A stretch of DNA of 61,445 nucleotides. Source: a virus. The position numbers and the translations under genes were made by a program. Within the stretch, counting starts at the first letter, position 1; each line of letters opens with the position of its first letter. Location: positions 1-61,445 of IMG/VR virus record IMGVR_UViG_3300046477_000714. The stretch is one strand, 5' to 3'. Shown piece by piece: positions 1-61,445 of the stretch. The notes beneath the pieces were generated by a model, which saw nothing but the letters and a program-made list of their open reading frames with translations, had not been told where the DNA came from and did no database searches.

Positions 1-127
1 GCAGGGCCTGAAGGCTGCGCTCGACGCCGCCGGCACGGACCCGGCGAAGCTCGCTGCGCTGTCGGCTTCGATCGAAGAGAAGACCGCAGCGCTGGCCAGC
101 GCTGTAACGACCAACACGCCAGCCGCC
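1..127. repeat. Terminal direct repeat, copy 1 (assembly overlap)
   Basis: These 127 bases are identical to 61319-61445. An exact 127-base overlap at contig ends equals a commonly used largest assembly k-mer, so the simplest reading is a circular (or circularly permuted) genome left untrimmed. It lies inside a coding region, which argues against a natural terminal repeat. Confidence 0.9.
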
Positions 128-130
128 TGA
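1..130 (+). CDS. 3' end of the gene that crosses the contig junction
   Basis: This is the C-terminal part of the small protein that starts at 61104 (or 61242); codons begin at position 2 and the TGA stop is at 128-130. The residues are Ala/Lys/Glu-rich and helical (QGLKAALDAAGTDPAKLAAL and on). See the entry at 61104 for the whole gene. Confidence 0.85.
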   Translation, partial: QGLKAALDAAGTDPAKLAALSASIEEKTAALASAVTTNTPAA

Positions 131-160
131 CCGAGTACCATCGGTCTAGCAGTTGAACAC

Positions 161-185
161 GGGGTGGCCAACGGCCACCCCTTTT
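161..185 (+). terminator. Rho-independent terminator upstream of the endolysin gene
   Basis: A perfect 9-bp stem GGGGTGGCC / GGCCACCCC (161-169 and 173-181) with an AAC loop is followed by TTTT (182-185). It sits directly after the gene that ends at 130. A GTG at 164 lies inside this stem and is unlikely to be the endolysin start. The endolysin would then depend on read-through or on a promoter I cannot identify. Confidence 0.75.
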
Positions 186-199
186 CGTTGGGGAACCCA

Positions 200-814
200 G
201 TGCTGACCTTGACCCAGTTGATCGCGTGCGAAGTGAACCCATCCATCGCGCGCACGTTCGTCGATCCGCTCAACGCGACCTTCGATCGCTTCGAGATCAC
301 GACGGCACGCCGCATGGCAATGTTCCTGGCAGAGGGTGGTTTCGAGTCGGTCCACTTCACGCACCTCGAGGAGAACCTGTACTACAGCAGCCCGATGCGA
401 ATTGCCCAGGTCTTCGGATCGAAGTTCACTGGGCTGGCCGACGCGGCTCGCTTCACCAAGAATCCGCAGGGGTTGGCCAACAAGGTCTACGCCAACAAGA
501 ATGGGAACGGTGATGAGGCCAGCGGTGACGGCTGGAACTACCGTGGCCGCGGGGTGTTCCAGCTGACCGGCATAGCCAACTACAAGGCTGCTGAAGACGC
601 GCTTGGAGTGGCGTACACTTCGACCCCAGAACTGGTGATCGAGCCCGAGCACGCATGCCTGACCGCAGGTTGGTACTGGACGTCGCTGAGACTCAACACG
701 GCGGCGGACCAGGGTGATGTCGACTGGGCTACTCGATCGATCAATGGACGCGCGATGCTCGGGAAAGAAGAGCGCCGACTCGCGTACAGCAGCTACCTCA
801 CCGCTCTAACCTGA
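200..814 (+). CDS. Endolysin, GH19 chitinase/lysozyme-like
   Basis: Cell-wall hydrolase of the glycoside hydrolase 19 (chitinase-like) family, which cleaves glycan strands of peptidoglycan at lysis. With the GTG start at 200 the protein has 204 residues; this start has a GGGGA Shine-Dalgarno at 190-194, whereas the earlier in-frame GTG at 164 is buried in the terminator. The motif AEGGFES (catalytic Glu about residue 45) and a second Glu cluster HLEENLYY are the GH19 signature, followed by WNYRGRGVFQLTG, typical of the substrate cleft. There is no signal peptide, so it should need a holin. It is followed by a membrane protein and the spanin pair, forming a lysis cassette. Confidence 0.9.
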   Translation: MLTLTQLIACEVNPSIARTFVDPLNATFDRFEITTARRMAMFLAEGGFESVHFTHLEENLYYSSPMRIAQVFGSKFTGLADAARFTKNPQGLANKVYANKNGNGDEASGDGWNYRGRGVFQLTGIANYKAAEDALGVAYTSTPELVIEPEHACLTAGWYWTSLRLNTAADQGDVDWATRSINGRAMLGKEERRLAYSSYLTALT

Positions 815-823
815 AAGGCAATC

Positions 824-1093
824 ATGGACACCCTTCTCTCCTTCCTGAACCTGAACGTCATCGGATCCCTTGGGATCGGTGGCGCCGTCGGCTTTGCCAT
901 TCGTGGCCTGCTCGACGCGCGCAAGGCCAACGAGGATCAGATCCTCATCAAGGTGGCCAGCGAAGCCCTGTCCAAGCTGGCGAAGAATCGCAAGCCGAAC
1001 CAAGACCAACTCGACGCCGCAGCCGCTGCCGCTGCCGCTGAAGAAGCGCAGATCAAGGCCCTGCAAGCGAAGGCCGCGTCGCTGCTGTCATGA
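824..1093 (+). CDS. Small membrane protein of the lysis cassette (holin-like)
   Basis: 89 residues. A hydrophobic segment at about 10-30 (NVIGSLGIGGAVGFAIRGLL) is followed by a charged, Ala-rich helical tail. The position between endolysin and spanin suggests a holin or holin regulator, but the sequence alone does not show which. A Shine-Dalgarno-like GAAAGG precedes the ATG, and the stop overlaps the next start as ATGA, indicating translational coupling to the spanin gene. Confidence 0.6.
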   Translation: MDTLLSFLNLNVIGSLGIGGAVGFAIRGLLDARKANEDQILIKVASEALSKLAKNRKPNQDQLDAAAAAAAAEEAQIKALQAKAASLLS

Positions 1094-1542
1094 CGCTCGA
1101 GATCCGGTTGATCCTGATCGCAGTCCTCGCAGTGGGGCTGCTGGCTGGGTTCAACCGTTTCATCGCCAGCGAGCGCGCAGCCGGTGCAGCCGAGTGCCGC
1201 GCAGCCCAGGCGAAGGTCGATGCGGCTGCAGCCGACCGCCACGAGAAAGCAGCACAGGAGATCACACGTGAGTCAGCAAAGATGGAAGCGAAGCGTGTGG
1301 ACGATGCTCAGTCCCTCGCTGTTGCTGGTAGCAGGCTGCGCGACCGATATGCCGCAGCCATCCAGCCAAGCAGCAATCCCGCCTCTGCCGCAGTCGGCGC
1401 GCCAGCACCCGCGGCCCCCGTACTGTCAACCGACATGTTCGGAGCAGCTGAAGAAAGACTTCGATTCCTGGCTGCAGAAGCAGACCGCAGCCGAGACGAA
1501 GGAACCGACTGCGAGCGGCGTTACGACTCGCTGAAGGAGTAA
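1090..1542 (+). CDS. Rz: Inner-membrane spanin (Rz-like)
   Basis: 150 residues with an N-terminal membrane anchor (about 5-22, IRLILIAVLAVGLLAGF) followed by a charged helical periplasmic domain, the layout of i-spanins. These proteins bridge to an outer-membrane lipoprotein (Rz1) and fuse the two membranes in the last step of lysis of Gram-negative hosts. The call is supported by the nested lipoprotein gene in the +1 frame within its 3' half. ATGA overlap with the gene upstream. Confidence 0.85.
   Translation: MTLEIRLILIAVLAVGLLAGFNRFIASERAAGAAECRAAQAKVDAAAADRHEKAAQEITRESAKMEAKRVDDAQSLAVAGSRLRDRYAAAIQPSSNPASAAVGAPAPAAPVLSTDMFGAAEERLRFLAAEADRSRDEGTDCERRYDSLKE
1268..1534 (+). CDS. Rz1: Outer-membrane spanin lipoprotein (Rz1-like), nested in Rz
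   Basis: This reading frame lies entirely inside the Rz gene in another frame. It has a signal peptide ending in the lipobox LLLVAGC and a mature part of about 50 residues rich in proline and glutamine, as in Rz1 o-spanins. Possible starts are GTG 1268 (88 aa), GTG 1295 and ATG 1304 (76 aa); the sequence does not decide between them. The lipobox in the right frame under an i-spanin gene makes the call firm even though sequence conservation in this family is low. Confidence 0.85.
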   Translation: MSQQRWKRSVWTMLSPSLLLVAGCATDMPQPSSQAAIPPLPQSARQHPRPPYCQPTCSEQLKKDFDSWLQKQTAAETKEPTASGVTTR

Positions 1543-1545
1543 ACG

Positions 1546-1731
1546 ATGGCAGGCAAGAACTTCATCGCCAAAGCGATCAAACGCCCCGGTCAACTGCACA
1601 AGGACACCGGCACACCGATGGGTCAGAAGATCCCTCAGTCGAAGATCAAGGCAGCGGAGAAGAAGGGTGGCGCTGTCGGTAAGCGCGCCCAGTTCGCCGA
1701 GACGCTGGCCAAGCTCAGACCGAAAAAGTAG
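1546..1731 (+). CDS. Small basic conserved phage protein
   Basis: 61 residues, strongly basic (MAGKNFIAKAIKRPGQLHK... KIPQSKIKAAEKKGG). I recognise this as a widespread short protein of phages that ends many structural or lysis operons; its function is unknown. Good Shine-Dalgarno GAAGGAG before the ATG. Its last 17 bases overlap the 3' end of the convergent gene at 1715, with no terminator between the two operons. Confidence 0.75.
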   Translation: MAGKNFIAKAIKRPGQLHKDTGTPMGQKIPQSKIKAAEKKGGAVGKRAQFAETLAKLRPKK

Positions 1732-2437
1732 GCACGCCAGCCCGGCGCGCTGCGTCGAGCCAGACGTCATCGTGGGGCGCACCGCGCCAGCCTGGGAGCC
1801 ATGGGCCACCCAGCGTGAAGTGCGCGATGCCGCGCCCCGCGTTTTCCAGCGCGCATTCCTGCTCACCGACGAGCCAGTTCCATCGGGCATCGAGCCTGCC
1901 GATCTCGTTGTCGTTGAGCCAGTAGAACCCATGCAGGTCGCGGCCAGGGCGCTCGTTGATGTCGCGCAGTGACAGCCGCCAGTTGGCTGGGTGCAGGCAG
2001 TCGAAGAGCATGACGCTGGACCAGTTCTTGCGCGGGTAGACGGTCTGCTTCTGGTTGACCATCTTCCAGCCGTCCTTGGGTAGGTAGTCGTGCTTCACGA
2101 CGTACACCGGGAACCCAGGATCGATCTCGGTGAGCATCGTGCGCGGGTCCTCGAGGAAGACCACGTCGCAGTCCGTGAAGAGCGCCCAACGCTCCTGGCA
2201 GATCAGCGGCACGAGGAACCTGCTCACAGCGAACTCGGTGGACTTCGGCGCGTTGCTGACCAGATCGTAGGGTTGCCCACCCCGCTTGTCGGTGATGCGA
2301 GTCAGCATCCCCTGAGCGATCAGCTTCGAGGCCACGAGCAGTTCAGGCTGCGGAAAGTCACTGACTCGCTCCAGCGAGTGCTGGGCGGTCATGACCGCCG
2401 CATGTTCGTTGTGGTCGTAGCCGATGTAGAACTTCAT
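1715..2437 (-). CDS. Glycosyltransferase, GT8-like
   Basis: 240 residues. The N-terminus MKFYIGYDHNEHAAVMTAQHS and the metal-binding DxD motif in LFTDCDVVFLED match GT-A fold, family 8-like transferases, which move a sugar from a nucleotide-sugar to an acceptor. It is the last gene of a seven-gene minus-strand cluster (6455 to 1715) of sugar and methyl transferases with overlapping ends (ATGA with the gene upstream). Acceptor unknown: virion protein, host surface glycan or DNA are all possible. Confidence 0.75.
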   Translation of the reverse strand: MKFYIGYDHNEHAAVMTAQHSLERVSDFPQPELLVASKLIAQGMLTRITDKRGGQPYDLVSNAPKSTEFAVSRFLVPLICQERWALFTDCDVVFLEDPRTMLTEIDPGFPVYVVKHDYLPKDGWKMVNQKQTVYPRKNWSSVMLFDCLHPANWRLSLRDINERPGRDLHGFYWLNDNEIGRLDARWNWLVGEQECALENAGRGIAHFTLGGPWLPGWRGAPHDDVWLDAARRAGVPTFSV

Positions 2438-3201
2438 CTCACGCCTCTCCAGTACGCCTCTTCTCGGCGATGCTTCAGATCCATCCGGCGCGAGCGGCCG
2501 GTGCGCTTGCGCTCACCCTTCAGGTGGTCCATCACGGTCCCAAGGATACCGTTGACGAACGGATGCCCGGTCTTGTGGAACTCCCCCGACAACGAATGCC
2601 ACGGGGCACCCATCCGATCGACGGCCGCTTGTAGCGCATGGCAGTCCGTCCAGGCGTTCAATCCGAACAACGTGTCCTCGGTGTAGAGATGCTTGAACGC
2701 AGCCAGAAGACGAGGTGTGCACTCGTGCCGCATGTTGAACATGATGAACCCGGTTTCCGGGTACTTGTGCGATCGCCACAACCATGACAGCGCCGCTTCT
2801 GGCGGCAGCAGCTTGGCCAAGAACTCTTCGCTCACCGGGGCGTGGGTGACGATGTCGGCATCAGCCCAGATCAGCACGTCGGCTTGCGTGTCGGTGGCGG
2901 CATCGGTCATCGCTGCCACCTTGTGGCTGAACCGCACAGCATCGAAGAGCATCTGGTAGGGCTTGGCGTGGACGATACCGTTGTGCAAAGGGTTGGTCCG
3001 ATGCCGCAACTTGAACTCTGTCAGCCATCGTGGGAGGGAACGGATGTCATGCAGCGTAGGCAGCTTCGGATCGAACCCTTCAGCGTATAGCGTCAGGTTG
3101 ACCGACTTCGGCCAATGGCGTGCGAACGTCATGGCCATGCGCCGACCATATGCCATCCACCCGTTGGCGCTGCAGGTGGTCACGACTTGGTAGGTTGTCA
3201 T
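2434..3201 (-). CDS. Glycosyltransferase-like protein, GT-A type
   Basis: 255 residues from ATG 3201 (MTTYQVVTTCSANGW). The DxD-type motif ADADIVTHAP near residue 115 and a Trp/His-rich C-terminal half suggest a nucleotide-sugar transferase. In-frame codons extend upstream to 3348 but overlap the next gene by 150 bases and lack a Shine-Dalgarno, so 3201 is preferred; the ATG overlaps the stop of the upstream methyltransferase (ATGA). Part of the glycan cluster. Confidence 0.65.
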   Translation of the reverse strand: MTTYQVVTTCSANGWMAYGRRMAMTFARHWPKSVNLTLYAEGFDPKLPTLHDIRSLPRWLTEFKLRHRTNPLHNGIVHAKPYQMLFDAVRFSHKVAAMTDAATDTQADVLIWADADIVTHAPVSEEFLAKLLPPEAALSWLWRSHKYPETGFIMFNMRHECTPRLLAAFKHLYTEDTLFGLNAWTDCHALQAAVDRMGAPWHSLSGEFHKTGHPFVNGILGTVMDHLKGERKRTGRSRRMDLKHRREEAYWRGVR

Positions 3202-3734
3202 TGCGTCTCCGCAAGGATGAACGGGGTCTCGAGCCCCATGCTGCTGCGCATCTCGGTGAAGCGCTGCTCCCACCACACCATCGGTTTGAGTGTGACGTGC
3301 AGGTTGACGTCGGTACCGGGGAACGTCTTCTTGGCGGGCCGGCAGCACACGGAAGCCCAGATCGCTTTGTCGGCGAAGAGGAACAGATCACCGATCACCT
3401 GCTCGAGTTCCGACTCGGGCACGTGCTCGAGAACGTCACTGCACAACACGATGTCGTGCTTCCCATAGGGTCGCTCGTCATGCGCGGGGAACGCCGGGTC
3501 GTAGAGTTTGACGTGCCACCACTGCATGCCCCAATGGCGATGCAAACGGTGCGGCGCCTTGTACTGCTCACCGCGGCCACAGCCGTAGTCCAGCAGCGTG
3601 ACCGCTTTGTACTTCCGCACCAGATGCCGGATCTCATCCTTGTGCGACAGGATCGCGAAGCCTGGAAAGTGCACACCATCAGCCGCCATCTCGCGGTACT
3701 GGCTGATCAGGCTGTGGTCGTCGTCATTGGGCAT
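3198..3734 (-). CDS. Class I SAM-dependent methyltransferase
   Basis: 178 residues. Motif I LLDYGCGRGEQY binds S-adenosylmethionine; DIVLCSDVLEHV is the usual post-motif II. The start at ATG 3734 has a strong Shine-Dalgarno GGAGGGTCT on the minus strand and overlaps the previous stop by 11 bases; an earlier in-frame start at 3764 is less likely. The substrate is unknown; the position between transferase genes suggests a sugar or glycan. Confidence 0.8.
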   Translation of the reverse strand: MPNDDDHSLISQYREMAADGVHFPGFAILSHKDEIRHLVRKYKAVTLLDYGCGRGEQYKAPHRLHRHWGMQWWHVKLYDPAFPAHDERPYGKHDIVLCSDVLEHVPESELEQVIGDLFLFADKAIWASVCCRPAKKTFPGTDVNLHVTLKPMVWWEQRFTEMRSSMGLETPFILAETQ

Positions 3735-4290
3735 AGACCCTCCGATAGAAACCGATCCACTCATCGAGGTACCCCAGCGTGATGTGGGTGGATCGGAAAC
3801 CCCCGCGGGTCAAGGCGCGATTCAAGTCGATGGGCTCGCCACCGGAGCGCTCGTCGCGCACCATAGGATTAGTGGCGTACGGTGGCAGACGCAGCACCAG
3901 CAGATCGCTGCAAAACGGAAGCATCTCGCTCAGCACGACCTCGGGCTTGCGCAGCTTGTGCAAGATCGCCAGCATCAGCACCACGTTGTACGTCCGTTTG
4001 GGACGCCATTCGTCCATGTCACCTTGTTCGAACGTGATCGGGAGATCGCCGCGCAACTCGTTGGCTGCAGCGATCGCTTGCGGTCGGATCTCGACCCCAT
4101 GGATGGCGACGGCACCGTGCTTGATCAACTCGATGTCGATGAGCCCTTCGGCGCAACCGAGATCCAGCACGGTCTTGCCAGCGACGTTTTGCAGCAGGTA
4201 GGTTAGCCCCTGCATCTGCTGGTCGACCGTTCGGTCGCCAACCTCTCCCCTCACAGGGAACCAGTGTTTGTGCGGCTTAGCCACGCCCAT
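3724..4290 (-). CDS. Class I SAM-dependent methyltransferase
   Basis: 188 residues from ATG 4290, which has the Shine-Dalgarno AAGGAAAGG; the ATG at 4323 would lengthen the overlap with the upstream gene. SAM-binding motif VLDLGCAEGLIDIELIKHGA and acidic GVEIRPQ. FkbM-like or small-molecule O-methyltransferase is possible, but no acceptor-specific motif is visible. Second of two adjacent but dissimilar methyltransferases in the glycan cluster. Confidence 0.8.
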   Translation of the reverse strand: MGVAKPHKHWFPVRGEVGDRTVDQQMQGLTYLLQNVAGKTVLDLGCAEGLIDIELIKHGAVAIHGVEIRPQAIAAANELRGDLPITFEQGDMDEWRPKRTYNVVLMLAILHKLRKPEVVLSEMLPFCSDLLVLRLPPYATNPMVRDERSGGEPIDLNRALTRGGFRSTHITLGYLDEWIGFYRRVYAQ

Positions 4291-5012
4291 GCCTTTCCTT
4301 GTTTCAACTCCTCCAGGGTCCATTGATTATCCGCCAAGACTTGAAAAGCGTGTAGCCTTTGGTCCTTGGTTGGGTCGGTCGACATTACCCAGTCAGCCAA
4401 AGCATGGCGTGAGTCGGTGACCACCGACACCCCGTGCAGCAGCGCCGTGATCGCCGCCGCTGACGTGTGGGTCACGAGCCGATGGGCGTCTGCCAGATCC
4501 TCGGGCAGTGTCTTGGCAAGCTCGTGCTTGTTGGCCGACCATGACCGGATCTTGATCTCGCGGGTCGGCCACGTGTTGGCGCACAACCGTACGGTCTCGG
4601 CTAGCCAATCGCCGTGGTAGCCGATCGTCAGTTCCATGTGGACGTCTGACTGCGGCACGATCAGGATGTGGCCCTCGTCGAGATCTTGGAACGGTTTGAT
4701 CTTCGGATCGAACCCACCGAAGATGGCGCGCAGCCGGGCGCCTGACGACAGGTCGCGCCCGTGATACTGCAGGTCATTCTTGGTCACGCGGAAATGCGTG
4801 TGGCGCGAGTCATCGAAATAAGAGTTGTCGATGTAGTAGTACGGTCGACCGCTCTTCAACACCTGCCGCCACGTGTTGACGTTGCCCGGCACGATGCCGC
4901 TGAACACCGCGGCATCCTCGGTGCACCCACGGCGCATGGCGCCTTCGATGAAGAACTGGCAGAGTTCGAACGACTTGCGCTTGCCAGGGACCGGGTACGC
5001 GTTCATGACCAT
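4251..5012 (-). CDS. Glycosyltransferase-like protein, GT-B type
   Basis: 253 residues. The C-terminal part ADAHRLVTHTSAAAITALLHGVSVV resembles the nucleotide-sugar-binding half of GT-B enzymes of capsule or lipopolysaccharide synthesis (a conserved His/Thr-Ser followed by a donor-binding helix). No catalytic residues can be assigned with certainty. Its end overlaps the next gene by 40 bases. Alternative start at the third codon (MNAYPVP). Confidence 0.55.
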   Translation of the reverse strand: MVMNAYPVPGKRKSFELCQFFIEGAMRRGCTEDAAVFSGIVPGNVNTWRQVLKSGRPYYYIDNSYFDDSRHTHFRVTKNDLQYHGRDLSSGARLRAIFGGFDPKIKPFQDLDEGHILIVPQSDVHMELTIGYHGDWLAETVRLCANTWPTREIKIRSWSANKHELAKTLPEDLADAHRLVTHTSAAAITALLHGVSVVTDSRHALADWVMSTDPTKDQRLHAFQVLADNQWTLEELKQGKAWAWLSRTNTGSL

Positions 5013-5821
5013 TTCGCTTCTCCCAGGTGAGCCAGCATGCGAGCCAGCGGCTCACCGGTGGCGATCTCTTCGAAGTGCCACTGCCCGTGCGCCATCTTGT
5101 GCAGGGCTTTGGCGCGAGCTTCGTCGCTGTCTTTCGGTGGGTGTTTGATCAGGCCCAGGTTGAATCGCCAAGCCCCATCAGAGCAGATCCAATGGGGCGC
5201 GTCGAAGAAGACTGGGTAGCCTTCCACCATGGCGCGCACACCGCTGCCGCTGGACCAGATCACGCAGCTGCGCGCTTTCTTCAGGTCGTCCGTCAGCGCT
5301 GTCTTGGGCTTGAAGTTGCCAGGGTGTTGACGCAGTTTGGTCGGCACACCGTTCGCCGAGAGTTTGGTCGCGATACGCTCGGCCCACTGCGATGGACTCG
5401 CCATCAAAGGTGTGCCGATACCGCGCTGGCCGCATACCAGGGCATAGCCCAAGTCGGAGCAGTCATGGTACGGCTTGACCTCGATCTCGAGTTTGCTGAA
5501 CCGATCCTCGTCGCCGACCGGGAACCAACCCGAGCCGTTGTGGCCGTGCACGCTCAGCGCGTAGTAGGTCTTGTCGACCTTCTGGATGTAGCCGTTCTCG
5601 GCCACGATCACAGTGCCGCCGCGCGCCTCCCATTCGGTGGCCACGTTGTCGTCGGCGCCCCGCTTCCGGTTCCACAGGATCAGCAGGTCTTCCTTGCTGT
5701 CAGGGTGCACGTTGTGCGGGACAACTCGGTAGCCATGCTTGGCCAGCATCTTCTCGAAGGCATCCCTTCGATAGAAGGGTTCCTTGCGGATGGTGAGGAC
5801 TGCGCGTCTACCGAGTGCCAT
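5003..5821 (-). CDS. Glycosyltransferase-like / polysaccharide-synthesis-like protein
   Basis: 272 residues from ATG 5821 (MALGRRAVLTIRKEPF), with Shine-Dalgarno GGAGAG. The C-terminal part KKARSCVIWSSGSGVRAMVEGYPVFF has the same layout as the 4251-5012 protein (a Ser/Thr-rich strand then a helix and a strand ending in a gene-variable loop), so the two may be distant paralogues of GT-B type. Family not recognised further. Overlaps its downstream neighbour by 10 bases. Confidence 0.5.
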   Translation of the reverse strand: MALGRRAVLTIRKEPFYRRDAFEKMLAKHGYRVVPHNVHPDSKEDLLILWNRKRGADDNVATEWEARGGTVIVAENGYIQKVDKTYYALSVHGHNGSGWFPVGDEDRFSKLEIEVKPYHDCSDLGYALVCGQRGIGTPLMASPSQWAERIATKLSANGVPTKLRQHPGNFKPKTALTDDLKKARSCVIWSSGSGVRAMVEGYPVFFDAPHWICSDGAWRFNLGLIKHPPKDSDEARAKALHKMAHGQWHFEEIATGEPLARMLAHLGEAKWS

Positions 5822-6455
5822 GGTGACTCTCCAATTCAGTGGTGAGAAAACTCCTCGGCCAACACGTGAGTGCTGTCTCCGCTGAGCAGTTGATGACTTC
5901 GCACTTGTGCCGCTCCAGATCCTTTGCGAGCGTAGCTGCCTTGTGGATCCACTCGCTGAAGACCTGGGCTTGGACACATGGCTTCGGGTGATCTGGATGC
6001 CAATGCTTCTCTTTGTCAGCCCCCAATTTCATGTCGAACCCAACGAGAAGAATTCGTCGGCTACCGAAAAGGTACGCGAGGTTGATCGCCTGGAACCCGC
6101 TGTTGCCGTTGTTGTTGATGATCGAGTTGTCAGTGCTCAGCCCAGGTCGATTCACGTTCTTGGCCCATTGTGTGCGGTACTGCTGCGCAATGGTCTGATG
6201 CCCACCCCACTTCTCACCCTTGAACGTCTTGGCTACTTCCTGATGGTGAGCGCGCCACCAGAGCATGTCACCGGCGTAGAGCACATCGGCCCACGGGAAC
6301 AACCGGAACGTCGTGTTCACCACGATCAATCGAAAGGGCTTGCCCTGAACACGCAGACGTTGGATGACATCGACCGATTCCTTGAGACTCGGTCCACTAG
6401 CCGCGATGATCACCGTCTCGCCGGGCCAGCAAGCAGGGACAGTGCCGGCTCTCAT
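5808..6455 (-). CDS. MptE-like / DUF115-type protein
   Basis: 215 residues from ATG 6455, which overlaps the helicase stop (ATGA). The motifs ETVIIAASGPSL near the N-terminus and NGNSGFQAINLAYLFGSRRILLVGFDM in the middle are those of the DUF115 (6-hydroxymethylpterin pyrophosphokinase MptE-like) superfamily, found in glycosylation and flagellin-modification loci and in many phages. The exact reaction is not known. First gene of the glycan cluster and coupled to the replication operon upstream. Confidence 0.7.
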   Translation of the reverse strand: MRAGTVPACWPGETVIIAASGPSLKESVDVIQRLRVQGKPFRLIVVNTTFRLFPWADVLYAGDMLWWRAHHQEVAKTFKGEKWGGHQTIAQQYRTQWAKNVNRPGLSTDNSIINNNGNSGFQAINLAYLFGSRRILLVGFDMKLGADKEKHWHPDHPKPCVQAQVFSEWIHKAATLAKDLERHKCEVINCSAETALTCWPRSFLTTELESHHGTR

Positions 6456-7876
6456 CCGCGCCTCTTCATGGCATCCATCAGTACTTCCTGTACCGACTTC
6501 TTTGTGTCGATCCGAATGATGACGTCTTCGTCGATCGTGTCCTCGGCGACGATGTGGTAGATCCAAACAGGTCGGTCGTGTCCTGACTGGAGTTGTCGGA
6601 CCGGTCCGATCCGCTCGAGTATTTGCTGTCGGACCTCCAAGGCCCACCAGTGGCTGAAGTAAACGAGGATGTTTCCACCGTCTTGGAGATTGAGACCGTG
6701 ACCCGCTGAGTCTGGGTGTGCCAAGAGAATTGGTATCTTGCCCGCATCCCAATCAGCGACCGTTGCAGGACGATCGTCCAGGACCCGAGCGTCAGGGAAC
6801 GCACGACGAATCCGGGCCAAGTCAGACTTGAAGTGGTAGGCCACAAGGACCGGCATGCCAGCCGCCTCTTCAATGATTGAACGAAGCGCTTCCAACTTTT
6901 CATCGTGCACCTCCACCCAGGCTTTGGCCTTGGGATGATCATCGCTCGTGACGTCGGGATCGACGTACACTGCGCCGCTCGCGATCTGCAGGCACTTGAG
7001 GTCGCGACCGGCAGCGCTGAACGCTTCGATCCCATGCTCGCGCACCTCGGTGAATAGCGCCCTCTCCATCTCGCGGTAGTGCTGGCGCGCCTTCGGTGGC
7101 AACTTCACCGCAACCGTGCGTACGATCGGTTCCTTCAGATCGAACCAATCCTTCGGATCGAGTGTGAGGCAGATGTCCTTCAGCAGGGCCTGGATCTCGG
7201 CCTGCGAGTGCGGGAACACCACCTTCTTGACGAAACTCTGACCAGCGTTGACGGCTTGCGCCGCGCGCTGGAACCCGAACCAGCGGCTCTCGAATGCGCT
7301 GTAGTTGGCACCGAGCCTGTGCCCGAAATCGAGGAAGTAGGTCTGCCCCCACAAATCCTGCAGGCCGTTGGGCGCGGGTGTGCCGGTGAGATTGATCCAG
7401 CGGCGCACACGGCGACGCGTCGCATCCGCCAGCACTCGAGCCCGCCGGCCACCCTGCTTCGTGCGGTAGGACTTCAGTCGAGTCGACTCGTCGGCCACGA
7501 CCAGATCGAACGGCCACCGGTCGCCCAACGTCTCGACGAGCCAGGGCAGGTTGTCGTAGTTGACCGTGAACAGGTCGGCCTTGAAGTTGCGGAGCGCAGC
7601 CACGCGCTCGTCCGCAGTACCGATGATCGGCTGGATCTTCAGGTGGCTGAACTGCGACCACTTCCTCGCCTCATCCGGCCACGTGGTCAACGCCACACGC
7701 TTCGGCGCCAGCACGAGAGGCAGCTTCGCGTCACCCGACATCAGCAGGCCATCGGCGAGGTACAACGTCGCGCTTGTCTTGCCCATGCCCATGCCAGCCC
7801 ACAGCGCGGAGCGCTCGTTCGCCAGCGCGTGGCTGACCATGAGCTTCTGGTATGGATGGGGGTTGAAGTATTTCAC
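6452..7876 (-). CDS. SNF2/DEAD-like superfamily 2 helicase
   Basis: 474 residues. Walker A AGMGMGKT (27-34), motif II DEST (129-132), motif III TGTPAPNG, and the C-terminal RecA lobe with SAGHGLNLQ and ERIGPVRQLQSGHDRPV (motif V/VI). This is the helicase found next to DUF2815, DUF2800 and VRR-NUC genes in many phages, where it probably unwinds or remodels DNA during replication or recombination. The start overlaps the VRR-NUC stop by 4 bases. Confidence 0.9.
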   Translation of the reverse strand: MKYFNPHPYQKLMVSHALANERSALWAGMGMGKTSATLYLADGLLMSGDAKLPLVLAPKRVALTTWPDEARKWSQFSHLKIQPIIGTADERVAALRNFKADLFTVNYDNLPWLVETLGDRWPFDLVVADESTRLKSYRTKQGGRRARVLADATRRRVRRWINLTGTPAPNGLQDLWGQTYFLDFGHRLGANYSAFESRWFGFQRAAQAVNAGQSFVKKVVFPHSQAEIQALLKDICLTLDPKDWFDLKEPIVRTVAVKLPPKARQHYREMERALFTEVREHGIEAFSAAGRDLKCLQIASGAVYVDPDVTSDDHPKAKAWVEVHDEKLEALRSIIEEAAGMPVLVAYHFKSDLARIRRAFPDARVLDDRPATVADWDAGKIPILLAHPDSAGHGLNLQDGGNILVYFSHWWALEVRQQILERIGPVRQLQSGHDRPVWIYHIVAEDTIDEDVIIRIDTKKSVQEVLMDAMKRRG

Positions 7877-8205
7877 AACGGTGGGAGCCAGCTGTCCAGT
7901 TGAACAAACGTACTGACCACGTTTACGTGGCAGCCTGCATCGCGCATGCGCTTGTGCTCACGCGCCTGTGCGTCCGTGGGCTTGCCGTCTGGAGCTTTGG
8001 CCTCCACCCAATTGTTGTACCCTTTGAGCAGCATGCGGTCGTCGTTCCAACGATCAGCCATGAGCACAGCGTATCTGGAGTGCGCAGGAAACAAACACAA
8101 CACATCAGGGCAGTTGCGCCGACCGAACCACCTTGCAGCGCGGATCTCACCACCGTACTCTTCGACGCGTTCCTTCAACGCTTTGCGAATGTCACGCTCG
8201 GGCAC
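7873..8205 (-). CDS. VRR-NUC domain nuclease
   Basis: 110 residues. The pattern CPDVLCLFP... WVEAKAPDGKPTDAQAREHKRMRDAG is the VRR-NUC fold (PD-(D/E)xK): Asp of PDV, and the E-x-K of EAK as catalytic residues. These stand-alone phage nucleases are thought to process branched or single-stranded DNA junctions. Coupled to the helicase by ATGA. Confidence 0.9.
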   Translation of the reverse strand: MPERDIRKALKERVEEYGGEIRAARWFGRRNCPDVLCLFPAHSRYAVLMADRWNDDRMLLKGYNNWVEAKAPDGKPTDAQAREHKRMRDAGCHVNVVSTFVQLDSWLPPL

Positions 8206-8524
8206 GTTCCCACCTCCGCTTGCTGTTGACTGATCGAGTGACTAGCTCGAGGTGATCGTAGTTGCAGCAGGCCTTGGCGATGCAATGCTCAAGGTGATCG
8301 AGCGTGAGCCCAGCTGGCAACGGTTTCTTCTCGATCTCTTCCCACACCACTTGATGCGTGCGCTTCGTGATATGTCTGCCGTCGATGCGCACGTTCATCC
8401 GACCGTAGCCATCCTTGTCGAGCCGGCCACCGTACAACCAGCAGCCGTTCTCGTTCTGCCAGTCGAGGGTGTACACCTTCGACATGATGCGATCGTAGAG
8501 GCTGTCAAACTTTTTGTTGGCCAT
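8192..8524 (-). CDS. HNH endonuclease (homing type)
   Basis: 110 residues. The C-terminal HNH motif LTLDHLEHCIAKACCNYDHLELVTRSVNSKR shows the catalytic His in LDHL, the paired cysteines and Asn-Tyr-Asp-His; the middle part DKDGYGRMNVRIDGRHITKRTHQVVWE is the usual DNA-binding/strand region. It lies between the VRR-NUC gene and a small HTH gene, overlapping both, and appears to be a free-standing homing endonuclease in the operon. Confidence 0.85.
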   Translation of the reverse strand: MANKKFDSLYDRIMSKVYTLDWQNENGCWLYGGRLDKDGYGRMNVRIDGRHITKRTHQVVWEEIEKKPLPAGLTLDHLEHCIAKACCNYDHLELVTRSVNSKRRWERARA

Positions 8525-8843
8525 TCTTCACCCAGCGGTGGATAGTGCGACACGGGACCCCGAGTTCGCTCGCGATCGCCAGGGGCTTCCACCCTTCACT
8601 GTGCATCTTGATTGCCTTGCAGCGGATACTGTCCCGCTCGCGTGCGCGCAGCCACTGGCCCATGCGGTCCTTACCCCAACTTTGGCTGTTGAGCCCCTTC
8701 CACACTTCGATCGGAACTTCGACGGTCTTGAACTGGAACCCATCGGCTTCGCGGCGATAGCGCCGCATCACGACACCGTGAGCGAGCAGGCGCGTGTCCA
8801 GGCAGCGCATGCCTGTGCGGATCCGAAGGCCACCGCGGTTCAT
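8505..8843 (-). CDS. HTH DNA-binding protein
   Basis: 112 residues from ATG 8843. The C-terminus EGWKPLAIASELGVPCRTIHRWVKNGQQKV is a helix-turn-helix of the Hin/transposase-like type; the middle is rich in Arg and Trp. It resembles DNA-binding domains attached to homing endonucleases and lies just upstream of one (8192-8524), with a 20-base overlap, so it may be a specificity partner or an independent regulator. Confidence 0.6.
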   Translation of the reverse strand: MNRGGLRIRTGMRCLDTRLLAHGVVMRRYRREADGFQFKTVEVPIEVWKGLNSQSWGKDRMGQWLRARERDSIRCKAIKMHSEGWKPLAIASELGVPCRTIHRWVKNGQQKV

Positions 8844-9079
8844 TCCGGCACCGCTTCGAATTCGTCGGGGATCGGGCACACGTGCAGCTTGCCGGGCTCG
8901 AGACTGAACAGCACCCACTTGCCGCCTTGCTGGCGCCAACGCACGTCGGTGGCGTAGCAACGGTTGCAATGCGGCTGGTGCGCAGCACCTTGGCCATCGT
9001 CTTCTTCAGGATCACCGTGCCAGTCGTGCTGACCTTCCCAATCGTTGAACTCGTCGTTTCCGAATTGGCTCTTCCTCAC
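8840..9079 (-). CDS. Small protein with Cys/His motif
   Basis: 79 residues from GTG 9079, preceded by GGGGAGG and overlapping the previous stop (GTGA). HCNRCYATDVRWRQQGGKWVLF...LHVCP looks like a small zinc ribbon (Cys-x2-Cys ... His/Cys). Family not recognised. In the replication operon. Confidence 0.55.
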   Translation of the reverse strand: MRKSQFGNDEFNDWEGQHDWHGDPEEDDGQGAAHQPHCNRCYATDVRWRQQGGKWVLFSLEPGKLHVCPIPDEFEAVPE

Positions 9080-9315
9080 GGTAGCCTCCCCTCGGCACCG
9101 GCCAGCGAGTGCATCACGATCTCGAATCGACCATCCTCCATCTGCTCCTGCGAGCGTACCCACACGATTGGATCTCTGCCGCTCCACATGGCTTGGTACG
9201 CATAGGCTGGCTCATTCGTCGCCTCGATGCGCAGACCATGCTGGGGTGTCAGCAGCACCATGTAGTCCTTGCAGGACTTCTTGTGGCGTATGCGATCGTT
9301 CCGAAGGAAAGTCAT
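9076..9315 (-). CDS. Hypothetical protein
   Basis: 79 residues, not recognised. Compact alpha/beta composition (DYMVLLTPQHGLRIEATNEP... DPIVWVRSQEQMEDGRFEIV), resembling a small beta-barrel. It is squeezed between the polymerase stop (3 bases away) and the next start, which supports it being translated as part of the operon. Confidence 0.55.
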   Translation of the reverse strand: MTFLRNDRIRHKKSCKDYMVLLTPQHGLRIEATNEPAYAYQAMWSGRDPIVWVRSQEQMEDGRFEIVMHSLAGAEGRLP

Positions 9316-9318
9316 GGT

Positions 9319-11556
9319 TCACTCCTTGTGGTACCGATCGGTTTCGAACCCTGCCGCGGCGAGCGGACACCCACGGTTCCAACCGAAGTCGGCAGTGATC
9401 ATCTCAACAACTGCGTCGACTGAATAGTCACTCGTGTCGGGGACTTCGCACACCACTTCGTCATGTACGTCGAACACGACCGAGTACCCGCTATTCTCGA
9501 TCAACTCCTCACCATCGAACAGCTGGTCGCACGCGATCGCCTGGACGATGTTCTCGAAGAGCTTCCCACCGTAGGTGCTGATGCGCTCCCACTTGCGGGT
9601 GTACTGATTGAATCCGGTGCAGGTGATGTGCCCGTCGGCTTCGATCTTGGGGTTGAGGTAGCACAGGAACCGGCCGCTGGGCAAGCGGATGCGCAGCCAC
9701 GCGCCATCGCGCCGGATCTTCACGGCGCGCGCTTCGTAGGCTTCGCCTGGGTTGTCGATCGCAGCACGGAACGCCTGCTCGATCTCAGGCCAATAGCTCG
9801 TGATCATCGGATGCGCTGCGCGCCACAAGCGCTTGATCGCATCGCAGGTGATCCACGTCTTCTCGACGAGCCCAAGCCGCGCCTTGACGCGCTCCGCTTC
9901 GAACAGGTCGCTGGCCTCGATCGCATCCATGCCGCGCTTGCGCCGCTTGCCGTAGCGCTCGACCAAAGGCTCGTAGAGTTTGTTCAAGTAGGCCTGCGCT
10001 TCAGCGACTGCCCACACCGGTAGCGTCGGCCATACCGCTTCCGTCATCTTGTCGAGGTCGATGCCGTAGGTTGCGGCCCCAGTGATCCAGGCGCCGACGC
10101 CACCACCGTACTGGAACATCAACTCCTCGACCTTGCCGATCTGGCGCTCGGGGCTGTTCTTGCCCACAGTCTTCGGGTCGACGTTGAACGATGCAGCGTA
10201 GGCCTTGATGTACAGGTCTGGACCCTTGCCATCGTCGTAGTCCTTGAACGCCTGCAGCTTCCACGATTCGCCCGCGGCCCACGCAGCCTTGCGGCCTTCG
10301 ATGTTGGCCAAGTCGACAACGATCAGTTTGTGCTTGGGCTTGGCGATGATTGCACCGCGGATCGCAGTGCGACAGAAGTCCATCACCTCGGGCACTACGA
10401 GATCGGCATGCCCTCGCTTGAGCGCACGAATGCCCTCGTTGATGATCTTCTTCAACTCGGGATTGGGACGTGGCAGGTTTCCATGCTGGAAGAGACGATG
10501 CCCCGTGCGACCTGTGCGGCCTGCACCGCGGAACTGCGCACCACCACGCAGACGATGGTCGGAGTTGACGCCACGCTCCAGGCGTTTGTACTTGCTGACG
10601 CTGTTCATGCTCGATGCAAGCCGAACGCGCAACAGTTCCTTCACGGTCTCTGGCAGATCGGGATCATCGAGCCGGCGGTCGATCGTGTCGGACTGCAGGT
10701 TAGGCATCTCGACGTTCCACACCTTGAGGATGTGCTCGATCAGCGCATCGCGCTGCGTGGCTGCGCCGACGGCGCCGTCGGTCAGTTCCTTGGTCTTGGC
10801 AGCGAGTGCGCCTTTGGCGCGATCGGATGCGCTGATCGCAGCGCGCACAAGATCCATGTCGATCTGGAAGCCGCGCTCGTTGATCTTCCAGTTGAGGTGG
10901 CACAGGTCGACCTGATGGTCGCGGTAGTTCCACATCGGCACCTTCTTGTGCGCCGTGCGCATGGTGACGATGTCCTGGGCAGCGTACTGGAGGAACTCCC
11001 ACCACTCAGCTGGGTGCGTCTGCTTGCTCGCACGACGCGTGCCCCACTTCTTGAGGAAGTCATCGTTCTGCGGTTTGCAAAACAGGTGGATCAGTTTCTT
11101 GCCACTGTTCAGCTTGACTTCGTCGTCCTTCAACTTGAGCACGGCGCCGATCTTCTCGAGAGATCCAGGCAGGCCATGCGAGAAGAACTGCACCATCGTG
11201 TCGCGGCGCCGCGCCATCGGGATCATGGCAGCTAGCTTCGGTAGCTGGCGATCGATGACGGGGAAATCGAACATGCCCCCGTTCTGGAACCAGACGAGCG
11301 CATCGCTCTTGAGGATCTGGTACAACTCGATGGGAGTGCTGTTGTCGAGAGGCATGTGCTTCCACCGCACAGTGCCCGCTAGCTCGTCCTCTTGCTGCCA
11401 GTGGAAGTCTCGGTTGACGAGATCCCACACGCAGACTGGACCGTCCTCCAGCGCGAAGGACCATACCATCACCTCGGCGTGCTCAGCATACTTGAAGCTC
11501 CCATCCTTGATGGGCACTTCAGAAAAAGTTTCCGTATCGTGAAAACTATCGGACAC
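9319..11556 (-). CDS. DNA polymerase, family A with 3'-5' exonuclease domain
   Basis: 745 residues. The N-terminal proofreading domain starts with HDTETFSEVPI (Asp7 and Glu9 of the DxE exonuclease motif). Polymerase motif A is VVDLANIEGRKAAWAAGE (Asp415), motif B lies near LMFQYGGGVGAW, and motif C is VFDVHDEVV (Asp699). The size and layout fit phage replicative PolA enzymes. The gene upstream is a homing endonuclease whose end overlaps this start by 11 bases, so the original intergenic region has been replaced. Motif A reads DLAN instead of the common DFSN/DYSQ. Confidence 0.95.
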   Translation of the reverse strand: MSDSFHDTETFSEVPIKDGSFKYAEHAEVMVWSFALEDGPVCVWDLVNRDFHWQQEDELAGTVRWKHMPLDNSTPIELYQILKSDALVWFQNGGMFDFPVIDRQLPKLAAMIPMARRRDTMVQFFSHGLPGSLEKIGAVLKLKDDEVKLNSGKKLIHLFCKPQNDDFLKKWGTRRASKQTHPAEWWEFLQYAAQDIVTMRTAHKKVPMWNYRDHQVDLCHLNWKINERGFQIDMDLVRAAISASDRAKGALAAKTKELTDGAVGAATQRDALIEHILKVWNVEMPNLQSDTIDRRLDDPDLPETVKELLRVRLASSMNSVSKYKRLERGVNSDHRLRGGAQFRGAGRTGRTGHRLFQHGNLPRPNPELKKIINEGIRALKRGHADLVVPEVMDFCRTAIRGAIIAKPKHKLIVVDLANIEGRKAAWAAGESWKLQAFKDYDDGKGPDLYIKAYAASFNVDPKTVGKNSPERQIGKVEELMFQYGGGVGAWITGAATYGIDLDKMTEAVWPTLPVWAVAEAQAYLNKLYEPLVERYGKRRKRGMDAIEASDLFEAERVKARLGLVEKTWITCDAIKRLWRAAHPMITSYWPEIEQAFRAAIDNPGEAYEARAVKIRRDGAWLRIRLPSGRFLCYLNPKIEADGHITCTGFNQYTRKWERISTYGGKLFENIVQAIACDQLFDGEELIENSGYSVVFDVHDEVVCEVPDTSDYSVDAVVEMITADFGWNRGCPLAAAGFETDRYHKE

Positions 11557-11974
11557 GGTGACCCCATCGCGTCAAGCCTGGGTGCCAACCTTGCCTTCGA
11601 CCTGCAGCGAAATCCATCTTGATGTTCTCGCTACGGGTTCCGTAGCACAAGTTGCTTCGTCGGTTGTTGGTTGGATCGTGGTCCAGATGAAGCACTTCGT
11701 GGCCCTCAGGACATGGTCCTTCGAAAGCTTCCATCACTAACCGGTGGACATCTCGCGTGTTGCCCTTACTGATGACAACGCACAAGTGCCCAGACTTGTG
11801 CACGCCTGGGCGAAGCAGTTTCCCTTTCAGTCGTCGCGCACTCGAGGATCTCAAACACCCGTCTCTGAAATACGCAGAGAACTGCTTGACTCGATCCAGC
11901 GAGCGGACCCGACCCAGGCTGCTCACCTCGTAGCAACCTTCAAAGCCGACTACCGCTCGCCAGATTTCCATCAC
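11546..11974 (-). CDS. NUMOD4-HNH homing endonuclease
   Basis: 142 residues. N-terminal NUMOD4 module (EIWRAVVGFEGCYEVSSLGRVRSL), then HNH_3-type nuclease: VHRLVMEAFEGPCPEGHEVLHLDHDPTNNRRSNLCYGTRSEN. Free-standing homing endonucleases of this type spread by cutting phages that lack them. It separates the ssDNA-binding protein gene from the polymerase, normally neighbours in this gene set, and touches the first codons of the polymerase gene. Confidence 0.9.
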   Translation of the reverse strand: MMEIWRAVVGFEGCYEVSSLGRVRSLDRVKQFSAYFRDGCLRSSSARRLKGKLLRPGVHKSGHLCVVISKGNTRDVHRLVMEAFEGPCPEGHEVLHLDHDPTNNRRSNLCYGTRSENIKMDFAAGRRQGWHPGLTRWGHRVR

Positions 11975-11979
11975 CCGCT

Positions 11980-12567
11980 TCAGGAGAAGTCTTCGGCGTC
12001 AGCGCCGTCCTCGACTTCTTCGAAGTCCGCATCGCTCGGACGCGAGCCGCCACCGAAGGCGTCGCCGTCCTTCACGCGCTGCACGCCCAGCAGCGTGGCG
12101 CGCAGGCCCTTGCCGTTGGAGTTGTCCTGCGCCCAGAACTCGACCAGCAGGTTGATGAAGCAACCACTGTAGATGCGACCTTCCTTGCCCGGATAGATCT
12201 CGCCATCGACCTTGTAGATCGGCGACGTGTCGTTGTCCTTGATCAGCGGTCGACCCTTGTCTTGGTATCGGTGCGCCGTCAGGGCGAAGTGGCCTTCGTA
12301 GCCGTCGTATTCCTTCAGCTTGCCGTCGGTGTAGCAGCAGGCCTTGCGGTCGGCCATCGCGATCTCGAAGGCCTTCTCGGCTTTGCCACCCCACTTCTCT
12401 TTGGCCGCATCGAGCAGGCACTCGCGCACCTTCTTGTCGAGGGCGCTGTTGTAGGGCACCAGACCGGTCGCGCTCCAACGGAACGGACCCTTGCCCTGGT
12501 ACTGCTCGGGCTTGCCCAGCACGAGGAACGACCCGCGAACCGCGGGCAACATCAACTTGATTGCCAT
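11980..12567 (-). CDS. ssDNA-binding protein, DUF2815
   Basis: 195 residues. MLPAVRGSFLVLGKPEQYQGKGPFRWSATGLV and KDNDTSPIYKVDGEIYPGKEGRIYSGCFINLLVEFWAQ match DUF2815, an OB-fold-like phage single-stranded DNA-binding family. The acidic tail (DADFEEVEDGADAEDFS) is typical of SSBs that recruit partners through their C-terminus. In the operon between DUF2800/Acb2-like genes and the polymerase. Confidence 0.85.
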   Translation of the reverse strand: MAIKLMLPAVRGSFLVLGKPEQYQGKGPFRWSATGLVPYNSALDKKVRECLLDAAKEKWGGKAEKAFEIAMADRKACCYTDGKLKEYDGYEGHFALTAHRYQDKGRPLIKDNDTSPIYKVDGEIYPGKEGRIYSGCFINLLVEFWAQDNSNGKGLRATLLGVQRVKDGDAFGGGSRPSDADFEEVEDGADAEDFS

Positions 12568-12595
12568 GACGCTTTCTCTCCTAACGGTTGGTGGA

Positions 12596-12937
12596 TCAGA
12601 ACGATCCGGGCTGGGCCACCGCGCGCGTCAGCGCCATCAGCCCTTCTTGGAAATGGGTGCGAGCGATCGCGGCCCAGCGCTCAGGCTGTGCCGCTTCGAT
12701 GCGGGTCTGCTCGGGATCGACGGGGCCTTCTTCACCGGTCTCGTGGATCGATTTGGCGCGAGCCTCCATGTCGTGCATGCGCGCCCAAACCTTTTGCTCG
12801 CGGATATGGTTGTTGACCACGATGCACAGCGCCTCGAGATCCATCCCTTCGGACTTGATCTCGTTCATGAGCATGGCGTCCGACTCGTTGAGTTGCCGAT
12901 AGCCGATGATCTTGGGTTGCTGGAACGTCTCCATCAC
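12596..12937 (-). CDS. acb2-like: Acb2/Tad1-hairpin family protein (candidate anti-CBASS sponge)
   Basis: 113 residues (or 112 from the second Met). GYRQLNESDAMLMNEIKSEG near the start and RWAAIARTHFQEGLMALTRAVAQP at the end are hallmarks of the Acb2 family (DUF7681), small helical hexamers that bind cyclic di- and trinucleotides and so block CBASS immunity. Tyr13 and Lys28 are spaced exactly as the Tyr and Lys known to bind nucleotide in the characterised Pseudomonas phage protein. A central insert (EGPVDPEQTRIEAA) lengthens the loop between the helices. ATGA-type overlap with the DUF2800 gene upstream, so it is expressed early with replication genes. Family call strong; activity inferred. 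Confidence 0.8.
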   Translation of the reverse strand: MMETFQQPKIIGYRQLNESDAMLMNEIKSEGMDLEALCIVVNNHIREQKVWARMHDMEARAKSIHETGEEGPVDPEQTRIEAAQPERWAAIARTHFQEGLMALTRAVAQPGSF

Positions 12938-14337
12938 GAAAAGTCCTCTCGCTCTTCCACGGCGCTGAAGTCGCTGTCTTGCGGCAATTGCGCGCGCGGG
13001 TCATAGGGAATCCCGATCTTGCTCTTGGGCTTGACCGAGGGCTTGGGATCGCTGCGCGAGATCTCTTCCTGCAGCGCAGCCCACTGGCGCGGGCCAATGA
13101 TTGACGGTTGCGGCTCGGGCGCCGGTTGACCTTTCTTCTTGCGCTTGGGCGGGGCCTTGGGTGCGAGTCGATCCTCCACCTGCGTGGGGCTGATCAGCTT
13201 CATGTTGTAGGCGTGCTCCATCGGCACGCGGAACTGCTCGCGCAGGATCTTCTCGGCCTTCTCGGGATCCTTCCACTTGCGCATGCCCTTGCGGCCAAGC
13301 TCGAGCCCGAACAGATCCGAGTGCCCACCGTTGAGCAGGTGCGCTTCCATCGTGGCGCGCACGGCGCGGATGAAGTCCTCCATCTGGTCGCACGCTGCCA
13401 TCGCAGCGTCGAGCTTCGGACCGGGCACCGGCACCCACGACTTGATCTCGCTGACCGGTGTCTCGGCGACGACGCTGAACTCTTTGCCCAACACCTCTTC
13501 CATCTTCGCCTGCGTGCTCGGGCACACACCTTGCGCCTTGCAGAACTCGCAGCTGGATTCAGTGGGCTGCTGGTTCAGGTACCGCGCGCACCAATCGGCG
13601 AAGTCCTCGCTGTCGGTGCAAGCGGCCAGTGCGCGCTCGGCTTCGATCGTGCGATGCGCCGCGGGCTTCAGCACTTCTTCGGCCCAGCGGTACAACTCCT
13701 TGGGCGTGGTGTCCCACGTGATGGCGCCTTTGCGCAACTGTGGTTGGTGAATGCCCAGGCGTACCGAGGTGATGTTGTAGACCATGTCCAGTTTGGCCAG
13801 CATGCCCAACGCGTAGATCTTCAACTGCGAGTTGTCTTCAACACCTACCGGCATGTAGCCAAACTTTGCATCGCGCACGTCAAGCGTGAACTCGTTCGGT
13901 TTGTGCGACATGATGGTCGCGAAGTCCATCGTCCCGAACTGATCCGGCACGTCGATGTACTGGCTGAATTTGACACGCTGCTCGACCCACATCTCCTGGC
14001 CGATCGCCAGGAACCGCACCTCGTCGACGTACTGCTGGGTCTTCTCGGCGCGCTCTTCAGTGAACTCGAGCAACCGCTCCTCTTCGATCGGACCATTGAC
14101 CTTGAAGTCCTTGCCGATCCAGTGCGAGGCCGGGCGATGCTCGGTGAGGCACAGCGCCGCGACGATGTGGCAGCAGGTGCCGTCGTCGGCTGCGGCCGAC
14201 GTCTTGCTGGGCACGTGCTGCTCCAGCGCGATCGAGCCCGAGCAGGAGAGCCACTTCTTGCTGCCACTGGGACTGAGCTTCGCGTGCTGCGTGTAGTCCT
14301 GCTGGACCTTGGCGATTGGAATGATGGTGCTCACCAC
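12934..14337 (-). CDS. DUF2800 protein, PD-(D/E)xK nuclease (Cas4/exonuclease-like)
   Basis: 467 residues, GTG start at 14337 (a second GTG directly follows). KLSPSGSKKWLSCSGSIALE at the N-terminus, EERVKF-like strand WVEQRVKFSQYID, GTMDFATI and LDVRDAKFGYMPV (the D...D-x-K core), and a C-terminal Cys cluster CEFCKAQGVCPS, all as in DUF2800. These are RecB/Cas4-like nucleases with an iron-sulfur-type Cys set. It probably works with the helicase, VRR-NUC and SSB in recombination-linked replication. Confidence 0.85.
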   Translation of the reverse strand: MVSTIIPIAKVQQDYTQHAKLSPSGSKKWLSCSGSIALEQHVPSKTSAAADDGTCCHIVAALCLTEHRPASHWIGKDFKVNGPIEEERLLEFTEERAEKTQQYVDEVRFLAIGQEMWVEQRVKFSQYIDVPDQFGTMDFATIMSHKPNEFTLDVRDAKFGYMPVGVEDNSQLKIYALGMLAKLDMVYNITSVRLGIHQPQLRKGAITWDTTPKELYRWAEEVLKPAAHRTIEAERALAACTDSEDFADWCARYLNQQPTESSCEFCKAQGVCPSTQAKMEEVLGKEFSVVAETPVSEIKSWVPVPGPKLDAAMAACDQMEDFIRAVRATMEAHLLNGGHSDLFGLELGRKGMRKWKDPEKAEKILREQFRVPMEHAYNMKLISPTQVEDRLAPKAPPKRKKKGQPAPEPQPSIIGPRQWAALQEEISRSDPKPSVKPKSKIGIPYDPRAQLPQDSDFSAVEEREDFS

Positions 14338-14402
14338 TTGCGTCTCAATTTGATCTTGTTGGTGTGGCTGGCCAGGGAGTAGATGAAGGTTTCAACCGAC
14401 AT
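14331..14402 (-). CDS. Possible 23-residue peptide upstream of the DUF2800 gene
   Basis: A short frame from ATG 14402 to TGA 14331-14333, preceded by a strong Shine-Dalgarno (AGGGGGAAC). It encodes a basic peptide ending in KIKLRRKW. Its stop overlaps the GTG start of the DUF2800 gene, so it may serve as a coupling leader. No family recognised. Confidence 0.4.
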   Translation of the reverse strand: MSVETFIYSLASHTNKIKLRRKW

Positions 14403-14469
14403 CCATGTTCCCCCTAGCCAGCGCGGACTCGACCACCACCTCAGATTCTTCAAGGCGGCGGCGATCGGT

Positions 14470-14486
14470 GTCAGCGTTGCGCTGAC
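14470..14486 (-). other. Hairpin directly after the stop of the 14497 gene
   Basis: A perfect 7-bp stem GTCAGCG / CGCTGAC with a 3-base loop, 10 bases past the TGA stop (minus strand), with no T-tract. The frame of the upstream gene stays open for 34 codons beyond this TGA (to 14392). The hairpin may be a weak terminator, an RNA-processing site or a read-through signal. Confidence 0.4.
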
Positions 14487-14496
14487 TCGATCTGGT

Positions 14497-14901
14497 TCAG
14501 CCAAGCGGTTCCTCGGCGATGATCTTCTTGAGCAGGTCCTCGGCCTTGTCGAAGTCCTCGGCCTTGATGAACGGGCCCTTGACCTTGGTGTTGTCCGCCG
14601 GATCGAAGGCCTTCAACTCGGTCAGCATCTTCTTGACCGCCGGGCCCTTGCCGGCGTCGACGGCATCGTTGATCAGCTTGGCGAGGTTCGTGTCCTTGTA
14701 CTCACGCGCCTTCGGTTTGGCCGGCTCGGATGGCGCAGTAGCAGACGAAGGGGCACTGGTCTCGGGGGCAGAGCCGGTGGTCGAAGACGCAGAGGGGTCT
14801 TTGCCCTTCGTCGGCTTTGGGGCCTGGAGGCCTTCCGCCTTGGCGACGAACGCAGTGAGTTCGGCCAACGTGGCGAACTCGAGGGTGAGTTTCACAGTCA
14901 T
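14497..14901 (-). CDS. Hypothetical protein with disordered linker
   Basis: 134 residues from ATG 14901 (MTVKLTLEFATLAEL), chosen because ACGAGG lies 8 bases upstream; ATGs at 14907 and 14925 are alternatives. A short N-terminal domain, a Ser/Pro/Thr-rich linker (about 35-65) and a helical C-terminal domain NLAKLINDAVDAGKGPAVKKML. It resembles small accessory proteins that sit beside phage SSB genes, but I cannot assign a family. Confidence 0.6.
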   Translation of the reverse strand: MTVKLTLEFATLAELTAFVAKAEGLQAPKPTKGKDPSASSTTGSAPETSAPSSATAPSEPAKPKAREYKDTNLAKLINDAVDAGKGPAVKKMLTELKAFDPADNTKVKGPFIKAEDFDKAEDLLKKIIAEEPLG

Positions 14902-14981
14902 GTGCATATCCTCGTGGTTGGACAAAAAGAAGAGCGAGTTCTCACCCGCTCAGCAAATGTAGCATACGCTACGTGGAACTG

Positions 14982-15137
14982 TCAAGAACTTTTTTGTGCT
15001 TTCTTGGCCAATCGATCAGCACGGCGACGTTGCTTCCGACAGATTTGGTCTTGGCAGAACTTACTGGCCGCGCTGGTGATCGTGAAGAATTCCTGGCATG
15101 CCTTGCAGGCAATGCGTTTGGTGAATACGCGCTTCAT
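14982..15137 (-). CDS. Small Cys-motif protein
   Basis: 51 residues from ATG 15137. MKRVFTKRIACKACQEFFT and KFCQDQICRKQRRRADRL form a zinc-ribbon-like pattern (Cys-x2-Cys ... Cys-x4-Cys) followed by a basic helix, suggesting nucleic-acid binding. ATGA overlap with the upstream gene. A 95-base stretch to the next gene (14902-14981) carries only an AT-richer leader with no visible promoter. Confidence 0.55.
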   Translation of the reverse strand: MKRVFTKRIACKACQEFFTITSAASKFCQDQICRKQRRRADRLAKKAQKSS

Positions 15138-15352
15138 TTGGCCCCCAACTCGCGGACTTTCTTCTCGAATTCCTTGACCCACACGGGCCACTCACGCGGC
15201 TCTAGCGTGCCGTAGGCGCGATCGATCATCTGCTGCACTTCAACCATCTCGTTGACTTCCCACACCACGTGCAGCCGGGGCTTATCCTCGGGCGAGCGGT
15301 GGTGCTTGGCGCGCAGTTCTTCGGGTGTGTCCCAGGTGATCTCGGCGTGCAT
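15134..15352 (-). CDS. Hypothetical protein
   Basis: 72 residues from ATG 15352, which has a strong GGAGGGAA Shine-Dalgarno. The sequence (MHAEITWDTPEELRAKHHRS... EWPVWVKEFEKKVRELGAK) is charged and mostly helical. Not recognised. Start upstream at 15460 rejected because it overlaps the neighbour fully. Confidence 0.55.
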   Translation of the reverse strand: MHAEITWDTPEELRAKHHRSPEDKPRLHVVWEVNEMVEVQQMIDRAYGTLEPREWPVWVKEFEKKVRELGAK

Positions 15353-15353
15353 G

Positions 15354-15554
15354 TCATTCCCTCCAGCGGTAGACCCGATCACCGGTGTCGAACTCATCGC
15401 AGGTGATGAACAGCGTGCCAGTCGTGACATGAGGGAACAGGCCACCTTCCACAGGGACACCTGCTTCCTTCAACTTGATCATCACCCAGTTAGCGATGTG
15501 CACGTCGTGCGCGAGTTCCCGCAGTTTCGCGGCGGTGAGACGGACTTCAACCAT
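15354..15554 (-). CDS. Hypothetical protein
   Basis: 66 residues, MVEVRLTAAKLRELAHDVHIANWVMIK.... Alpha/beta, no recognised motif. Lies one base from the next gene and overlaps the DUF4406 gene by 8 bases, so it is part of the operon. Confidence 0.5.
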   Translation of the reverse strand: MVEVRLTAAKLRELAHDVHIANWVMIKLKEAGVPVEGGLFPHVTTGTLFITCDEFDTGDRVYRWRE

Positions 15555-15864
15555 GGTCGGTTGTCCGGAAGAAGTCGTTCCACGTGATGATCTTGATGCC
15601 GACGCGATGCGCGACGTGCATCTCGAGGTGGGCGCCAGATGAGCCTTCCCACCCCGGTAGCATCATGATCGTGTCGCAACCAAGTAGCGCGTGGAGATCC
15701 GCCTTCAGGCATTCCTGCCACGGTGTACCGATGTCCGGGTTGATGTCAACCGGGTTCACCACCTCGAACATCAACCTGCGCAGCTTCGCGGCGCAAGCGT
15801 TGAACAGAGGGAAGTTGTGGTCGGGCATTCCTGACATCGCCCCACTGATGTAGATGCGCTTCAT
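15547..15864 (-). CDS. DUF4406, nucleoside 2-deoxyribosyltransferase-like
   Basis: 105 residues. MKRIYISGAMSGMPDHNFPLFNACAAKLR, NPVDINPD, LHALLGCDTIMMLPGWEGSSGAHLEMHVAHRVG are the conserved blocks of DUF4406, related to nucleoside 2-deoxyribosyltransferases (the Glu of GAHLE is the nucleophile-type residue). Phage copies are thought to act in nucleotide salvage or signalling, which fits the adjacent MazG-like and diphosphohydrolase genes. Confidence 0.85.
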   Translation of the reverse strand: MKRIYISGAMSGMPDHNFPLFNACAAKLRRLMFEVVNPVDINPDIGTPWQECLKADLHALLGCDTIMMLPGWEGSSGAHLEMHVAHRVGIKIITWNDFFRTTDHG

Positions 15865-16280
15865 CAGTAGGCCTTCCCGCCCTCGGCGTTGCGCGCCTCG
15901 GGCTTGTGATCTTCACGCACCTTGTTGTACGCCATCTTCTCTTCGATGGCGCCGCCCAGGTCCAGCTGCAACGCGCCGGCCAGATCACCGATGCGGATGA
16001 TGGCATCGGCCAACTCCACCTCGATCGACTTGCGGTGCGGCAGATGGTCGTCCATCTTGTTCTTGCGATGGCCTTCGAGCGCTTCGCTGATCTCGCTGTG
16101 GATCAACGCGAGTTTCTCGGCGACGAGCGCCTTGCCGAAGCGCGTCTCGTTGCGCACCTCTTCACGGTACGTCATGCGGTTGTGGGAGAGGAACTTTGGC
16201 GCCCACCATCCGGCGGCAACCGATGCCTTGTGGCACGTCTCTTGGATGATGTGACCTGCTTCTGCGATGAGACTGTTCAT
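15864..16280 (-). CDS. MazG-like nucleotide pyrophosphohydrolase
   Basis: 138 residues from ATG 16280 (MNSLIAEAGHIIQE). The all-alpha NTP-PPase signature appears as LIHSEISEALEGHR (E-x2-E) and VELADAIIRIGDLAG (E-x2-D), the metal-binding residues. These enzymes hydrolyse (d)NTPs to monophosphates; phage copies may adjust nucleotide pools or degrade (p)ppGpp-like signals. Overlaps neighbours on both sides. Confidence 0.85.
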   Translation of the reverse strand: MNSLIAEAGHIIQETCHKASVAAGWWAPKFLSHNRMTYREEVRNETRFGKALVAEKLALIHSEISEALEGHRKNKMDDHLPHRKSIEVELADAIIRIGDLAGALQLDLGGAIEEKMAYNKVREDHKPEARNAEGGKAY

Positions 16281-16591
16281 GGCGTGTCCTTGGTGTTTCG
16301 CTCGGCTTCCAGTTCGATCTCCAACAAGGCCAGCGCACGCCAAGCGAGCTTCGCGCTATGCCGTTGACCGTCTGCGTCACGTGAACCGCGATCGATCAGA
16401 TGCCGAGGGATGCAGTCTGCGTGATCCATCGACTTGGATTTGTCCCAGTGCAATGGTTGCCCTGGGTTGTGCTGGTCGTTGCCCGCCTTCGACACGCGTG
16501 CCACTTCAGCGAGTGCAAGCGGGAAGTAGTCGAGCACTCCAGTCGTGATCGGGAGACCCTTGCGTTCCGCGGGGTCGATTGGGAGAAGCAT
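16277..16591 (-). CDS. dATP/dGTP diphosphohydrolase-like (DUF5664)
   Basis: 104 residues from ATG 16591 (MLLPIDPAERKGLPITTG). The pattern YFPLALAEVARVSKAGNDQHNPGQPLHWDKSKSMDHADCIPRHL and SAKLAWRALALLEIELE is that of the DUF5664 / dATP-dGTP diphosphohydrolase N-terminal family (with the conserved Asn-Pro-Gly and H-x-D motifs). The genome has no recognisable purZ, so a role in 2-aminoadenine DNA is not supported; general purine-pool control is more likely. ATGA overlap with the gene upstream. Confidence 0.8.
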   Translation of the reverse strand: MLLPIDPAERKGLPITTGVLDYFPLALAEVARVSKAGNDQHNPGQPLHWDKSKSMDHADCIPRHLIDRGSRDADGQRHSAKLAWRALALLEIELEAERNTKDTP

Positions 16592-16974
16592 CACCAGTCC
16601 CCTGTCGCGCCGCCACCGCCGAAGTCGCCGCCACCGCCCGACCCGAAGTCGGGGCTCGGGCTTGGCACCGGCACAGGATCGGAACCGGGCGGATCGTTGT
16701 ACATCGGGGACGATGGCATGGGAGAGAAGAACGGATTGGTGTCTTCGACGCGCGGAGAGACAGAAGGTGAAGGTCGCATCAGTGGGGGAGGGGGAGCGGA
16801 ACGCGCAAGCACCGGAGCGGGAGGAACGGTGTGCCCGTGATCGGCGCGATACATCTCCAACCAACGCCCGAACGCAAGCTCAGGGGTTCTGCCGGCGGCT
16901 ACATAACCCGCGAGGATGTAGAGGTACCGATCGTTGTTGCCGTCGAAGTGCAGGTACTGTCTGTCGAAACTCAT
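16591..16974 (-). CDS. Hypothetical protein with Pro-rich and Gly-rich tail
   Basis: 127 residues from ATG 16974 (MSFDRQYLHFDGNNDRYLY). An N-terminal helical domain of about 45 residues is followed by a long disordered region rich in Pro and Ser, ending in GGGGDFGGGGATGDW. The tail is typical of disordered phage proteins that phase-separate or bind partners; the terminal Asp-Trp recalls SSB-like tails. Function unknown. Confidence 0.55.
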   Translation of the reverse strand: MSFDRQYLHFDGNNDRYLYILAGYVAAGRTPELAFGRWLEMYRADHGHTVPPAPVLARSAPPPPLMRPSPSVSPRVEDTNPFFSPMPSSPMYNDPPGSDPVPVPSPSPDFGSGGGGDFGGGGATGDW

Positions 16975-17145
16975 GGCGAGATCTCCGAGATGGTGGATGG
17001 ATTGACGGACCACCCGAAGCACCCCCCGCTTCCCTGCAAGACGGAGGCACACCGAGGAAGAAGGTGGGTCGTGCGCCGTTACTGCGACGCCCCGGCGTGA
17101 AAGGAGGCCGGAACCGCTGGCCACGCCAGCGCACTTCCCATTGAA
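16975..17145. other. Gene-free stretch with one hairpin
   Basis: 171 bases between minus-strand genes. The only clear structure is the hairpin CGCTGG CCACG CCAGCG near 17115-17131, just past the stop of the 17146 gene, which could be a weak terminator; no T-tract follows. The minus strand here contains a D-arm-like sequence (TAGTTCAATGGGAAGTGC), but no cloverleaf can be completed. I see no promoter consensus. Confidence 0.4.
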
Positions 17146-17934
17146 CTAGATGCGAGCGTCCCTCTTGCTGTTGAAGGCCAGCACCGGCGTCATGGTGTAC
17201 AGGCCGGCGATCGCCGGCTTGACGTTGGACTTCACCGCTTCGCTGACGATGGCGGCGTTACCGTACGGCGCGGTCATCGCAGCGCACAGGATGCCGCGGC
17301 GATCGCTTTCTTTCACGCCGCCGCACATCTCCATCACGAACGCGTTGTCGAGATCCTTGACCGGCGCGATGATGGTCTTCGCTTTCGGCTTGCCGAACAG
17401 CGCATCGAACAACTCGTCGGCCAGCGGATTGTCGATGGGTGACTCGACGATGTTGATCCGTGCGATTTCACCCACCTCGACGTTCTTGCGCAGCGACTGT
17501 TGCCAGTACGCCATCGCCGTCATGTCGGCATCCGGCGCAGCCGGGTCGACACCGACGACCGTGCCGGGCGGAACACACGACGCCATCCGGTACAGATCTG
17601 TGAGCGTTTTCTGCTGGTGCTCCATCAGCAAGTTCATGCCCGACGCAGTGAGGTTCTTCTTGTCTTGCTCGCGCTGCCGGTGACGCGCCATGAAACCGCT
17701 GGCGTGGATCTGGCTGATCCCTTCTTGCCACTTCGTGAGTTCGCGAACGCGGATGTCGGTCGGGGCGTAGTCACCCAGACGATGGGTGGCAACCGGTGTC
17801 TCACAATCACCGATGCACTTGGTGACGAGGATGTCTCCAGCCTGCAAGCTGAAGCACTCCCGCTCGAGAACATCGTGCGGCTCAATTTCCCACGCAGTCT
17901 GATGCCTGAGTGTAGGACGCTTGACCATCTTCAT
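17146..17934 (-). CDS. Hypothetical protein
   Basis: 262 residues, not recognised. Notable blocks: GDILVTKCIGDCETPVATHRL, GTVVGVDPAAPDADMTAMAYW (Asp-rich strand, similar in look to the first strand of an RNase H fold) and VKDLDNAFVMEMCGGVKESDRRG. The gene starts 4 bases inside the Cro-like gene end (ATGA), so it is the second gene of the leftward transcript from the switch at 18160-18210. Confidence 0.55.
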   Translation of the reverse strand: MKMVKRPTLRHQTAWEIEPHDVLERECFSLQAGDILVTKCIGDCETPVATHRLGDYAPTDIRVRELTKWQEGISQIHASGFMARHRQREQDKKNLTASGMNLLMEHQQKTLTDLYRMASCVPPGTVVGVDPAAPDADMTAMAYWQQSLRKNVEVGEIARINIVESPIDNPLADELFDALFGKPKAKTIIAPVKDLDNAFVMEMCGGVKESDRRGILCAAMTAPYGNAAIVSEAVKSNVKPAIAGLYTMTPVLAFNSKRDARI

Positions 17935-18158
17935 GACTTCCTCGCTTTCTTTGCCAACTCACAGCCACCGCAGGCTGCGCATAGGGACTCGCGCTGGATG
18001 GGGATCCCCATCCGCAAGGCGGCGCGCTCGATCTTGATTGCCATCTCCGCAGAGGCGCCGCGGTGACCCGATGCGATGTGCCGCAGTGCGTCGCGGTTCA
18101 TCTTCATCCTGTCGGCCAGGGTGTTGCGCACCTTCGGAGAGAGTTCGTTTAACTTCAT
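17931..18158 (-). CDS. Cro-like HTH repressor
   Basis: 75 residues. The central part RDALRHIASGHRGASAEMAIKIERAALRMG has the helix-turn-helix pattern of small Cro/YdaS-like regulators (GHRGASAEMAIKIE as the recognition region), followed by CAACGGC, a possible metal site. It is encoded next to a 34-bp inverted repeat that overlaps its own promoter and the divergent one, so it most likely represses both. The small size and position are typical of an early switch protein. Confidence 0.8.
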   Translation of the reverse strand: MKLNELSPKVRNTLADRMKMNRDALRHIASGHRGASAEMAIKIERAALRMGIPIQRESLCAACGGCELAKKARKS

Positions 18159-18168
18159 GACGTCCGAG

Positions 18169-18198
18169 GTTGTACCAGTTGACCAGATGTCGTGTCAA
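18169..18198 (-). promoter_or_regulatory. Leftward promoter for the Cro-like gene
   Basis: On the minus strand a perfect TTGACA (-35; 18193-18198) is followed after 18 bases by TACAAC (-10; 18169-18174), preceded by TGG (extended -10). It lies 11 bases upstream of the start codon at 18158, so the transcript would have a very short leader. Confidence 0.65.
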
Positions 18199-18205
18199 GT
18201 GGTAC
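18172..18205. promoter_or_regulatory. Operator: 12-bp inverted repeat spanning both divergent promoters
   Basis: Arms GTACCAGTTGAC (18172-18183) and GTCAAGTGGTAC (18194-18205) match in 11 of 12 positions around a 10-base centre. Each arm contains the -35 of one promoter and most of the -10 of the other, so bound protein would cover both, and RNA polymerase could occupy only one direction at a time. The Cro-like product of 17931-18158 is the obvious ligand. Confidence 0.75.
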
Positions 18206-18208
18206 GCT
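18179..18208 (+). promoter_or_regulatory. Rightward promoter for the membrane-protein/primase operon
   Basis: TTGACC (-35; 18179-18184), 18-base spacer, TACGCT (-10; 18203-18208) preceded by TGG (extended -10). Drives 18237 and probably the primase-helicase. Confidence 0.6.
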
Positions 18209-18236
18209 GCGATTTCCAACTACCAAGGGGTTCAAC

Positions 18237-18419
18237 ATGGGCGACGCCCTCATCACGTTAGCGCTTGTGCTCGGTGCGTTGCTAGTCGGTTGGTCCGTGA
18301 GCCAATCGTCTATCAAGAAGGATACGCCCAAACTCCCGCAGTACAACATCATCTGCCAAGCGGTCAGCGACGGTAGCGTGACGCTGGCTTGCGTCGCGAC
18401 GCCCGAGGAGTCCAAGTGA
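18237..18419 (+). CDS. Small membrane protein
   Basis: 60 residues from ATG 18237, preceded by AAGGGG. One transmembrane segment (ALITLALVLGALLVGWSV, 4-21) and a short polar tail with two cysteines (YNIICQAVSDGSVTLACVATP). First gene of the rightward transcript. Not recognised; possible roles include membrane anchoring of replication or exclusion. Confidence 0.65.
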   Translation: MGDALITLALVLGALLVGWSVSQSSIKKDTPKLPQYNIICQAVSDGSVTLACVATPEESK

Positions 18420-18610
18420 AGGACTTCATCTTCTACTGGGTGCGTGGCTTCGCAGTGTGCGTCGCGGCTGCAACCTTTGCCGACATCGTCATAGCCGTCA
18501 TGGACATGGACGCGCTCGAGTTGTGGGCGCAAGCGCTGTTCGTGACTGGGGTACCGACGGTCTCTGCCGTGGCATCCATGGCAATGGAGGCCATCTTCGA
18601 CCACATGTAA
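18416..18610 (+). CDS. Small membrane protein with two transmembrane segments
   Basis: 64 residues from GTG 18416, which overlaps the previous stop (GTGA) and follows GAGGAG. Hydrophobic segments at about 8-28 and 36-58 separated by DMDALELWAQ. Not recognised. Translationally coupled to the previous membrane protein, so the two probably act together. Confidence 0.6.
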   Translation: MKDFIFYWVRGFAVCVAAATFADIVIAVMDMDALELWAQALFVTGVPTVSAVASMAMEAIFDHM

Positions 18611-18667
18611 CTGGAGCGACCACGCTACAGTACATGCCCCGTCCACCCCTCTCGACCCACCACACGC

Positions 18668-21421
18668 ATGTCAGACGACAGTGGCGTTGCCGCCCTCGCC
18701 GCAGCCCTTCAGCCCCTGATCTCGCGCGTCCGTACCGATGTCACTGCGGTCAAGAAACCGACCGGTGAGCAGGCATGGACTCGTCAGCCACTCACTCCCG
18801 AGAGGCTGGCCCGCCACCTGAACGGGGGTCCACCCCGTGGTGTCGCCCCCCTCAAGCCGGGTGAGGACATAACCCTGGTCGCGATGCTCGACTTCGACAG
18901 CCACGGCGGTGAGGTCTCGTGGCTCGAGATGAGCCGAGTGGTGCGCCGGGTCTCCGAACACCTTGAACTGCTCGGCTACGACAGCACGATCTGGCGATCG
19001 AGCGGGGGCCGCGGTGTCCACCTGTACCTTTTGTGGGACATCCCGCAGCCGGCGCGCGCAGTGCGCGCGTTCCTCACCGACTCGCTGCGTGCGCTGGGCC
19101 TGAAGAACGGTACCCGCGGAGTGGGCGAGAACACCGTCGAGATCTTCCCCAAGCAGGACAAGGTTCCGGTCGGTGGGTTCGGCAATCAATTCATCCTGCC
19201 TTTCGCGAACAAGTCCGAACTGCTGCGCTGGGAGGACATGCTCGATGAGTACGTCCCGGTGCCTCGGAGCAAGGTTGCGGCGACATCGTGGGTCTGTGCG
19301 CCATCGGTGCCAAATGTTAGCTATTCTGGACACGAGCCCGAGGTTTTGTCCAGAATAGTTGACATCAGCACTGGTGAAGTGCTCTGGCGCGCAGCGCTCG
19401 ACGCCATCCCGAACACCGCGGCCAACGACCTGGACTACGACGCTTGGCGCAACGTCATCTTCGCCATCCACCACGAGACGAAAGGATCGGAAGAGGGCCG
19501 CGCAATCGCGCACGCATTCAGCAAGCGCTCGCCCAAGTACGACGCGGAGTTCCTCGACAACCGGGTGTGGCCGTACATCACCAGCGAACGTGGGGGCCAT
19601 GTTGTCACCGGACGGACGCTAATGTCGATAGCATCTCGGTACGGTTGGTTTGCACCGATCGAAGATGAGTTCACTGCAATCCCTGATCCGGACTCCGATC
19701 ATGACCCCGACGATCCTGCTGATCAAAGCGATCCTGTTCCTGGCGTCGTTGCTGCTGTGGGCAGCAGTAGCAGTGATGTGGCTGCTGGAGGTAGCGGATC
19801 TGGTGGCGCGCGCGTTGGGCAGATTCCTCAAGCACAGGGAATCACAAGCGACCAAGCCAACGCCAATCGTCTGGCCCGAGCCTATGGACGAAAGCTCTTT
19901 GCATCAGCTGGAAGATGGTATGCCTACGATGGGCAACGCTGGGCGCCAGACGAATCGCCCGCCTACATCTTCGGGTGCAACCTTGGGCGATTGATCAGCG
20001 AAGAGGCTGCGGAGCGCGAGCGTGCGGCCGATGTACTTCAGGCGGCGGTGGACGAGAAGATCACCGAGAGTTTGAACATCCACAGCCAGATGGAAGCGCT
20101 CGACAAGAACGATGTGCGCCGCTCCGAGTTGAACCAGAAGTCCGTTGACGCGATGCCTTCCCCAGAAGAGCGCGAGGCTGTCGTTCTCGAGTATCAGGTG
20201 GCAGAGAAACTGCACAAGTGGGCAGCGAAGTCTGAGATGAAGGGCACGATCGAGGCAGCGCTCACACTGCTGCGCAAGATCGTGACGTTGGATCCTGATG
20301 CGCTCGACGCTGACCCGATGTTGTTCAACTGCATGAACGGTACGATCGACCTGATGTCGGGTGACCTGCGGCCACACCGCGCGAAGGACTACCTCACGAA
20401 GCTGTCTCCGGTGGAGTTCAAGGACGTCGAGAACTTCGACTGCTCCAATTGGGAGCGCATCGTCCGCGACATCACGGGTGATGACGCAGTCGCCAGATTC
20501 CTGCAGCGTTGGTTCGGCTACTGCGCCACTGCCTCGATCAAGGAGCAGGTGCTGGTCGTGCACTGGGGCACAGGCCGCAACGGCAAGTCCACCGTCCTCG
20601 AGACCGTGATGACCGTGCTCGGCGGGTACGCCAGCACCGCGGCGCCGGGCCTGCTCACCAACGATGGCAAGGGCTTCGACCGGCACCCCACCGAGGTGGC
20701 GTCGCTGCTCGGTAGCCGCATGGTGGTGGCGCACGAGAGCGAGGACGGCGCCGCGCTGCGCGAGGGCTTCGTCAAGCAGGCCACCGGTGGCGATCGGCTC
20801 AAGGGCCGGTACATGCGCGAGGACTTCTTCGAGTTCATGCCCAAGCACAAGCTGCAGCTGCTCACCAACCACAAGCCCCAGATCAAGGGTACCGACCCAG
20901 GCATCTGGCGCCGCGTGATCCTCGTGCCATACACCCAATCGTTCGGGACACATGAGCAGTTCGAAGCCGGCATGGTCACGCACGTGGCCGACAAGAACCT
21001 GGGCGAATCGATCAAGCGAGATCCCCGCATGCTCCAGCAGGTGCTGGTGTGGATCGTGCGCGGTGCCATGGAGTGGGCGCAGCGCGGGCTCGGTGCGCCT
21101 GACTCTGTCCTGGCTGCATCGCGCAGCTATCAGGAAGAGCAGGATCGCGTCGGTCAGTTCGTGCGCGAGTGCTGCGAGGTGGCGCCGCCAGACCAGCGAT
21201 CGGCCTGGATGGAACCGCTCACGCAAGGGATGTCGGGCCTGTACCCGGCGTACCAGTCATGGGCCAAAGACAGCGGGCTGCACCCGCTGGGCCGGCAGAA
21301 ATTCATCGAGTCTCTGCGTTCGACCGTCCCTGGTTGCGAGATCAAGGAAGGCCACACAACCGGTGAACGGCGCCGCAAGATCACGAAGGTGTTCGGTATC
21401 CGCTTGCTGCAGGAGGAATGA
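18668..21421 (+). CDS. Primase-helicase: TOTE-like AEP primase plus D5/SF3 helicase
   Basis: 917 residues. The N-terminal archaeo-eukaryotic primase domain shows DFD (75-77), SGGRGVH (112-118) and VEIFPKQDKVPVGGFGN, as in TOTE-type primases. A PriCT-like segment (about 235-335) and an acidic then Ser/Gly linker (about 345-395) follow, then a D5_N domain and the SF3 helicase with Walker A GTGRNGKST (634-642), Walker B VVAHES and TNHKPQIKGTDPGIWRRV (sensor and arginine finger). It would lay down primers and unwind DNA at the phage fork with the PolA enzyme. The linker also contains an open membrane-protein frame (see 19665) and an internal inverted repeat (19321-19358). Confidence 0.9.
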   Translation: MSDDSGVAALAAALQPLISRVRTDVTAVKKPTGEQAWTRQPLTPERLARHLNGGPPRGVAPLKPGEDITLVAMLDFDSHGGEVSWLEMSRVVRRVSEHLELLGYDSTIWRSSGGRGVHLYLLWDIPQPARAVRAFLTDSLRALGLKNGTRGVGENTVEIFPKQDKVPVGGFGNQFILPFANKSELLRWEDMLDEYVPVPRSKVAATSWVCAPSVPNVSYSGHEPEVLSRIVDISTGEVLWRAALDAIPNTAANDLDYDAWRNVIFAIHHETKGSEEGRAIAHAFSKRSPKYDAEFLDNRVWPYITSERGGHVVTGRTLMSIASRYGWFAPIEDEFTAIPDPDSDHDPDDPADQSDPVPGVVAAVGSSSSDVAAGGSGSGGARVGQIPQAQGITSDQANANRLARAYGRKLFASAGRWYAYDGQRWAPDESPAYIFGCNLGRLISEEAAERERAADVLQAAVDEKITESLNIHSQMEALDKNDVRRSELNQKSVDAMPSPEEREAVVLEYQVAEKLHKWAAKSEMKGTIEAALTLLRKIVTLDPDALDADPMLFNCMNGTIDLMSGDLRPHRAKDYLTKLSPVEFKDVENFDCSNWERIVRDITGDDAVARFLQRWFGYCATASIKEQVLVVHWGTGRNGKSTVLETVMTVLGGYASTAAPGLLTNDGKGFDRHPTEVASLLGSRMVVAHESEDGAALREGFVKQATGGDRLKGRYMREDFFEFMPKHKLQLLTNHKPQIKGTDPGIWRRVILVPYTQSFGTHEQFEAGMVTHVADKNLGESIKRDPRMLQQVLVWIVRGAMEWAQRGLGAPDSVLAASRSYQEEQDRVGQFVRECCEVAPPDQRSAWMEPLTQGMSGLYPAYQSWAKDSGLHPLGRQKFIESLRSTVPGCEIKEGHTTGERRRKITKVFGIRLLQEE
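19321..19358. repeat. Perfect inverted repeat inside the primase gene
   Basis: CTATTCTGGACA (19321-19332) and TGTCCAGAATAG (19347-19358) are perfect 12-bp complements around 14 bases. The right arm is followed at once by TTGACA (19359-19364), a perfect -35 hexamer, but no good -10 follows. The stretch is AT-richer than its surroundings and falls between the primase domain and the helicase part. Confidence 0.6.
19665..19994 (+). CDS. Possible overprinted membrane protein within the primase gene
   Basis: A frame of 109 residues from ATG 19665 (99 from 19701 ... in the other frame of the primase linker). It encodes a strong hydrophobic segment, TILLIKAILFLASLLLWAAV and on to MWLLEVADLVARALGRFLKHRE, a textbook membrane helix followed by an amphipathic basic helix. 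The primase frame over the same bases is a low-complexity Asp and Ser/Gly linker, as expected if selection acts on the second frame. No convincing Shine-Dalgarno is visible, which limits confidence. Confidence 0.45.
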   Translation: MSSLQSLIRTPIMTPTILLIKAILFLASLLLWAAVAVMWLLEVADLVARALGRFLKHRESQATKPTPIVWPEPMDESSLHQLEDGMPTMGNAGRQTNRPPTSSGATLGD

Positions 21422-21423
21422 CC

Positions 21424-21594
21424 ATGCTGCATCGTTTGCTCTGCCGTCTCTACTTCCACCTGTGGTCAGAGTGGGTGGATCAGTACGGTGACGACCCCGG
21501 CTATGGTGGTGTCGTCTTCCCTTACCGAGCGGAACGCCGGTGCCGCTGCTGTGGCGCCATGGAACGTCATCTAGCCAAGTACCACGGAGATTGA
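21424..21594 (+). CDS. Small Cys-rich protein
   Basis: 56 residues (too short for usual cut-offs). The start ATG 21424 follows GGAGGA by 7 bases, just after the primase stop. N-terminus LHRLLCRLYFHLWSEW is amphipathic; the end RRCRCCGAMERHLAKYHGD resembles a small zinc ribbon. Likely a real gene of the primase operon; unknown function. Confidence 0.6.
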   Translation: MLHRLLCRLYFHLWSEWVDQYGDDPGYGGVVFPYRAERRCRCCGAMERHLAKYHGD

Positions 21595-21597
21595 CAA

Positions 21598-21873
21598 ATG
21601 CTTGAAGATCTTTTCAACCGCACCGTGCGCGGTGAAGTAACCGTTCCGCAATTCATCGATGCCATCGAGGCTTGGAGTCGCACGAGACGAGCACCGGTTC
21701 AACGCTACGCGCCAGGGATTCCCTGGTCACTACACCTTGAGGCATACGCTGCCTACTGCAAGAAGTACGGTCCGCAGGAGGAGTTGATCAAAGGTTGGTG
21801 CCGCGGTGGTTTTGATACCGGCGAACTGGACATGTTCATCCCTGGTTGGCGCGATCGGGTCAATCAGTCCTGA
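21598..21873 (+). CDS. Hypothetical protein
   Basis: 91 residues, last gene of the rightward early operon, with a GGAG Shine-Dalgarno. Helical, Trp-rich (FIDAIEAWSRTRRAP... IPGWRDRVNQS). Not recognised. It overlaps the 3' end of the convergent phosphoesterase gene by 10 bases, with no terminator between the operons. Confidence 0.6.
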   Translation: MLEDLFNRTVRGEVTVPQFIDAIEAWSRTRRAPVQRYAPGIPWSLHLEAYAAYCKKYGPQEELIKGWCRGGFDTGELDMFIPGWRDRVNQS

Positions 21874-23171
21874 TCCTCCATGCGGTCAGCGTGCTGCACG
21901 TCACCGCTGTGCGACCAGCGGTTGTTGTAGTAGCCCTTGACGAAGTAGTTGAAGAACTCAGTCCGGCATGCCGTGATAGCGCCGGTGCGTGGATCCTGGC
22001 GCAGCTGGCAGATGCCGCCGCCCACGTGGGCTGGGATCTTCTTCTTGCGCATGAACGGAGTCTGGTCCTCGGTCGTGCCCGTCTGGATCGCATGCACGTT
22101 GCGCACCATGTTGTAGGACATCTTGTGGTAGTGCCCAGCCAGCAGCACGCCGGGTTTCTCGCCGCCGTCGTAGCCCTCGACGATCTTCTGCACGGTGTAG
22201 CTGATCGCATAGGCTGTGCCGCCGCCAGGATGCATCAGGTGAAGCACGGTGCTCTCGCCTGAGTCGACGTGCACGAGTCGTACGAACGCCTCCATGAACC
22301 CCATGTCGACCCAGTCCTTGCGGCCTGCGTCCTGCATCGCGCGCTCCGCGTAGCGGCCGATGTCGACGCCGGTGTTGTTGCAGTACCAACCCTCGTGGTC
22401 GTCGCCGGTCACAGCGTAGGTCACGATGCCTGGGCGCTGCGGGTAGTTCTTCACGAGGTACTGCACCTGCGCATCCATGCCGTGCACGAGCAGGTCGTGC
22501 ATGTTGAAGCGCGCTTCGCCATCGATCCAGTTGCCGGCGTTGAACACGCGATCGACGCCTTGCTCAACGAACTTGTCGTACAGATCGTTCAGCACATCCT
22601 CGCGCGCGTACTTGCTGCCCAGGTGATTGTCGCTGGTGAACCCGAAGAGGTACGTGCCATCGGGCCGGCTTGTGTACGTCGGTAGATCCTTGCTGTCGAA
22701 CGCATGCTTCGGTGCCGGCACGCTGTGCACCGTGAACTTGCCGCTGAACTCCTGCACGTTGATGCCGGCTGCAGTGAGCGCATCGAGTTGATCGATCACG
22801 GCACCGCGGGTGGTGTGCAGTTGCTCGGCTAGCTCGGCCGGCGTGAACGTGCCCTTGGCCAACAACTTGCGCAGCGCGTCGGGCGACGCGACCGACGCGA
22901 GGGCTGCTGCAACTGGAAGAGTGGAATGCGCGGGCTTGCGCTTCGCGGTCTCCTCGCTCAGATCGTGGTGCGCGATGTAGCCGAACCTTGCGGCCTTCGA
23001 CTCGACAGCCTTGAGCATGGAATGGACAGAACTGAAGTTGACTTTGAGAGCGCGCGCGGCTTCGCGCATCGAGCCCTTGTCCGCCACCATCTTCAAGACC
23101 TCAAGCTGCCGCGGTGTCGCCCACCGTGGATCGAGCAGCATCGGATCGACGCGAATCATTGGTGCACCCAT
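21864..23171 (-). CDS. Metallophosphoesterase with N-terminal HTH domains
   Basis: 435 residues. Two HTH-like segments come first: LEVLKMVADKGSMREAARALKVNFSSVHSML (about 24-55) and TPAELAEQLHTTRGAVIDQLDAL (about 110-135). The C-terminal calcineurin-like domain has the metal-binding blocks SDNHLGS, FNAGNWIDG, VTGDDHEG and LLAGHYHKM. It may be a sequence-directed nuclease or phosphatase; the DNA target is unknown. The fusion of DNA-binding and phosphoesterase parts is found in several phages. Confidence 0.8.
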   Translation of the reverse strand: MGAPMIRVDPMLLDPRWATPRQLEVLKMVADKGSMREAARALKVNFSSVHSMLKAVESKAARFGYIAHHDLSEETAKRKPAHSTLPVAAALASVASPDALRKLLAKGTFTPAELAEQLHTTRGAVIDQLDALTAAGINVQEFSGKFTVHSVPAPKHAFDSKDLPTYTSRPDGTYLFGFTSDNHLGSKYAREDVLNDLYDKFVEQGVDRVFNAGNWIDGEARFNMHDLLVHGMDAQVQYLVKNYPQRPGIVTYAVTGDDHEGWYCNNTGVDIGRYAERAMQDAGRKDWVDMGFMEAFVRLVHVDSGESTVLHLMHPGGGTAYAISYTVQKIVEGYDGGEKPGVLLAGHYHKMSYNMVRNVHAIQTGTTEDQTPFMRKKKIPAHVGGGICQLRQDPRTGAITACRTEFFNYFVKGYYNNRWSHSGDVQHADRMEDQD

Positions 23172-23180
23172 ACGACTACC

Positions 23181-23627
23181 TCACTTGGTTGAACGAAGTT
23201 TCTTGCCGACGGCGACAACGTCGTCGTGGCTGTAGCGGTCCTTCAAAGGCAGGCCCGTCTTCTTCTTGATCAGTGCTGCGTAGGACATGAACCTCTCGCA
23301 GTGCGTCTCTGTGCTCCCGTACGTGTGCTCGTGCGCCATGACAGCGTGGACCATCTCGTGCACAAGCACGGTGAGGAAGCCGTAGCGGCTCGTCATCTCA
23401 CCGTGGAACGTCAGGTGCAGGCGCGTGCCCATCGGATCAGGCCAGTGGCATGCGGCCCATTCGATCGTCTGCTGGCGGATCTCGACAGTGAGCGGGATCA
23501 GCGATCGCAGCTTCGGGTATCCGAACACCTCGGTCAACATCCGGCCCCACCAGTGTCGCACCAACCGTGGGGTTGGGTGGATCAGCTGGAATCCGTACCT
23601 GTCGAGGTGCTGTCGGATCGTGAGCAT
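23181..23627 (-). CDS. SprT-like zinc metallopeptidase-fold protein
   Basis: 148 residues. VHEMVHAVMAHEH carries the HExxH zinc motif, and HCERFMSYAALIKKKTGLPL the third part, as in SprT-like proteins that clear DNA-protein crosslinks in cells. Phage copies have unknown targets. The start at ATG 23627 lies inside the palindrome at 23627-23646; a later Met (residue 30) is possible if transcription starts at the TATGAT noted there. Confidence 0.75.
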   Translation of the reverse strand: MLTIRQHLDRYGFQLIHPTPRLVRHWWGRMLTEVFGYPKLRSLIPLTVEIRQQTIEWAACHWPDPMGTRLHLTFHGEMTSRYGFLTVLVHEMVHAVMAHEHTYGSTETHCERFMSYAALIKKKTGLPLKDRYSHDDVVAVGKKLRSTK

Positions 23628-23646
23628 TGGGTACGATCATACCCAA
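23627..23646. repeat. Palindrome TTGGGTA-N6-TACCCAA at the SprT-like start
   Basis: Perfect 7-bp arms (23627-23633 and 23640-23646) overlap the start codon of the minus-strand SprT-like gene. Reading leftward the element includes TATGAT, a near-consensus -10. It is a plausible operator. About 45 bases upstream (23690-23706) is a degenerate copy of the GTACCA-type operator half-site of 18172-18205. Confidence 0.45.
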
Positions 23647-23711
23647 CCTGGGCATTTCCTGTTGCGAATCAAGCACTTGTAACAGACCCTCGGATCAGGT
23701 GGTACAAAAGA

Positions 23712-23733
23712 AAACGCCCCCGAAGGGGCGTTT
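23712..23733 (-). terminator. Rho-independent terminator of the lipoprotein gene
   Basis: A 9-bp perfect stem AAACGCCCC / GGGGCGTTT with a four-base loop (TTCG on the minus strand), followed on the minus strand by TTTTCTTTT. It ends the single-gene lipoprotein transcript; the stem is symmetric enough to work from the other side as well. Confidence 0.85.
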
Positions 23734-23753
23734 GTCTCAAGCCGGATAGGGGA

Positions 23754-24479
23754 TCAGGTGTAGTCGTTCGGGATCCACTTCCAGAAATCATCGCTGCTGA
23801 AGTCCTCGGAACCCGGAGACTTCAACCCGATGTTGGGCATCCATTGGTAGGCGGGATTCCAACCGCCAGACCACGACGTGCCCCCTGTGTAGTACGACTG
23901 GCACCACCACGTGGGTGGGTCGCCTTGCTGATTGCAAGTCGTGTACCCCACGTAGAGCGGAGGAAGACCATCGTTGTTGTCGAAGTAGTGCGACCACTGG
24001 ATGAACGGCGGGCTGTCGTTCTTCGAGTAGCACAGGATGTGCTTCTTGCCGCCAAATTCTCGGCTCGTGCACTGCTCGCCCTGGCCGCTCGGGTCAGCCG
24101 GGAACCCCCGTATGTAGCCGACGTTGGCGCCCGAGTTGCCGATCGTGGTCTGGTAGCCACTCTGGAAGTAGAAACGGTACGAGCACGCGTAGGTGCCTGG
24201 GTTGCACCCGGCTGCCTGCAGCACGACGTTCGTGCATGGGTTGCTCGACGAGCCCCAATTGACGCAAGTGTCCCAGGCAGCTTCCTCGTGCGTGGTGAAC
24301 CGGTAGCCCGAAGGCGCCGGCTGACCCGACATCGTCCACAAGATCATCGTGCCGCCCGACTCTGCGTGCGCACGCGCTTCCTCGGGACTGGCCTTGTCAC
24401 CGCCGCCACCACCGCAACCAACAATGAGCAGGGCCGCGAATGCGGCCCAAAGAACTGATCGCCAAAGAGATCGTTTCAT
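23754..24479 (-). CDS. Secreted lipoprotein, own transcription unit
   Basis: 241 residues. Signal peptide MKRSLWRSVLWAAFAALLIVGC ends in a lipobox (LIVGC) followed by a GGGGG tether. The mature part has eight or more cysteines and many Trp/Tyr/Gly/Ser residues (CVNWGSSSNPCTNVVLQAAGC...), suggesting a disulfide-rich beta domain exposed in the periplasm or on the cell surface. Good Shine-Dalgarno GAGGAG. It has its own promoter region with an inverted repeat and its own terminator, unlike all neighbours: the pattern of a moron gene, for example one for superinfection exclusion. Function not recognised. Confidence 0.75.
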   Translation of the reverse strand: MKRSLWRSVLWAAFAALLIVGCGGGGGDKASPEEARAHAESGGTMILWTMSGQPAPSGYRFTTHEEAAWDTCVNWGSSSNPCTNVVLQAAGCNPGTYACSYRFYFQSGYQTTIGNSGANVGYIRGFPADPSGQGEQCTSREFGGKKHILCYSKNDSPPFIQWSHYFDNNDGLPPLYVGYTTCNQQGDPPTWWCQSYYTGGTSWSGGWNPAYQWMPNIGLKSPGSEDFSSDDFWKWIPNDYT

Positions 24480-24540
24480 TTCAAGACTCCTCGTTTAGTG
24501 GCGGGATTGCCACCGGCAAAAGCTAGTTGCCCTTGCCGCT
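24480..24540 (-). promoter_or_regulatory. Structured leader of the lipoprotein mRNA
   Basis: Between promoter and start codon two hairpins can form: GCTAG...CTAGC (24520-24541) and TTGCC-GGT-GGCAA (24508-24520), followed by the Shine-Dalgarno. Such nested stems could control translation. Not matched to a known riboswitch. Confidence 0.35.
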
Positions 24541-24542
24541 AG

Positions 24543-24568
24543 CCTCTCATTTTATCACTGGTGAGAGG
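24543..24568 (-). promoter_or_regulatory. Promoter with operator-like inverted repeat, lipoprotein gene
   Basis: On the minus strand TGATAAAAT (24549-24557) is an extended -10. It is framed by the inverted repeat CCTCTCA (24543-24549) and TGAGAGG (24562-24568), so a dimeric regulator could block it. No clear -35, as is common with extended -10 promoters. Confidence 0.55.
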
Positions 24569-24617
24569 GGACATCGCGGGGTGATGCGGCGAACCCATAT
24601 TTCCTTGCCGACTTGCA

Positions 24618-24800
24618 TCACGCTTGTTCCCCTTTGGTCACTTTGCGAGCCGCCTCCCATCCAAGCTTTTGGGATGCTTCGTTGACGGACCTAGCTGTCT
24701 CCAATAAGCCGGCATCGAATAGCGCCCGCTGCAGCGCAACCAACTGCGGCGCAATGGTGCGAACCGTTTGATAGATCAGCGCTTGTTCCCCTTGGGTCAT
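24618..24800 (-). CDS. Small hypothetical protein
   Basis: 60 residues, helical. Its first residues (MTQGEQA) and last residues (VTKGEQA) are encoded by near-identical DNA (24622 and 24782 areas: CTTGTTCCCC), hinting that it arose by duplication at its ends. Not recognised. Confidence 0.5.
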   Translation of the reverse strand: MTQGEQALIYQTVRTIAPQLVALQRALFDAGLLETARSVNEASQKLGWEAARKVTKGEQA

Positions 24801-24803
24801 GGC

Positions 24804-25088
24804 TCACTCCTTCTCGCTGCCATCGGTGGGAGTGCCCATCGCTACTTGCGGGGAAACCAGAGTATCAATTGCCGCGTCGATGACAGATTGCATGCTCTGT
24901 ATCGTGGCCCACTTGCCATGCGGGAACCACGCCTCTCGATCTTCAGCCCTTTTCGCAATTTCAATGATGAACAAGGCAACCGGCAATTCCACGTAGGGAT
25001 ACACGTAATCGTGCTCACCGATGACCGCAGTCAGCATGTCTCTAAGACCATAGAGGACGGAATTGCTGTGAGACAAATAGACGTTCAC
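24804..25088 (-). CDS. Hypothetical protein
   Basis: 94 residues (MNVYLSHSNSVLYGLRDMLTAVIGEHDYVYPYVELPVALFIIEIAKRAEDREAW is the notable core). Its C-terminus carries MGTPTDGSEKE, encoded by a 21-bp sequence repeated in the next gene (24823-24843 = 25110-25130). Not recognised. Confidence 0.55.
   Translation of the reverse strand: MNVYLSHSNSVLYGLRDMLTAVIGEHDYVYPYVELPVALFIIEIAKRAEDREAWFPHGKWATIQSMQSVIDAAIDTLVSPQVAMGTPTDGSEKE
24823..24843. repeat. 21-bp direct repeat, copy 1
   Basis: Identical to 25110-25130; both copies encode the C-terminal MGTPT motif of adjacent genes. Confidence 0.75.
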
Positions 25089-25648
25089 GCCTTCTCTCCT
25101 GATTTCTGCTCGGTGGGAGTGCCCATCGCTGCGAGCATGGCGGCGCGATCAAGCCGATCAATCTCGGCCAGGATCAGTGCGCCGGCTTTGACCAGATCGC
25201 GCCGTGGGGTTGTTGGCTTCCACCAAGACGGGTGCCAGGGCCAGTTGTCCCAAATGTGCAGTGACCCGGGTTGCACGCCAAGACACGCGGCAGCATTGGC
25301 GGCGTAGTGATAGCCGGCTGTTGCGAGTTCCCCAGCCTTGTGCTCGCCGTCGTCGTGCGCAGGCGTCCAGCCCTCTTGTTCGATCTGCCGGCGCCGCTCT
25401 GCGATCACATCACGCACGCTCATCGCATCGGCAGGGGCCTGCGCTGGTGGGGCGGCGTAGAGGTAAGAGTGATCTGGCAGCGTGTCGATATTGACAATTG
25501 GCTCGATGCATTTCTTGCTGATAATGCTTGCGGGCGTTACCTGCGCCACCGGCTCCGCTTGCCGCGCTTCTACAACTTTGCGCAAGTACCGAATCTCGCA
25601 CATTGCTTCTTCAAGAGTAAATGGATCGTGATAGACAGGCCTTGCCAT
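25085..25648 (-). CDS. Ea22-like accessory protein
   Basis: 187 residues. The conserved part SVRDVIAERRRQIEQEGWTPAHDDGEHKAGELATAGYHYA ... WPWHPSWWKPTTPRRDLVKAGALILAEIDRLDRA is a domain frequent in temperate and virulent phage accessory genes, often attached to Ea22-like N-terminal parts. Function unknown. The N-terminal part (coiled coil MCEIRYLRKVVEA) is variable. C-terminal tag MGTPTEQ shared with the next gene. Confidence 0.65.
   Translation of the reverse strand: MARPVYHDPFTLEEAMCEIRYLRKVVEARQAEPVAQVTPASIISKKCIEPIVNIDTLPDHSYLYAAPPAQAPADAMSVRDVIAERRRQIEQEGWTPAHDDGEHKAGELATAGYHYAANAAACLGVQPGSLHIWDNWPWHPSWWKPTTPRRDLVKAGALILAEIDRLDRAAMLAAMGTPTEQKSGEKA
25110..25130. repeat. 21-bp direct repeat, copy 2
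   Basis: Same 21 bases as 24823-24843, at the same position within the coding end of the neighbouring gene. Confidence 0.75.
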
Positions 25649-25673
25649 TTGCGTTACCTCAGGGTGAAATAGG

Positions 25674-26468
25674 TCACTTGATCAAAAACGCGCCGCCCAC
25701 GGACATGCGCACGAATCGCTTCGGCCTGTAGGTTTGCACGAACTCATCGACCGCCGCGGTCGCACCAGGGAACGACTTGTAGCCATAGTCGTCGAGGAAC
25801 ATCGCGCCGCCCTCGATCAACTTGGGATAGACGAACCACAGCGCATCGCGCGTCGGTTCGTACAGGTCGACGTCGATGTGCGCGAACGCAACCCTGCCCA
25901 CGTCGACATCGTGGAACACTTGGGGGATCCAACCCTTGTGCAGAACTGTGCGAGCCGGGTTGATCTTCTTAGCGAGTTCGTCAAAGTTGGATCGGAACGC
26001 GGCGCGCACTTCCGCTTCGTGCGCGTTGCTGCCATCCTTCTCGGTGAACTCCGACAGGCCTTCGAACGAGTCGAACACGTGCAGCTGCCCGGTGCCCCAC
26101 TGGTATAGCGTGTCCTCGAGAATCAACGTCGAGTGGCCGTGCCAGCAGCCGCACTCCACCACGTTCGCCGCTCGCGCCGGCGCGATACAGATCGAGTCCG
26201 CTGCCAGTTGCTGCATGGTGAAGTAGCGCATGCGCTTGAGTTCGTTGTCGTGCAGGCCACCCTGCGCAGCCTGGATGGTGTTCTTGTACTGCTGGTTCAG
26301 TGGGTCGGACGGATCCTGCGCGTCGATCCATTCCTTGTCGAGGGAGAGGTACTTGCCCATCGGGATCACACCGTCGATGATCTTGTCGTACATCTCTGGC
26401 GGCAGATTGCCGCCGGCTGCTTTCACAGCGGCCTTGACCAGGGCTCGGAGTGGCTTGCGCGGGATCAC
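25674..26468 (-). CDS. TylF/MycF-family O-methyltransferase
   Basis: 264 residues. SAM site ANVVECGCWHGHSTLILEDTL, Asp/His metal ligands in FAHIDVDLYEPTRDALWFVYPKLIEGGAMFLDDYGY and the terminal AVDEFVQTYRPKRFVRM all match TylF (macrocin) methyltransferases, which methylate sugar hydroxyls with a divalent metal. It is 19 kb from the other sugar-modifying genes (1715-6455), so a link with that cluster is inference. Confidence 0.85.
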   Translation of the reverse strand: MIPRKPLRALVKAAVKAAGGNLPPEMYDKIIDGVIPMGKYLSLDKEWIDAQDPSDPLNQQYKNTIQAAQGGLHDNELKRMRYFTMQQLAADSICIAPARAANVVECGCWHGHSTLILEDTLYQWGTGQLHVFDSFEGLSEFTEKDGSNAHEAEVRAAFRSNFDELAKKINPARTVLHKGWIPQVFHDVDVGRVAFAHIDVDLYEPTRDALWFVYPKLIEGGAMFLDDYGYKSFPGATAAVDEFVQTYRPKRFVRMSVGGAFLIK

Positions 26469-26734
26469 GGGAGCACCATGTCGATGCTGATGTGATCGGT
26501 CTCACCAGCGCCGGGCAGTTCGGCTGGCAACGGTGAGAAACTATCGGGTTGCCCGATGCGCCGCGCAACATGACGCAGCGCACCCTCGGTCGACTTGATC
26601 GCGTGGCGCACGGCGATGACTGCCTGATCGGCGCCGGCCCTCTTCAGGTCGTCGCGCACCATGCGCAGGTCATAGAGCGCACGGTTGATCCGATTGGCAT
26701 CCGCATCGGTGGCGGGTTTGAGTTTGCGTGTCAT
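26465..26734 (-). CDS. Hypothetical helical protein
   Basis: 89 residues from ATG 26734 (MTRKLKPATDADANRINRALYDLRMVRDDLKRAGADQA). Basic and helical; no family recognised. ATGA overlap with the TylF-like gene. Confidence 0.5.
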   Translation of the reverse strand: MTRKLKPATDADANRINRALYDLRMVRDDLKRAGADQAVIAVRHAIKSTEGALRHVARRIGQPDSFSPLPAELPGAGETDHISIDMVLP

Positions 26735-26919
26735 GTGTTCTCCAGTGCCCATATCATGCCGGCGACGAGGAGGGCGAACTCAGTGACTGCGCAAGTCACC
26801 ACCAAAGGCGCACCCCACCAGTTGTGAATGCCATCGGTGAAGTGCACGAGAGCCGCCCAAAACCAGACGTTGCTGGTAAGAGCAGAGAGAACTAGCAGAA
26901 CGCGTTTGGTTGTGCTCAT
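26731..26919 (-). CDS. Small membrane protein
   Basis: 62 residues with two hydrophobic segments (LLVLSALTSNVWFWAALV and APLVVTCAVTEFALLVAGMIWAL). Overlaps the next gene by 4 bases. Not recognised. Confidence 0.6.
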   Translation of the reverse strand: MSTTKRVLLVLSALTSNVWFWAALVHFTDGIHNWWGAPLVVTCAVTEFALLVAGMIWALENT

Positions 26920-26920
26920 G

Positions 26921-27370
26921 TCAGTTCTCCAGTGCGGCCTCTTGCTGGCTCAGTTGGTGGAACCGAGCGGTCGTGATGGCATCCGCTGCACGCAACGCCT
27001 CGCGGATGCGCCGCAAGGCCGTCCGCTTTCCGGGGAGACCGGTCGGGCCATCATCAAAGAGGTACGAGTTGCCCATCAACCTGAACGCGACCTCGCGCAC
27101 AAACCTAGGCAGACCGCCCATCGTGATGCTGCCCAGCGTGCGGTCGTACCCCATGCCCTGGGCCTGGAAGTGGGGGTGCGCGCTAAGCCAGCCCGCGATG
27201 CAGCCCACCGAGTTGCAGTCATGCACGAACTCTTGGTCAGTCAACGCGCTGTGGTTGCAGTCGGAACCCCGCCGGATATCAGGCAGGCTAATGAAGCGAG
27301 CAGGGATACCGGCCATGACGGAGTACGCCACGCGCAGGTTCTTGATCTGGGTCTCGGTCAAGCGCTTCAT
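26921..27370 (-). CDS. Hypothetical protein
   Basis: 149 residues. CNSVGCIAGWLSAH is the most distinctive block and occurs in a group of small phage and actinobacterial proteins of unknown function; the remainder is Arg-rich and helical. Coupled by ATGA to the gene upstream. Confidence 0.55.
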   Translation of the reverse strand: MKRLTETQIKNLRVAYSVMAGIPARFISLPDIRRGSDCNHSALTDQEFVHDCNSVGCIAGWLSAHPHFQAQGMGYDRTLGSITMGGLPRFVREVAFRLMGNSYLFDDGPTGLPGKRTALRRIREALRAADAITTARFHQLSQQEAALEN

Positions 27371-27597
27371 GTTTTCTCCTGGGTGGTGGGTGACTCGATG
27401 GTGTAGCCCTCTTTGCGCAGCGCGGCTTCAACGCGCACAAGGAGTTTGGTGTAGCGCTCGCGATCCGCTTCGAGTTCAACGATGTCGGCTGCGTACGCGC
27501 TGGGGTCTGGGCATGTTGCGATCTCGTTGTGGATCCAATCCTTTGCATCGATCAGACCGCGACGCACCATGCACAGACTCTTACCGGTGATCTTCAT
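27367..27597 (-). CDS. Hypothetical helical protein
   Basis: 76 residues from ATG 27597 (MKITGKSLCMVRRGLIDAK). Central coiled-coil-like VELEADRERYTKLLVRVEAALRK. Not recognised. Confidence 0.5.
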   Translation of the reverse strand: MKITGKSLCMVRRGLIDAKDWIHNEIATCPDPSAYAADIVELEADRERYTKLLVRVEAALRKEGYTIESPTTQEKT

Positions 27598-27857
27598 GCC
27601 GGCTCCGTGTGCTCGGCCAGCACGGTCCAGCCGAACGAGGACCACCGAGCCGCGGTGGGCACGGCACCCGCGTGATCCGCCGCCATGTACAGCTTGATGA
27701 TGTACACCTCGCGGTTGCCCGGCAGCCGGCTGTAGTCGATGCGCGCGGCATCGTCGCTGCTGGCGGGCCAGCAGCGGTCGTAGCGCAGCATGTCGATCGG
27801 GAATGGGTACCGACCCTCGACGCGGAAGGAAACGATGTACTGCCTGTAGCTTGCCAT
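27594..27857 (-). CDS. Hypothetical protein
   Basis: 87 residues, alpha/beta (MASYRQYIVSFRVEGRYPFPIDMLRYDRCWPAS). Not recognised. Upstream (27858-27919) are three GTCAGGT repeats at two-helical-turn spacing. Confidence 0.5.
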   Translation of the reverse strand: MASYRQYIVSFRVEGRYPFPIDMLRYDRCWPASSDDAARIDYSRLPGNREVYIIKLYMAADHAGAVPTAARWSSFGWTVLAEHTEPA

Positions 27858-27870
27858 GGTGACGATCCTT

Positions 27871-27919
27871 GTCAGGTGTTGACGTTTCTGGTCAGGTCGA
27901 GTGACACGTTACGTCAGGT
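27871..27919. promoter_or_regulatory. Three GTCAGGT repeats spaced 20 and 22 bases
   Basis: GTCAGGT occurs at 27871, 27891 and 27913 (plus-strand sequence), on the same face of the helix, in the only gene-free gap of this operon. This looks like an array of protein-binding sites controlling the genes downstream on the minus strand. Confidence 0.45.
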
Positions 27920-28162
27920 TCGGGGTGAATCGGGGGGCGCGAGCCCCTGTGTGGTAGATGCATGCAATGACTGTGCCACCGGGTGCGTCTTGAGCAGCCA
28001 GCGGTGCTGGGTGGCGAGGCACCCGGCAACCCACTGGAATGCCTTGCGCAGGTCTGACCCAGCTGGGTACTGCTTCGACGTGTTGCGCAGACCATCGATC
28101 GCTCCAGCCAGCACGTCGGCTCGTGCCTTGTACTGCGCCGGGCTCAGGAACGGGCGCGTCAT
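27914..28162 (-). CDS. Hypothetical protein (HEPN/helical-like)
   Basis: 82 residues. MTRPFLSPAQYKARADVLAGAIDGLRNTSKQYPAGSDLRKAFQWVAGCLA is mostly helical. Not recognised. Overlaps the next gene by ATGA. Confidence 0.5.
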   Translation of the reverse strand: MTRPFLSPAQYKARADVLAGAIDGLRNTSKQYPAGSDLRKAFQWVAGCLATQHRWLLKTHPVAQSLHASTTQGLAPPDSPRT

Positions 28163-28458
28163 GGCGGGTCGATCCGGCTCACTGAGAGAGCCAGCGCCTC
28201 AAGCCGTCGTTCCAACTCGTCGATGCGCTCGCGCAGGCGTTCGGGCGACTCCTCGCGCGCCTTCTCATCCGCAGCGTTGATAGCTGCGAGACGCTTCTCG
28301 CACTCATAGTCCCAGACGGTCCACATGCGAGGGGGCCACGTGCGGCGTTGCGATGCGGTTGGGTGCCCTTGGTTCAACGCAACGAGCAGTTCCTTCGCAT
28401 GCGCTTCCGACAGGTTGTGCGTCTTGGCGTAGTACAAGACGGACGCTGGACCGCTCAC
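28159..28458 (-). CDS. Hypothetical helical protein
   Basis: 99 residues from GTG 28458 (Shine-Dalgarno GAGAAGG). C-terminal coiled coil SPERLRERIDELERRLEALALS. Not recognised. Confidence 0.5.
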   Translation of the reverse strand: MSGPASVLYYAKTHNLSEAHAKELLVALNQGHPTASQRRTWPPRMWTVWDYECEKRLAAINAADEKAREESPERLRERIDELERRLEALALSVSRIDPP

Positions 28459-28673
28459 GATGCCTTCTCCTCGGGCAGGTAGACCGTGTTCAGCGTCTCG
28501 ATGCGACCGGTGCCCCGGTCCCACGACAGCACCTTGCTCGTGATCGACACATGCAGGCCACCGTTGTGCGCCGTCGGGTGGTTGATCGATTCGAGCAGCG
28601 CGCTCGTGCGATAGGGCAGCGCCATGCCGCGGTAGCGCACCACAGGCTTGGGTGTGGGTTGGTCGGTGGTCAT
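28455..28673 (-). CDS. Hypothetical protein
   Basis: 72 residues with a beta-rich pattern (VVRYRGMALPYRTSALLESINHPTAHNGGLHVSITSKVLSW). Not recognised. Coupled on both sides. Confidence 0.5.
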   Translation of the reverse strand: MTTDQPTPKPVVRYRGMALPYRTSALLESINHPTAHNGGLHVSITSKVLSWDRGTGRIETLNTVYLPEEKAS

Positions 28674-29131
28674 GAGTCGTTCCCTTTCACGTGGAGGTGG
28701 TTCCTAGATTCCAGCAGCATGTCGTGCATCGAGCGGCCGCTGTTCTGCTTGCGCAGTTCCGCCAAGTCGACCGAGTACCCGAGCGCCGGGTCACCGAGCA
28801 TGCCCATCAGGAACTGCAGATCGTTCTCGGTGACCTCGCCGGCTGGGTGCTCGCGCCGGTAGTAGTCCAAAGCCACGCGGATCATGTTCCGCTCGGCCTT
28901 GGTCAACACCAGCGGCACCTTCTCCAGGGATTCCAAGAACGCAGTGCGCGCGCTCGATACGCGCGTCGGCACCGTGTGCGTCATCCGCTTGTGGGTCTCG
29001 GGTGTGGCGCCGGTCAGAACGGCTTGCTCGAATGCTTCGCGCGCCAACTGGATCAGGAACTTGCGGTGCTCGCCGTAGTGGTCGACCAGGGCGTGCACCT
29101 CGTCTTTGACATAGAAACTAATAGTTGGCAT
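28670..29131 (-). CDS. Hypothetical protein, first gene of a leftward operon
   Basis: 153 residues. The N-terminus MPTISFYVKDEVHALVDHYGEHRKFLIQLAREAFEQAVL looks like a ribbon-helix-helix-type DNA-binding segment; the C-terminal part is helical. It lies just downstream of the promoter at 29158-29186, so a regulatory role is plausible. Shine-Dalgarno GGAAG. Confidence 0.5.
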   Translation of the reverse strand: MPTISFYVKDEVHALVDHYGEHRKFLIQLAREAFEQAVLTGATPETHKRMTHTVPTRVSSARTAFLESLEKVPLVLTKAERNMIRVALDYYRREHPAGEVTENDLQFLMGMLGDPALGYSVDLAELRKQNSGRSMHDMLLESRNHLHVKGNDS

Positions 29132-29157
29132 GTGGTCTTCCAGTTGCTCTGGATTGA

Positions 29158-29186
29158 ATCGTAGTCTGCTTTAGGGGGTCTGGCAA
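29158..29186 (-). promoter_or_regulatory. Leftward promoter next to the nested palindrome
   Basis: On the minus strand TTGCCA (-35; 29181-29186), 17-base spacer, TACGAT (-10; 29158-29163). Five of six and four of six matches to the sigma-70 consensus. Starts the 29131 to 24.6 kb leftward genes. The palindrome begins 8 bases upstream. Confidence 0.65.
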
Positions 29187-29193
29187 GGGGTTT

Positions 29194-29324
29194 CTGCACC
29201 TTGCACCTCCGCCCCACCCTCCTAGCTATTCCCCCCGTAAGGTATCCAGTATTTAATCAAATTAAATACTGCATTACAAGGAAGACCAATAGCCAGGAGG
29301 GTGGGGGCGAGGTGCAAGGTGCAG
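29194..29324. repeat. Nested palindrome, 131 bp, with AT-rich core
   Basis: Outer arms of 37 bases (29194-29230 and 29288-29324) match at 34 of 37 positions when one is reverse-complemented; each starts CTGCACCTTGCACCT. Inside is a second, perfect inverted repeat CAGTATTTAAT / ATTAAATACTG (29247-29257 and 29261-29271, loop CAA). The core is strongly AT-rich in a GC-rich genome. It lies in the largest gap between the two leftward operons of the accessory region (29132-29338). Candidate replication origin, large cruciform/termination site, or a miniature transposable element with 37-bp terminal repeats; no target duplication is obvious. Confidence 0.85.
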
Positions 29325-29338
29325 GATTAGCTTTATCT

Positions 29339-29701
29339 TCAGGCCAAGTCCTCGCCCGGTTTGCTGTTGCGCCGTAGCGCTTTGACGTTCGGCAGGTGGG
29401 CGCCGCGGGGGCTGTTTGCCGTTGTCCATTGGACGTCGCCGAATGCCGGGTCGCTGGGCTTGGAAGGCGCAGGGGCTCGGGACAGGTGGGTGTTCAGCCA
29501 CGCGCACAGCGCCGACCGTCCCCCGGACTTGAGGGGGACGTGCAACGGAGCAGGCCTGAACACTTCAGGCACGTAGCCACCCAGCTTGGCGTAGTGCGCC
29601 CTGATCATGGCAGCGAGGCGCCGGCCATCGATCTGGGTGGGGGCCCAGGCGTAGCAGGCGCCGAGATCCTCGTCGAGATACGCGACGCGCCAGACCTTCA
29701 T
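29339..29701 (-). CDS. Hypothetical protein
   Basis: 120 residues from ATG 29701 (MKVWRVAYLDEDLGACYAW). A small N-terminal alpha/beta domain and an Arg/Pro-rich tail. Not recognised. Last gene of the leftward operon that ends at the palindrome. Confidence 0.5.
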   Translation of the reverse strand: MKVWRVAYLDEDLGACYAWAPTQIDGRRLAAMIRAHYAKLGGYVPEVFRPAPLHVPLKSGGRSALCAWLNTHLSRAPAPSKPSDPAFGDVQWTTANSPRGAHLPNVKALRRNSKPGEDLA

Positions 29702-29874
29702 GGTTTGGCTCTCTTGGTCCCGAGTGGACCACCAGGGCGCCACGCGTGAGCCAGTCGGGATAGGTAGAAAGCCATTGCCAGGGGCCTATGCGAGGTAGGG
29801 GTGCGGAACACCCCCCAGATAATCGCGTTGCCGACTCTCACGCGTCGGATTCGGGGTTTGCTAGGCGTAGTCAT
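29698..29874 (-). CDS. Hypothetical protein
   Basis: 58 residues from ATG 29874 (MTTPSKPRIRRVRVGNAIIWGVFRTP). Basic. Not recognised; ATGA overlaps on both sides argue that it is translated. Confidence 0.45.
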   Translation of the reverse strand: MTTPSKPRIRRVRVGNAIIWGVFRTPTSHRPLAMAFYLSRLAHAWRPGGPLGTKRAKP

Positions 29875-30104
29875 GGGGCCTGCTCCAGGCGGGTCACATG
29901 GCAAATGCGTTTGCAGCGCGTGCCTTGGCTGCGCCACACGTCGATGGCGCCGCGACTGATGGCATGGCCTACGATCGCCACACCTTGCGCGCCGTCGGCG
30001 TATCGCACGAGCCACAGTTCTGTGGGCACCGCGCAGTAGTCCAGCAGGATTTGCGCGCGGGCCAACTTGCACCAGAATTCCTCGCGCAGTTCAGGGCTAC
30101 GCAT
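29871..30104 (-). CDS. Hypothetical protein
   Basis: 77 residues from ATG 30104 (MRSPELREEFWCKLARAQILLDYC). Not recognised. Overlaps its neighbours. Confidence 0.45.
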   Translation of the reverse strand: MRSPELREEFWCKLARAQILLDYCAVPTELWLVRYADGAQGVAIVGHAISRGAIDVWRSQGTRCKRICHVTRLEQAP

Positions 30105-30309
30105 AGTCGTGCTCCTTGCGCAGTTCGATCGTGATGATGGTGGGCGACAGGCGCCCATCGATCCTTGCCAATCGGGCTTTCGCTTCGGGTAGGGTCTGCC
30201 ACCGGCCGGGGTCGGTGATCAGGATGGGCGAGCCAAAGACATGGCTAAGGTAGACCAAGCCAAAGACGTGGCCACGCGGGGGCTTGTCGGGGTCGTGTGC
30301 GCGGCTCAC
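30097..30309 (-). CDS. Hypothetical protein
   Basis: 70 residues from GTG 30309. C-terminal ARLARIDGRLSPTIITIELRKEHDYA. Not recognised. Overlap with both neighbours. Confidence 0.45.
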   Translation of the reverse strand: MSRAHDPDKPPRGHVFGLVYLSHVFGSPILITDPGRWQTLPEAKARLARIDGRLSPTIITIELRKEHDYA

Positions 30310-30512
30310 TTCAGCGCTCCCGAGATCATGGCAAGGGTGCCGACGATCGACAGCAAGAGAGTGACACCAGTCACCCACTTGTGCAGGCGAAAGAAAGTCG
30401 GGCGTGAGTAGGGGCCATCGAACACATCGCCCCGCCGATTGTGGCTCGGGTCGTCGATCGACACGCGCTTAAACCGCGCGGTGGTCTCGTCGCAGTTGTA
30501 TTCGGTTTTCAA
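30306..30512 (-). CDS. Small membrane protein
   Basis: 68 residues from TTG 30512, which overlaps the previous stop (TTGA) and has GAGGAG 8 bases upstream. One C-terminal membrane segment (VTGVTLLLSIVGTLAMISGAL). Not recognised. Confidence 0.55.
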   Translation of the reverse strand: MKTEYNCDETTARFKRVSIDDPSHNRRGDVFDGPYSRPTFFRLHKWVTGVTLLLSIVGTLAMISGALK

Positions 30513-30688
30513 AGGGAATTCTCCTCGGTGAGGTTGGTGACAGCGCCAACATACGGCGCATTGAACAGCGAACCATCGTCGTTGAAAGTCTCTTCCAGAT
30601 GGTCTCGGGCACCGTACGCGATGCCGGTTGCCTCTTCGTGGTTGTCGGCGCGCACGTACAGGGTGAGGGTGATGGCGAACTCAGACAT
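30509..30688 (-). CDS. Small protein, dsRBD/ferredoxin-fold-like size, unrecognised
   Basis: 59 residues (MSEFAITLTLYVRADNHEEATGIAYGARDHLEETFND is the clear part), read from ATG 30688 to TGA 30509-30511. Alternating strand-helix pattern. Too short for common ORF cut-offs but coupled to the next gene, and the only open frame in this stretch that continues the operon. Confidence 0.5.
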   Translation of the reverse strand: MSEFAITLTLYVRADNHEEATGIAYGARDHLEETFNDDGSLFNAPYVGAVTNLTEENSL

Positions 30689-30728
30689 GGTGTTTGCTCC
30701 TGAGAATGCACGAAGGGGGATCCTAAGT

Positions 30729-30775
30729 GCACACGATAGCGGACGGGTCCTATTGCTGGTCCGCTAGGTGTGTGC
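30729..30775. other. Long imperfect stem-loop between leftward genes
   Basis: Arms GCACACGATAGCGGAC (30729-30744) and GTCCGCTAGGTGTGTGC (30759-30775) pair over 15 bases with one bulge; loop of 14. No T-tract on either strand. It separates two small-gene groups and may be a transcription attenuator or RNA-processing stem. Confidence 0.5.
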
Positions 30776-30777
30776 GT

Positions 30778-31047
30778 TTAGATTCTGCCGGCGAGGGATT
30801 GAATGCCCGCGCGCTCGGCATCCAAGTCGGCGCAGTCCGCGGGGCTCGGCACAAGGGGCACCCATGGCCACCACCCTTCTACGTGTGAGGGTTCAAACCC
30901 TGCAGCGCGGCATGATGCGAGCGCAGCGTTTACTACGTCATCGCGTGTCGCGCCCGGTACCGTGCACGTGTGCAGCGCATCGAATACACCGATCGCACCA
31001 TCGCGTCGGCAACGGACTTGCGCAGTCCAGAACTCGGATTTAATCAT
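30778..31047 (-). CDS. Hypothetical protein
   Basis: 89 residues from ATG 31047 (MIKSEFWTAQVRCRRDGAIGVFDALHTC). Preceded by the junction repeat GCGAGGGCATCATGA. C-terminal part has Trp-rich EGWWPWVPLVPSPADCADLDAERA. Not recognised. Confidence 0.5.
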   Translation of the reverse strand: MIKSEFWTAQVRCRRDGAIGVFDALHTCTVPGATRDDVVNAALASCRAAGFEPSHVEGWWPWVPLVPSPADCADLDAERAGIQSLAGRI

Positions 31048-31059
31048 GATGCCCTCGCG
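31044..31059 (-). repeat. Gene-junction repeat, copy 1
   Basis: CGCGAGGGCATCATGA (minus strand). It encodes ARAS-stop of the upstream gene, supplies the Shine-Dalgarno GAGGG and contains the ATG of the next gene. Same 16 bases at 31373, 31487 and 31687. Confidence 0.85.
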
Positions 31060-31376
31060 ATGCGTCGCAGGATCCTGCGTGCGCGGTTTGCCCGCTCGGG
31101 CATTTGACGATCGCGCGTCAAGCGCTGCAAGGTGTCTAGCAAGTCCGCACCTTGCGGGTTGCGTATGCTTAGGATCGCGCAAGGGTCGCCGCTCGTGGTC
31201 TGCTGGCGCATCCCTGCATTCGCATTGACGATTGTGTCAATGCTGATCGTGTGCCTGCGCCGGGTCAGAAACGCGGAACGCTTAGGCGCAGTCAGGTCCT
31301 GCATCACGCGTTCTGCCCATTGGGGCAGCGCTTGGCGTTCGCGCCAGTAGGTAAGGTGGATCAGTGCGGGTTTCAT
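31044..31376 (-). CDS. Hypothetical protein ending in ARAS
   Basis: 110 residues from ATG 31376 (MKPALIHLTYWRERQALPQWAERV). Basic, helical, ending RRILRRIARAS; the last residues come from the junction repeat. Not recognised. Confidence 0.5.
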   Translation of the reverse strand: MKPALIHLTYWRERQALPQWAERVMQDLTAPKRSAFLTRRRHTISIDTIVNANAGMRQQTTSGDPCAILSIRNPQGADLLDTLQRLTRDRQMPERANRARRILRRIARAS

Positions 31377-31388
31377 GATGCCCTCGCG
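31373..31388 (-). repeat. Gene-junction repeat, copy 2
   Basis: Same 16-base module as 31044-31059. Confidence 0.85.
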
Positions 31389-31490
31389 AATAGGTAGTGT
31401 GTCTGCGCTTCCAATTCGTAGCCCTCGCGGCATCGCTCAGTGAGCAAATGCCACGGTACTACGTTCGTACAGGCGTTGTCCGTTTGTCAT
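31373..31490 (-). pseudogene. Frameshifted small gene cassette
   Basis: From ATG 31490 the frame stops after 17 residues (MTNGQRLYERSTVAFAH). If one T is skipped in GCATTTGCT (about 31446-31450) the frame continues as LLTERCREGYELEAQTHYLF and ends exactly at the next junction repeat in ARAS-stop, giving a 38-residue protein like its neighbours in layout. So this is a cassette broken by one base, a sequencing error, or a programmed +1 shift. Confidence 0.5.
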
Positions 31491-31502
31491 GATGCCCTCG
31501 CG
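31487..31502 (-). repeat. Gene-junction repeat, copy 3
   Basis: Same 16-base module as 31044-31059. Confidence 0.85.
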
Positions 31503-31690
31503 CGCGGCATCAAAGGGTTCGCGCGCGTGCTTACTTCCCAACGCGTCGCATCCGGGTACAGACGCTGCAGGCGTTTCATCAACCGCGTAATCTGTCCTGC
31601 GCGATCGCTCGCGCGTTTGACTGCGCGCAGGATGCCTCGCGATACTTCGCGATCGTCGACTGCGCAACGAAACGGAATTGAATTGATCAT
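31487..31690 (-). CDS. Small VDDRE-motif protein, ending in ARAS
   Basis: 67 residues from ATG 31690. FRCAVDDREVSRGILRAVKR and RLQRLYPDATRWEVS match the protein at 32469-32651 (VDDREI ... LHRDYPNATRHKVS), so the two are paralogues. Helical core with a conserved YP-ATR-x2-VS end. Not recognised otherwise. Confidence 0.55.
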   Translation of the reverse strand: MINSIPFRCAVDDREVSRGILRAVKRASDRAGQITRLMKRLQRLYPDATRWEVSTRANPLMPRARAS

Positions 31691-31702
31691 GATGCCCTCG
31701 CG
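31687..31702 (-). repeat. Gene-junction repeat, copy 4
   Basis: Same 16-base module as 31044-31059. Confidence 0.85.
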
Positions 31703-32472
31703 ATTTGAATCACGCGCCGGGGGGCGCGCGGACCATGCACAACAATCGCAACGCTTGCAGCTGTAGCCTTGCGTCCGATCCCATCGCACGCGAGGCATTC
31801 GGTGCAGTGCAAGCGTTTGCCCCCTTCGTGCGATGCGGGGCACACGAACTCGCGAGACAACATCGGGTCCGCGTCGCCATCGCGCACGCGGAACGTGCGC
31901 CACCCATCCTGATGGGCAATCGCGAATTCTTGTGGATCGTCGACCGATGCCATGACTAATTCGCGCAGGCGTCGCATTTGCGATGCCATCGCGGGATCAG
32001 CGCTGCGCATCTTTGCCCATTGATGGGTATAGCCTGTGTGCCCTGCAGAGTCACGAACAAGCCACTCCCAAATGTACGCAGGCACTGCAGCCGGGTCGCC
32101 GTAGGTGCCTAGGCGCACCATCCGGTTGGCGCCGATCTCTGCGAGCGCATTGGGGCTATGCTGGCCATCGATGGGCGATCGCAGGTGCGGATAGTTTCCG
32201 CGTTTGTAGGCCATGAAAACACTGCGTGGACCTTGGCCTACGTTGACATAGCACTTGCCCCCAAATACCGGGCGATGCCTGCATCGACCGCAGACTGAGC
32301 GATCGTCGCCCGTCTTGAGCGCATGCACGGGATTGAGATCGGCTCGCAGAATGTATGTCTGCACCATGTTGCCAGTCTTTGCGTTTGCTGAACTGGTGAT
32401 GGCAATTGCCACGATGGGTTCGCCATCAAGCATCGATGGCCCCTCGTAGAGAATGTGTCCGGTGGGTTTCAT
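31687..32472 (-). CDS. Conserved phage protein with Cys motifs (DUF7227-like)
   Basis: 261 residues. KTGDDRSVCGRCRHRPVFGGKCYVNVGQGP is a strongly conserved block in many phages, and C-terminal HCTECLACDGIG adds a second Cys group. It resembles proteins listed as unknown or radical-SAM-neighbour type; I cannot assign an activity. C-terminus IARAS from the junction repeat; Shine-Dalgarno AAGGTG. Confidence 0.65.
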   Translation of the reverse strand: MKPTGHILYEGPSMLDGEPIVAIAITSSANAKTGNMVQTYILRADLNPVHALKTGDDRSVCGRCRHRPVFGGKCYVNVGQGPRSVFMAYKRGNYPHLRSPIDGQHSPNALAEIGANRMVRLGTYGDPAAVPAYIWEWLVRDSAGHTGYTHQWAKMRSADPAMASQMRRLRELVMASVDDPQEFAIAHQDGWRTFRVRDGDADPMLSREFVCPASHEGGKRLHCTECLACDGIGRKATAASVAIVVHGPRAPRRVIQIARAS

Positions 32473-32651
32473 GGAGACACCTTATGGCGGGTTGCGTTTG
32501 GGTAGTCACGATGCAGGCGGGCGATCGCACAATCGAATTGCCGCGATCGCCCTTGGCTCGTTTTCGTGGCGCAGAATCTGCGTTGACCGATCTCGCGATC
32601 GTCGACGATCAAGCGCACCACGATTGAGGGGCAAGGGGCTACGAGTCTCAT
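32469..32651 (-). CDS. Small VDDRE-motif protein, paralogue of 31487-31690
   Basis: 60 residues from ATG 32651 (MRLVAPCPSIVVRLIVDDREIG). Shares VDDRE, KR/KT-S-x3-Q, and YP(D/N)ATR(W/H)(E/K)VS with the paralogue. A tiny frame of 11 codons (32648-32683) with a good AGGAG upstream overlaps its start and could be a leader. Confidence 0.55.
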   Translation of the reverse strand: MRLVAPCPSIVVRLIVDDREIGQRRFCATKTSQGRSRQFDCAIARLHRDYPNATRHKVSP

Positions 32652-32688
32652 ACGGTTTGCTCCGTGTGTTTGATGCGTGGCATGGTAG

Positions 32689-32895
32689 TCACTCCTGCGT
32701 GGCGTAAATCTCACCGAGATAGCGCCGATGCGGACTTGGGGCTTGGCGCACTGCAGCGCGCGCAGTGCGGGCGCGGACACCTTCCGCGATGGTTTGACCC
32801 GTCGGCGCCCAAACGAGGCGCCACGAGCGCAGCGCGCGACCCTTGCGAGGCATCAGGTGCGCCGCGTGGCCATTCGGAAACGAGAAACTAGGCAT
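32689..32895 (-). CDS. Hypothetical protein
   Basis: 68 residues from ATG 32895 (MPSFSFPNGHAAHLMPRKG). Basic, with a short alpha/beta domain (WRLVWAPTGQTIAEGV). The 49-bp repeat ends exactly 23 bases upstream of its start. Confidence 0.5.
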   Translation of the reverse strand: MPSFSFPNGHAAHLMPRKGRALRSWRLVWAPTGQTIAEGVRARTARAAVRQAPSPHRRYLGEIYATQE

Positions 32896-32918
32896 GGTGG
32901 AATCTCCTGCGTTGCGCG

Positions 32919-32967
32919 ATGGTGCGCACCATAGGAACCCCGCAGGGTCCCTAGGCGTGCGAATCAA
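32919..32967 (-). repeat. 49-bp intergenic repeat, copy 1
   Basis: Identical to 33320-33368. On the minus strand it begins at the stop codon of the previous gene (TGATTCGCACG...) and ends with the palindrome ATGGTGCGCACCAT, 23 bases before the next start. An imperfect hairpin GGGACCC/GGGTTCC precedes the palindrome. Confidence 0.9.
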
Positions 32968-33296
32968 AGCTTTGACGTTTCGTTGATTCGGCACTGATTC
33001 GCATACTGCAAACCACTGCCGAAAATCCCCGTGAACGCCTGCACGAGGCGCAGCCGGTTCGCCCGGTCAGCTGCACAGTAGGCATCCCCCAGATACGCCG
33101 CGAATTGCCCGAAGTTTCCTTCGGACAATGCGAGCGCAGCGCGGTGCGCATCGTCAGGTGTCGGCGTGGCATCGGCCAATTGCGCAAGCACCATACCTGA
33201 CGCTTCGCGCGCTTGGGTGAGTGCACCTTGCGCACCGCTGGTGCTTCCCCGCGTGTTTTCGATGCGCCGCAGAATCAAAATCAAATTGTCGATCAT
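32964..33296 (-). CDS. Hypothetical protein
   Basis: 110 residues from ATG 33296 (MIDNLILILRRIENTRGSTSG). Helical (AHRAALALSEGNFGQFAAYLGDAYCAADRANRLRLVQAF). Not recognised. The second 49-bp repeat ends 23 bases upstream of its start. Confidence 0.5.
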   Translation of the reverse strand: MIDNLILILRRIENTRGSTSGAQGALTQAREASGMVLAQLADATPTPDDAHRAALALSEGNFGQFAAYLGDAYCAADRANRLRLVQAFTGIFGSGLQYANQCRINETSKL

Positions 33297-33319
33297 GGTC
33301 AGAACTCCCGGTGTAGCGC

Positions 33320-33368
33320 ATGGTGCGCACCATAGGAACCCCGCAGGGTCCCTAGGCGTGCGAATCAA
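33320..33368 (-). repeat. 49-bp intergenic repeat, copy 2
   Basis: Same sequence and same position relative to flanking stop and start codons as 32919-32967. Confidence 0.9.
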
Positions 33369-34336
33369 GCGGACAACAACGCCAGCGCGCGAGACTTGAG
33401 CGTATTCCCTGCGCCCCATTGCGCGCTAATCAAACGGTTCTCATCGTTTGAGGCGCGCACGTGGTGGTCGACATACTCTGTGACCGCGTTAAGCATGCCC
33501 CACGCAGTGCCCTGCACGCCATCCAGCGACGAGCCGATGGCGTCGCCATTGAACAGTGCAAGGATTTTCTTGAACGCTGCGGAGTCTCGCGTTGCGTCAA
33601 CCGTAGCGGGCTTGGCATCGAGAATCGCCAAAACCGTCGGCTCGGCATCCGCTTCGACGATCGGACGATTCGCGAGGCGCACGATCGTGTGCCGGAAGTG
33701 ATCCCATGCCGCAGTGTTCAGACCCATATAGTCGCGCACTTCTTCCGGGTCAAACACCGAGCGATGCGACAGTGAGTAGTCCGCTGCACCTTCCGATGCA
33801 GCCATGGCCAGCGTGTTGGCGCAAACGGCGCGCGTCGCCCGGCGCGATACCGTGGTTTTCAGCGAGCCGTCGGCGCTGGTGACGATCAACAACTGCGAGC
33901 GCACCTTGTCGTGCAGCGAGATCGGTGCAGCTTCGCCAATCTGCGCCGTGCACCAGAACCGCTGCCCGCCGCGAATGGTGCCCGCTGCACTGATCTCCAG
34001 ACCCCCGGCGCGCACGATGCCGCGGAACAGTTCGAAGATTTCCGAGGGCTGCACCGTCTTGTACTTGGCGGACACGAGCCCGAGGCGCGCCTTGTTGTCG
34101 CTGCGGAACAGAACATGGTTTTCTTTGTCGGTGAGGGTGGTGCCCGCCGCGTCGACCACGTAGCGGACCTGCGAGCGTTTGACGCGCCATTGCATCCCTG
34201 CGTGCGCTTGCCACGATTCGAGCGATTGGTAGTCTGCCTCGGGCACTGCTTGCCCGAGACCATGCCACGGCAGACCATGGTCTGCGCGATAGGCGAATTC
34301 AACGCGGCCGTTCGTTTCCGTGAGTTCGTGTGCCAT
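33365..34336 (-). CDS. DUF932 protein
   Basis: 323 residues. WHGLGQAVPEADYQSLESWQAHAGMQWRV, LGLVSAKYKTVQPSEIFEL and the Thr/Arg-rich TTVSRRATRAVCANTLAMAAS are the DUF932 core (phage/plasmid-like protein family). The function is unknown, though such genes are common on phages and plasmids and show homology to proteins of plasmid transfer regions. First gene of the leftward operon starting from the 34337-34587 region; Shine-Dalgarno GGAG. Confidence 0.8.
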   Translation of the reverse strand: MAHELTETNGRVEFAYRADHGLPWHGLGQAVPEADYQSLESWQAHAGMQWRVKRSQVRYVVDAAGTTLTDKENHVLFRSDNKARLGLVSAKYKTVQPSEIFELFRGIVRAGGLEISAAGTIRGGQRFWCTAQIGEAAPISLHDKVRSQLLIVTSADGSLKTTVSRRATRAVCANTLAMAASEGAADYSLSHRSVFDPEEVRDYMGLNTAAWDHFRHTIVRLANRPIVEADAEPTVLAILDAKPATVDATRDSAAFKKILALFNGDAIGSSLDGVQGTAWGMLNAVTEYVDHHVRASNDENRLISAQWGAGNTLKSRALALLSA

Positions 34337-34587
34337 TCTGAGAATCTCCAGTGTGTGAACCGCGATGCCGCGGCACCCTCAAGCATGCGAAAAACATGCC
34401 AAGCAAATATCAACAGGTTAGCGCCGATCTCGTGGCGCGTTTTGTCGCTTTCCGCGATTCTGTGGCGTAAAACGTCACTTTGCGACAATTCGCGGCAATA
34501 GGTTAGCGGAGTGACACTGTCGCGCAACCCCCTCAAAACTGACAATCATGCGAGAATTCGCAGACTCAAACCATAGAGCGAGCCCCA
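34337..34587. promoter_or_regulatory. Divergent control region with short repeats
   Basis: 251 bases between the leftward DUF932 gene and the rightward structural genes. Contains two copies of GTGGCG-x6-GTC(G/A)CTTT exactly 30 bases apart (34432 and 34462), two copies of AGGTTAGCG (34415 and 34500), and GTCRC/GYGAC pentamers at 34444, 34474, 34482, 34511 and 34519. A possible leftward -35 (TTGATA) exists, but no promoter is convincing. The repeat density suggests an operator or iteron array. Confidence 0.5.
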
Positions 34588-34980
34588 ATGGAAACTTCGC
34601 AGCTGCAAACACGCATCAGTGCGGACCTGCGCCCGATTGAAGCGAGCGATTCGCGCATCGGCGGGGCGCACCTGACCACACCTAGCGGGATTGAGATCGC
34701 GGCATTGTGGCGTGAACCCGGATTGATCGGCGACACGCTAGCTACAGCCAAAGCGTGCGCAGCGCACCTGCTGGACAAATTGCAGCGCGACTACGCGGGG
34801 CGCGACGTTGACCGCATCAATTGGCCATCTGTGGTCGCTGCGATTCAAGCACTGGTACAGCAGTGGAACGATGCACGGCGCGCTGCGCTGTACGCGGCGC
34901 AGGATGCGGGCAGCGGGGGTCAAATGGGTCCTGGGTCATCGACCGGGCCCGCTGGCGGGGGAGAGCCCGCGCTGCATTGA
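34588..34980 (+). CDS. Hypothetical protein at the start of the late operon
   Basis: 130 residues. N-terminal helical domain (ISADLRPIEASDSRIGG, LIGDTLATAKACAAHLLDKLQRDY) and a Gly/Ser-rich tail GGQMGPGSSTGPAGGGEP. Not recognised. No strong Shine-Dalgarno. Confidence 0.5.
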   Translation: METSQLQTRISADLRPIEASDSRIGGAHLTTPSGIEIAALWREPGLIGDTLATAKACAAHLLDKLQRDYAGRDVDRINWPSVVAAIQALVQQWNDARRAALYAAQDAGSGGQMGPGSSTGPAGGGEPALH

Positions 34981-35065
34981 CGGGGGTTACCCCCCTCCAC
35001 CTCCATGCCCGGGCGAAGTCGCAAATAGCAAACCCGATTTGAAAATTTTTTGCTGCAAATTTCCC

Positions 35066-35530
35066 ATGAAAAAGCGTCGCAAACTCCTCCCCAAGTCAAG
35101 CTGCCACCGGCGAATTCCAGGCAGGCTCTTCCGGGTGCACTGCGACCCGCACAAACCCGGTGTGATCGAGGTGCGAATCGCGCGCACCCCACGCGAGATG
35201 CATCAAGACATCCTCGCCTGGACCCATGAGATTCCCGATCCCGACGTCGCCGGTCAACTCACCTCGTACCACTCGAAGAAAATCGGGCGCGGCAGGCCGC
35301 GCATGCGAAGCAACTTCGTGGTGGGGCGCATGTTCCTGAACGCGCACGATCTGCGCGATCGGCCCAATGAAACGATCTCGCACGAATGCACGCACGCCGG
35401 CATGGCCTGGGCCCGGTTGCGCCGTGCGAATCTCGATCGCATGGTGGGCGAAGAGGTGCTGTGCCACGCAGTCGGTCGGCTCGTGAAGCAGGTGGTGCGC
35501 GTGGTGCGCGCCGCCCAGGTTTTGGAGTGA
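35066..35530 (+). CDS. HExxH zinc metallopeptidase-fold protein
   Basis: 154 residues from ATG 35066 (MKKRRKLLPKSSCHRR). The motif ETISHECTHAGMAW is HExxH, with a downstream Glu in MVGEEVLCHAVGR, as in zincin-like phage proteins of unknown target encoded near terminase genes. The frame is open further upstream, but the preceding segment is Pro/Gly-rich and overlaps the previous gene. Confidence 0.65.
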   Translation: MKKRRKLLPKSSCHRRIPGRLFRVHCDPHKPGVIEVRIARTPREMHQDILAWTHEIPDPDVAGQLTSYHSKKIGRGRPRMRSNFVVGRMFLNAHDLRDRPNETISHECTHAGMAWARLRRANLDRMVGEEVLCHAVGRLVKQVVRVVRAAQVLE

Positions 35531-35532
35531 GC

Positions 35533-36174
35533 ATGACCAACCCAGTCACCAGCATCGACAAGATCGAACTGTTCGCCCAGACGTACGTGGCCGGCGGCGC
35601 GCGGGCCTCGAGCATGCGCAACGCAGCCGTTGCCGCAGGGCTGTCCGAGGCGACGTCGTGGAACTTCTTCCGGCGGGCCGACGTGCAGAAGCGCGTCGCG
35701 GAATTGCTGAGCGAGCGCTACGGCGAACTGACGATCACGGCGCAGCGCATCTTCGAGGAGATGGGTGCGATCGCACTGTTCGACCCGGCTGAGATGTTCG
35801 ACGAGAACGGGGATCTGCTGCCGGCGCACCTGATGCCGCCACGCGTGCGCGCTGCGATCGCGAGCTACGAGTTCGACACGACGATGGTGGGCCGCGGACC
35901 GAACGCGACTCCGGTGACCACCGTCAAGGTGAAGATGCACAGCAAGAACGAGATGCTCAAGCTGATGGCGCAGCACTTCAAGCTCATCTCCGACAACGAG
36001 GGGATCAACGCGCTGGCCACTGAGTTGACGAAGCAGCTGCGCGAGGGCCGCGAGCGCGCCCGCGCCGTGCGTGGGCAGGTCGGGATGACGGCGGTCGAAG
36101 ATGCGGTCATAATCCCGCGAACCGCGCTGCCGGTTCCTGTCGCAGCGGTTCCTGTACGAGAGGACTACGCATGA
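35533..36174 (+). CDS. terS: Terminase small subunit
   Basis: 213 residues from ATG 35533, Shine-Dalgarno GGAG. FAQTYVAGGARASSMRNAAVAAGLSEATSWNFFRRADVQKRVAEL is the HTH of Terminase_2-type small subunits that recognise packaging sites; ITAQRIFEEMGAIALFDPAEMFDENGDLLP follows. Located one small gene upstream of the large subunit, the normal order. Confidence 0.85.
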   Translation: MTNPVTSIDKIELFAQTYVAGGARASSMRNAAVAAGLSEATSWNFFRRADVQKRVAELLSERYGELTITAQRIFEEMGAIALFDPAEMFDENGDLLPAHLMPPRVRAAIASYEFDTTMVGRGPNATPVTTVKVKMHSKNEMLKLMAQHFKLISDNEGINALATELTKQLREGRERARAVRGQVGMTAVEDAVIIPRTALPVPVAAVPVREDYA

Positions 36175-36479
36175 AGGACGACAACGGCAACTTCACCCGG
36201 CGCCAATTTGCCACGCCGCCCATGGACTTCCGCGCGCTGGCCACCGGCTGCGGGCAGACCATGGACATGAGCCAGGACAGCGGCGACGCGCGTCGGCGCC
36301 GGATCATGGCCAACCCGTCGAAGCTGTCGAAGGCCGGCATCGCCTGCGCCCCGACCGCCGAAGGTTGGCAACCGGATCCCGAGGGCATGGACCCCGAGGA
36401 TCTGGCCGCGATGAACTACGGCGAAGTCACCGCGGGCGACGAGATCCCCGAGCCCGCGCACCCGTGGCGTCGCGGCTGA
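36171..36479 (+). CDS. Hypothetical protein between terminase genes
   Basis: 102 residues, polar, rich in Pro/Asp/Met (GWQPDPEGMDPEDLAAMNYGEV). ATGA overlap with terS and one base from terL. Not recognised. Confidence 0.55.
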   Translation: MKDDNGNFTRRQFATPPMDFRALATGCGQTMDMSQDSGDARRRRIMANPSKLSKAGIACAPTAEGWQPDPEGMDPEDLAAMNYGEVTAGDEIPEPAHPWRRG

Positions 36480-36480
36480 C

Positions 36481-37968
36481 GTGCTGCAGAAGGCCGCACC
36501 CAAGGGAGGCGTCGCCGAACTCCTGACGGATCTGGCGAGCTTCGCCGACGATCCGCTCGGGTTCGTCATGTGGGCCTTCCCTTGGGGCGTCAAGGGCACT
36601 TCGCTCGAGAAGCGCAAGGGTCCTGAAGAGTGGCAGAAGAAGGCGCTGCGGCGCATTGCGCTAAAGCTGCAGGAGGCGCCTGAGGAAGGCGTCGTCATCG
36701 AAGAGGACACGGTCGCCGGCCACGGGGTCGGCAAGTCCGCGTTCGTCAGCTGGATGATCCTGTGGGCGATCTCCACGTTCGATGACACGCGCGGCGTCAC
36801 CACGGCGAACACCGAAGGCCAGCTGAAGACCAAGACCTGGGCCGAGTTGGGCAAGTGGTATCAGCTGTTCGTTGGCCGCAGCCTGTTCACGCTCACCGCC
36901 ACCGCGATCTACGTCGCTGACGATCCGGACCGCGAGAAGACGTGGCGCATCGACATGATCCCGTGGACCAAGGAGAAGTCCGAGGCGTTCGCGGGCCTGC
37001 ACAACCAGGGCAAGCGCATCCTTGTGATCTTCGACGAGGCCGCGGCGATCGACGACCTGATCTGGGACGTGACGGAGGGTGCGCTCACTGACGCCGAGAC
37101 CCAGATCCTGTGGCTGCGCTTCGGCAACGGCACCCGCACGACGGGCCGCTTCTTCAAGAACTGCACGCGCCCGACGCGCAACACCGTCACGAGGGTGGAC
37201 TCCCGCGATGTGAGCTTCACCAACAAGGCGCAGATCCAGGCCTGGATCGACGAGTACGGCGAGGACAGCGACTTCGCTCGCGTGCGCGTGAAGGGCGAGT
37301 TCCCGCGCGCCGGCTACAGCAACTACATCGAGCCCGAACTGGTGACCAAGGCGCGCAAGCGTCAGGTGCCGCAGGCCATGTACATGGCCTACCCGAAGGT
37401 GTTGGCGGTCGACCCGGCGCGCTTCGGCGACGACATGTCGGTGATCACGATGCGCCAAGGGCTGAAGGTCCACTGGCAACTCAGCCTGTCGGGCTTCGAC
37501 GGGCCGGATCTCGCGGGCCGCATCTTCGAGTTGGTCCGCAAGGAACCGGTCAGCTGCATCGTGTACGACGCGATCGGCAACGGCGCGGACCTCGACTCCT
37601 CGCTCAAGCGCATCCCGCGGCTGGCCACGCCGCTGATCCCGGTGATGTGGGGTCAGCCGGCCAAGGACGAGAAGCAGTTCTTCAACCAGCGCGCGGAGTG
37701 CTGGGGCAAGATGAAGGAGTGGTTGGCCACCGGCACGATCCCCGATGACGATGACCTCGACCTGCAGCTGACGTCGCTCGACTATGGGTACGACGCGAAG
37801 TTCCGGATCCAGCTTCAGTCGAAGAAGGACATCAAGAAGAACGGGGGCAAGTCCCCCGACAAGGCCGACTCGCTGGCGCTGTCGTTTATCCCCGAGTTGA
37901 TCGACCGCAAGGTCACGAACGCGAAGGTGCGGCCGCAGCAGCGCCGCACGGTGGTGTGGTCACGATGA
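36481..37968 (+). CDS. terL: Terminase large subunit
   Basis: 495 residues, GTG start. Walker A VAGHGVGKS (78-86), Walker B LVIFDEAA (about 181-188), then the RNase H-like nuclease domain with VLAVDPARFGDD (Asp311) and IVYDAIGNGADL, and terminal KADSLALSF. Packages DNA into the prohead with the portal. The circular assembly fits headful-type packaging, but this cannot be decided from sequence. Confidence 0.95.
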   Translation: MLQKAAPKGGVAELLTDLASFADDPLGFVMWAFPWGVKGTSLEKRKGPEEWQKKALRRIALKLQEAPEEGVVIEEDTVAGHGVGKSAFVSWMILWAISTFDDTRGVTTANTEGQLKTKTWAELGKWYQLFVGRSLFTLTATAIYVADDPDREKTWRIDMIPWTKEKSEAFAGLHNQGKRILVIFDEAAAIDDLIWDVTEGALTDAETQILWLRFGNGTRTTGRFFKNCTRPTRNTVTRVDSRDVSFTNKAQIQAWIDEYGEDSDFARVRVKGEFPRAGYSNYIEPELVTKARKRQVPQAMYMAYPKVLAVDPARFGDDMSVITMRQGLKVHWQLSLSGFDGPDLAGRIFELVRKEPVSCIVYDAIGNGADLDSSLKRIPRLATPLIPVMWGQPAKDEKQFFNQRAECWGKMKEWLATGTIPDDDDLDLQLTSLDYGYDAKFRIQLQSKKDIKKNGGKSPDKADSLALSFIPELIDRKVTNAKVRPQQRRTVVWSR

Positions 37969-38177
37969 AACGCAAGTACATGATCACGGTTCACGGGAAT
38001 CACAAGACCTGGGGATTCCCGATCGTCGCGCCGCCCGAGCATGCCGAGGACTGGCGCGCCGACGGGCTCGAGGTCGACGAGATTTGCAATTCGATTCCCC
38101 TGTGGGCGGCGCGCGAGCCTATGCTCACGATCTGGATTCTGGCTCAGGACTTCTGGCAATGGCTAAGGCTCTTCTGA
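37965..38177 (+). CDS. Hypothetical protein
   Basis: 70 residues from ATG 37965 overlapping the terL stop (ATGA). MKRKYMITVHGNHKTWGFPIVAPPEHAEDWRADGLEV; Trp-rich. Not recognised. Confidence 0.55.
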   Translation: MKRKYMITVHGNHKTWGFPIVAPPEHAEDWRADGLEVDEICNSIPLWAAREPMLTIWILAQDFWQWLRLF

Positions 38178-38494
38178 TCCTGCTGGTGCTGCTCGCCGGC
38201 TGTGGCGGCGGCAAGGACAGCACCGGTGCGTCGACATCCCTCTCGCTGGCGCTGAACTGGACCGTGCCCACGCGCAACGCCGACGGCACTGTGCTCACCA
38301 ACATCGCGAGCTACCGCATCGCGTACGGCTCGAGCCCGACCAACCTGACCAAGACGATCACGGTGCCGGCGAGCCAGACCTCGCTGAAGATCACAGGGTT
38401 GGGAGCAGGCACTTACTACGCAACGGTGACAACGATCAACAGTCTGGGTGAGGCCAGCGATCCCGCCGGCCCGGTGTCGGGGCCAGCGCAATGA
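38159..38494 (+). CDS. Fn3-domain lipoprotein
   Basis: 111 residues from ATG 38159. Signal peptide MAKALLILLVLLAGC ends in the lipobox LLAGC with a GGGKD tether. The remaining 90 residues form one fibronectin type III domain (SLALNWTVPTRNADG, IASYRIAYGSSPTNL, SLKITGLGAGTYYATVTTINSLGEAS). It overlaps the previous gene by 19 bases. A second phage lipoprotein with a Gly tether is at 23754-24479. A cell-surface role, for example exclusion, is plausible. Confidence 0.75.
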   Translation: MAKALLILLVLLAGCGGGKDSTGASTSLSLALNWTVPTRNADGTVLTNIASYRIAYGSSPTNLTKTITVPASQTSLKITGLGAGTYYATVTTINSLGEASDPAGPVSGPAQ

Positions 38495-38721
38495 TTGCGC
38501 ACCTCGTCCACATTGGCCCCTGGTGGCTGCGTGCGCCGCTGCTGGTGGTGGCGTTCCCGTTCTTCTACGGCAACTGGCTGTGGGACCACTTCTGCGGACC
38601 GTACCGCATCGAGTCGCTCGACGACATCACGATGGATCCATGGGACTTCTGGTTCTGGCCGCTCGAGGTGTGGTGGGCCGCGATGATCGGGGAGTTCGTA
38701 CCGGTTGACGACAAGCCCTGA
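38491..38721 (+). CDS. Small Trp-rich membrane protein
   Basis: 76 residues with one clear hydrophobic segment (WWLRAPLLVVAFPFFYGNWLW) and a Trp-rich tail (DPWDFWFWPLEVWWAAMI). ATGA overlap with the lipoprotein gene. Not recognised; the pairing with a lipoprotein is suggestive. Confidence 0.6.
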   Translation: MIAHLVHIGPWWLRAPLLVVAFPFFYGNWLWDHFCGPYRIESLDDITMDPWDFWFWPLEVWWAAMIGEFVPVDDKP

Positions 38722-38788
38722 TGTGCTAGAGTGCGGGCACCACGTTGGCGAGAGCGTGGGTTCATGGTGAGTCTCCTTGGTGTGTGGC

Positions 38789-38820
38789 AAAGGCCCCCGG
38801 TGCAACGCCGGGGGCCTTTT
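38789..38820 (+). terminator. Strong rho-independent terminator before the portal gene
   Basis: Stem AAAGGCCCCCGG / CCGGGGGCCTTTT (12 bp) with a 7-base loop, then GCTTT. Ends the terminase operon, so the portal operon needs its own promoter; CATAAT at about 38873-38879 is a candidate -10 with a poor -35. Confidence 0.85.
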
Positions 38821-38891
38821 GCTTTGTGCGAGACTCCGAAGTGTCGGCCCACTAGCGTTCCGACGACAATGTTGCATAATCGGTCCCCAGC

Positions 38892-41177
38892 ATGGTCGCA
38901 GCTTCCGCCCGCCCCCTCCCGAATTCGCCCCGCCCGATGACCGGGCGCGCGCCCGCGACGGGCACCGCGAATGGTGGGGTCAACCCGATGGTGCGGCGCC
39001 TGGGTCTGCAGGAGTTGATCAAGCGCGACGCCCCGGCGATTCCGCCGCCCGCGCAGGAAATTTCCTACGAGCACGACAGCCAGTTGGCTGGCCACGTCCG
39101 CATGGCGTGGCAGCAGAACAAGATCTACAAGCAGCGCATCGATCTCAAGCTGCTGAAGTGCCTGCGCGCGCGGCGCGGCGTGTACTCGCCGCAAGAGATC
39201 AACGACATGCAGCAGTCCAACGGTGGCATCAACATCGTGTGGGCACCGCTGACCGAAGTGAAGTCGCGCGCCGGCTCGGCCTGGACGCGCGACGTCGTGC
39301 TGCCGGTGGGCGAGCAGCCGTGGGGTATCGAAGCCACCGTGGTGCCCGATCTGCCCATGCAGATGAAGCAGGCGATCGTCAAGAAGGCGATCGCGCAGGC
39401 GCAGCAGGTGATGCAGCAGGCCTCGCAGGCCGGCGGCGGCGTGATCGACCGGGACGAGTTCAAGGATCTGGTGTTCCAGATCGGCGACAAGCTGCGCACC
39501 GATGCCGAGAAGACTCTGAAGAAGTTGGCCGACGACCGTGCCAAGCGCATGGAGAAGAAGATTGCCGACCGCATGCAGGAAGGCAACTACTACCACGCGA
39601 TGGACGCGTTCGTCGAAGACTTCACGACGTTCCCCGCGGCCATCCTAAAAGGTCCGATCTACAAGCGGCACAAGCGCTTGAAGTGGGGCGCCGGCTGGAA
39701 GCCCGAGATCGACAACACCCCGGTCCAGTGGTTCGAACGGGTCAGCCCGTTCGACATCTACCCTGGCCCCGGCGCGGCCACGCCGCAGAAGGGCAACTTC
39801 ATCGAGCGCATCCGCTTCCAGCGCGATGATCTCCATGATCTGAAGGGTCTGCCCGGCTACCGCGACGACCAGATCGACGGTGCGCTGAAGGACTACAGCA
39901 ACGGTCACCTCGAGGGGTGGCTGTGGACCGAAGGCGAACGACAGCGGCTCGAGCAGGAAACGATGTACCTGTTCCTGTCCCCGCCCGGCATCATCGATGC
40001 GCTGAACTTCTGGGGGCGCGTGCCCGGCTGGAAGCTGATCGCCTGGGGTGTCGATGGTGTCGACCTGAAGGACACCACCCGCGAGTACGAGTGCAACGTC
40101 GTGGTCTGCGGCAGCTACGTGCTGTACGCCACGCTGAACCCACACCCGCTGGGCCGGCGCCCGTACCACAAGGCGTGCTACGACGAGATCGCTGGCGCGT
40201 TCTGGGGTCGCTCGGTGCCCGACCTGTGCGAGACCCCGCAGAAGATGTGCAACGGCATCGCGTGCGCGACCGCCGACAACCTGAGCATCGCCAGCGGACC
40301 GATGTCGTGGATCCACGTGGACCGCTTGGCCGACGGCGAGCAGTCGCTGGACATGTTCCCGTGGAAGCAGTTCCAGCTGCGCAGCGACCCGACGCAGGGT
40401 GTGAACCCTGGCATCGGATTCTTCCAGCCCGACGACCGCAGCGCCAACCACATGGCGCTGTACGAGAAGTGGGAGATCCGCGCCGACGACGCGACGGGCA
40501 TCCCGCGCTACACGTACGGCAACGAGCGTGCCGGCGGCAGCGCCGACACAGCCACCGGCCTGCAGATCCTGATGAGCAATGCGGCCAAGGGCCTGCGCCG
40601 TGGGATCTCGAACATCGACGGCAACGTGATCGAGCAAGCGATCTACGACATGTTCGTCAATGAGATGCTCTACAACCCCGACGAGAGCATCAAGGGTGAT
40701 TGCACCGTGGTGCCCCGCGGCGCCGCGATGATCCTGATCCGCGAGAGCGCGCAGCAGCGCCGCATCCAGTTCCTGACGATGACGGCGAACCCGTTCGACG
40801 CGCAGATCCTGACCGCGAAGTACCGTGCCGCGCTGCTGCGCGAGACCGCGGCCGCGATGGAACTGCCGGTCGACGACATCGTCCCGTCGGACGAGGCGAT
40901 CGACGAGCAGCAACAGCAACAACAGCAGATGGCGCAGCAGCAACAGCAAGCCCTGATGCAGGCTGAGCAGACCAAGCAGGACACCACCCTGCAGATCGAA
41001 CAAGCCAAGAACGACGCCCAGAAGTCGCGCGATGCCTCGATCCAGAACGCCAACATCATGGGCACGGTCATCAAGGCCGCTGTTCAGGAGGCGTTCACCA
41101 AGGATCGGGAGAACGCGAAGGTCGGCAGTCCAGGCGATGCGGAAGCCGTCAAGGCCCTCACGCCGGCTGTTGCCTGA
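38892..41177 (+). CDS. Portal protein
   Basis: 761 residues, the size of podovirus portals. Blocks such as DMQQSNGGINIVWAPLTEVKSR, LKWGAGWKPEIDNTPVQWFERVSPFDIYPGPGA, TATGLQILMSNAAKGLRRGISNIDGNVI and the Gln-rich C-terminal coiled coil (QQQQQQQMAQQQQQALMQAEQ...) are typical of dodecameric portals with a long barrel/tail-proximal helix. First gene of the head operon, after a strong terminator. The N-terminal 35 residues (Pro/Ala/Arg-rich) may be non-coding; a later start near residue 16 is possible. Confidence 0.9.
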   Translation: MVAASARPLPNSPRPMTGRAPATGTANGGVNPMVRRLGLQELIKRDAPAIPPPAQEISYEHDSQLAGHVRMAWQQNKIYKQRIDLKLLKCLRARRGVYSPQEINDMQQSNGGINIVWAPLTEVKSRAGSAWTRDVVLPVGEQPWGIEATVVPDLPMQMKQAIVKKAIAQAQQVMQQASQAGGGVIDRDEFKDLVFQIGDKLRTDAEKTLKKLADDRAKRMEKKIADRMQEGNYYHAMDAFVEDFTTFPAAILKGPIYKRHKRLKWGAGWKPEIDNTPVQWFERVSPFDIYPGPGAATPQKGNFIERIRFQRDDLHDLKGLPGYRDDQIDGALKDYSNGHLEGWLWTEGERQRLEQETMYLFLSPPGIIDALNFWGRVPGWKLIAWGVDGVDLKDTTREYECNVVVCGSYVLYATLNPHPLGRRPYHKACYDEIAGAFWGRSVPDLCETPQKMCNGIACATADNLSIASGPMSWIHVDRLADGEQSLDMFPWKQFQLRSDPTQGVNPGIGFFQPDDRSANHMALYEKWEIRADDATGIPRYTYGNERAGGSADTATGLQILMSNAAKGLRRGISNIDGNVIEQAIYDMFVNEMLYNPDESIKGDCTVVPRGAAMILIRESAQQRRIQFLTMTANPFDAQILTAKYRAALLRETAAAMELPVDDIVPSDEAIDEQQQQQQQMAQQQQQALMQAEQTKQDTTLQIEQAKNDAQKSRDASIQNANIMGTVIKAAVQEAFTKDRENAKVGSPGDAEAVKALTPAVA

Positions 41178-41232
41178 CAGATTGTCGTCAGACTTGCGCA
41201 CGGACGACAGTTAGCGCATACAATGCGCTCCC
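41178..41232 (+). promoter_or_regulatory. Possible promoter downstream of the portal gene
   Basis: The gap contains the inverted repeat TGTCGTC...GACGACA, the palindrome GCGCAT-ACA-ATGCGC, and TACAAT inside it as a -10 candidate; a TTGCGC lies upstream at 19 bases, longer than usual. Weak evidence. Confidence 0.3.
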
Positions 41233-41499
41233 ATGCGGCTGAGTGCAGAGCAGGTGCAGTTTTTCGAGCGGTTCGCGAGATCGCCCGAGGCAGCTTTCCT
41301 CCGCACTGTGCTGCAGGCTGTTCTTGACGAGAGTCACAAGGACATGCGGACCCTGGAAGGTGCAGCGATGTACCGAGCCCAAGGCGCCGCGGTCTGCGTC
41401 GACGCACTGATCGCGAATCTCAGTGGAAAACTCGTCCAGGCGCAGCCGACCAAACGTCCAATGCTGGAGTCGCGTCCGGTACCCGCGGAAGTTTGGTGA
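41233..41499 (+). CDS. Hypothetical protein after the portal
   Basis: 88 residues, helical (LSAEQVQFFERFARSPEAAFLRTVLQAVLDESHKDMRTLEG). A short gene at this position is common in related podoviruses. Not recognised. Confidence 0.6.
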   Translation: MRLSAEQVQFFERFARSPEAAFLRTVLQAVLDESHKDMRTLEGAAMYRAQGAAVCVDALIANLSGKLVQAQPTKRPMLESRPVPAEVW

Positions 41500-41500
41500 G

Positions 41501-41572
41501 ATGAGGGACACGCGATTGGTCGCAGCCCTCGACGTCAGCGAACCCCAGAGTCCCTGGATCGTGGAGATTTGA
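41501..41572 (+). CDS. Possible 23-residue peptide
   Basis: Short frame from ATG 41501 to TGA 41570-41572, filling the gap before the scaffold gene; weak Shine-Dalgarno, no family. Low confidence. Confidence 0.3.
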   Translation: MRDTRLVAALDVSEPQSPWIVEI

Positions 41573-41573
41573 A

Positions 41574-42587
41574 TTGCAGCAACCCCAAGTCACGAAAGAA
41601 TTGCGTCTTCCCCGTGCTGTCCTGCGCATGTCGAAAGCTGTCGAAGCGCGCTTGGCAACCGGTGAGATGACTGCTGAACCAGCAGCCGATGCTGCACCCC
41701 CGGCGGGAGAAATTCCCCCGGCTGCGGATGCGACTGCCACCCCGAGTCCGACCCCGTCGACCCCTGCGGCCCCACCTGCAGACCCGCGGCACAGCGATCC
41801 CGAGTACTGGAAGCACCGCTTCCAGATCATGCAGGGCAAGCTGGGGCAAGAGCGTGGTCTGCACAAGGCCGAAATCGATGGACTCGAGACCCGGATTGCC
41901 GATCTGGAGACTGCGGTCTCCACGAAGGAGCAGGAAATTTCCTCTCTGAAGGCAAGCCCTTCACCGTCGAGCAGCAAGATTGACCTCGGGCAGTTCCTGA
42001 CTCCCGAAGAGATCGAGCGGATCGGTGAAGACGAAGCCACCACGCTGATTTCAGCGGCGCAGAAGGCAGTCGAGGCCACCATGGCCAAGATGCTTCCCGC
42101 CGCGCCGGCACCGGCCCCTGCGGCCGCGCCTGCGAAACCAGCGGATCGGGCGACACGCGAAGCCGAACGGGCAGCGCGCGACGCTCGGACAGCGTTCCTC
42201 GATGAGCTACTGGAGTTGGTTCCCGACTACCAAGCCATCGATGAGACCACTGGGTGGAAGGCTTGGCTCGCCGAGAAGAAAGGTCCGCGCGGGGTCGAAC
42301 GCCAGGACGTGCTGAACGCGCACATGCGAGTGGGTGATGCCCACGCTGTCGCAGCGATGTTCGAGCAGTACCGTACCGAGAGCGCTCTTCCCGCCGCTCC
42401 GATCACTCCGCACGCTGGTGGCGGGGGTCAGAACGAAGACCCCACACCCCAACGTAGCACCACGATGCTGCCTCCGACGGAAGCAGAGATCAAGAGCTAC
42501 TACAAGCGCGCGGCGATCGGCAAGGTGAGTGATGCAGAACGCACGACTTTCGAGGCGAGGTTGAAGCTCCGCGCTGCCGCAAGGTAG
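41574..42587 (+). CDS. Scaffolding protein
   Basis: 337 residues, TTG start with GGAG 7 bases upstream (ATG 41628 is an alternative). Low-complexity Ala/Pro N-terminal region (APPAGEIPPAADATATP), then a coiled coil (KHRFQIMQGKLGQERGLHKAEIDGLETRIADLETAVS) and a charged C-terminal domain (AEIKSYYKRAAIGKVSDAERTTFEARLKLR). Position directly before the coat gene and composition are those of podovirus scaffolds. Confidence 0.75.
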   Translation: MQQPQVTKELRLPRAVLRMSKAVEARLATGEMTAEPAADAAPPAGEIPPAADATATPSPTPSTPAAPPADPRHSDPEYWKHRFQIMQGKLGQERGLHKAEIDGLETRIADLETAVSTKEQEISSLKASPSPSSSKIDLGQFLTPEEIERIGEDEATTLISAAQKAVEATMAKMLPAAPAPAPAAAPAKPADRATREAERAARDARTAFLDELLELVPDYQAIDETTGWKAWLAEKKGPRGVERQDVLNAHMRVGDAHAVAAMFEQYRTESALPAAPITPHAGGGGQNEDPTPQRSTTMLPPTEAEIKSYYKRAAIGKVSDAERTTFEARLKLRAAAR

Positions 42588-42621
42588 CACCGTTCCAATC
42601 CCCTTTTCTTGAGGTCCAATC

Positions 42622-43548
42622 ATGGGCGTTCCACGCAACACAGGCATTCCGGACTATGGTCCGGGCGGTTTGATCAACTACGACCCGGTCATCTACTCGG
42701 GCAAGCTGGTCGAGAAGTTCTACAAGACCACCGTCTTCGGCGAGATCTGCTCGACCGACTACGAGGGCGAGATCGCGGGCATGGGTGCCCAGGTCACCAT
42801 CCGCACGATTCCCGACATCACCGTCGTGGACTACGTGACGGGCAACGGCTTGACGGCGCTGTATCCGTCGAGCAACTCGGTCACCCTGGTGATCGATCAG
42901 GCCAAGGCGTTCGCCGTGGCGCTGAACCTCGTCGACATGCGTCAAGCCGACGTCGACATGGCCGACGTGTTCGCCAACGATGGCAGCATCCAGCTGCGCA
43001 TCGCGGTGGATGCCGACGTCCTGCAGACGATCCCGGCGGACGTGTCGGTGAACAACCAAGGCCTCACGGCCGGCGTCGATTCCAACCTGAACATCGGCAC
43101 CTCGAGTGTCCCGTTCGGCCTGACCAAGACCAACGTCGTCGAGTTCATCGTCGACCTGGGTACGGTGCTGGACGAGCAGAACGTGCCCGACGAAGGCCGT
43201 TGGTTGGTCGTACCCCCGTGGGTCACCGCGCTGGTCAAGAAGTCTGACCTGAAGATCGCATCGCTGGCCGGTGACGGGGTTTCGATCCTGCGCAACGGCA
43301 AGATCGGTGAGATCGACCGGTTCACGATCTTCCAATCGCGCAACCTGCTGACGACCGTCAGCCCCGGCCCCGCGACGTTCCTGATGTTCGGCCACAGCGC
43401 CGGCCTCACGTTCGCGGCCCAGATCATCGAATGCCAGATGATCGACAACCCGAACGACTTCGGCTACGTCATCCGTGGTCTGATGGTTTTCGGCTTCGAG
43501 GTGATCGAGCCGAAGTACGTCGGTACCGCGGTGGTCACGCCGGGTTGA
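42622..43548 (+). CDS. Major capsid protein
   Basis: 308 residues, P22-like/HK97-fold coat. NYDPVIYSGKLVEKFYKTTVFGEICSTDYEGEIAGMGAQVTIRTIPDI at the start and NDFGYVIRGLMVFGFEVIEPKYVGTAVV at the end are conserved in podovirus coats. Good Shine-Dalgarno (TTGAGG). A terminator-like hairpin follows two genes later, which may set the high coat expression. Confidence 0.9.
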   Translation: MGVPRNTGIPDYGPGGLINYDPVIYSGKLVEKFYKTTVFGEICSTDYEGEIAGMGAQVTIRTIPDITVVDYVTGNGLTALYPSSNSVTLVIDQAKAFAVALNLVDMRQADVDMADVFANDGSIQLRIAVDADVLQTIPADVSVNNQGLTAGVDSNLNIGTSSVPFGLTKTNVVEFIVDLGTVLDEQNVPDEGRWLVVPPWVTALVKKSDLKIASLAGDGVSILRNGKIGEIDRFTIFQSRNLLTTVSPGPATFLMFGHSAGLTFAAQIIECQMIDNPNDFGYVIRGLMVFGFEVIEPKYVGTAVVTPG

Positions 43549-43610
43549 TTCCAGTAGGATGGGGGCCTAGGCCCCTATCCGCTGGGTGTCGCAACTGACA
43601 GGAGTTTGAG

Positions 43611-43808
43611 ATGAAGACGAGCAATCCGTACGGCCCCGGCATGCCGGTCAAGTACACCCCGGAGACCGTCACCGCCGAGATGGCGAAGGACGGTGGCAAG
43701 TTCAAGGCCCGCTATCCGAGCGGCATCCCCAGCAACTCGCAGAAGATGACGAGTTCTGGCCCCGTGAAGCATCGGGCCTTCACTCCCGGTGGCCCGACCG
43801 GTTCCTAA
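43611..43808 (+). CDS. Small basic structural protein
   Basis: 65 residues (MKTSNPYGPGMPVKYTPETVTAEMAKDGGKFKARYP). Pro/Gly/Lys-rich. Possibly a minor head or decoration protein; not recognised. The upstream gap holds the perfect palindrome GGGGCCTAGGCCCC (43562-43575). Confidence 0.6.
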   Translation: MKTSNPYGPGMPVKYTPETVTAEMAKDGGKFKARYPSGIPSNSQKMTSSGPVKHRAFTPGGPTGS

Positions 43809-43831
43809 GACCGGCTGACCACCTGGGTTCG

Positions 43832-43867
43832 AAGCCGGCATTGCCACAAGCGGTGCCGGCTTTCTTC
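43832..43867 (+). terminator. Terminator-like hairpin after the capsid genes
   Basis: 9-bp stem AAGCCGGCA / TGCCGGCTT (43832-43840, 43854-43862), loop 13, followed by TCTTCC. Likely an attenuator that lowers expression of the connector and tail genes relative to the coat. Confidence 0.65.
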
Positions 43868-43887
43868 CATCAACCACAGAGAGAACC

Positions 43888-44325
43888 ATGATCACTGAGC
43901 AAACCGAAGCCAAGGTCGCAGATGCCCGCGCCCGTGCTCGGCAGGACAAAGTCAATCCCCTGCTGATCAGCACTGAAGATGGTCGCCTGCTCCCCAACAT
44001 TCCGCACATCCGGAAGAACCCCAAGTTCGTCATCTACAGCGGCGACGTCAAGGCGACGCTGGAAGAGCGCATGCTGTACCTGAAGTCGATGGGCCGCGCG
44101 CCCGGTGCGCGCCGCGTCGTGAACACGGCGCTCGACGACGACAGCAAGCCGTTCGACGTCGGCACGGCGACGAAGTCCGAGATCCTCGAGTTCGCCCTGG
44201 TCGAGTTCGGCCAGGACCTCGACAGCAAGGTCGACATCCGCACGCTGCGCAAGACCGTGCTCGACCTGTACGCCATGCGCGAGGCGTCGATGAAGAAGGC
44301 GACGCCCGCGGAGCAACTGAGCTAA
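43888..44325 (+). CDS. Head completion-associated protein
   Basis: 145 residues (EQTEAKVADARARARQDKVNPLLISTEDGRLLPNIPHIRKNPKFVIYSGDVKATLEERMLYLKS). Helical; occurs with coat genes in podoviruses. Role inferred from position only. Confidence 0.55.
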   Translation: MITEQTEAKVADARARARQDKVNPLLISTEDGRLLPNIPHIRKNPKFVIYSGDVKATLEERMLYLKSMGRAPGARRVVNTALDDDSKPFDVGTATKSEILEFALVEFGQDLDSKVDIRTLRKTVLDLYAMREASMKKATPAEQLS

Positions 44326-44329
44326 GACG

Positions 44330-44971
44330 ATGCTGGCATCGATCCCCCTCGACGAGGTTCGGCTCATCCTGCTGGATGCAGGGGTCCGAGCCTATTCGGC
44401 GGGGGATCTGCTCACGTTCCTCAACGAGGCGCTACGCGCCACTGCTGACGTCAAGAAGGACTTCTACGTCGTCAACGGTGAGATGACGCTCGTGGCCGGC
44501 GTGGTGCAGAACCTACCGCCGGACGGTGTCGAATTGATCGACATCACGCACAACAGCCACTCGGGCAAGGTGTGCACGCAGGTCGACCTCGACCTGCTGA
44601 AGGAATCGAACCGGTTCTGGCCAGCCGAAGACCAAACCGAAGACGTCGAGAACTGGGCCTTCAACCCGAAGAACCCCAAGCGCTACTACGTCACACCACC
44701 GAGCCCTGGTGGTTCTGGCATCGGCCTGATCGGTGTGTACGGCGCGGTGCCGCCGGAGATCACTGCCGGCACCGATCAGCTTGCTGTCAGCGACGAGAAC
44801 CAGCACCTGCTGGTCAACTTCATGTTGGCGCGCGCCTACTCGATCAGCAGCAAGCGCTACGACCCGACCAAAGAGGCGTACTACATGAACGAGTGGAAGC
44901 AAGCCGTCGGCCTGAAGTCCACCGCTCAAGTTGCGATCGCGCCGCGCGTGTCCGAGTCGCCAGGGAAGTGA
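44330..44971 (+). CDS. Head-tail adaptor (connector) protein
   Basis: 213 residues. Sequence blocks LIDITHNSHSGK, LKESNRFWPAEDQTEDVENWAFNPKNPKRYYVTPPSP and LLVNFMLARAYSISSKRYDPTKEAYYMNEW match phage adaptor proteins of the DUF6682 type, which attach to the portal ring in the neck. First of two connector genes. Confidence 0.75.
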   Translation: MLASIPLDEVRLILLDAGVRAYSAGDLLTFLNEALRATADVKKDFYVVNGEMTLVAGVVQNLPPDGVELIDITHNSHSGKVCTQVDLDLLKESNRFWPAEDQTEDVENWAFNPKNPKRYYVTPPSPGGSGIGLIGVYGAVPPEITAGTDQLAVSDENQHLLVNFMLARAYSISSKRYDPTKEAYYMNEWKQAVGLKSTAQVAIAPRVSESPGK

Positions 44972-44974
44972 TAG

Positions 44975-45661
44975 ATGGAATTCGTCGACACCTTCGATCA
45001 GCTGCGCGAGATCGCGCAGATCGTGCGCAAGTGCCCGACGGCGACCCTCAAAGGGTCGTACATCCGCGCGCTGCGTGACTTCTGCGCTGACTCGCATTGG
45101 TTGCGCACGAAGGTCGTCATGGATTCGTCCACCACGACCAGTGGCACCGATGGTGACTACTCGATCGTGCTGGGGGATGACCAGCAAACCCAGATGCTCG
45201 ACATCATCGCCATCCGTGGCGACATCATCGGGTTGGACAACTCGCGTGGTGGGCTCGTTCCGATCGAGTTCAAGATCCGGCCGGGCGACCCCGACACGTG
45301 GCGTGAGACCGATCCGCCGCGTCAACCACGCTGGTACGCGTACAAGCCCGAGGGCATGTTCAACCTGCACCCGCTGCCCGACATCGTCTACGACCTGATC
45401 ATCCGCAACGTGATCGTGTCGCCCAAGGAAGGGGCGGAACGCGTGCCGCGCGATCTGCTGAAGAAGTACAACACGGTGATCCAGGCCGGTGCGCTGTCGT
45501 ATCTGCTCCGCATTCCAGGCCAACCGTGGACCGACAAGGTCGAGGCGCGCGACCGCATGCAGGAGTACAAGAACGGCATCACCGATGCCAAGATCGAAGC
45601 CCAGCGCGCGTTCAACACCGGCGCTCAGCGGGTGCGCCCTGTGCGCTTCTTGCGGCTGTGA
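44975..45661 (+). CDS. Connector/neck protein
   Basis: 228 residues. TFDQLREIAQIVRKCPTATLKGSYIRALRDFCADSHWLRTKVVMD is shared by neck proteins of podoviruses; the end GALSYLLRIPGQPWTDKVEARDRMQEYKNGITDAKIEAQRAFNTG is a conserved helix pair. Probably the second ring between adaptor and nozzle. Confidence 0.7.
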   Translation: MEFVDTFDQLREIAQIVRKCPTATLKGSYIRALRDFCADSHWLRTKVVMDSSTTTSGTDGDYSIVLGDDQQTQMLDIIAIRGDIIGLDNSRGGLVPIEFKIRPGDPDTWRETDPPRQPRWYAYKPEGMFNLHPLPDIVYDLIIRNVIVSPKEGAERVPRDLLKKYNTVIQAGALSYLLRIPGQPWTDKVEARDRMQEYKNGITDAKIEAQRAFNTGAQRVRPVRFLRL

Positions 45662-45670
45662 GATGAACGC

Positions 45671-48600
45671 ATGCGCATCGCAATCGAATCTTTCCGAGGT
45701 GAAGCCCCGCGGATGACACCTCGGGCGCTGCCCGAGAACGCCGCGCAGTCTGCCATCAACTCGAGGCTGCAGACCGGTGATCTGGAGACGTGGCGGCAGT
45801 TTGCTCTGACCGAGCAACTCGCCAACAACGGTGACGTCGAGACCATCTACCTGCTCAACGACCGGTGGCTGTCGTGGACCGCAGATGTCGATGTGGCGCG
45901 TGGCGCCATTCCTGGCGACAACACGTTCCGCACATACCTGACCGGGCCTGACGTCTACGACCAACCGCGGTTCACGAACTACGCGCTGGCCACCACAGGT
46001 TCTGAGCCACTCCCAGTCACGACGCGACCGCTCGGTGTACCGTCACCTGACACGCAGCCGACCGCTGTGGCCGGGGTCTCGACCCTCGGTGGACCCACGA
46101 TCACCGACATCCTCGACAACGGGGACCAGTTGGCCACGTCGTGGTCGACCAGTTCGCCCGTGTCCACTGCGTTCACCCGTTCGATCGTCAGCCAAACGAC
46201 GCTCAGTGGTGACAGCGTTTACTCTCTTGAAGCCGACGAAAACAACGATTTTCCGGCGTTCCTGTTTCGCGATTTCGGGATTAGCGATTCTCAAGTCGTT
46301 GAAGCCAGTTGGGATGTCATCTTCAATACTGCATCGCGCAAGCGCATGCTGGCTCACGTCAAGTGCAATGTGGATGGCGCGGGGGCAGCCGTGTATTGGA
46401 GCGAGGCCGGCGGCTTCCAGATCCTGCTGACGTCTGCGTTCAACCTGCATGGCGTGTCTGTCCTAGCAGGCATCGCTGTGGGCGCCCCCGCTCCGGACAT
46501 CAGGTACACGGTCACCTGCCAAATCGCCAAGAACACAGCCGGGTCGTTCACCATCACTGCGACGCTCTACTCAGGCAGCGCCCAGTTGGCAACACTCACG
46601 GTGACCAACGCGCTCACCAACAGTGGTGGTTTCGTTGGGTTCACGAATCAGGTTGCCGAACCGACGGCACCGGATCCGGTCACCTACTACGACAACATCC
46701 ATGTGCGCGCCACGTCGCCCACGACTGCTGTCGAACAGATCGCGACGAGCTACGTCTACACCTTCGTCAATGACCTGGGCGAAGAGTCGGCCCCGAGTCC
46801 TCCGAGCGCGACGATTCTGAAAGACGACGGTACCGCCATCACGGTGACCACCGCGACGACCGTGCCATCTGGGTTCAGCGTCGACTACAGCATCGAGACC
46901 AAACGAATCTATCGAGCGGCCAGTGGCGCCACCGGCACCGTGTTCGAGTTCGTGGCCGAGATCCCGCTGAGTCAAGCCGACTATGTCGATGAGTTGACCG
47001 ACAGCGAACTCGGTGACCCGCTCGAGACCGAGTTGTACGCGCTCCCGCCGGATGATCTGCGCGGGCTCATCGCGCTGCCGAACGGTGTGATGGCAGGCTT
47101 CCGCCGCAATCAGTTGTGCTTCTCGGCGCAGAACCGCCCGCACGCGTGGCCGGTGGAGTGGCGGCTGAATACCGACACTGACATCGTCTGCATTGGCAAC
47201 ATCGACACCACTGTGGTGGTCGGGACCAAAGCGTTCCCATACCTCGCGATCGGCAATGATCCGTCGGCGTACAGCATGACGAAGCTCGAGGTGCAGCAGG
47301 CGGCTGTGTCCAAACGGTCGGTGGCCTACCTCGTCGGAATCGGTGTGGTGTTCGCATCGCCCGATGGCCTGATCGCAGTGGCCGGGAACGGCAAGGTCAG
47401 CAACCTCACCGAGACCATCTTCACGCGCCGTCAGTGGCAGAACCTGATTCCGGAAACGATCCTCGCGATCGCGCACGATGACGTGTACCACTTCTTCAGC
47501 GGAGGCATCGGCGCCAGTGCGTTGACGTCCGCCGATTACAAGAGCTACGCGCTCGACATGAAGCAGACGGGTTTCGGGTTGATCGAACTCGGGTACCACG
47601 CAATTGCTGTGCACGCGAATCCGCTGACGGACAGACTCTACCTAGTGCTCGATGCACTAGACGAACCGTTCGATGCCTACCTACCGGTTTCAAGCACGGC
47701 TCCCGTGATCCGTGAGCAGACCGCCAACTCAAACATTCAACTGCTGGTGGCATTTGACGAAGCCAGCGACCCGTTCAAAGACAGCAGCCAGAACGCTTTC
47801 GTTCCGGTTGTCGTTGGTTCGTGGACACAAGGCGCTGGCGTCATCAACAGCAACAACGCATCTTCGTCAGCGTGGTCGATCACCTATGGCGCGAACAGCC
47901 CAGCACTCATCTACGACAACACGGTTGGGTTCACAGTTGAGGCGCGCGCTACCTGCAACACGAATCCGGGCCTTGGTGGTGATGGGCTCTACGCTGCGTT
48001 TTACGACTTCGGTACTTCAGCCGATCTTCGCCTCGAGTTGACTCCTCCCGGCTTGGGAACCGACTGGCAATGGCGTGTCACGCTGCAAGGTTCTCCAACA
48101 TTCTATGGGCCGCATTTCGCGTTCCACACGTTCAGCCACATCGCAGTCGTGGTTCCCCCAGGTGTGAATCCCACCGCTCGGATCTATATCGATGGAGCAC
48201 TGATCACCACGGTGGCTCTTACGAGCCCATCGGCAGATCCAACGAATGCACCATTTTCTGTCCAACGGCAGTCGCAACCTGTCGCAACCGGGTTGTCGGT
48301 GGACTATGCGCGACTGACACGAGGTGAGGTCTATACGGCTGACTTCACGCCGCCCACAGACTCCGACATCGTTCCGACCGGTCACAACGTCATCTATGAA
48401 TTCGATGCGGAATCTGGCGACGGCGATCTCGTGCAACGGTACAAGGGCAAGCTCAACCTGCTGCCGGATCCGCGCGCATTCCTCTACTGCCAAGTCAAGG
48501 CAGAGGACTACGACAACCTGTTGATGAACCTGTATGCCGACGGTGTTCTCTTTCTCAGCGAGGTGATCACGAGCCAGGAACCGTTCACGTTGCCACTGGA

Positions 48601-48691
48601 TGATTCGTACCAATCATTCGAGTTCGAGTTCGTTGGCACCTCGCGCGTGCGCACTGCGCAGTTCGTTGAAGACATCAGGGAGTTGGTCTGA
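45671..48691 (+). CDS. Tail nozzle protein with two inserted lectin-like domains
   Basis: 1,006 residues. The N-terminal part (SFRGEAPRMTPRALPENAAQSAINSRLQTGDLETWRQF) and the central beta-propeller-like repeats (GLIALPNGVMAGFRRNQLCFSAQNRPHAWPVEWRL) are those of podovirus nozzle/tail-tube hub proteins. Two extra beta-sandwich segments, about 140-330 and 690-895, look like concanavalin/LamG folds (SWDVIFNTASRKRMLAHV..., FTVEARATCNTNPGLGG..., NPTARIYIDGALITTVAL). They make the protein much longer than typical nozzles and could bind host glycans. Confidence 0.75.
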   Translation: MRIAIESFRGEAPRMTPRALPENAAQSAINSRLQTGDLETWRQFALTEQLANNGDVETIYLLNDRWLSWTADVDVARGAIPGDNTFRTYLTGPDVYDQPRFTNYALATTGSEPLPVTTRPLGVPSPDTQPTAVAGVSTLGGPTITDILDNGDQLATSWSTSSPVSTAFTRSIVSQTTLSGDSVYSLEADENNDFPAFLFRDFGISDSQVVEASWDVIFNTASRKRMLAHVKCNVDGAGAAVYWSEAGGFQILLTSAFNLHGVSVLAGIAVGAPAPDIRYTVTCQIAKNTAGSFTITATLYSGSAQLATLTVTNALTNSGGFVGFTNQVAEPTAPDPVTYYDNIHVRATSPTTAVEQIATSYVYTFVNDLGEESAPSPPSATILKDDGTAITVTTATTVPSGFSVDYSIETKRIYRAASGATGTVFEFVAEIPLSQADYVDELTDSELGDPLETELYALPPDDLRGLIALPNGVMAGFRRNQLCFSAQNRPHAWPVEWRLNTDTDIVCIGNIDTTVVVGTKAFPYLAIGNDPSAYSMTKLEVQQAAVSKRSVAYLVGIGVVFASPDGLIAVAGNGKVSNLTETIFTRRQWQNLIPETILAIAHDDVYHFFSGGIGASALTSADYKSYALDMKQTGFGLIELGYHAIAVHANPLTDRLYLVLDALDEPFDAYLPVSSTAPVIREQTANSNIQLLVAFDEASDPFKDSSQNAFVPVVVGSWTQGAGVINSNNASSSAWSITYGANSPALIYDNTVGFTVEARATCNTNPGLGGDGLYAAFYDFGTSADLRLELTPPGLGTDWQWRVTLQGSPTFYGPHFAFHTFSHIAVVVPPGVNPTARIYIDGALITTVALTSPSADPTNAPFSVQRQSQPVATGLSVDYARLTRGEVYTADFTPPTDSDIVPTGHNVIYEFDAESGDGDLVQRYKGKLNLLPDPRAFLYCQVKAEDYDNLLMNLYADGVLFLSEVITSQEPFTLPLDDSYQSFEFEFVGTSRVRTAQFVEDIRELV

Positions 48692-49146
48692 TGGCTGTCG
48701 ACGGTAAACCAGGGATTGCGACAGTTCGAGACGCCGGGCGCGCCGCGCAAGGCGCGTTCGATGCCATCCGTCGGCGCATCGAAGCCCTCGAGAAACTACT
48801 GAACACCGTCGAGTTGATGTCGGGCACTAGCTCGCAGAAGAACGCGACGGTGACTGCTTCGCTCAGTTTCCTGCAGTCTCAGATCAACAACATCGTCAGC
48901 GACATCAAAGAGCTAACGGATCTGTTGAGCGGAGACGATGGCATCGTGGTCGTGGCTAGCGGGCAGTTGCTGCCACGCACTCTCGAGGCGGGATCAGGCA
49001 TCGAGATCACTTTCCCAGATGGCGCCGATGGCAACCCAGTCATCGGGCTAACGGGAGCGGGCGCGGGGACCTACCCGTTCATCACCACCGAACTCGACGA
49101 TGATATCCTGACCGAATCCGGTCACCGCATCCGAATCGAGGGTTGA
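48691..49146 (+). CDS. Tail appendage adaptor
   Basis: 151 residues. A helical coiled-coil N-terminal region (GAFDAIRRRIEALEKLLNTVEL, SFLQSQINNIVSDIKEL) and a beta C-terminal end (GSGIEITFPDGADGNPVIGLTGAG) typical of proteins that anchor tail fibres. Starts at the last base of the nozzle stop codon. Confidence 0.65.
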   Translation: MAVDGKPGIATVRDAGRAAQGAFDAIRRRIEALEKLLNTVELMSGTSSQKNATVTASLSFLQSQINNIVSDIKELTDLLSGDDGIVVVASGQLLPRTLEAGSGIEITFPDGADGNPVIGLTGAGAGTYPFITTELDDDILTESGHRIRIEG

Positions 49147-49147
49147 C

Positions 49148-49777
49148 ATGCCACGCATCAGTGAACTTGACTCCGTATCCAGCGGTCCGCTGGTTGGCGA
49201 TGAGTTGGTGGTCGTCGATCAAGGTGGCGTGACTGCCCGCACCACCGCTCAAGACATTGCCAACTTGGCTCCCGCGTTGACACCGGGTGAAGTGCACTGG
49301 AACGATGACATCCAGTTGATCAGTGCGCTTTCGTCTACCAGCGGCCTGGACGGCGATGAGCATGTGGTGGTCGAGAAAGGCAGCACGTTCATCCAGACCA
49401 CATCGTTGTTCCTGTCTCGAGTGCTGCTCGGGTTCGCCAACATCTTCGAGCGCAACCAAAGCGTTCAACCACTCGACTTGACTGATGGTGGAACCATCAG
49501 CACGGATGCATCGCTGAGCAACATCTTCAGAGTCACTCTTGGCGGCAACCGTACTTTGGCCAACCCGACCAATTTGACTGATGGCATGGTCTTGAACTGG
49601 ATCATCAAGCAAGACAGCACAGGTGGCCGCACGCTCGCGTATGACACCAAGTTCAAATGGCCCAGTGGCACAGCACCGGTGGTGGCTGCAGGCTCGAACG
49701 CTGTGTCGTTCATCAGTGCGTGCTATGACGGTCAAAGCGACACCTTGCTTGCCAACTCTTCGTTGGGGCATGCCTGA
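49148..49777 (+). CDS. Tail fibre/appendage protein
   Basis: 209 residues. MPRISELDSVSSGPLVGDELVVVDQGGVTARTTAQDIANLAP is the familiar fibre/tail-appendage attachment domain; the C-terminal beta region (VTLGGNRTLANPTNLTDGMVLNWIIKQDSTGGRTLAYDTKFKW) is a receptor-proximal fold of this family. A probable receptor-binding component. Confidence 0.7.
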   Translation: MPRISELDSVSSGPLVGDELVVVDQGGVTARTTAQDIANLAPALTPGEVHWNDDIQLISALSSTSGLDGDEHVVVEKGSTFIQTTSLFLSRVLLGFANIFERNQSVQPLDLTDGGTISTDASLSNIFRVTLGGNRTLANPTNLTDGMVLNWIIKQDSTGGRTLAYDTKFKWPSGTAPVVAAGSNAVSFISACYDGQSDTLLANSSLGHA

Positions 49778-49929
49778 TGTTTGCAGTCTCACCCGCTTTC
49801 ATGACAGCCACGGGTGGAGGTGGGGTGCCTTACGTTCCCCAATCTCAACCCATCACGATCAACCTTGACGAGTCCAGCTACACGCCGTCCTCGCAACCAG
49901 TCACCATCAACCTCACGGAGGGCGCATGA
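49777..49929 (+). CDS. 50-residue tail-associated peptide with a duplicated motif
   Basis: Short gene that starts by overlap with the previous stop (TGATG) and ends overlapping the next start (ATGA). It contains the motif SQP(I/V)TINL(D/T)E twice (PQSQPITINLDES and SSQPVTINLTEG). Gly-rich start, no membrane part. Overlaps on both sides and the repeated motif support expression; unknown role. Confidence 0.6.
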   Translation: MFAVSPAFMTATGGGGVPYVPQSQPITINLDESSYTPSSQPVTINLTEGA

Positions 49930-50912
49930 CAGTCCGCGTTTACAGATCAACCGATGGCTCGGCGCCAGTACTCAGCGGTGCCGCGGGTGCCCTCGCCACC
50001 GTGCTCGATGCAGTGCTGGTCAACGGCTACGGTTCCAAGACCGCAGCCGGTTGGGCCATTGAGTTCACTGGCACCAACAAGCGTGTCTACCGCGCCGCAT
50101 CAGGCAATCGCCTGCGCCTGCGTGTGGACGATACCGGTACCTCGAATGCTCGAGTCATCGGCTACGAGAGCATGTCCGACGTGGACACTGGCACGGCTGG
50201 TTTCCCGACCGATGCCCAGATCTCGGGTGGTCTGTATTGGCTGAAGTCCACCCTCACAGACTCCACCGCACGTGCATGGCTGATCATCGCCACTGGCACG
50301 ATGTTCTACATGTTCGTGAACACTGGTGGCGCCGGTGCTGGCTCAGCTTGGTCGAGCAACGTCAACAGTTTCGGAGATTTCACGTCGTACAAAGCGAGCG
50401 ACACCTCTGGTGTTCGCATCATCGGGAACATCAGCACAACGGTGTCCTCGACCAACTCGCATGGCCTCAAGTGCTTCACAGCAGCAACAGGTTCGGCGAT
50501 CAGCGGTGCGTATGTGGCTCGTGCCAACAACCTCATCGGTGGTTCGATCAACGTCGGACAAGCAGTGAGTAGTCTCATCACTGGTGTCGTGGCGTCGTAC
50601 GGCAATGCGCAGACCATCGGTTCGAATATCGATTGGGCTAACGGTGCTCTCTCAAACAGTGCGCCAACGTACCCGAATGCACCAGATGGTGCACTCCAGA
50701 TGGGCCGCGTCTTCATCACCGAAAGTGCCGTGTCCCTTCGTGGGTACCTGCCTGGGTTGTGGGCGCCATGCATCGGTGCCGGAACACCACCAGCATTCAA
50801 TGACACGTGGTCCGGCACCGGTGATCTGTCGGGCAAGACGTTCGAACTGATTCTTCTCTCCGCAGGTTCCAACGTCGGTCGCGTCGCAATCGAAACTTCG
50901 GACACTTGGTAA
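49926..50912 (+). CDS. Tail/virion protein, MTVRVYRSTDxSAPVLSG family
   Basis: 328 residues, beta-rich and glycine-rich. The N-terminus MTVRVYRSTDGSAPVLSGAAGALATVLDAVLVNGYG is conserved over many phages of Pseudomonadota as a tail-appendage or neck-whisker type protein. C-terminal TWSGTGDLSGKTFELI is shared as well. Role inferred. Confidence 0.7.
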   Translation: MTVRVYRSTDGSAPVLSGAAGALATVLDAVLVNGYGSKTAAGWAIEFTGTNKRVYRAASGNRLRLRVDDTGTSNARVIGYESMSDVDTGTAGFPTDAQISGGLYWLKSTLTDSTARAWLIIATGTMFYMFVNTGGAGAGSAWSSNVNSFGDFTSYKASDTSGVRIIGNISTTVSSTNSHGLKCFTAATGSAISGAYVARANNLIGGSINVGQAVSSLITGVVASYGNAQTIGSNIDWANGALSNSAPTYPNAPDGALQMGRVFITESAVSLRGYLPGLWAPCIGAGTPPAFNDTWSGTGDLSGKTFELILLSAGSNVGRVAIETSDTW

Positions 50913-51262
50913 TGGCTGATCTCGGATCGATCGGTACCTACACCGATCTCAAGACGATTGCCGGTGTGAGTTGGTTCACCGGCACCGGCCCGTGCGACAA
51001 GCATGGGGTCCAGACCCCGCGGGGCCGGATCACCGGTGTCGCCAAGATCGCTGGTGTCGTCGCTCCTGGGCACATGGTCCATCTCGTTGAACGCAGCACG
51101 CGCAGGCTGCTGCGCTCGACTGCCGCAGGCGCCGGTGGTGTGTTCATCTTCGATGGTCTGAACACGGTCAGCGAAGACTACCTCGTCGTCATGATGGATG
51201 AGGGAGACACGGGTTCGTACAACGCAAAGACCGCCGACCGGGTGACCGCGATAGCGGTGTGA
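50912..51262 (+). CDS. Tail-associated protein (beta-domain)
   Basis: 116 residues from ATG 50912 (MADLGSIGTYTDLKTIAGVSWFTGTG). The core RITGVAKIAGVVAPGHMVHLVERSTRRLLRSTAAGAGGVFIFDGLN looks like a carboxypeptidase-regulatory/Ig-like beta domain common in phage tail proteins. Coupled to the previous gene. Confidence 0.6.
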   Translation: MADLGSIGTYTDLKTIAGVSWFTGTGPCDKHGVQTPRGRITGVAKIAGVVAPGHMVHLVERSTRRLLRSTAAGAGGVFIFDGLNTVSEDYLVVMMDEGDTGSYNAKTADRVTAIAV

Positions 51263-51264
51263 AC

Positions 51265-51663
51265 ATGATCGCAGGCACCGAGTTCCAGTTCGCCCACCCG
51301 ACAACGGTGGCGCGGGCTTGTCTCGCGAAAAGGCCCGGCGACATGCGAGTTTCCGAGATCGCTGAAATCCAGGCAGAATGCGAAGCTGACAGAGCCGCCT
51401 GCTTGGTTTGCGAAGATGGAGTGTTGGTAGTCACACTCACCCCATTCAGCGATGACCCCTACGACGGCTTTGAGATGTATGTGTTGCTCGCCGTGGCCTA
51501 CAGGCACGGCGCAGTTGAGCGACAAGACGCCGCGCTGCAGGCCATTGCGCGCGATCTCGGAGCGGACGCCATAGCCTTTCGCGCACGGCGCAGAGGTTGG
51601 GCGAGACGGCTGGGGCCAGAGTGGCAACGCCGCGGCACCGACGAGTTCGTGAGGATGATCTGA
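51265..51663 (+). CDS. Hypothetical protein of the ejection gene cluster
   Basis: 132 residues from ATG 51265. CLVCEDGVLVVTLTPFSDDPYDGFEMYVLLAVAYRHGAVERQDAALQAIARDLGADAIAFRARRRGWARRLGPEW resembles an acetyltransferase-like (GNAT-type) fold without clear acetyl-CoA loop. Short proteins of this kind occur between tail and ejection genes in podoviruses; role unknown. Confidence 0.5.
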   Translation: MIAGTEFQFAHPTTVARACLAKRPGDMRVSEIAEIQAECEADRAACLVCEDGVLVVTLTPFSDDPYDGFEMYVLLAVAYRHGAVERQDAALQAIARDLGADAIAFRARRRGWARRLGPEWQRRGTDEFVRMI

Positions 51664-51664
51664 C

Positions 51665-52321
51665 ATGGGTGGAAAAACAGGCAACGTGGCAGAAACCCCG
51701 CAACAGCGGGCCATGGCCGATCACGCCATGAACCTCTATGCGGACTGGAAGCAGCGGTGGCTTCCGGTCCAGCAGAACCTTTCCAACCAGATCCAGCGGA
51801 TGGGCAAGGAAGGATCCTTCGCGCGTGAAACCGCAACCGGGCGTGCCGCCACCGACACGGGCATCCAGTTCTCGCGCGCCGAGAGCGGCCTCGAGAGCGG
51901 GCTTTCGAATACCGGTGCGAAAGTCGGATCGTCGAAGTTCAACCTCGGTGTCACCGGGCTCAGCGAAGACAAGGCGAAGTCTCGAGGGCTCGGCATGGTC
52001 TCGGCAGACCAGATGATCGATGATGCCTACATGCAAGGTCTGGGTGCACTGACGGCAGTTGGCCGCGGTGAGCGCGCAACGGTCACCGATTCGCTGGGAG
52101 CGCAAGCGCAAGAGAGCGCACGTCAGGCGACTGCCGATGCGGCAGCTTCGCTGACCGAGCGCGCTGGCAATGCCAAGGTGATCGGTCAATTGGCCGGCTA
52201 CGGTATGCAGCAGTACATGAGCATGCCAGCGTCTCAGCCTGTGGGCTCGGTGCCCGGAGGGTACCGTGCTGACGGCGCAATCTTCAATAACCCATCGGCG
52301 TACACGCCGCCAGGAGGTTAG
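51665..52321 (+). CDS. Putative ejection (internal virion) protein
   Basis: 218 residues, helical, Ala/Gln/Gly-rich (QRAMADHAMNLYADWKQRWLPVQQNLSNQIQRMGKEG ... AQESARQATADAAASLTERAGNAKVIGQLAGYGMQQYM). Similar composition to podovirus internal core proteins. Precedes two more such genes. Confidence 0.6.
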   Translation: MGGKTGNVAETPQQRAMADHAMNLYADWKQRWLPVQQNLSNQIQRMGKEGSFARETATGRAATDTGIQFSRAESGLESGLSNTGAKVGSSKFNLGVTGLSEDKAKSRGLGMVSADQMIDDAYMQGLGALTAVGRGERATVTDSLGAQAQESARQATADAAASLTERAGNAKVIGQLAGYGMQQYMSMPASQPVGSVPGGYRADGAIFNNPSAYTPPGG

Positions 52322-52323
52322 AC

Positions 52324-52788
52324 ATGGCAGGCTCTCTGACCAGTCTCTTCGGTGGCGGCAAAGCCAGTGCGCAACCCCAGAACAACATCTTCGGGGTCAG
52401 CGCCGGATCGAAGACCTACGCTGGCGACACGTTCGCTGCGTTGACGCGTGCGCAATGGGCGGACTACACCCAGAACTTCGTGCCGCTGGAAAACCAGTTG
52501 ATCCAGTACGCCACCGATCCGAACGTCGTCAGCGACGCGATGAAGAAGTCCAGCACTGAAGTCAACCAATCGTTCGATGCCACGCAAGCCTCTGCCGATC
52601 GCCGGCTGAAAGGCCTGGGTGTCACGCTGTCTCCGGAAGAGAAGCAGGCCCAGACACGATCCTACGGTCTGGCGCGTTCGCTGGCCGATGTGCAAGCGCA
52701 GAACCTGACGCGCGATCTGACGATGCGCCGGCAGCAGGCAGTCCTTGGGAATCCGGCGCCGTCGGCCGCGGCAGGTGGAGGCATCTGA
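52324..52788 (+). CDS. Putative ejection-cluster protein
   Basis: 154 residues. FAALTRAQWADYTQNFVPLENQLIQYATDPNVVSDAMKKSSTEVNQSFDATQASADRRLKGLGV is a conserved helical part seen next to internal virion proteins. Good Shine-Dalgarno (GGAGG). Function not known. Confidence 0.6.
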   Translation: MAGSLTSLFGGGKASAQPQNNIFGVSAGSKTYAGDTFAALTRAQWADYTQNFVPLENQLIQYATDPNVVSDAMKKSSTEVNQSFDATQASADRRLKGLGVTLSPEEKQAQTRSYGLARSLADVQAQNLTRDLTMRRQQAVLGNPAPSAAAGGGI

Positions 52789-53066
52789 TGGCAAGCTATG
52801 GTGTTGGTGCCAATCTGGTCACCGCTGGCCAAGACCAACTTGGCGAGGCGACCAAAGGGTTGAAAGAGGCTGCTGACGAAGAGGCTCAGCGCAACGCGCA
52901 CAACAAGGAGAACGAGGCCGCGCGCAAGGCAGGCAACCAGCAACTGGGCGGGACGCTCGGCGCGGTTGGTGGCATGGCGATCGGTGCCCAGTACGGTAGC
53001 GCTCTCGGTCCTTGGGGTGCGCTGATCGGTGGCGCTGTCGGTGCGCTTGCTGGAGGGCTCTTCTAA
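52788..53066 (+). CDS. Glycine-zipper membrane-active protein
   Basis: 92 residues. Coiled-coil N-terminal half and a C-terminal glycine zipper (GGTLGAVGGMAIGAQYGSALGPWGALIGGAVGALAGGLF) able to insert in membranes. Likely helps form the ejection channel through the cell envelope. Overlaps both neighbours. Confidence 0.7.
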   Translation: MASYGVGANLVTAGQDQLGEATKGLKEAADEEAQRNAHNKENEAARKAGNQQLGGTLGAVGGMAIGAQYGSALGPWGALIGGAVGALAGGLF

Positions 53067-54664
53067 TGCCATACGGTCTCGGTCTTGGCGCCAGCATCGC
53101 TGGCGAGGCGGCGCAGGGGATTCAATCCGGCTTCAACATGGGGCTGCAGCAGTCCCAGTTCGAAGAGAACAAACGCCGGAACCAGTTCGAGGAGACGCGT
53201 CAGACCGCCGCCGATGCGCGTGCGGCGGACGAACTCGCGCTGCGCCAGAAGGGCGAGCAACGCGCCCAGCAGGCGGCGGACGATGCCACCGCTGAACGTG
53301 GCGTCAACGCGCTGCTGGGCCGGCAGAAGGCGATCATCACCGCTGGCCAACAAGCCCAGCTGAACGGTCAACCGCTCGACCCCACGATGGTCGACGAGTA
53401 CGGCAAGAACGCAGCGCTGCTCAAGCAGACGGCAAAGAACTGGGTGTCGCGCCTCCAGACCGGCAAGGTCGATCTGGACGCTGCGCCAGCGCGCGACGTC
53501 TACGCCAACATGTCCGCGGCCACCGGCATGAATCTGGCCGACATGAAAGCGTTGCCCCAAGGCGTCGATGACTGGAAGACCGGCATGGATACCGGCAACC
53601 ACCAGTTGATGCTCAAGGGTGCGAACACGATCATGGCGCCGCGTCTGCGCATGGGCATCGGTGACGATGATCCCAACGGCAGCGGTGGCAAGATCGTCAG
53701 CAAGCAACTGCTCGACATCTCGCCTGCGCGCGATGGCAATGGCGTCGATCATCCTGACAAGTTCATCCCGATCATCCGCACGACGGTGAAGCTGCCCGAT
53801 GGCAGCACGAAGTACTACGACGCCCCATCGACTCTCGGTGGCACGACGGACCCCAACGCGCCGGTGCAACCAGTCAGCATCCAAGATGCGATGGACTTCG
53901 TCGGCCACGCTGGCAACTTCGCCACCGCGATGAGTCATCCTGCTCTGATGTCGAAGCTCGAGCAGGGCGCGAAGGAACTGGATACCGAGCATGTCCAGGC
54001 GCTCGACGAACTGACGAACCTGACTCGGCCTACGATGAAGCCGAAGCAGATGATCGTGCACGGCGGCAACAAGAACACGCTGGTCAACATCAACGAGACC
54101 ACCGGCAAGATCATCAACCAGACCGAGTACGGTGTCGGCGCAACCCCGCGCAACTTCAACCCGAACACCGGTGGCGGCGGGACGCTGCGCGCGCAACTGC
54201 GGGCGCTCGACGAAGACAAAGCCAACGGTGTCTACGACGACGATCCCGACCAGTACGAGCAGGATCGTCACGACATCATCATGCGTGCCGGTCGGGCGCA
54301 GACCGGTGCCGGCAAGGGTCCGAGCAGCGCCGAGATCAACAGTATCGGCAATGACGCTGCGAATCGCGCTGCAAGCACGCAGGGCTTGCACTACGACAAG
54401 ACGGCTGGGGTCTACAAGGACAATGCTGGCAACCGCGCTACAGCTGACCAGATGAAGGGCATCGATGCCGCACGGGAAGGTGCTCTCACTGTCGCGCGCA
54501 ACAACGCGGCGAATGGCAAGCGCACATCGGGCGACGAGGTCACGAAGGCTGTCAACACCGCTGCACCTCCTGGCAAACCCAAGTACCAAGAGGGCCAGAC
54601 AGCAACCGGTCCCAACGGTGCCAAGATGGTCTTCAAGGGTGGCGTATGGCAAGCCCTCAAGTAG
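53066..54664 (+). CDS. Large internal virion/ejection protein
   Basis: 532 residues from ATG 53066 (MPYGLGLGASIAGEAAQGIQSGF). Hydrophobic N-terminus, long helical region with heptads (NRRNQFEETRQTAADARAADELALRQKGEQRAQQAADD), then beta-rich and disordered tail. Size and place suggest a core protein that enters the cell with DNA. The gene end overlaps the next gene by 19 bases. Confidence 0.65.
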   Translation: MPYGLGLGASIAGEAAQGIQSGFNMGLQQSQFEENKRRNQFEETRQTAADARAADELALRQKGEQRAQQAADDATAERGVNALLGRQKAIITAGQQAQLNGQPLDPTMVDEYGKNAALLKQTAKNWVSRLQTGKVDLDAAPARDVYANMSAATGMNLADMKALPQGVDDWKTGMDTGNHQLMLKGANTIMAPRLRMGIGDDDPNGSGGKIVSKQLLDISPARDGNGVDHPDKFIPIIRTTVKLPDGSTKYYDAPSTLGGTTDPNAPVQPVSIQDAMDFVGHAGNFATAMSHPALMSKLEQGAKELDTEHVQALDELTNLTRPTMKPKQMIVHGGNKNTLVNINETTGKIINQTEYGVGATPRNFNPNTGGGGTLRAQLRALDEDKANGVYDDDPDQYEQDRHDIIMRAGRAQTGAGKGPSSAEINSIGNDAANRAASTQGLHYDKTAGVYKDNAGNRATADQMKGIDAAREGALTVARNNAANGKRTSGDEVTKAVNTAAPPGKPKYQEGQTATGPNGAKMVFKGGVWQALK

Positions 54665-57600
54665 CAGCCCCGAGCGCAGATCTTCCGCCTGGGTTCACCG
54701 CTGATCCCGCCGAATTGCCGGCGGGGTTCAAGGTCGATGAGCCCGCGGCCAAGCCGGCGGGCTTCATCGAGACGGCGCTGCGCACCGTCGCGCAGAGTGC
54801 CGCGCCGATCATCCGCACTGTGGGTCTGGCCGAGTCGACGCTGCAAGGCGCGATTCGCGGCAAGGAAGCCCAGGATCAGGTCATCGCGCGCACCGAAGAG
54901 CAAGTCAAACGGCTCAAGGAAGAGTACGACTGGAAGCCGGGCGAGACCCCGAACACCGCTGGCGAATTCGTCGGTGGTGTGGCCAGCATGCCCCAGCAGT
55001 TGCTGGGCCAGGGCGTGGCCCCAGGCGTCAACCGCGCAGCCGAAGTGATCGAGCGCGGCGGCACGGGCGCCGAAGCTGCAACCGCTGGCGCGGCTACGGG
55101 CGCTGTCGCCCAGTTGCTGCAGATGTTGCCTATGGGTGCTGGCAAGACCATCCAGAAAGCTGTCGGTGGTGGCGCTGTACGTCAGACCGTCACCGGCGCC
55201 GTGGGTGGCGCTGCGACGAACGTTGTCGCGGGCGCGGCAGGGCGCGCTGTCGAGAACGCGGCGCTGCCAGAGGCGCCGTCCGGTGACATGGGTCCTCCCG
55301 AGGAGGACAAATACGCAGATTTGCGTCAGGCCCCGCTCGATGCAAAGGCGGCGCTGACTGAGGCCGGCGTGGGCGCTGCGTTCGGTGCGCTCGGTGTGCA
55401 CCAGACACGGAAAGCTGCGGCCGCGCATGCAAAGGCGAACCCGCCCCCGCCACCTTTCCCCACCGACAAGATGGAAGACCTGGGCGACGGTACGTTCCGC
55501 ACGCCCAACGGCAGCACGATCACCCAAGAGGATTGGACGACGCGCAGCCAGAAGATCCGCGATGGGTGGATGGAACCTGCGCCCAAGGAAGCGGAGACGC
55601 CCAAACTGCAGGAAGAGATCGATCGTCTGCGCGAGGAACACCCCGCCGGCCCGGTGGCCGACGTGCTAGTGCAGGTGGCCAAGCAGCGCGACGAGACACG
55701 GCAGAAGAAAGCGCAAGCCGATGAACTGCGTGCTGCCGCTGACAAGACCACGGATATCGAGATCAAGAAGGCCTTGAATGCGAAGGCCGACAAGCTCGAT
55801 CCGCGCGAGCAGGTCCCCGTTGGTCAAACCAAAGAGGGCCAGCCCGAGATCAAGACCGAAGAGACGAAGAAGATTCCCGTCGGTGAGACGACCGAAGGGC
55901 AACCCGAGATCAAGACCGAAAAGACGGAACCGATCCCCAAGGGTGAGGTGACCGAGGAGAAGATCCCTGTTGGCGAGACCAATGAGGTCCCCGGCGAAGG
56001 CGGGCAGATCCCCGTTGGTGAAGCCAAAGAGATCACGGGCTCTGGTGTCGAACCGACACCTGAGCCAAAGGCCGGCTCCATCCCGAAAGGTGAAGCCAAG
56101 GAACTCTACATTCCACCGGAGAAACGCAATGCCGCTGATCAAGTCACCAAGCAAGAAGGCAGTGGGGCAGAACATCAAAACGGAAGTGGCAGCGGGAAAG
56201 CCACCGAAGCAAGCGGTGGCAATCGCCCTGAACACCCAGCGGAGGGCGGGGGGCGGGTCGGAGAGGAACGCACCAGCGGGCCCAAGAAACCCGGTGCCAA
56301 TGAAAAAACCAGTCTTGACGTCGCCGGTGCCGGTGAAGCGAAAGGCGAAGGGCGGGTACTGACGTTCCCGAAGATCGAAGAGTCGATGCTCGGGGCGCGC
56401 GAGCCCACGGTTGAAGGTCTACCGAAAGGTGAAGACCGCGGTGTGACGCACGCGCGCAGGACCCTGAACGAGGGCATGCGCGAGGGCACCGTCCACAAGG
56501 ATGGTGGCGCGCTGGCGCTGTGGGCGCTCGATCGCAACCCGAATCTGGCGCGTGGTCTGCGCATCGAACCGAAGGCCAAAGGTGATCACGCGCTCGGACT
56601 CTACGACCACGCGAAGCGCGTGATCGAATTGTTCAAGGGCCAGAACACGCGCACCGCGGTGCACGAGATCTTCCACCACGCCGAACGGATGATGCCTGAC
56701 TTCGTGCAGCGCTCGATCCGTCGCGAGTGGATCAAGCACGTCAACGATCGGATCTTCGAGACCAAGGACCCGAAAGAGAAACAGGCCTTGCGCGACATCA
56801 TCGCCGCATCGCGTGGTGACAACGAAGCGCACGGCCGGTTGATGGACCGGTTCAAAGATGGCACCCTCGATAAGGACAAGTGGTACCACCTGACGAACCC
56901 GTCGGAGTTCTGGGCAGTCAATGCTGCGCGTCTGCTACATGAGCGCCACACGAGCCGTGGCTCTTGGCGCTCGCAAGCCAAACAGTGGATGAAGGAGATG
57001 GTCGAGCACGTCAAGAGCGCTGTCGGCGTCCGCTCCGATTCGGCTGTGCTCAAAGGCATCGACACAGTGCTGAACCCGAAGGTGGTTCGCAGCGAGCGCT
57101 CCGGCGCCAAGATGCTCGCCGACGGTGGAGGCAGCACGCCACGGAAAGTGCCACGAGACTTCCAAGACGTAGCCGGCAAACCAGCGAAGCGTGAACTCGG
57201 TGACGAGACGCGTGGCGAACGCTTCGTGCGCTCGTGGACTGACCGCTTCAATCGGGTGCTCAAGCTGCAGAAGACCGAGGCACCGAAGAGCGAGAAGGCC
57301 GACATCTACCTGCACGATGTGCTCTTCCAGGGGCGCGCGCAGCACCGCGGCGAACTGCTGGAGAAGGAGCACATCAAGCCTTTGGGCAAGGCGCTCGAGG
57401 AAGCCAAGAAGCAAGACCTGACGGTCACCGATGCCGACGACTACCTCACGGCGCTGCACGCGCCCGAGCGCAATCGCGAGATCGCCAAGATCAACCCGAA
57501 GCTGCCCGACGGCGGCTCGGGCATGACCAACAAGCAAGCCGCGGACATTCTCAAGGGCTACACGCCTGAGCAGAAGGCAGCGCTCGACAAGGTCGCCGGT

Positions 57601-59769
57601 ATCGTGCGCGGCATGAACAAGGCCAAGCTCGACGCGATGGTGGCCGATGGGCTGATCAAGCCTGAGCTTCGCGATGCGCTCAACCGCAAGTACAAGAACT
57701 ACGTGCCGCTGAAGAGCCTCGAAGATGAGGATGCGCACCTGGGCATCGGGCAAGGCTACTCGATGCGGCCCAACGACATCAAGGAAGCGCTGGGCCGGCG
57801 CAGCCGCTCGAGCAGCCCGATCGCCGCCAGCATGATGGATGCCGCGCGCGGGATCGTGCGCGGCGAGAAAGCGCGCGTCGACCAGTCGATCTGGGAGTAC
57901 TCGCAGAACAAGGACGCGCACGACTTCATCAAACCGTACGACGAGAACAAGCCACCGCCCGAGGTGATGAAGAACGTCAAGGGCTCGGATGGTCAGGTCA
58001 AGTCGGTGGTCGACCCAAACAAGGTGCGCGACTACACGCTGGATCTCGTCGTCGATGGCGAGCCCAAGAAGGTCTTCATCCCAGACCAGTTGCTGCGTGA
58101 TCAGCTGAAGAAGATCGCGCAGACCAACGACGTCGGTCCCCGGTTGGCGAAGATCGGCAAGGTCACCGGCACGGTGGGCCGGATGCTGACCGAGTTCAAC
58201 CCAGCGTTCACCGTCCCCAATGCGGTGAAGGATGCGATCACCGCTGGTATCCGCGCGAAGGCGGATGGAATCACCCCGCTCAAACTCCTAGGTGGCATCC
58301 CCAAAGCCTGGGGTGAGATCACGAACTACAAGCTGGGTCGCGACACTCCGGGTGCGAAAGCCTACGAGGAGTTCCTGTCTGCCGGTGGCAAGACGGGCGC
58401 CTACGGTGTCACCGATCTGAGCGAGACGCTGAAGAAACTCGAGCACATGGGTGCCGACATCAGTGATACGAAGCATGCGTCGGGCACGATCGCGCGCAAG
58501 ACGAAGCAAGCGTTCGGTGCCGCGGCACACCTGATGTCGAACATGAACGAGGTGATGGAGTACGCCACTCGCTTCTCAGCGTTCAAGGAAGCCCGAGCCG
58601 TCGGCAAGTCCGTGAAGGAATCTGCGCGCATCGCGAAAGAGATCACGGTGAACTTCAACCGCTCGGGTGAGGAGAGCCGCAAGCTCAACGCTGTGTTGGT
58701 GTTCGCCAATGCCGCGCTGCAGGGTGCGCGCAACACCGTCGTCTACGCGAAGCACCCAGCTGTGGTGAAGGGCATGCTCGGTCTGACGGCGCTCGGTGCG
58801 GCCGCACAGGCATGGAACGAGAACATGGGCGGCATGGACGAGGACACTGGCGAGTTGAACGCCAACACCCAGAGTGATGTCGTCGCCGACAAGAACCTGT
58901 CGTTGATGATGCCGAACTCGCGCAGCGGGCTCAAGATCCCGATGCCGCCCGAGTACGCATTCCCGTTCACGCTCGGACGTCGGCTGTACCGGTTGTTCTC
59001 TCAGGGCAACGTAGGCCGCGAGGCTACCGGCATCGTTGGCGCTGCGCTCGATGCTGCACTCCCTGTGCGCCTGCCTGAGATCGGACCGCAAGGTGCGACG
59101 CTCTCGTCGCTCAAGGCCGTGGTGCCCACACCGGTGGCCCCGCTCGCAGATCTGTTGACCAACACGAACTACTTCGGTCAACCGATCGTGCCGGATCGGC
59201 ATGACACGACGAGCCCTGCGCCATACTTCCGCTCGAGCCGGCGCACGACGTCGGAGTTCGCCAAGGACTTCTCCGAAGCGTTGAACACGGCGACCGGCGG
59301 CGACAAGATCAAGCCGGGTGGTTCCGAAAAGTATCTCGGTCCCATCGTGTCTCCCGAGGGCATGGAGTACCTCGTGGGCTACTACACCGGTGGCGTCGGC
59401 CAGATCGCGATGCAGTCGAAGAACCTCGTGAACGCTGCCACCAAGGGTGAGGATCTCGACATCAACAAGGTACCGATCGCCAACCGCTTCGCGTTCCAAG
59501 AAGCGAAGAGCTACACGAGCCGTCGGTACCAAGAACTCAAGCCTGAGTTCGACTATGCAATCGATTACGAGAAGAACGACCAATCGGCTAAGGTGGACCC
59601 GAAGGTCATGCGTGCGCTCGACGCCTACAAGGATTCCGAGCATGAGCTTCGGGGTCTGTTCAAGCAGCTGAAGGGCGCCGAAGGCAACGAGCGCACGCAG
59701 GTAGAATCCGACATCAAACGCGCGCAATCCCGAGTCATTCGCGCCTACAACGGGCAACCGTCGCAGTGA
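54646..59769 (+). CDS. Giant polyvalent ejection protein with zincin and LPD38-like domains
   Basis: 1,707 residues. In order: hydrophobic helical N-terminal region (to about 230), coiled coils, a repeat stretch with six copies of (I/V)P(V/K)G(E/Q)xxE (about 390-490), a low-complexity linker that overlaps another gene (495-572), a zinc-peptidase-like domain with HEIFHH (673-678) and Glu754 in NPSEFWAVNAAR, a domain with KNYVPLKSLEDEDAHLG, and an LPD38-type module (about 1270-1400, AFGAAAHLMSNMNEVMEYATRFSAFKEARAVGKS). Such polyvalent proteins are carried in virions and injected with the DNA to act early in the host. Target of the putative protease unknown. Confidence 0.75.
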   Translation: MASPQVAAPSADLPPGFTADPAELPAGFKVDEPAAKPAGFIETALRTVAQSAAPIIRTVGLAESTLQGAIRGKEAQDQVIARTEEQVKRLKEEYDWKPGETPNTAGEFVGGVASMPQQLLGQGVAPGVNRAAEVIERGGTGAEAATAGAATGAVAQLLQMLPMGAGKTIQKAVGGGAVRQTVTGAVGGAATNVVAGAAGRAVENAALPEAPSGDMGPPEEDKYADLRQAPLDAKAALTEAGVGAAFGALGVHQTRKAAAAHAKANPPPPPFPTDKMEDLGDGTFRTPNGSTITQEDWTTRSQKIRDGWMEPAPKEAETPKLQEEIDRLREEHPAGPVADVLVQVAKQRDETRQKKAQADELRAAADKTTDIEIKKALNAKADKLDPREQVPVGQTKEGQPEIKTEETKKIPVGETTEGQPEIKTEKTEPIPKGEVTEEKIPVGETNEVPGEGGQIPVGEAKEITGSGVEPTPEPKAGSIPKGEAKELYIPPEKRNAADQVTKQEGSGAEHQNGSGSGKATEASGGNRPEHPAEGGGRVGEERTSGPKKPGANEKTSLDVAGAGEAKGEGRVLTFPKIEESMLGAREPTVEGLPKGEDRGVTHARRTLNEGMREGTVHKDGGALALWALDRNPNLARGLRIEPKAKGDHALGLYDHAKRVIELFKGQNTRTAVHEIFHHAERMMPDFVQRSIRREWIKHVNDRIFETKDPKEKQALRDIIAASRGDNEAHGRLMDRFKDGTLDKDKWYHLTNPSEFWAVNAARLLHERHTSRGSWRSQAKQWMKEMVEHVKSAVGVRSDSAVLKGIDTVLNPKVVRSERSGAKMLADGGGSTPRKVPRDFQDVAGKPAKRELGDETRGERFVRSWTDRFNRVLKLQKTEAPKSEKADIYLHDVLFQGRAQHRGELLEKEHIKPLGKALEEAKKQDLTVTDADDYLTALHAPERNREIAKINPKLPDGGSGMTNKQAADILKGYTPEQKAALDKVAGIVRGMNKAKLDAMVADGLIKPELRDALNRKYKNYVPLKSLEDEDAHLGIGQGYSMRPNDIKEALGRRSRSSSPIAASMMDAARGIVRGEKARVDQSIWEYSQNKDAHDFIKPYDENKPPPEVMKNVKGSDGQVKSVVDPNKVRDYTLDLVVDGEPKKVFIPDQLLRDQLKKIAQTNDVGPRLAKIGKVTGTVGRMLTEFNPAFTVPNAVKDAITAGIRAKADGITPLKLLGGIPKAWGEITNYKLGRDTPGAKAYEEFLSAGGKTGAYGVTDLSETLKKLEHMGADISDTKHASGTIARKTKQAFGAAAHLMSNMNEVMEYATRFSAFKEARAVGKSVKESARIAKEITVNFNRSGEESRKLNAVLVFANAALQGARNTVVYAKHPAVVKGMLGLTALGAAAQAWNENMGGMDEDTGELNANTQSDVVADKNLSLMMPNSRSGLKIPMPPEYAFPFTLGRRLYRLFSQGNVGREATGIVGAALDAALPVRLPEIGPQGATLSSLKAVVPTPVAPLADLLTNTNYFGQPIVPDRHDTTSPAPYFRSSRRTTSEFAKDFSEALNTATGGDKIKPGGSEKYLGPIVSPEGMEYLVGYYTGGVGQIAMQSKNLVNAATKGEDLDINKVPIANRFAFQEAKSYTSRRYQELKPEFDYAIDYEKNDQSAKVDPKVMRALDAYKDSEHELRGLFKQLKGAEGNERTQVESDIKRAQSRVIRAYNGQPSQ
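55816..56110 (+). repeat. Coding tandem repeats, IP(V/K)GExxE type
   Basis: Six degenerate copies of a motif (PVGQTKEGQPEIKTEET, PVGETTEGQPEIKTEKT, PKGEVTEEK, PVGETNEVPGE, PVGEAKEITG, PKGEAKEL) within the polyvalent protein; underlying DNA (GAGATCAAGACCGAA) is repeated almost exactly in the first two. Confidence 0.75.
56129..56362 (+). CDS. Small DUF6496-type protein nested in the ejection gene
   Basis: 77 residues from ATG 56129 in the +1 frame of the 1,707-residue gene, with a good Shine-Dalgarno (CGGAGAAA, 8 bases). MPLIKSPSKKAVGQNIKTEV and AAGKPPKQAVAIALNTQRRA are those of a widespread small basic phage/bacterial protein family (DUF6496), normally encoded alone. The host frame over the same bases is a Gly/Ser/Glu low-complexity linker. 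The family match shows the nested frame is a true gene. Its C-terminal half (NPVPMKKPVLTSPVPVKRKAKGGY) is basic and disordered. Confidence 0.8.
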   Translation: MPLIKSPSKKAVGQNIKTEVAAGKPPKQAVAIALNTQRRAGGGSERNAPAGPRNPVPMKKPVLTSPVPVKRKAKGGY

Positions 59770-59776
59770 GAGGTCC

Positions 59777-60094
59777 ATGGCAACGGCGAAGAGGAGTCCT
59801 CGGGTGGTGCGTGAAAAGTCTGGCTTTGAACGCCATGCACAGACAGTGCTCGGCGTTGTAGTCGCAGCCGGGATCATTTGGCTTGGCAACTCAAACGTCG
59901 ACCTGGGCAAAGAGTTGGCCAAGGCGACGGTCTCCATTTCGCAGCTACGCGAGGACATGCGTTCGATGCAAGACCAGATCGTGCGTGCGAACGCCGATCG
60001 CGTCACGACGAACGATTTCAACCGCGAGGTGCAGCGTCTCAACGAACGCATGGCGCGCATCGAGGCGCGCAGCGAATCGAAAGGGCGCCCGTGA
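59777..60094 (+). CDS. Membrane-anchored coiled-coil protein (holin-like)
   Basis: 105 residues. A transmembrane helix (TVLGVVVAAGIIWLGN, about 21-36) then a coiled coil (ELAKATVSISQLREDMRSMQDQIVRANADRV... VQRLNERMARIEAR). This layout is that of accessory holin-like proteins next to phage holins. Shine-Dalgarno GAGAGG. Confidence 0.65.
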   Translation: MATAKRSPRVVREKSGFERHAQTVLGVVVAAGIIWLGNSNVDLGKELAKATVSISQLREDMRSMQDQIVRANADRVTTNDFNREVQRLNERMARIEARSESKGRP

Positions 60095-60375
60095 AAGAAG
60101 ACCTTAAGCGGGTCCTCGAGGCTCTGTCACCCACCGATTGGAAACGTGGGATTGCGATGATCATCTTGTGGGCATACGCCTACCAGTTGCTTCTCTGGCC
60201 GCTTTGGTTCAACATCATCACGTTCATCAACGCGGTTCACGGAACCTCTCTGCCTGCTCCGATCATCGTGCCGTGGGAACAGCTGATGGCTGGCACCACA
60301 ACGCTTGCGGCCATCGGCGGCATCCAGGCATGGCGTGACGGGAACGCAACTCCTGACGGAACGCCACCTCAATGA
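60091..60375 (+). CDS. Holin
   Basis: 94 residues from GTG 60091 (overlap GTGA). Two or three membrane segments (WKRGIAMIILWAYAYQLLLWPLWF and WEQLMAGTTTLAAIGGIQAW) and a short polar tail, resembling the GTA-type/3TM phage holins. It would form the pores that let the endolysin reach the wall. The longer upstream frame (from 59878) overlaps the previous gene and is not needed. Confidence 0.7.
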   Translation: MKEDLKRVLEALSPTDWKRGIAMIILWAYAYQLLLWPLWFNIITFINAVHGTSLPAPIIVPWEQLMAGTTTLAAIGGIQAWRDGNATPDGTPPQ

Positions 60376-61100
60376 AACGCCTACTCGCTCTAGCACTTCT
60401 CCTCATCGCGCCGTTGGCGCACGCATTCGACTGCCTACCCAAGACGGTCATCACCCCGAACGCCAGTGGCACGGTGCTGCGCTACGCGCAGGCCGACACA
60501 GGCATCTGGGTCAACTGGTGGTGCCCAGTCCCACCGACGGGCACGCAGGACCCTACGAAGACGTGGTGGCGGCAGCAAGCCTGGGCTGCGCTGACGAAGT
60601 ACCAAGCTGCAAACCCGAACCCGATCAGTGCATTGACAACGATCGCGTCCGCCGCGGATCCTGTCGGCGCATTGACTGCAGCCGACAAAGCCAGTGCTGT
60701 GGTGCCGGCTGCTGGATCTGTGGACGAGTACAACTACAAGACGCTGCTGTGGTCGGCCTGTCAGGCCCTAATCACTGCGCCGGTGGACCTTCCGGGTCCG
60801 GTGGATCCGATTTCTCCGACGTATTGTGGCACGCAACCTGTTCAGCCACCACCGGGCACCACCGACACTGTGTACATCGTGTCGGCCAACGGTTCTTCGA
60901 CCACGCGGCAAGCATTCCCTGCAACGCAGAACGCAGATGGCAGTTGGACGCGCTCGATCACGAGCACGGGCAACGCAACAGTTGGCTCGACCTGTGACTG
61001 CCAAGCCATTCAGATCTTGCAGTTTGGCGCGAGGTTCTGTAAGGTCGCTGTTCCTGGCGCCACGACTCCGATGGTTGCCGGGTGTGCAGCCAAGAAGTGA
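60372..61100 (+). CDS. Secreted protein of the lysis region
   Basis: 242 residues with a signal peptide (MKRLLALALLLIAPLAHAF, cleavage AHA-F). Mature part has repeated Trp and Thr/Gly segments (IWVNWWCPVPPTGTQDPTKTWWRQQAWAAL) and several cysteines. ATGA overlap with the holin gene. Not recognised; may act in the periplasm at lysis. Confidence 0.6.
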   Translation: MKRLLALALLLIAPLAHAFDCLPKTVITPNASGTVLRYAQADTGIWVNWWCPVPPTGTQDPTKTWWRQQAWAALTKYQAANPNPISALTTIASAADPVGALTAADKASAVVPAAGSVDEYNYKTLLWSACQALITAPVDLPGPVDPISPTYCGTQPVQPPPGTTDTVYIVSANGSSTTRQAFPATQNADGSWTRSITSTGNATVGSTCDCQAIQILQFGARFCKVAVPGATTPMVAGCAAKK

Positions 61101-61103
61101 GAG

Positions 61104-61445
61104 ATGACGATCACGGTCAACATCAGTGTCACCGGTCCGGTCTACGTCCAGCAACTCTCGGACGCTGATCGAGACTTCATTCGGGTGAGCCTTCAGGCTA
61201 TCATGGATGGCCAAACCAACCTTCTGAAAGGGCAAGTGAAAATGAGTGCTGAACTGGACAAACTGGAAGCGGACGTCGCCGCCGAAGCGACCGTCGTCGA
61301 CAGCGCGATCGCGCTACTGCAGGGCCTGAAGGCTGCGCTCGACGCCGCCGGCACGGACCCGGCGAAGCTCGCTGCGCTGTCGGCTTCGATCGAAGAGAAG
61401 ACCGCAGCGCTGGCCAGCGCTGTAACGACCAACACGCCAGCCGCC
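61104..61445 (+). CDS. Small helical protein crossing the contig junction (5' part)
   Basis: 114 codons to the contig end; the stop is at 128-130. Two starts are possible: ATG 61104 (MTITVNISVTGPVYVQQL) and ATG 61242 (MSAELDKLEADVAAE), the latter with AAAGGG upstream. The second half alone (about 68 residues) resembles a common small phage protein with a helical heptad pattern; the first half may be a fused domain or a separate leader. Located just before the terminator and the endolysin. Confidence 0.7.
   Translation, partial: MTITVNISVTGPVYVQQLSDADRDFIRVSLQAIMDGQTNLLKGQVKMSAELDKLEADVAAEATVVDSAIALLQGLKAALDAAGTDPAKLAALSASIEEKTAALASAVTTNTPAA
61319..61445. repeat. Terminal direct repeat, copy 2 (assembly overlap)
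   Basis: Identical to 1-127. Removing one copy joins the reading frame of the gene starting at 61104 to its stop codon at 128-130 without a shift, which supports circular closure. Confidence 0.9.

Follow-up and report, generated by a model that had tools for sequence, protein, structure and literature searches.

This locus raises the question of whether a small reading frame lying wholly inside a much larger gene is itself a gene and, if so, which of the two frames is the older. The window, the 61,445-nt stretch of viral DNA that we analysed (IMG/VR record IMGVR_UViG_3300046477_000714), carries an ORF of 1707 aa at 54646-59769 on the + strand, and the features described within it lie on the same strand. 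Its product matches the Pfam family LPD38 (E 1.3e-28; 100.8 bits against a cut-off of 27), with the domain at residues 1413-1611 (58882-59478), and two PHROGs of unknown function, phrog_14770 (E 6.5e-101) and phrog_616 (E 3.6e-78). As in other LPD38 large polyvalent proteins, the LPD38 domain occupies the C-terminal part, with variable modules and linkers upstream; unlike in those proteins, one linker contains a nested gene. We refer to the enclosing gene as the host gene, and consider its product a putative ejection protein.

The nested ORF runs from an ATG at 56129 to a stop codon at 56360-56362, and encodes 77 aa beginning MPLIKSPSKKAVGQNIKTEV. Since (56129-54646) mod 3 = 1, it occupies the +1 frame relative to the host gene, whose residues 495-572 (56128-56361) it overlaps. 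A GGAG Shine-Dalgarno sequence lies at 56118-56121, 7 nt before the ATG. Position, frame and ribosome site are thus as described in a sequence-only reading of this DNA. The open length of the ORF is unremarkable, because the host gene also contains several other-frame ORFs, 73-103 aa long, that are spurious. What distinguishes it is the result of profile searches with both translations, the check that had been proposed: the host protein has the matches given above, while the nested protein belongs to phrog_2423 (E 3.7e-19), its residues 1-44 aligning with positions 1-44 of the 52-position model. This match is not due to chance. In the alignment, all invariant core residues are present (M1, P2, L3, K5, A11, N15, E19, A22, G23, P25, K27, Q28, A29, A31, I32 and A33). 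The remaining 33 residues form a C-terminal tail outside the model.

Relatives of the nested protein are found in 548 phage records and at least 579 viral loci, mostly as free-standing genes. The nested frame therefore has both a family match and free-standing relatives, the two points on which the sequence-only reading had made its claim depend. That reading had also called the family well known; the usual free-standing arrangement is confirmed, but phrog_2423 is a PHROG of unknown function. Pfam and NCBIfam searches with the nested protein gave no significant match, a PDB sequence search using the family profile gave no match, and the family was not found under the name phrog_2423 in a literature search, nor did the terms searched turn up the gene in the E217 structure paper. 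An AlphaFold2 model of the nested protein has a mean pLDDT of 77.5, with two predicted helices (residues 9-21 and 26-40), a hairpin of ∼35 confident residues, and a low-confidence basic C-terminal tail.

The window phage is not alone in having this nesting: at least five other phage contigs, L019 (with its near-copy L016), L110, L158, L159 and L166, have a phrog_2423 gene nested within a homologous host gene. In all of these the phrog_2423 gene has the same relative frame as in the window. The L016 and L019 host proteins are 59-61% identical to that of the window, and a 45-aa phrog_2423 gene occupies exactly the same position. The nested copies sit in a linker, in most cases after IPxGEA-type repeats. 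In the window, repeats of the type (I/V)PxGE(A/T/V)xE, seen in the translation and aligned with L019, L089 and L090, lie directly upstream of the nested gene (55807-56106). The modules downstream of the nested copy differ, for example a GNAT-like segment in L158 and an FPKIEE block in the window. Several superficially similar cases, including L005 and L161, were rejected as nested: in these the long open frame is an upstream extension of the downstream gene, or else is spurious and has no homology to the host gene. One scan of genome contigs for relatives of the host gene found none.

Other relatives show the site in different states. Hosts that lack residues 495-572, the comparison called for by the sequence-only reading, exist: the L089 and L090 proteins (∼53% identical) are without the segment, the alignment passing from AKELY through ADKSRGETLAS to LDFPKL. 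The phrog_2423 family was not detected, at the thresholds used, in contigs L089, L090, L108, L109, L111 and L112, which may be fragments. In L012, the host homologue (1318-4989) is followed 11 nt downstream by a free-standing phrog_2423 gene (5001-5162) in relative frame +2. This adjacent arrangement brings to mind a fusion, in which the small gene was once a neighbour of the ejection gene, and loss of a stop codon or the joining of a downstream module carried the long frame across it. The position of the nested copy, at a point where downstream modules have been exchanged (the GNAT-like segment and FPKIEE block), fits such a history. We nevertheless regard fusion as unlikely: in L089 and L090 the host is one gene running uninterrupted across this point, with no small gene in it, and the +2 rather than +1 frame of the L012 gene means that an indel would also be needed.

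Our preferred reading, which we hold with good confidence, is instead that a phrog_2423 gene was captured in the linker of a putative ejection gene, is internally initiated, has both frames read, and has been lost or replaced in some phages. The direction had been presented as known, and the distributions agree. Genes of the phrog_2423 family occur widely, and elsewhere most of them stand alone; the overlapping host segment is seen solely in these phages. The nested gene is the older frame, because it has hundreds of relatives outside this host, and the enclosing peptide is the newer.

Overprinting is the appearance of a new frame inside an old gene, and distribution tells the old frame from the new (PMC8227390). 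The present locus is similar in that an old and a new protein are encoded by one stretch, each in its own frame. It is inverted with respect to the classical case, in which the internal gene is normally the new one and would be the narrower in distribution; here the internal frame is the widespread one, and by the same distribution criterion it is the older. The novelty here is the outer stretch rather than the old inner gene, and where each frame occurs shows in which direction the overlap arose.

The number of events is harder to read than their direction. A single insertion in a common ancestor, followed by ordinary divergence and several losses without replacement, is the history closest to that first proposed. 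The window and L019 share an identical junction and start region (57/60 nt), and the L019, L110, L158, L159 and L166 copies are close in DNA, with 90-100 of 120 positions identical in almost every nearest pair. Lineages differ, however, in where the copy sits in the host gene and in the modules flanking it, and the host tree places nested copies in two places. In the small-protein tree, the window copy groups with the free-standing copies of L004, L012, L005 and L006 (support 95/81, 95/88), apart from the five other nested copies. A single clade of all six is rejected by the AU test (p = 0.0125), the grouping of the window with L016 is borderline (p 0.0498), and the five copies without the window are not rejected (p 0.13), for groups that were named after the first tree was seen and are compared over 40 aligned columns. 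One insertion with plain descent explains the window copy poorly, because it is set apart from the L019 copy at the identical position. The single-insertion history is probably too simple, and we think it unlikely in its plain form. The placement is moderate evidence, from 40 columns of sequence, and suggests that an earlier copy at the identical site gave way to the one now in the window.

The pattern of substitution bears on whether the nested frame is in use. Between the window and L019, 38 differences over 120 nt fall 10, 7 and 21 at positions 1, 2 and 3 of the nested codons, corresponding to 21, 10 and 7 at host positions 1, 2 and 3. Over the whole host alignment the differences at host positions 1, 2 and 3 are 512, 401 and 821 (chi-square p 0.0004 against the 120-nt overlap). 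Amino acid identity is 29/40 in the nested frame and 17/39 in the host frame. Summed over the 15 pairs of the six nested copies, which are not independent of one another, the differences at nested positions 1, 2 and 3 are 133, 91 and 234. In addition, 57 of the 60 nt around the nested start (-30 to +29) agree between the window and L019, compared with ∼70% or less on either side, a pattern expected if the ribosome site has been preserved. The nested frame thus looks constrained as part of a dual-coding region. Together with the start, ribosome site and frame, all intact in six lineages, this makes it very unlikely that the frame is a decaying relic whose translation has ended, an idea favoured by the C-terminal tail outside the phrog_2423 model. 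Still less credible is a programmed frameshift yielding a truncated host protein that ends in the phrog_2423 domain. In the window, more than 50 codons upstream of the ATG are open in the nested frame, but the entire open frame is 62 codons in L158 and 54 in L166, few of them upstream of the ATG, and the nested copies share the Met-Pro-Leu start of the free-standing ones.

The host frame over the nested gene is a Gly/Glu/Ala/Gln-rich, low-complexity linker, as the sequence-only reading had it. Within the first 40 nested codons, the host frame is without stop codons, cysteine or aromatic residues in 6/6 nested copies, as compared with 0/48 GC-matched free-standing copies in the corresponding frame (Fisher p 4e-8, a value inflated by related sequences, as the rows are not independent). 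The whole overlap in the window is likewise free of all three. When the nested genes were randomly recoded with synonymous codons according to the codon usage of their own hosts, the host frame was clean in 0.4-21% of draws (combined P 1.3e-4 for the six). Conservation of the exact host peptide beyond that imposed by the nested frame was not seen, the window-L019 identity of 17/39 equalling the maximum for free-standing copies (mean 10, maximum 17). The host frame thus looks constrained as well, with selection on the peptide's character rather than its exact sequence. The linker had been interpreted as a de novo peptide; it is the newer frame, but it has not been free to drift, since stops, cysteines and aromatics are kept out.

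In the mechanism that we propose, a free-standing phrog_2423 gene would have been taken up into a disordered linker, in a frame that left the long ORF open. The nested gene's own Shine-Dalgarno sequence would most likely direct internal initiation on the same mRNA, while ribosomes in the long frame would read the same DNA as linker, so that the small product would be made alongside the large protein. Host phages would have carried, lost and probably replaced the copy at this site.

As to function, S1_022, or ORF22, of the Pbunavirus SCUT-S1, a myovirus unrelated to the window phage, is a phrog_2423 homologue. Purified virions yielded 7 peptides of ORF22, at 77% coverage (PMC6521218). Elsewhere the gene adjoins terminase, portal, GroES-like or head genes. 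The nested product, by analogy, probably belongs to the virion as a small basic protein of the head interior. If nested ORFs are discarded during annotation, a protein like this, with a probable place in the virion, can be overlooked. Like SCUT-S1 ORF22 and Bcep781 gp02, the nested protein has the MPLxKS...AGKPxKQAxAIA core and its own start site; unlike these free-standing members, which usually occupy head or packaging gene neighbourhoods, it is nested and has a longer C-terminal tail. The closest parallel for its association with a larger virion-assembly gene is in Obolenskvirus phages (AP22, AB_SZL3), in which the head maturation protease has phrog_2423 as its N-terminal domain, although there the domain is joined in frame, and in the window it is nested out of frame. 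Separately, phrog_2423 also forms the N-terminal domain of ORFs of ∼220-540 aa in L160, L162, L164, L171, L195, L198, L200 and L205.

A different Lys-rich ORF, of YGKKPVKKAYKKAVAP type, lies in the +1 frame of host-homologue linkers without phrog_2423, in L108 (8879-9004), L111 (939-1058), and L252 and L253 (around 2489-2653). It is preceded by a Shine-Dalgarno-like AGGAG in L108, L111 and L253. It has no family match, and its codon-position counts do not single out a constrained frame. Tentatively, the linker might be a place where genes for small basic proteins are regularly lodged in the +1 frame: phrog_2423 copies would come, go and be swapped in place while the long frame remained open, and the Lys-rich ORF would occupy the linker in these four contigs. 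We lean against this view. The six nested, several empty and one adjacent arrangements are natural replicates for asking what keeps a host frame open and which changes a disordered linker can accept.

Three further features of the region were observed. A conserved block downstream of the linker contains the motif HEIFHH (56662-56679), which resembles the zincin HExxH, with no profile match. The L016 and L019 hosts have a segment of ∼320 residues after KVPRDFQD (alignment columns ∼945-1263), flanked by (F/L)DPNDPNIS repeats, that is missing from the window host. Finally, an ORF at 59777-60094 weakly matches an Rz-like spanin family (phrog_89, E 9.2e-6).
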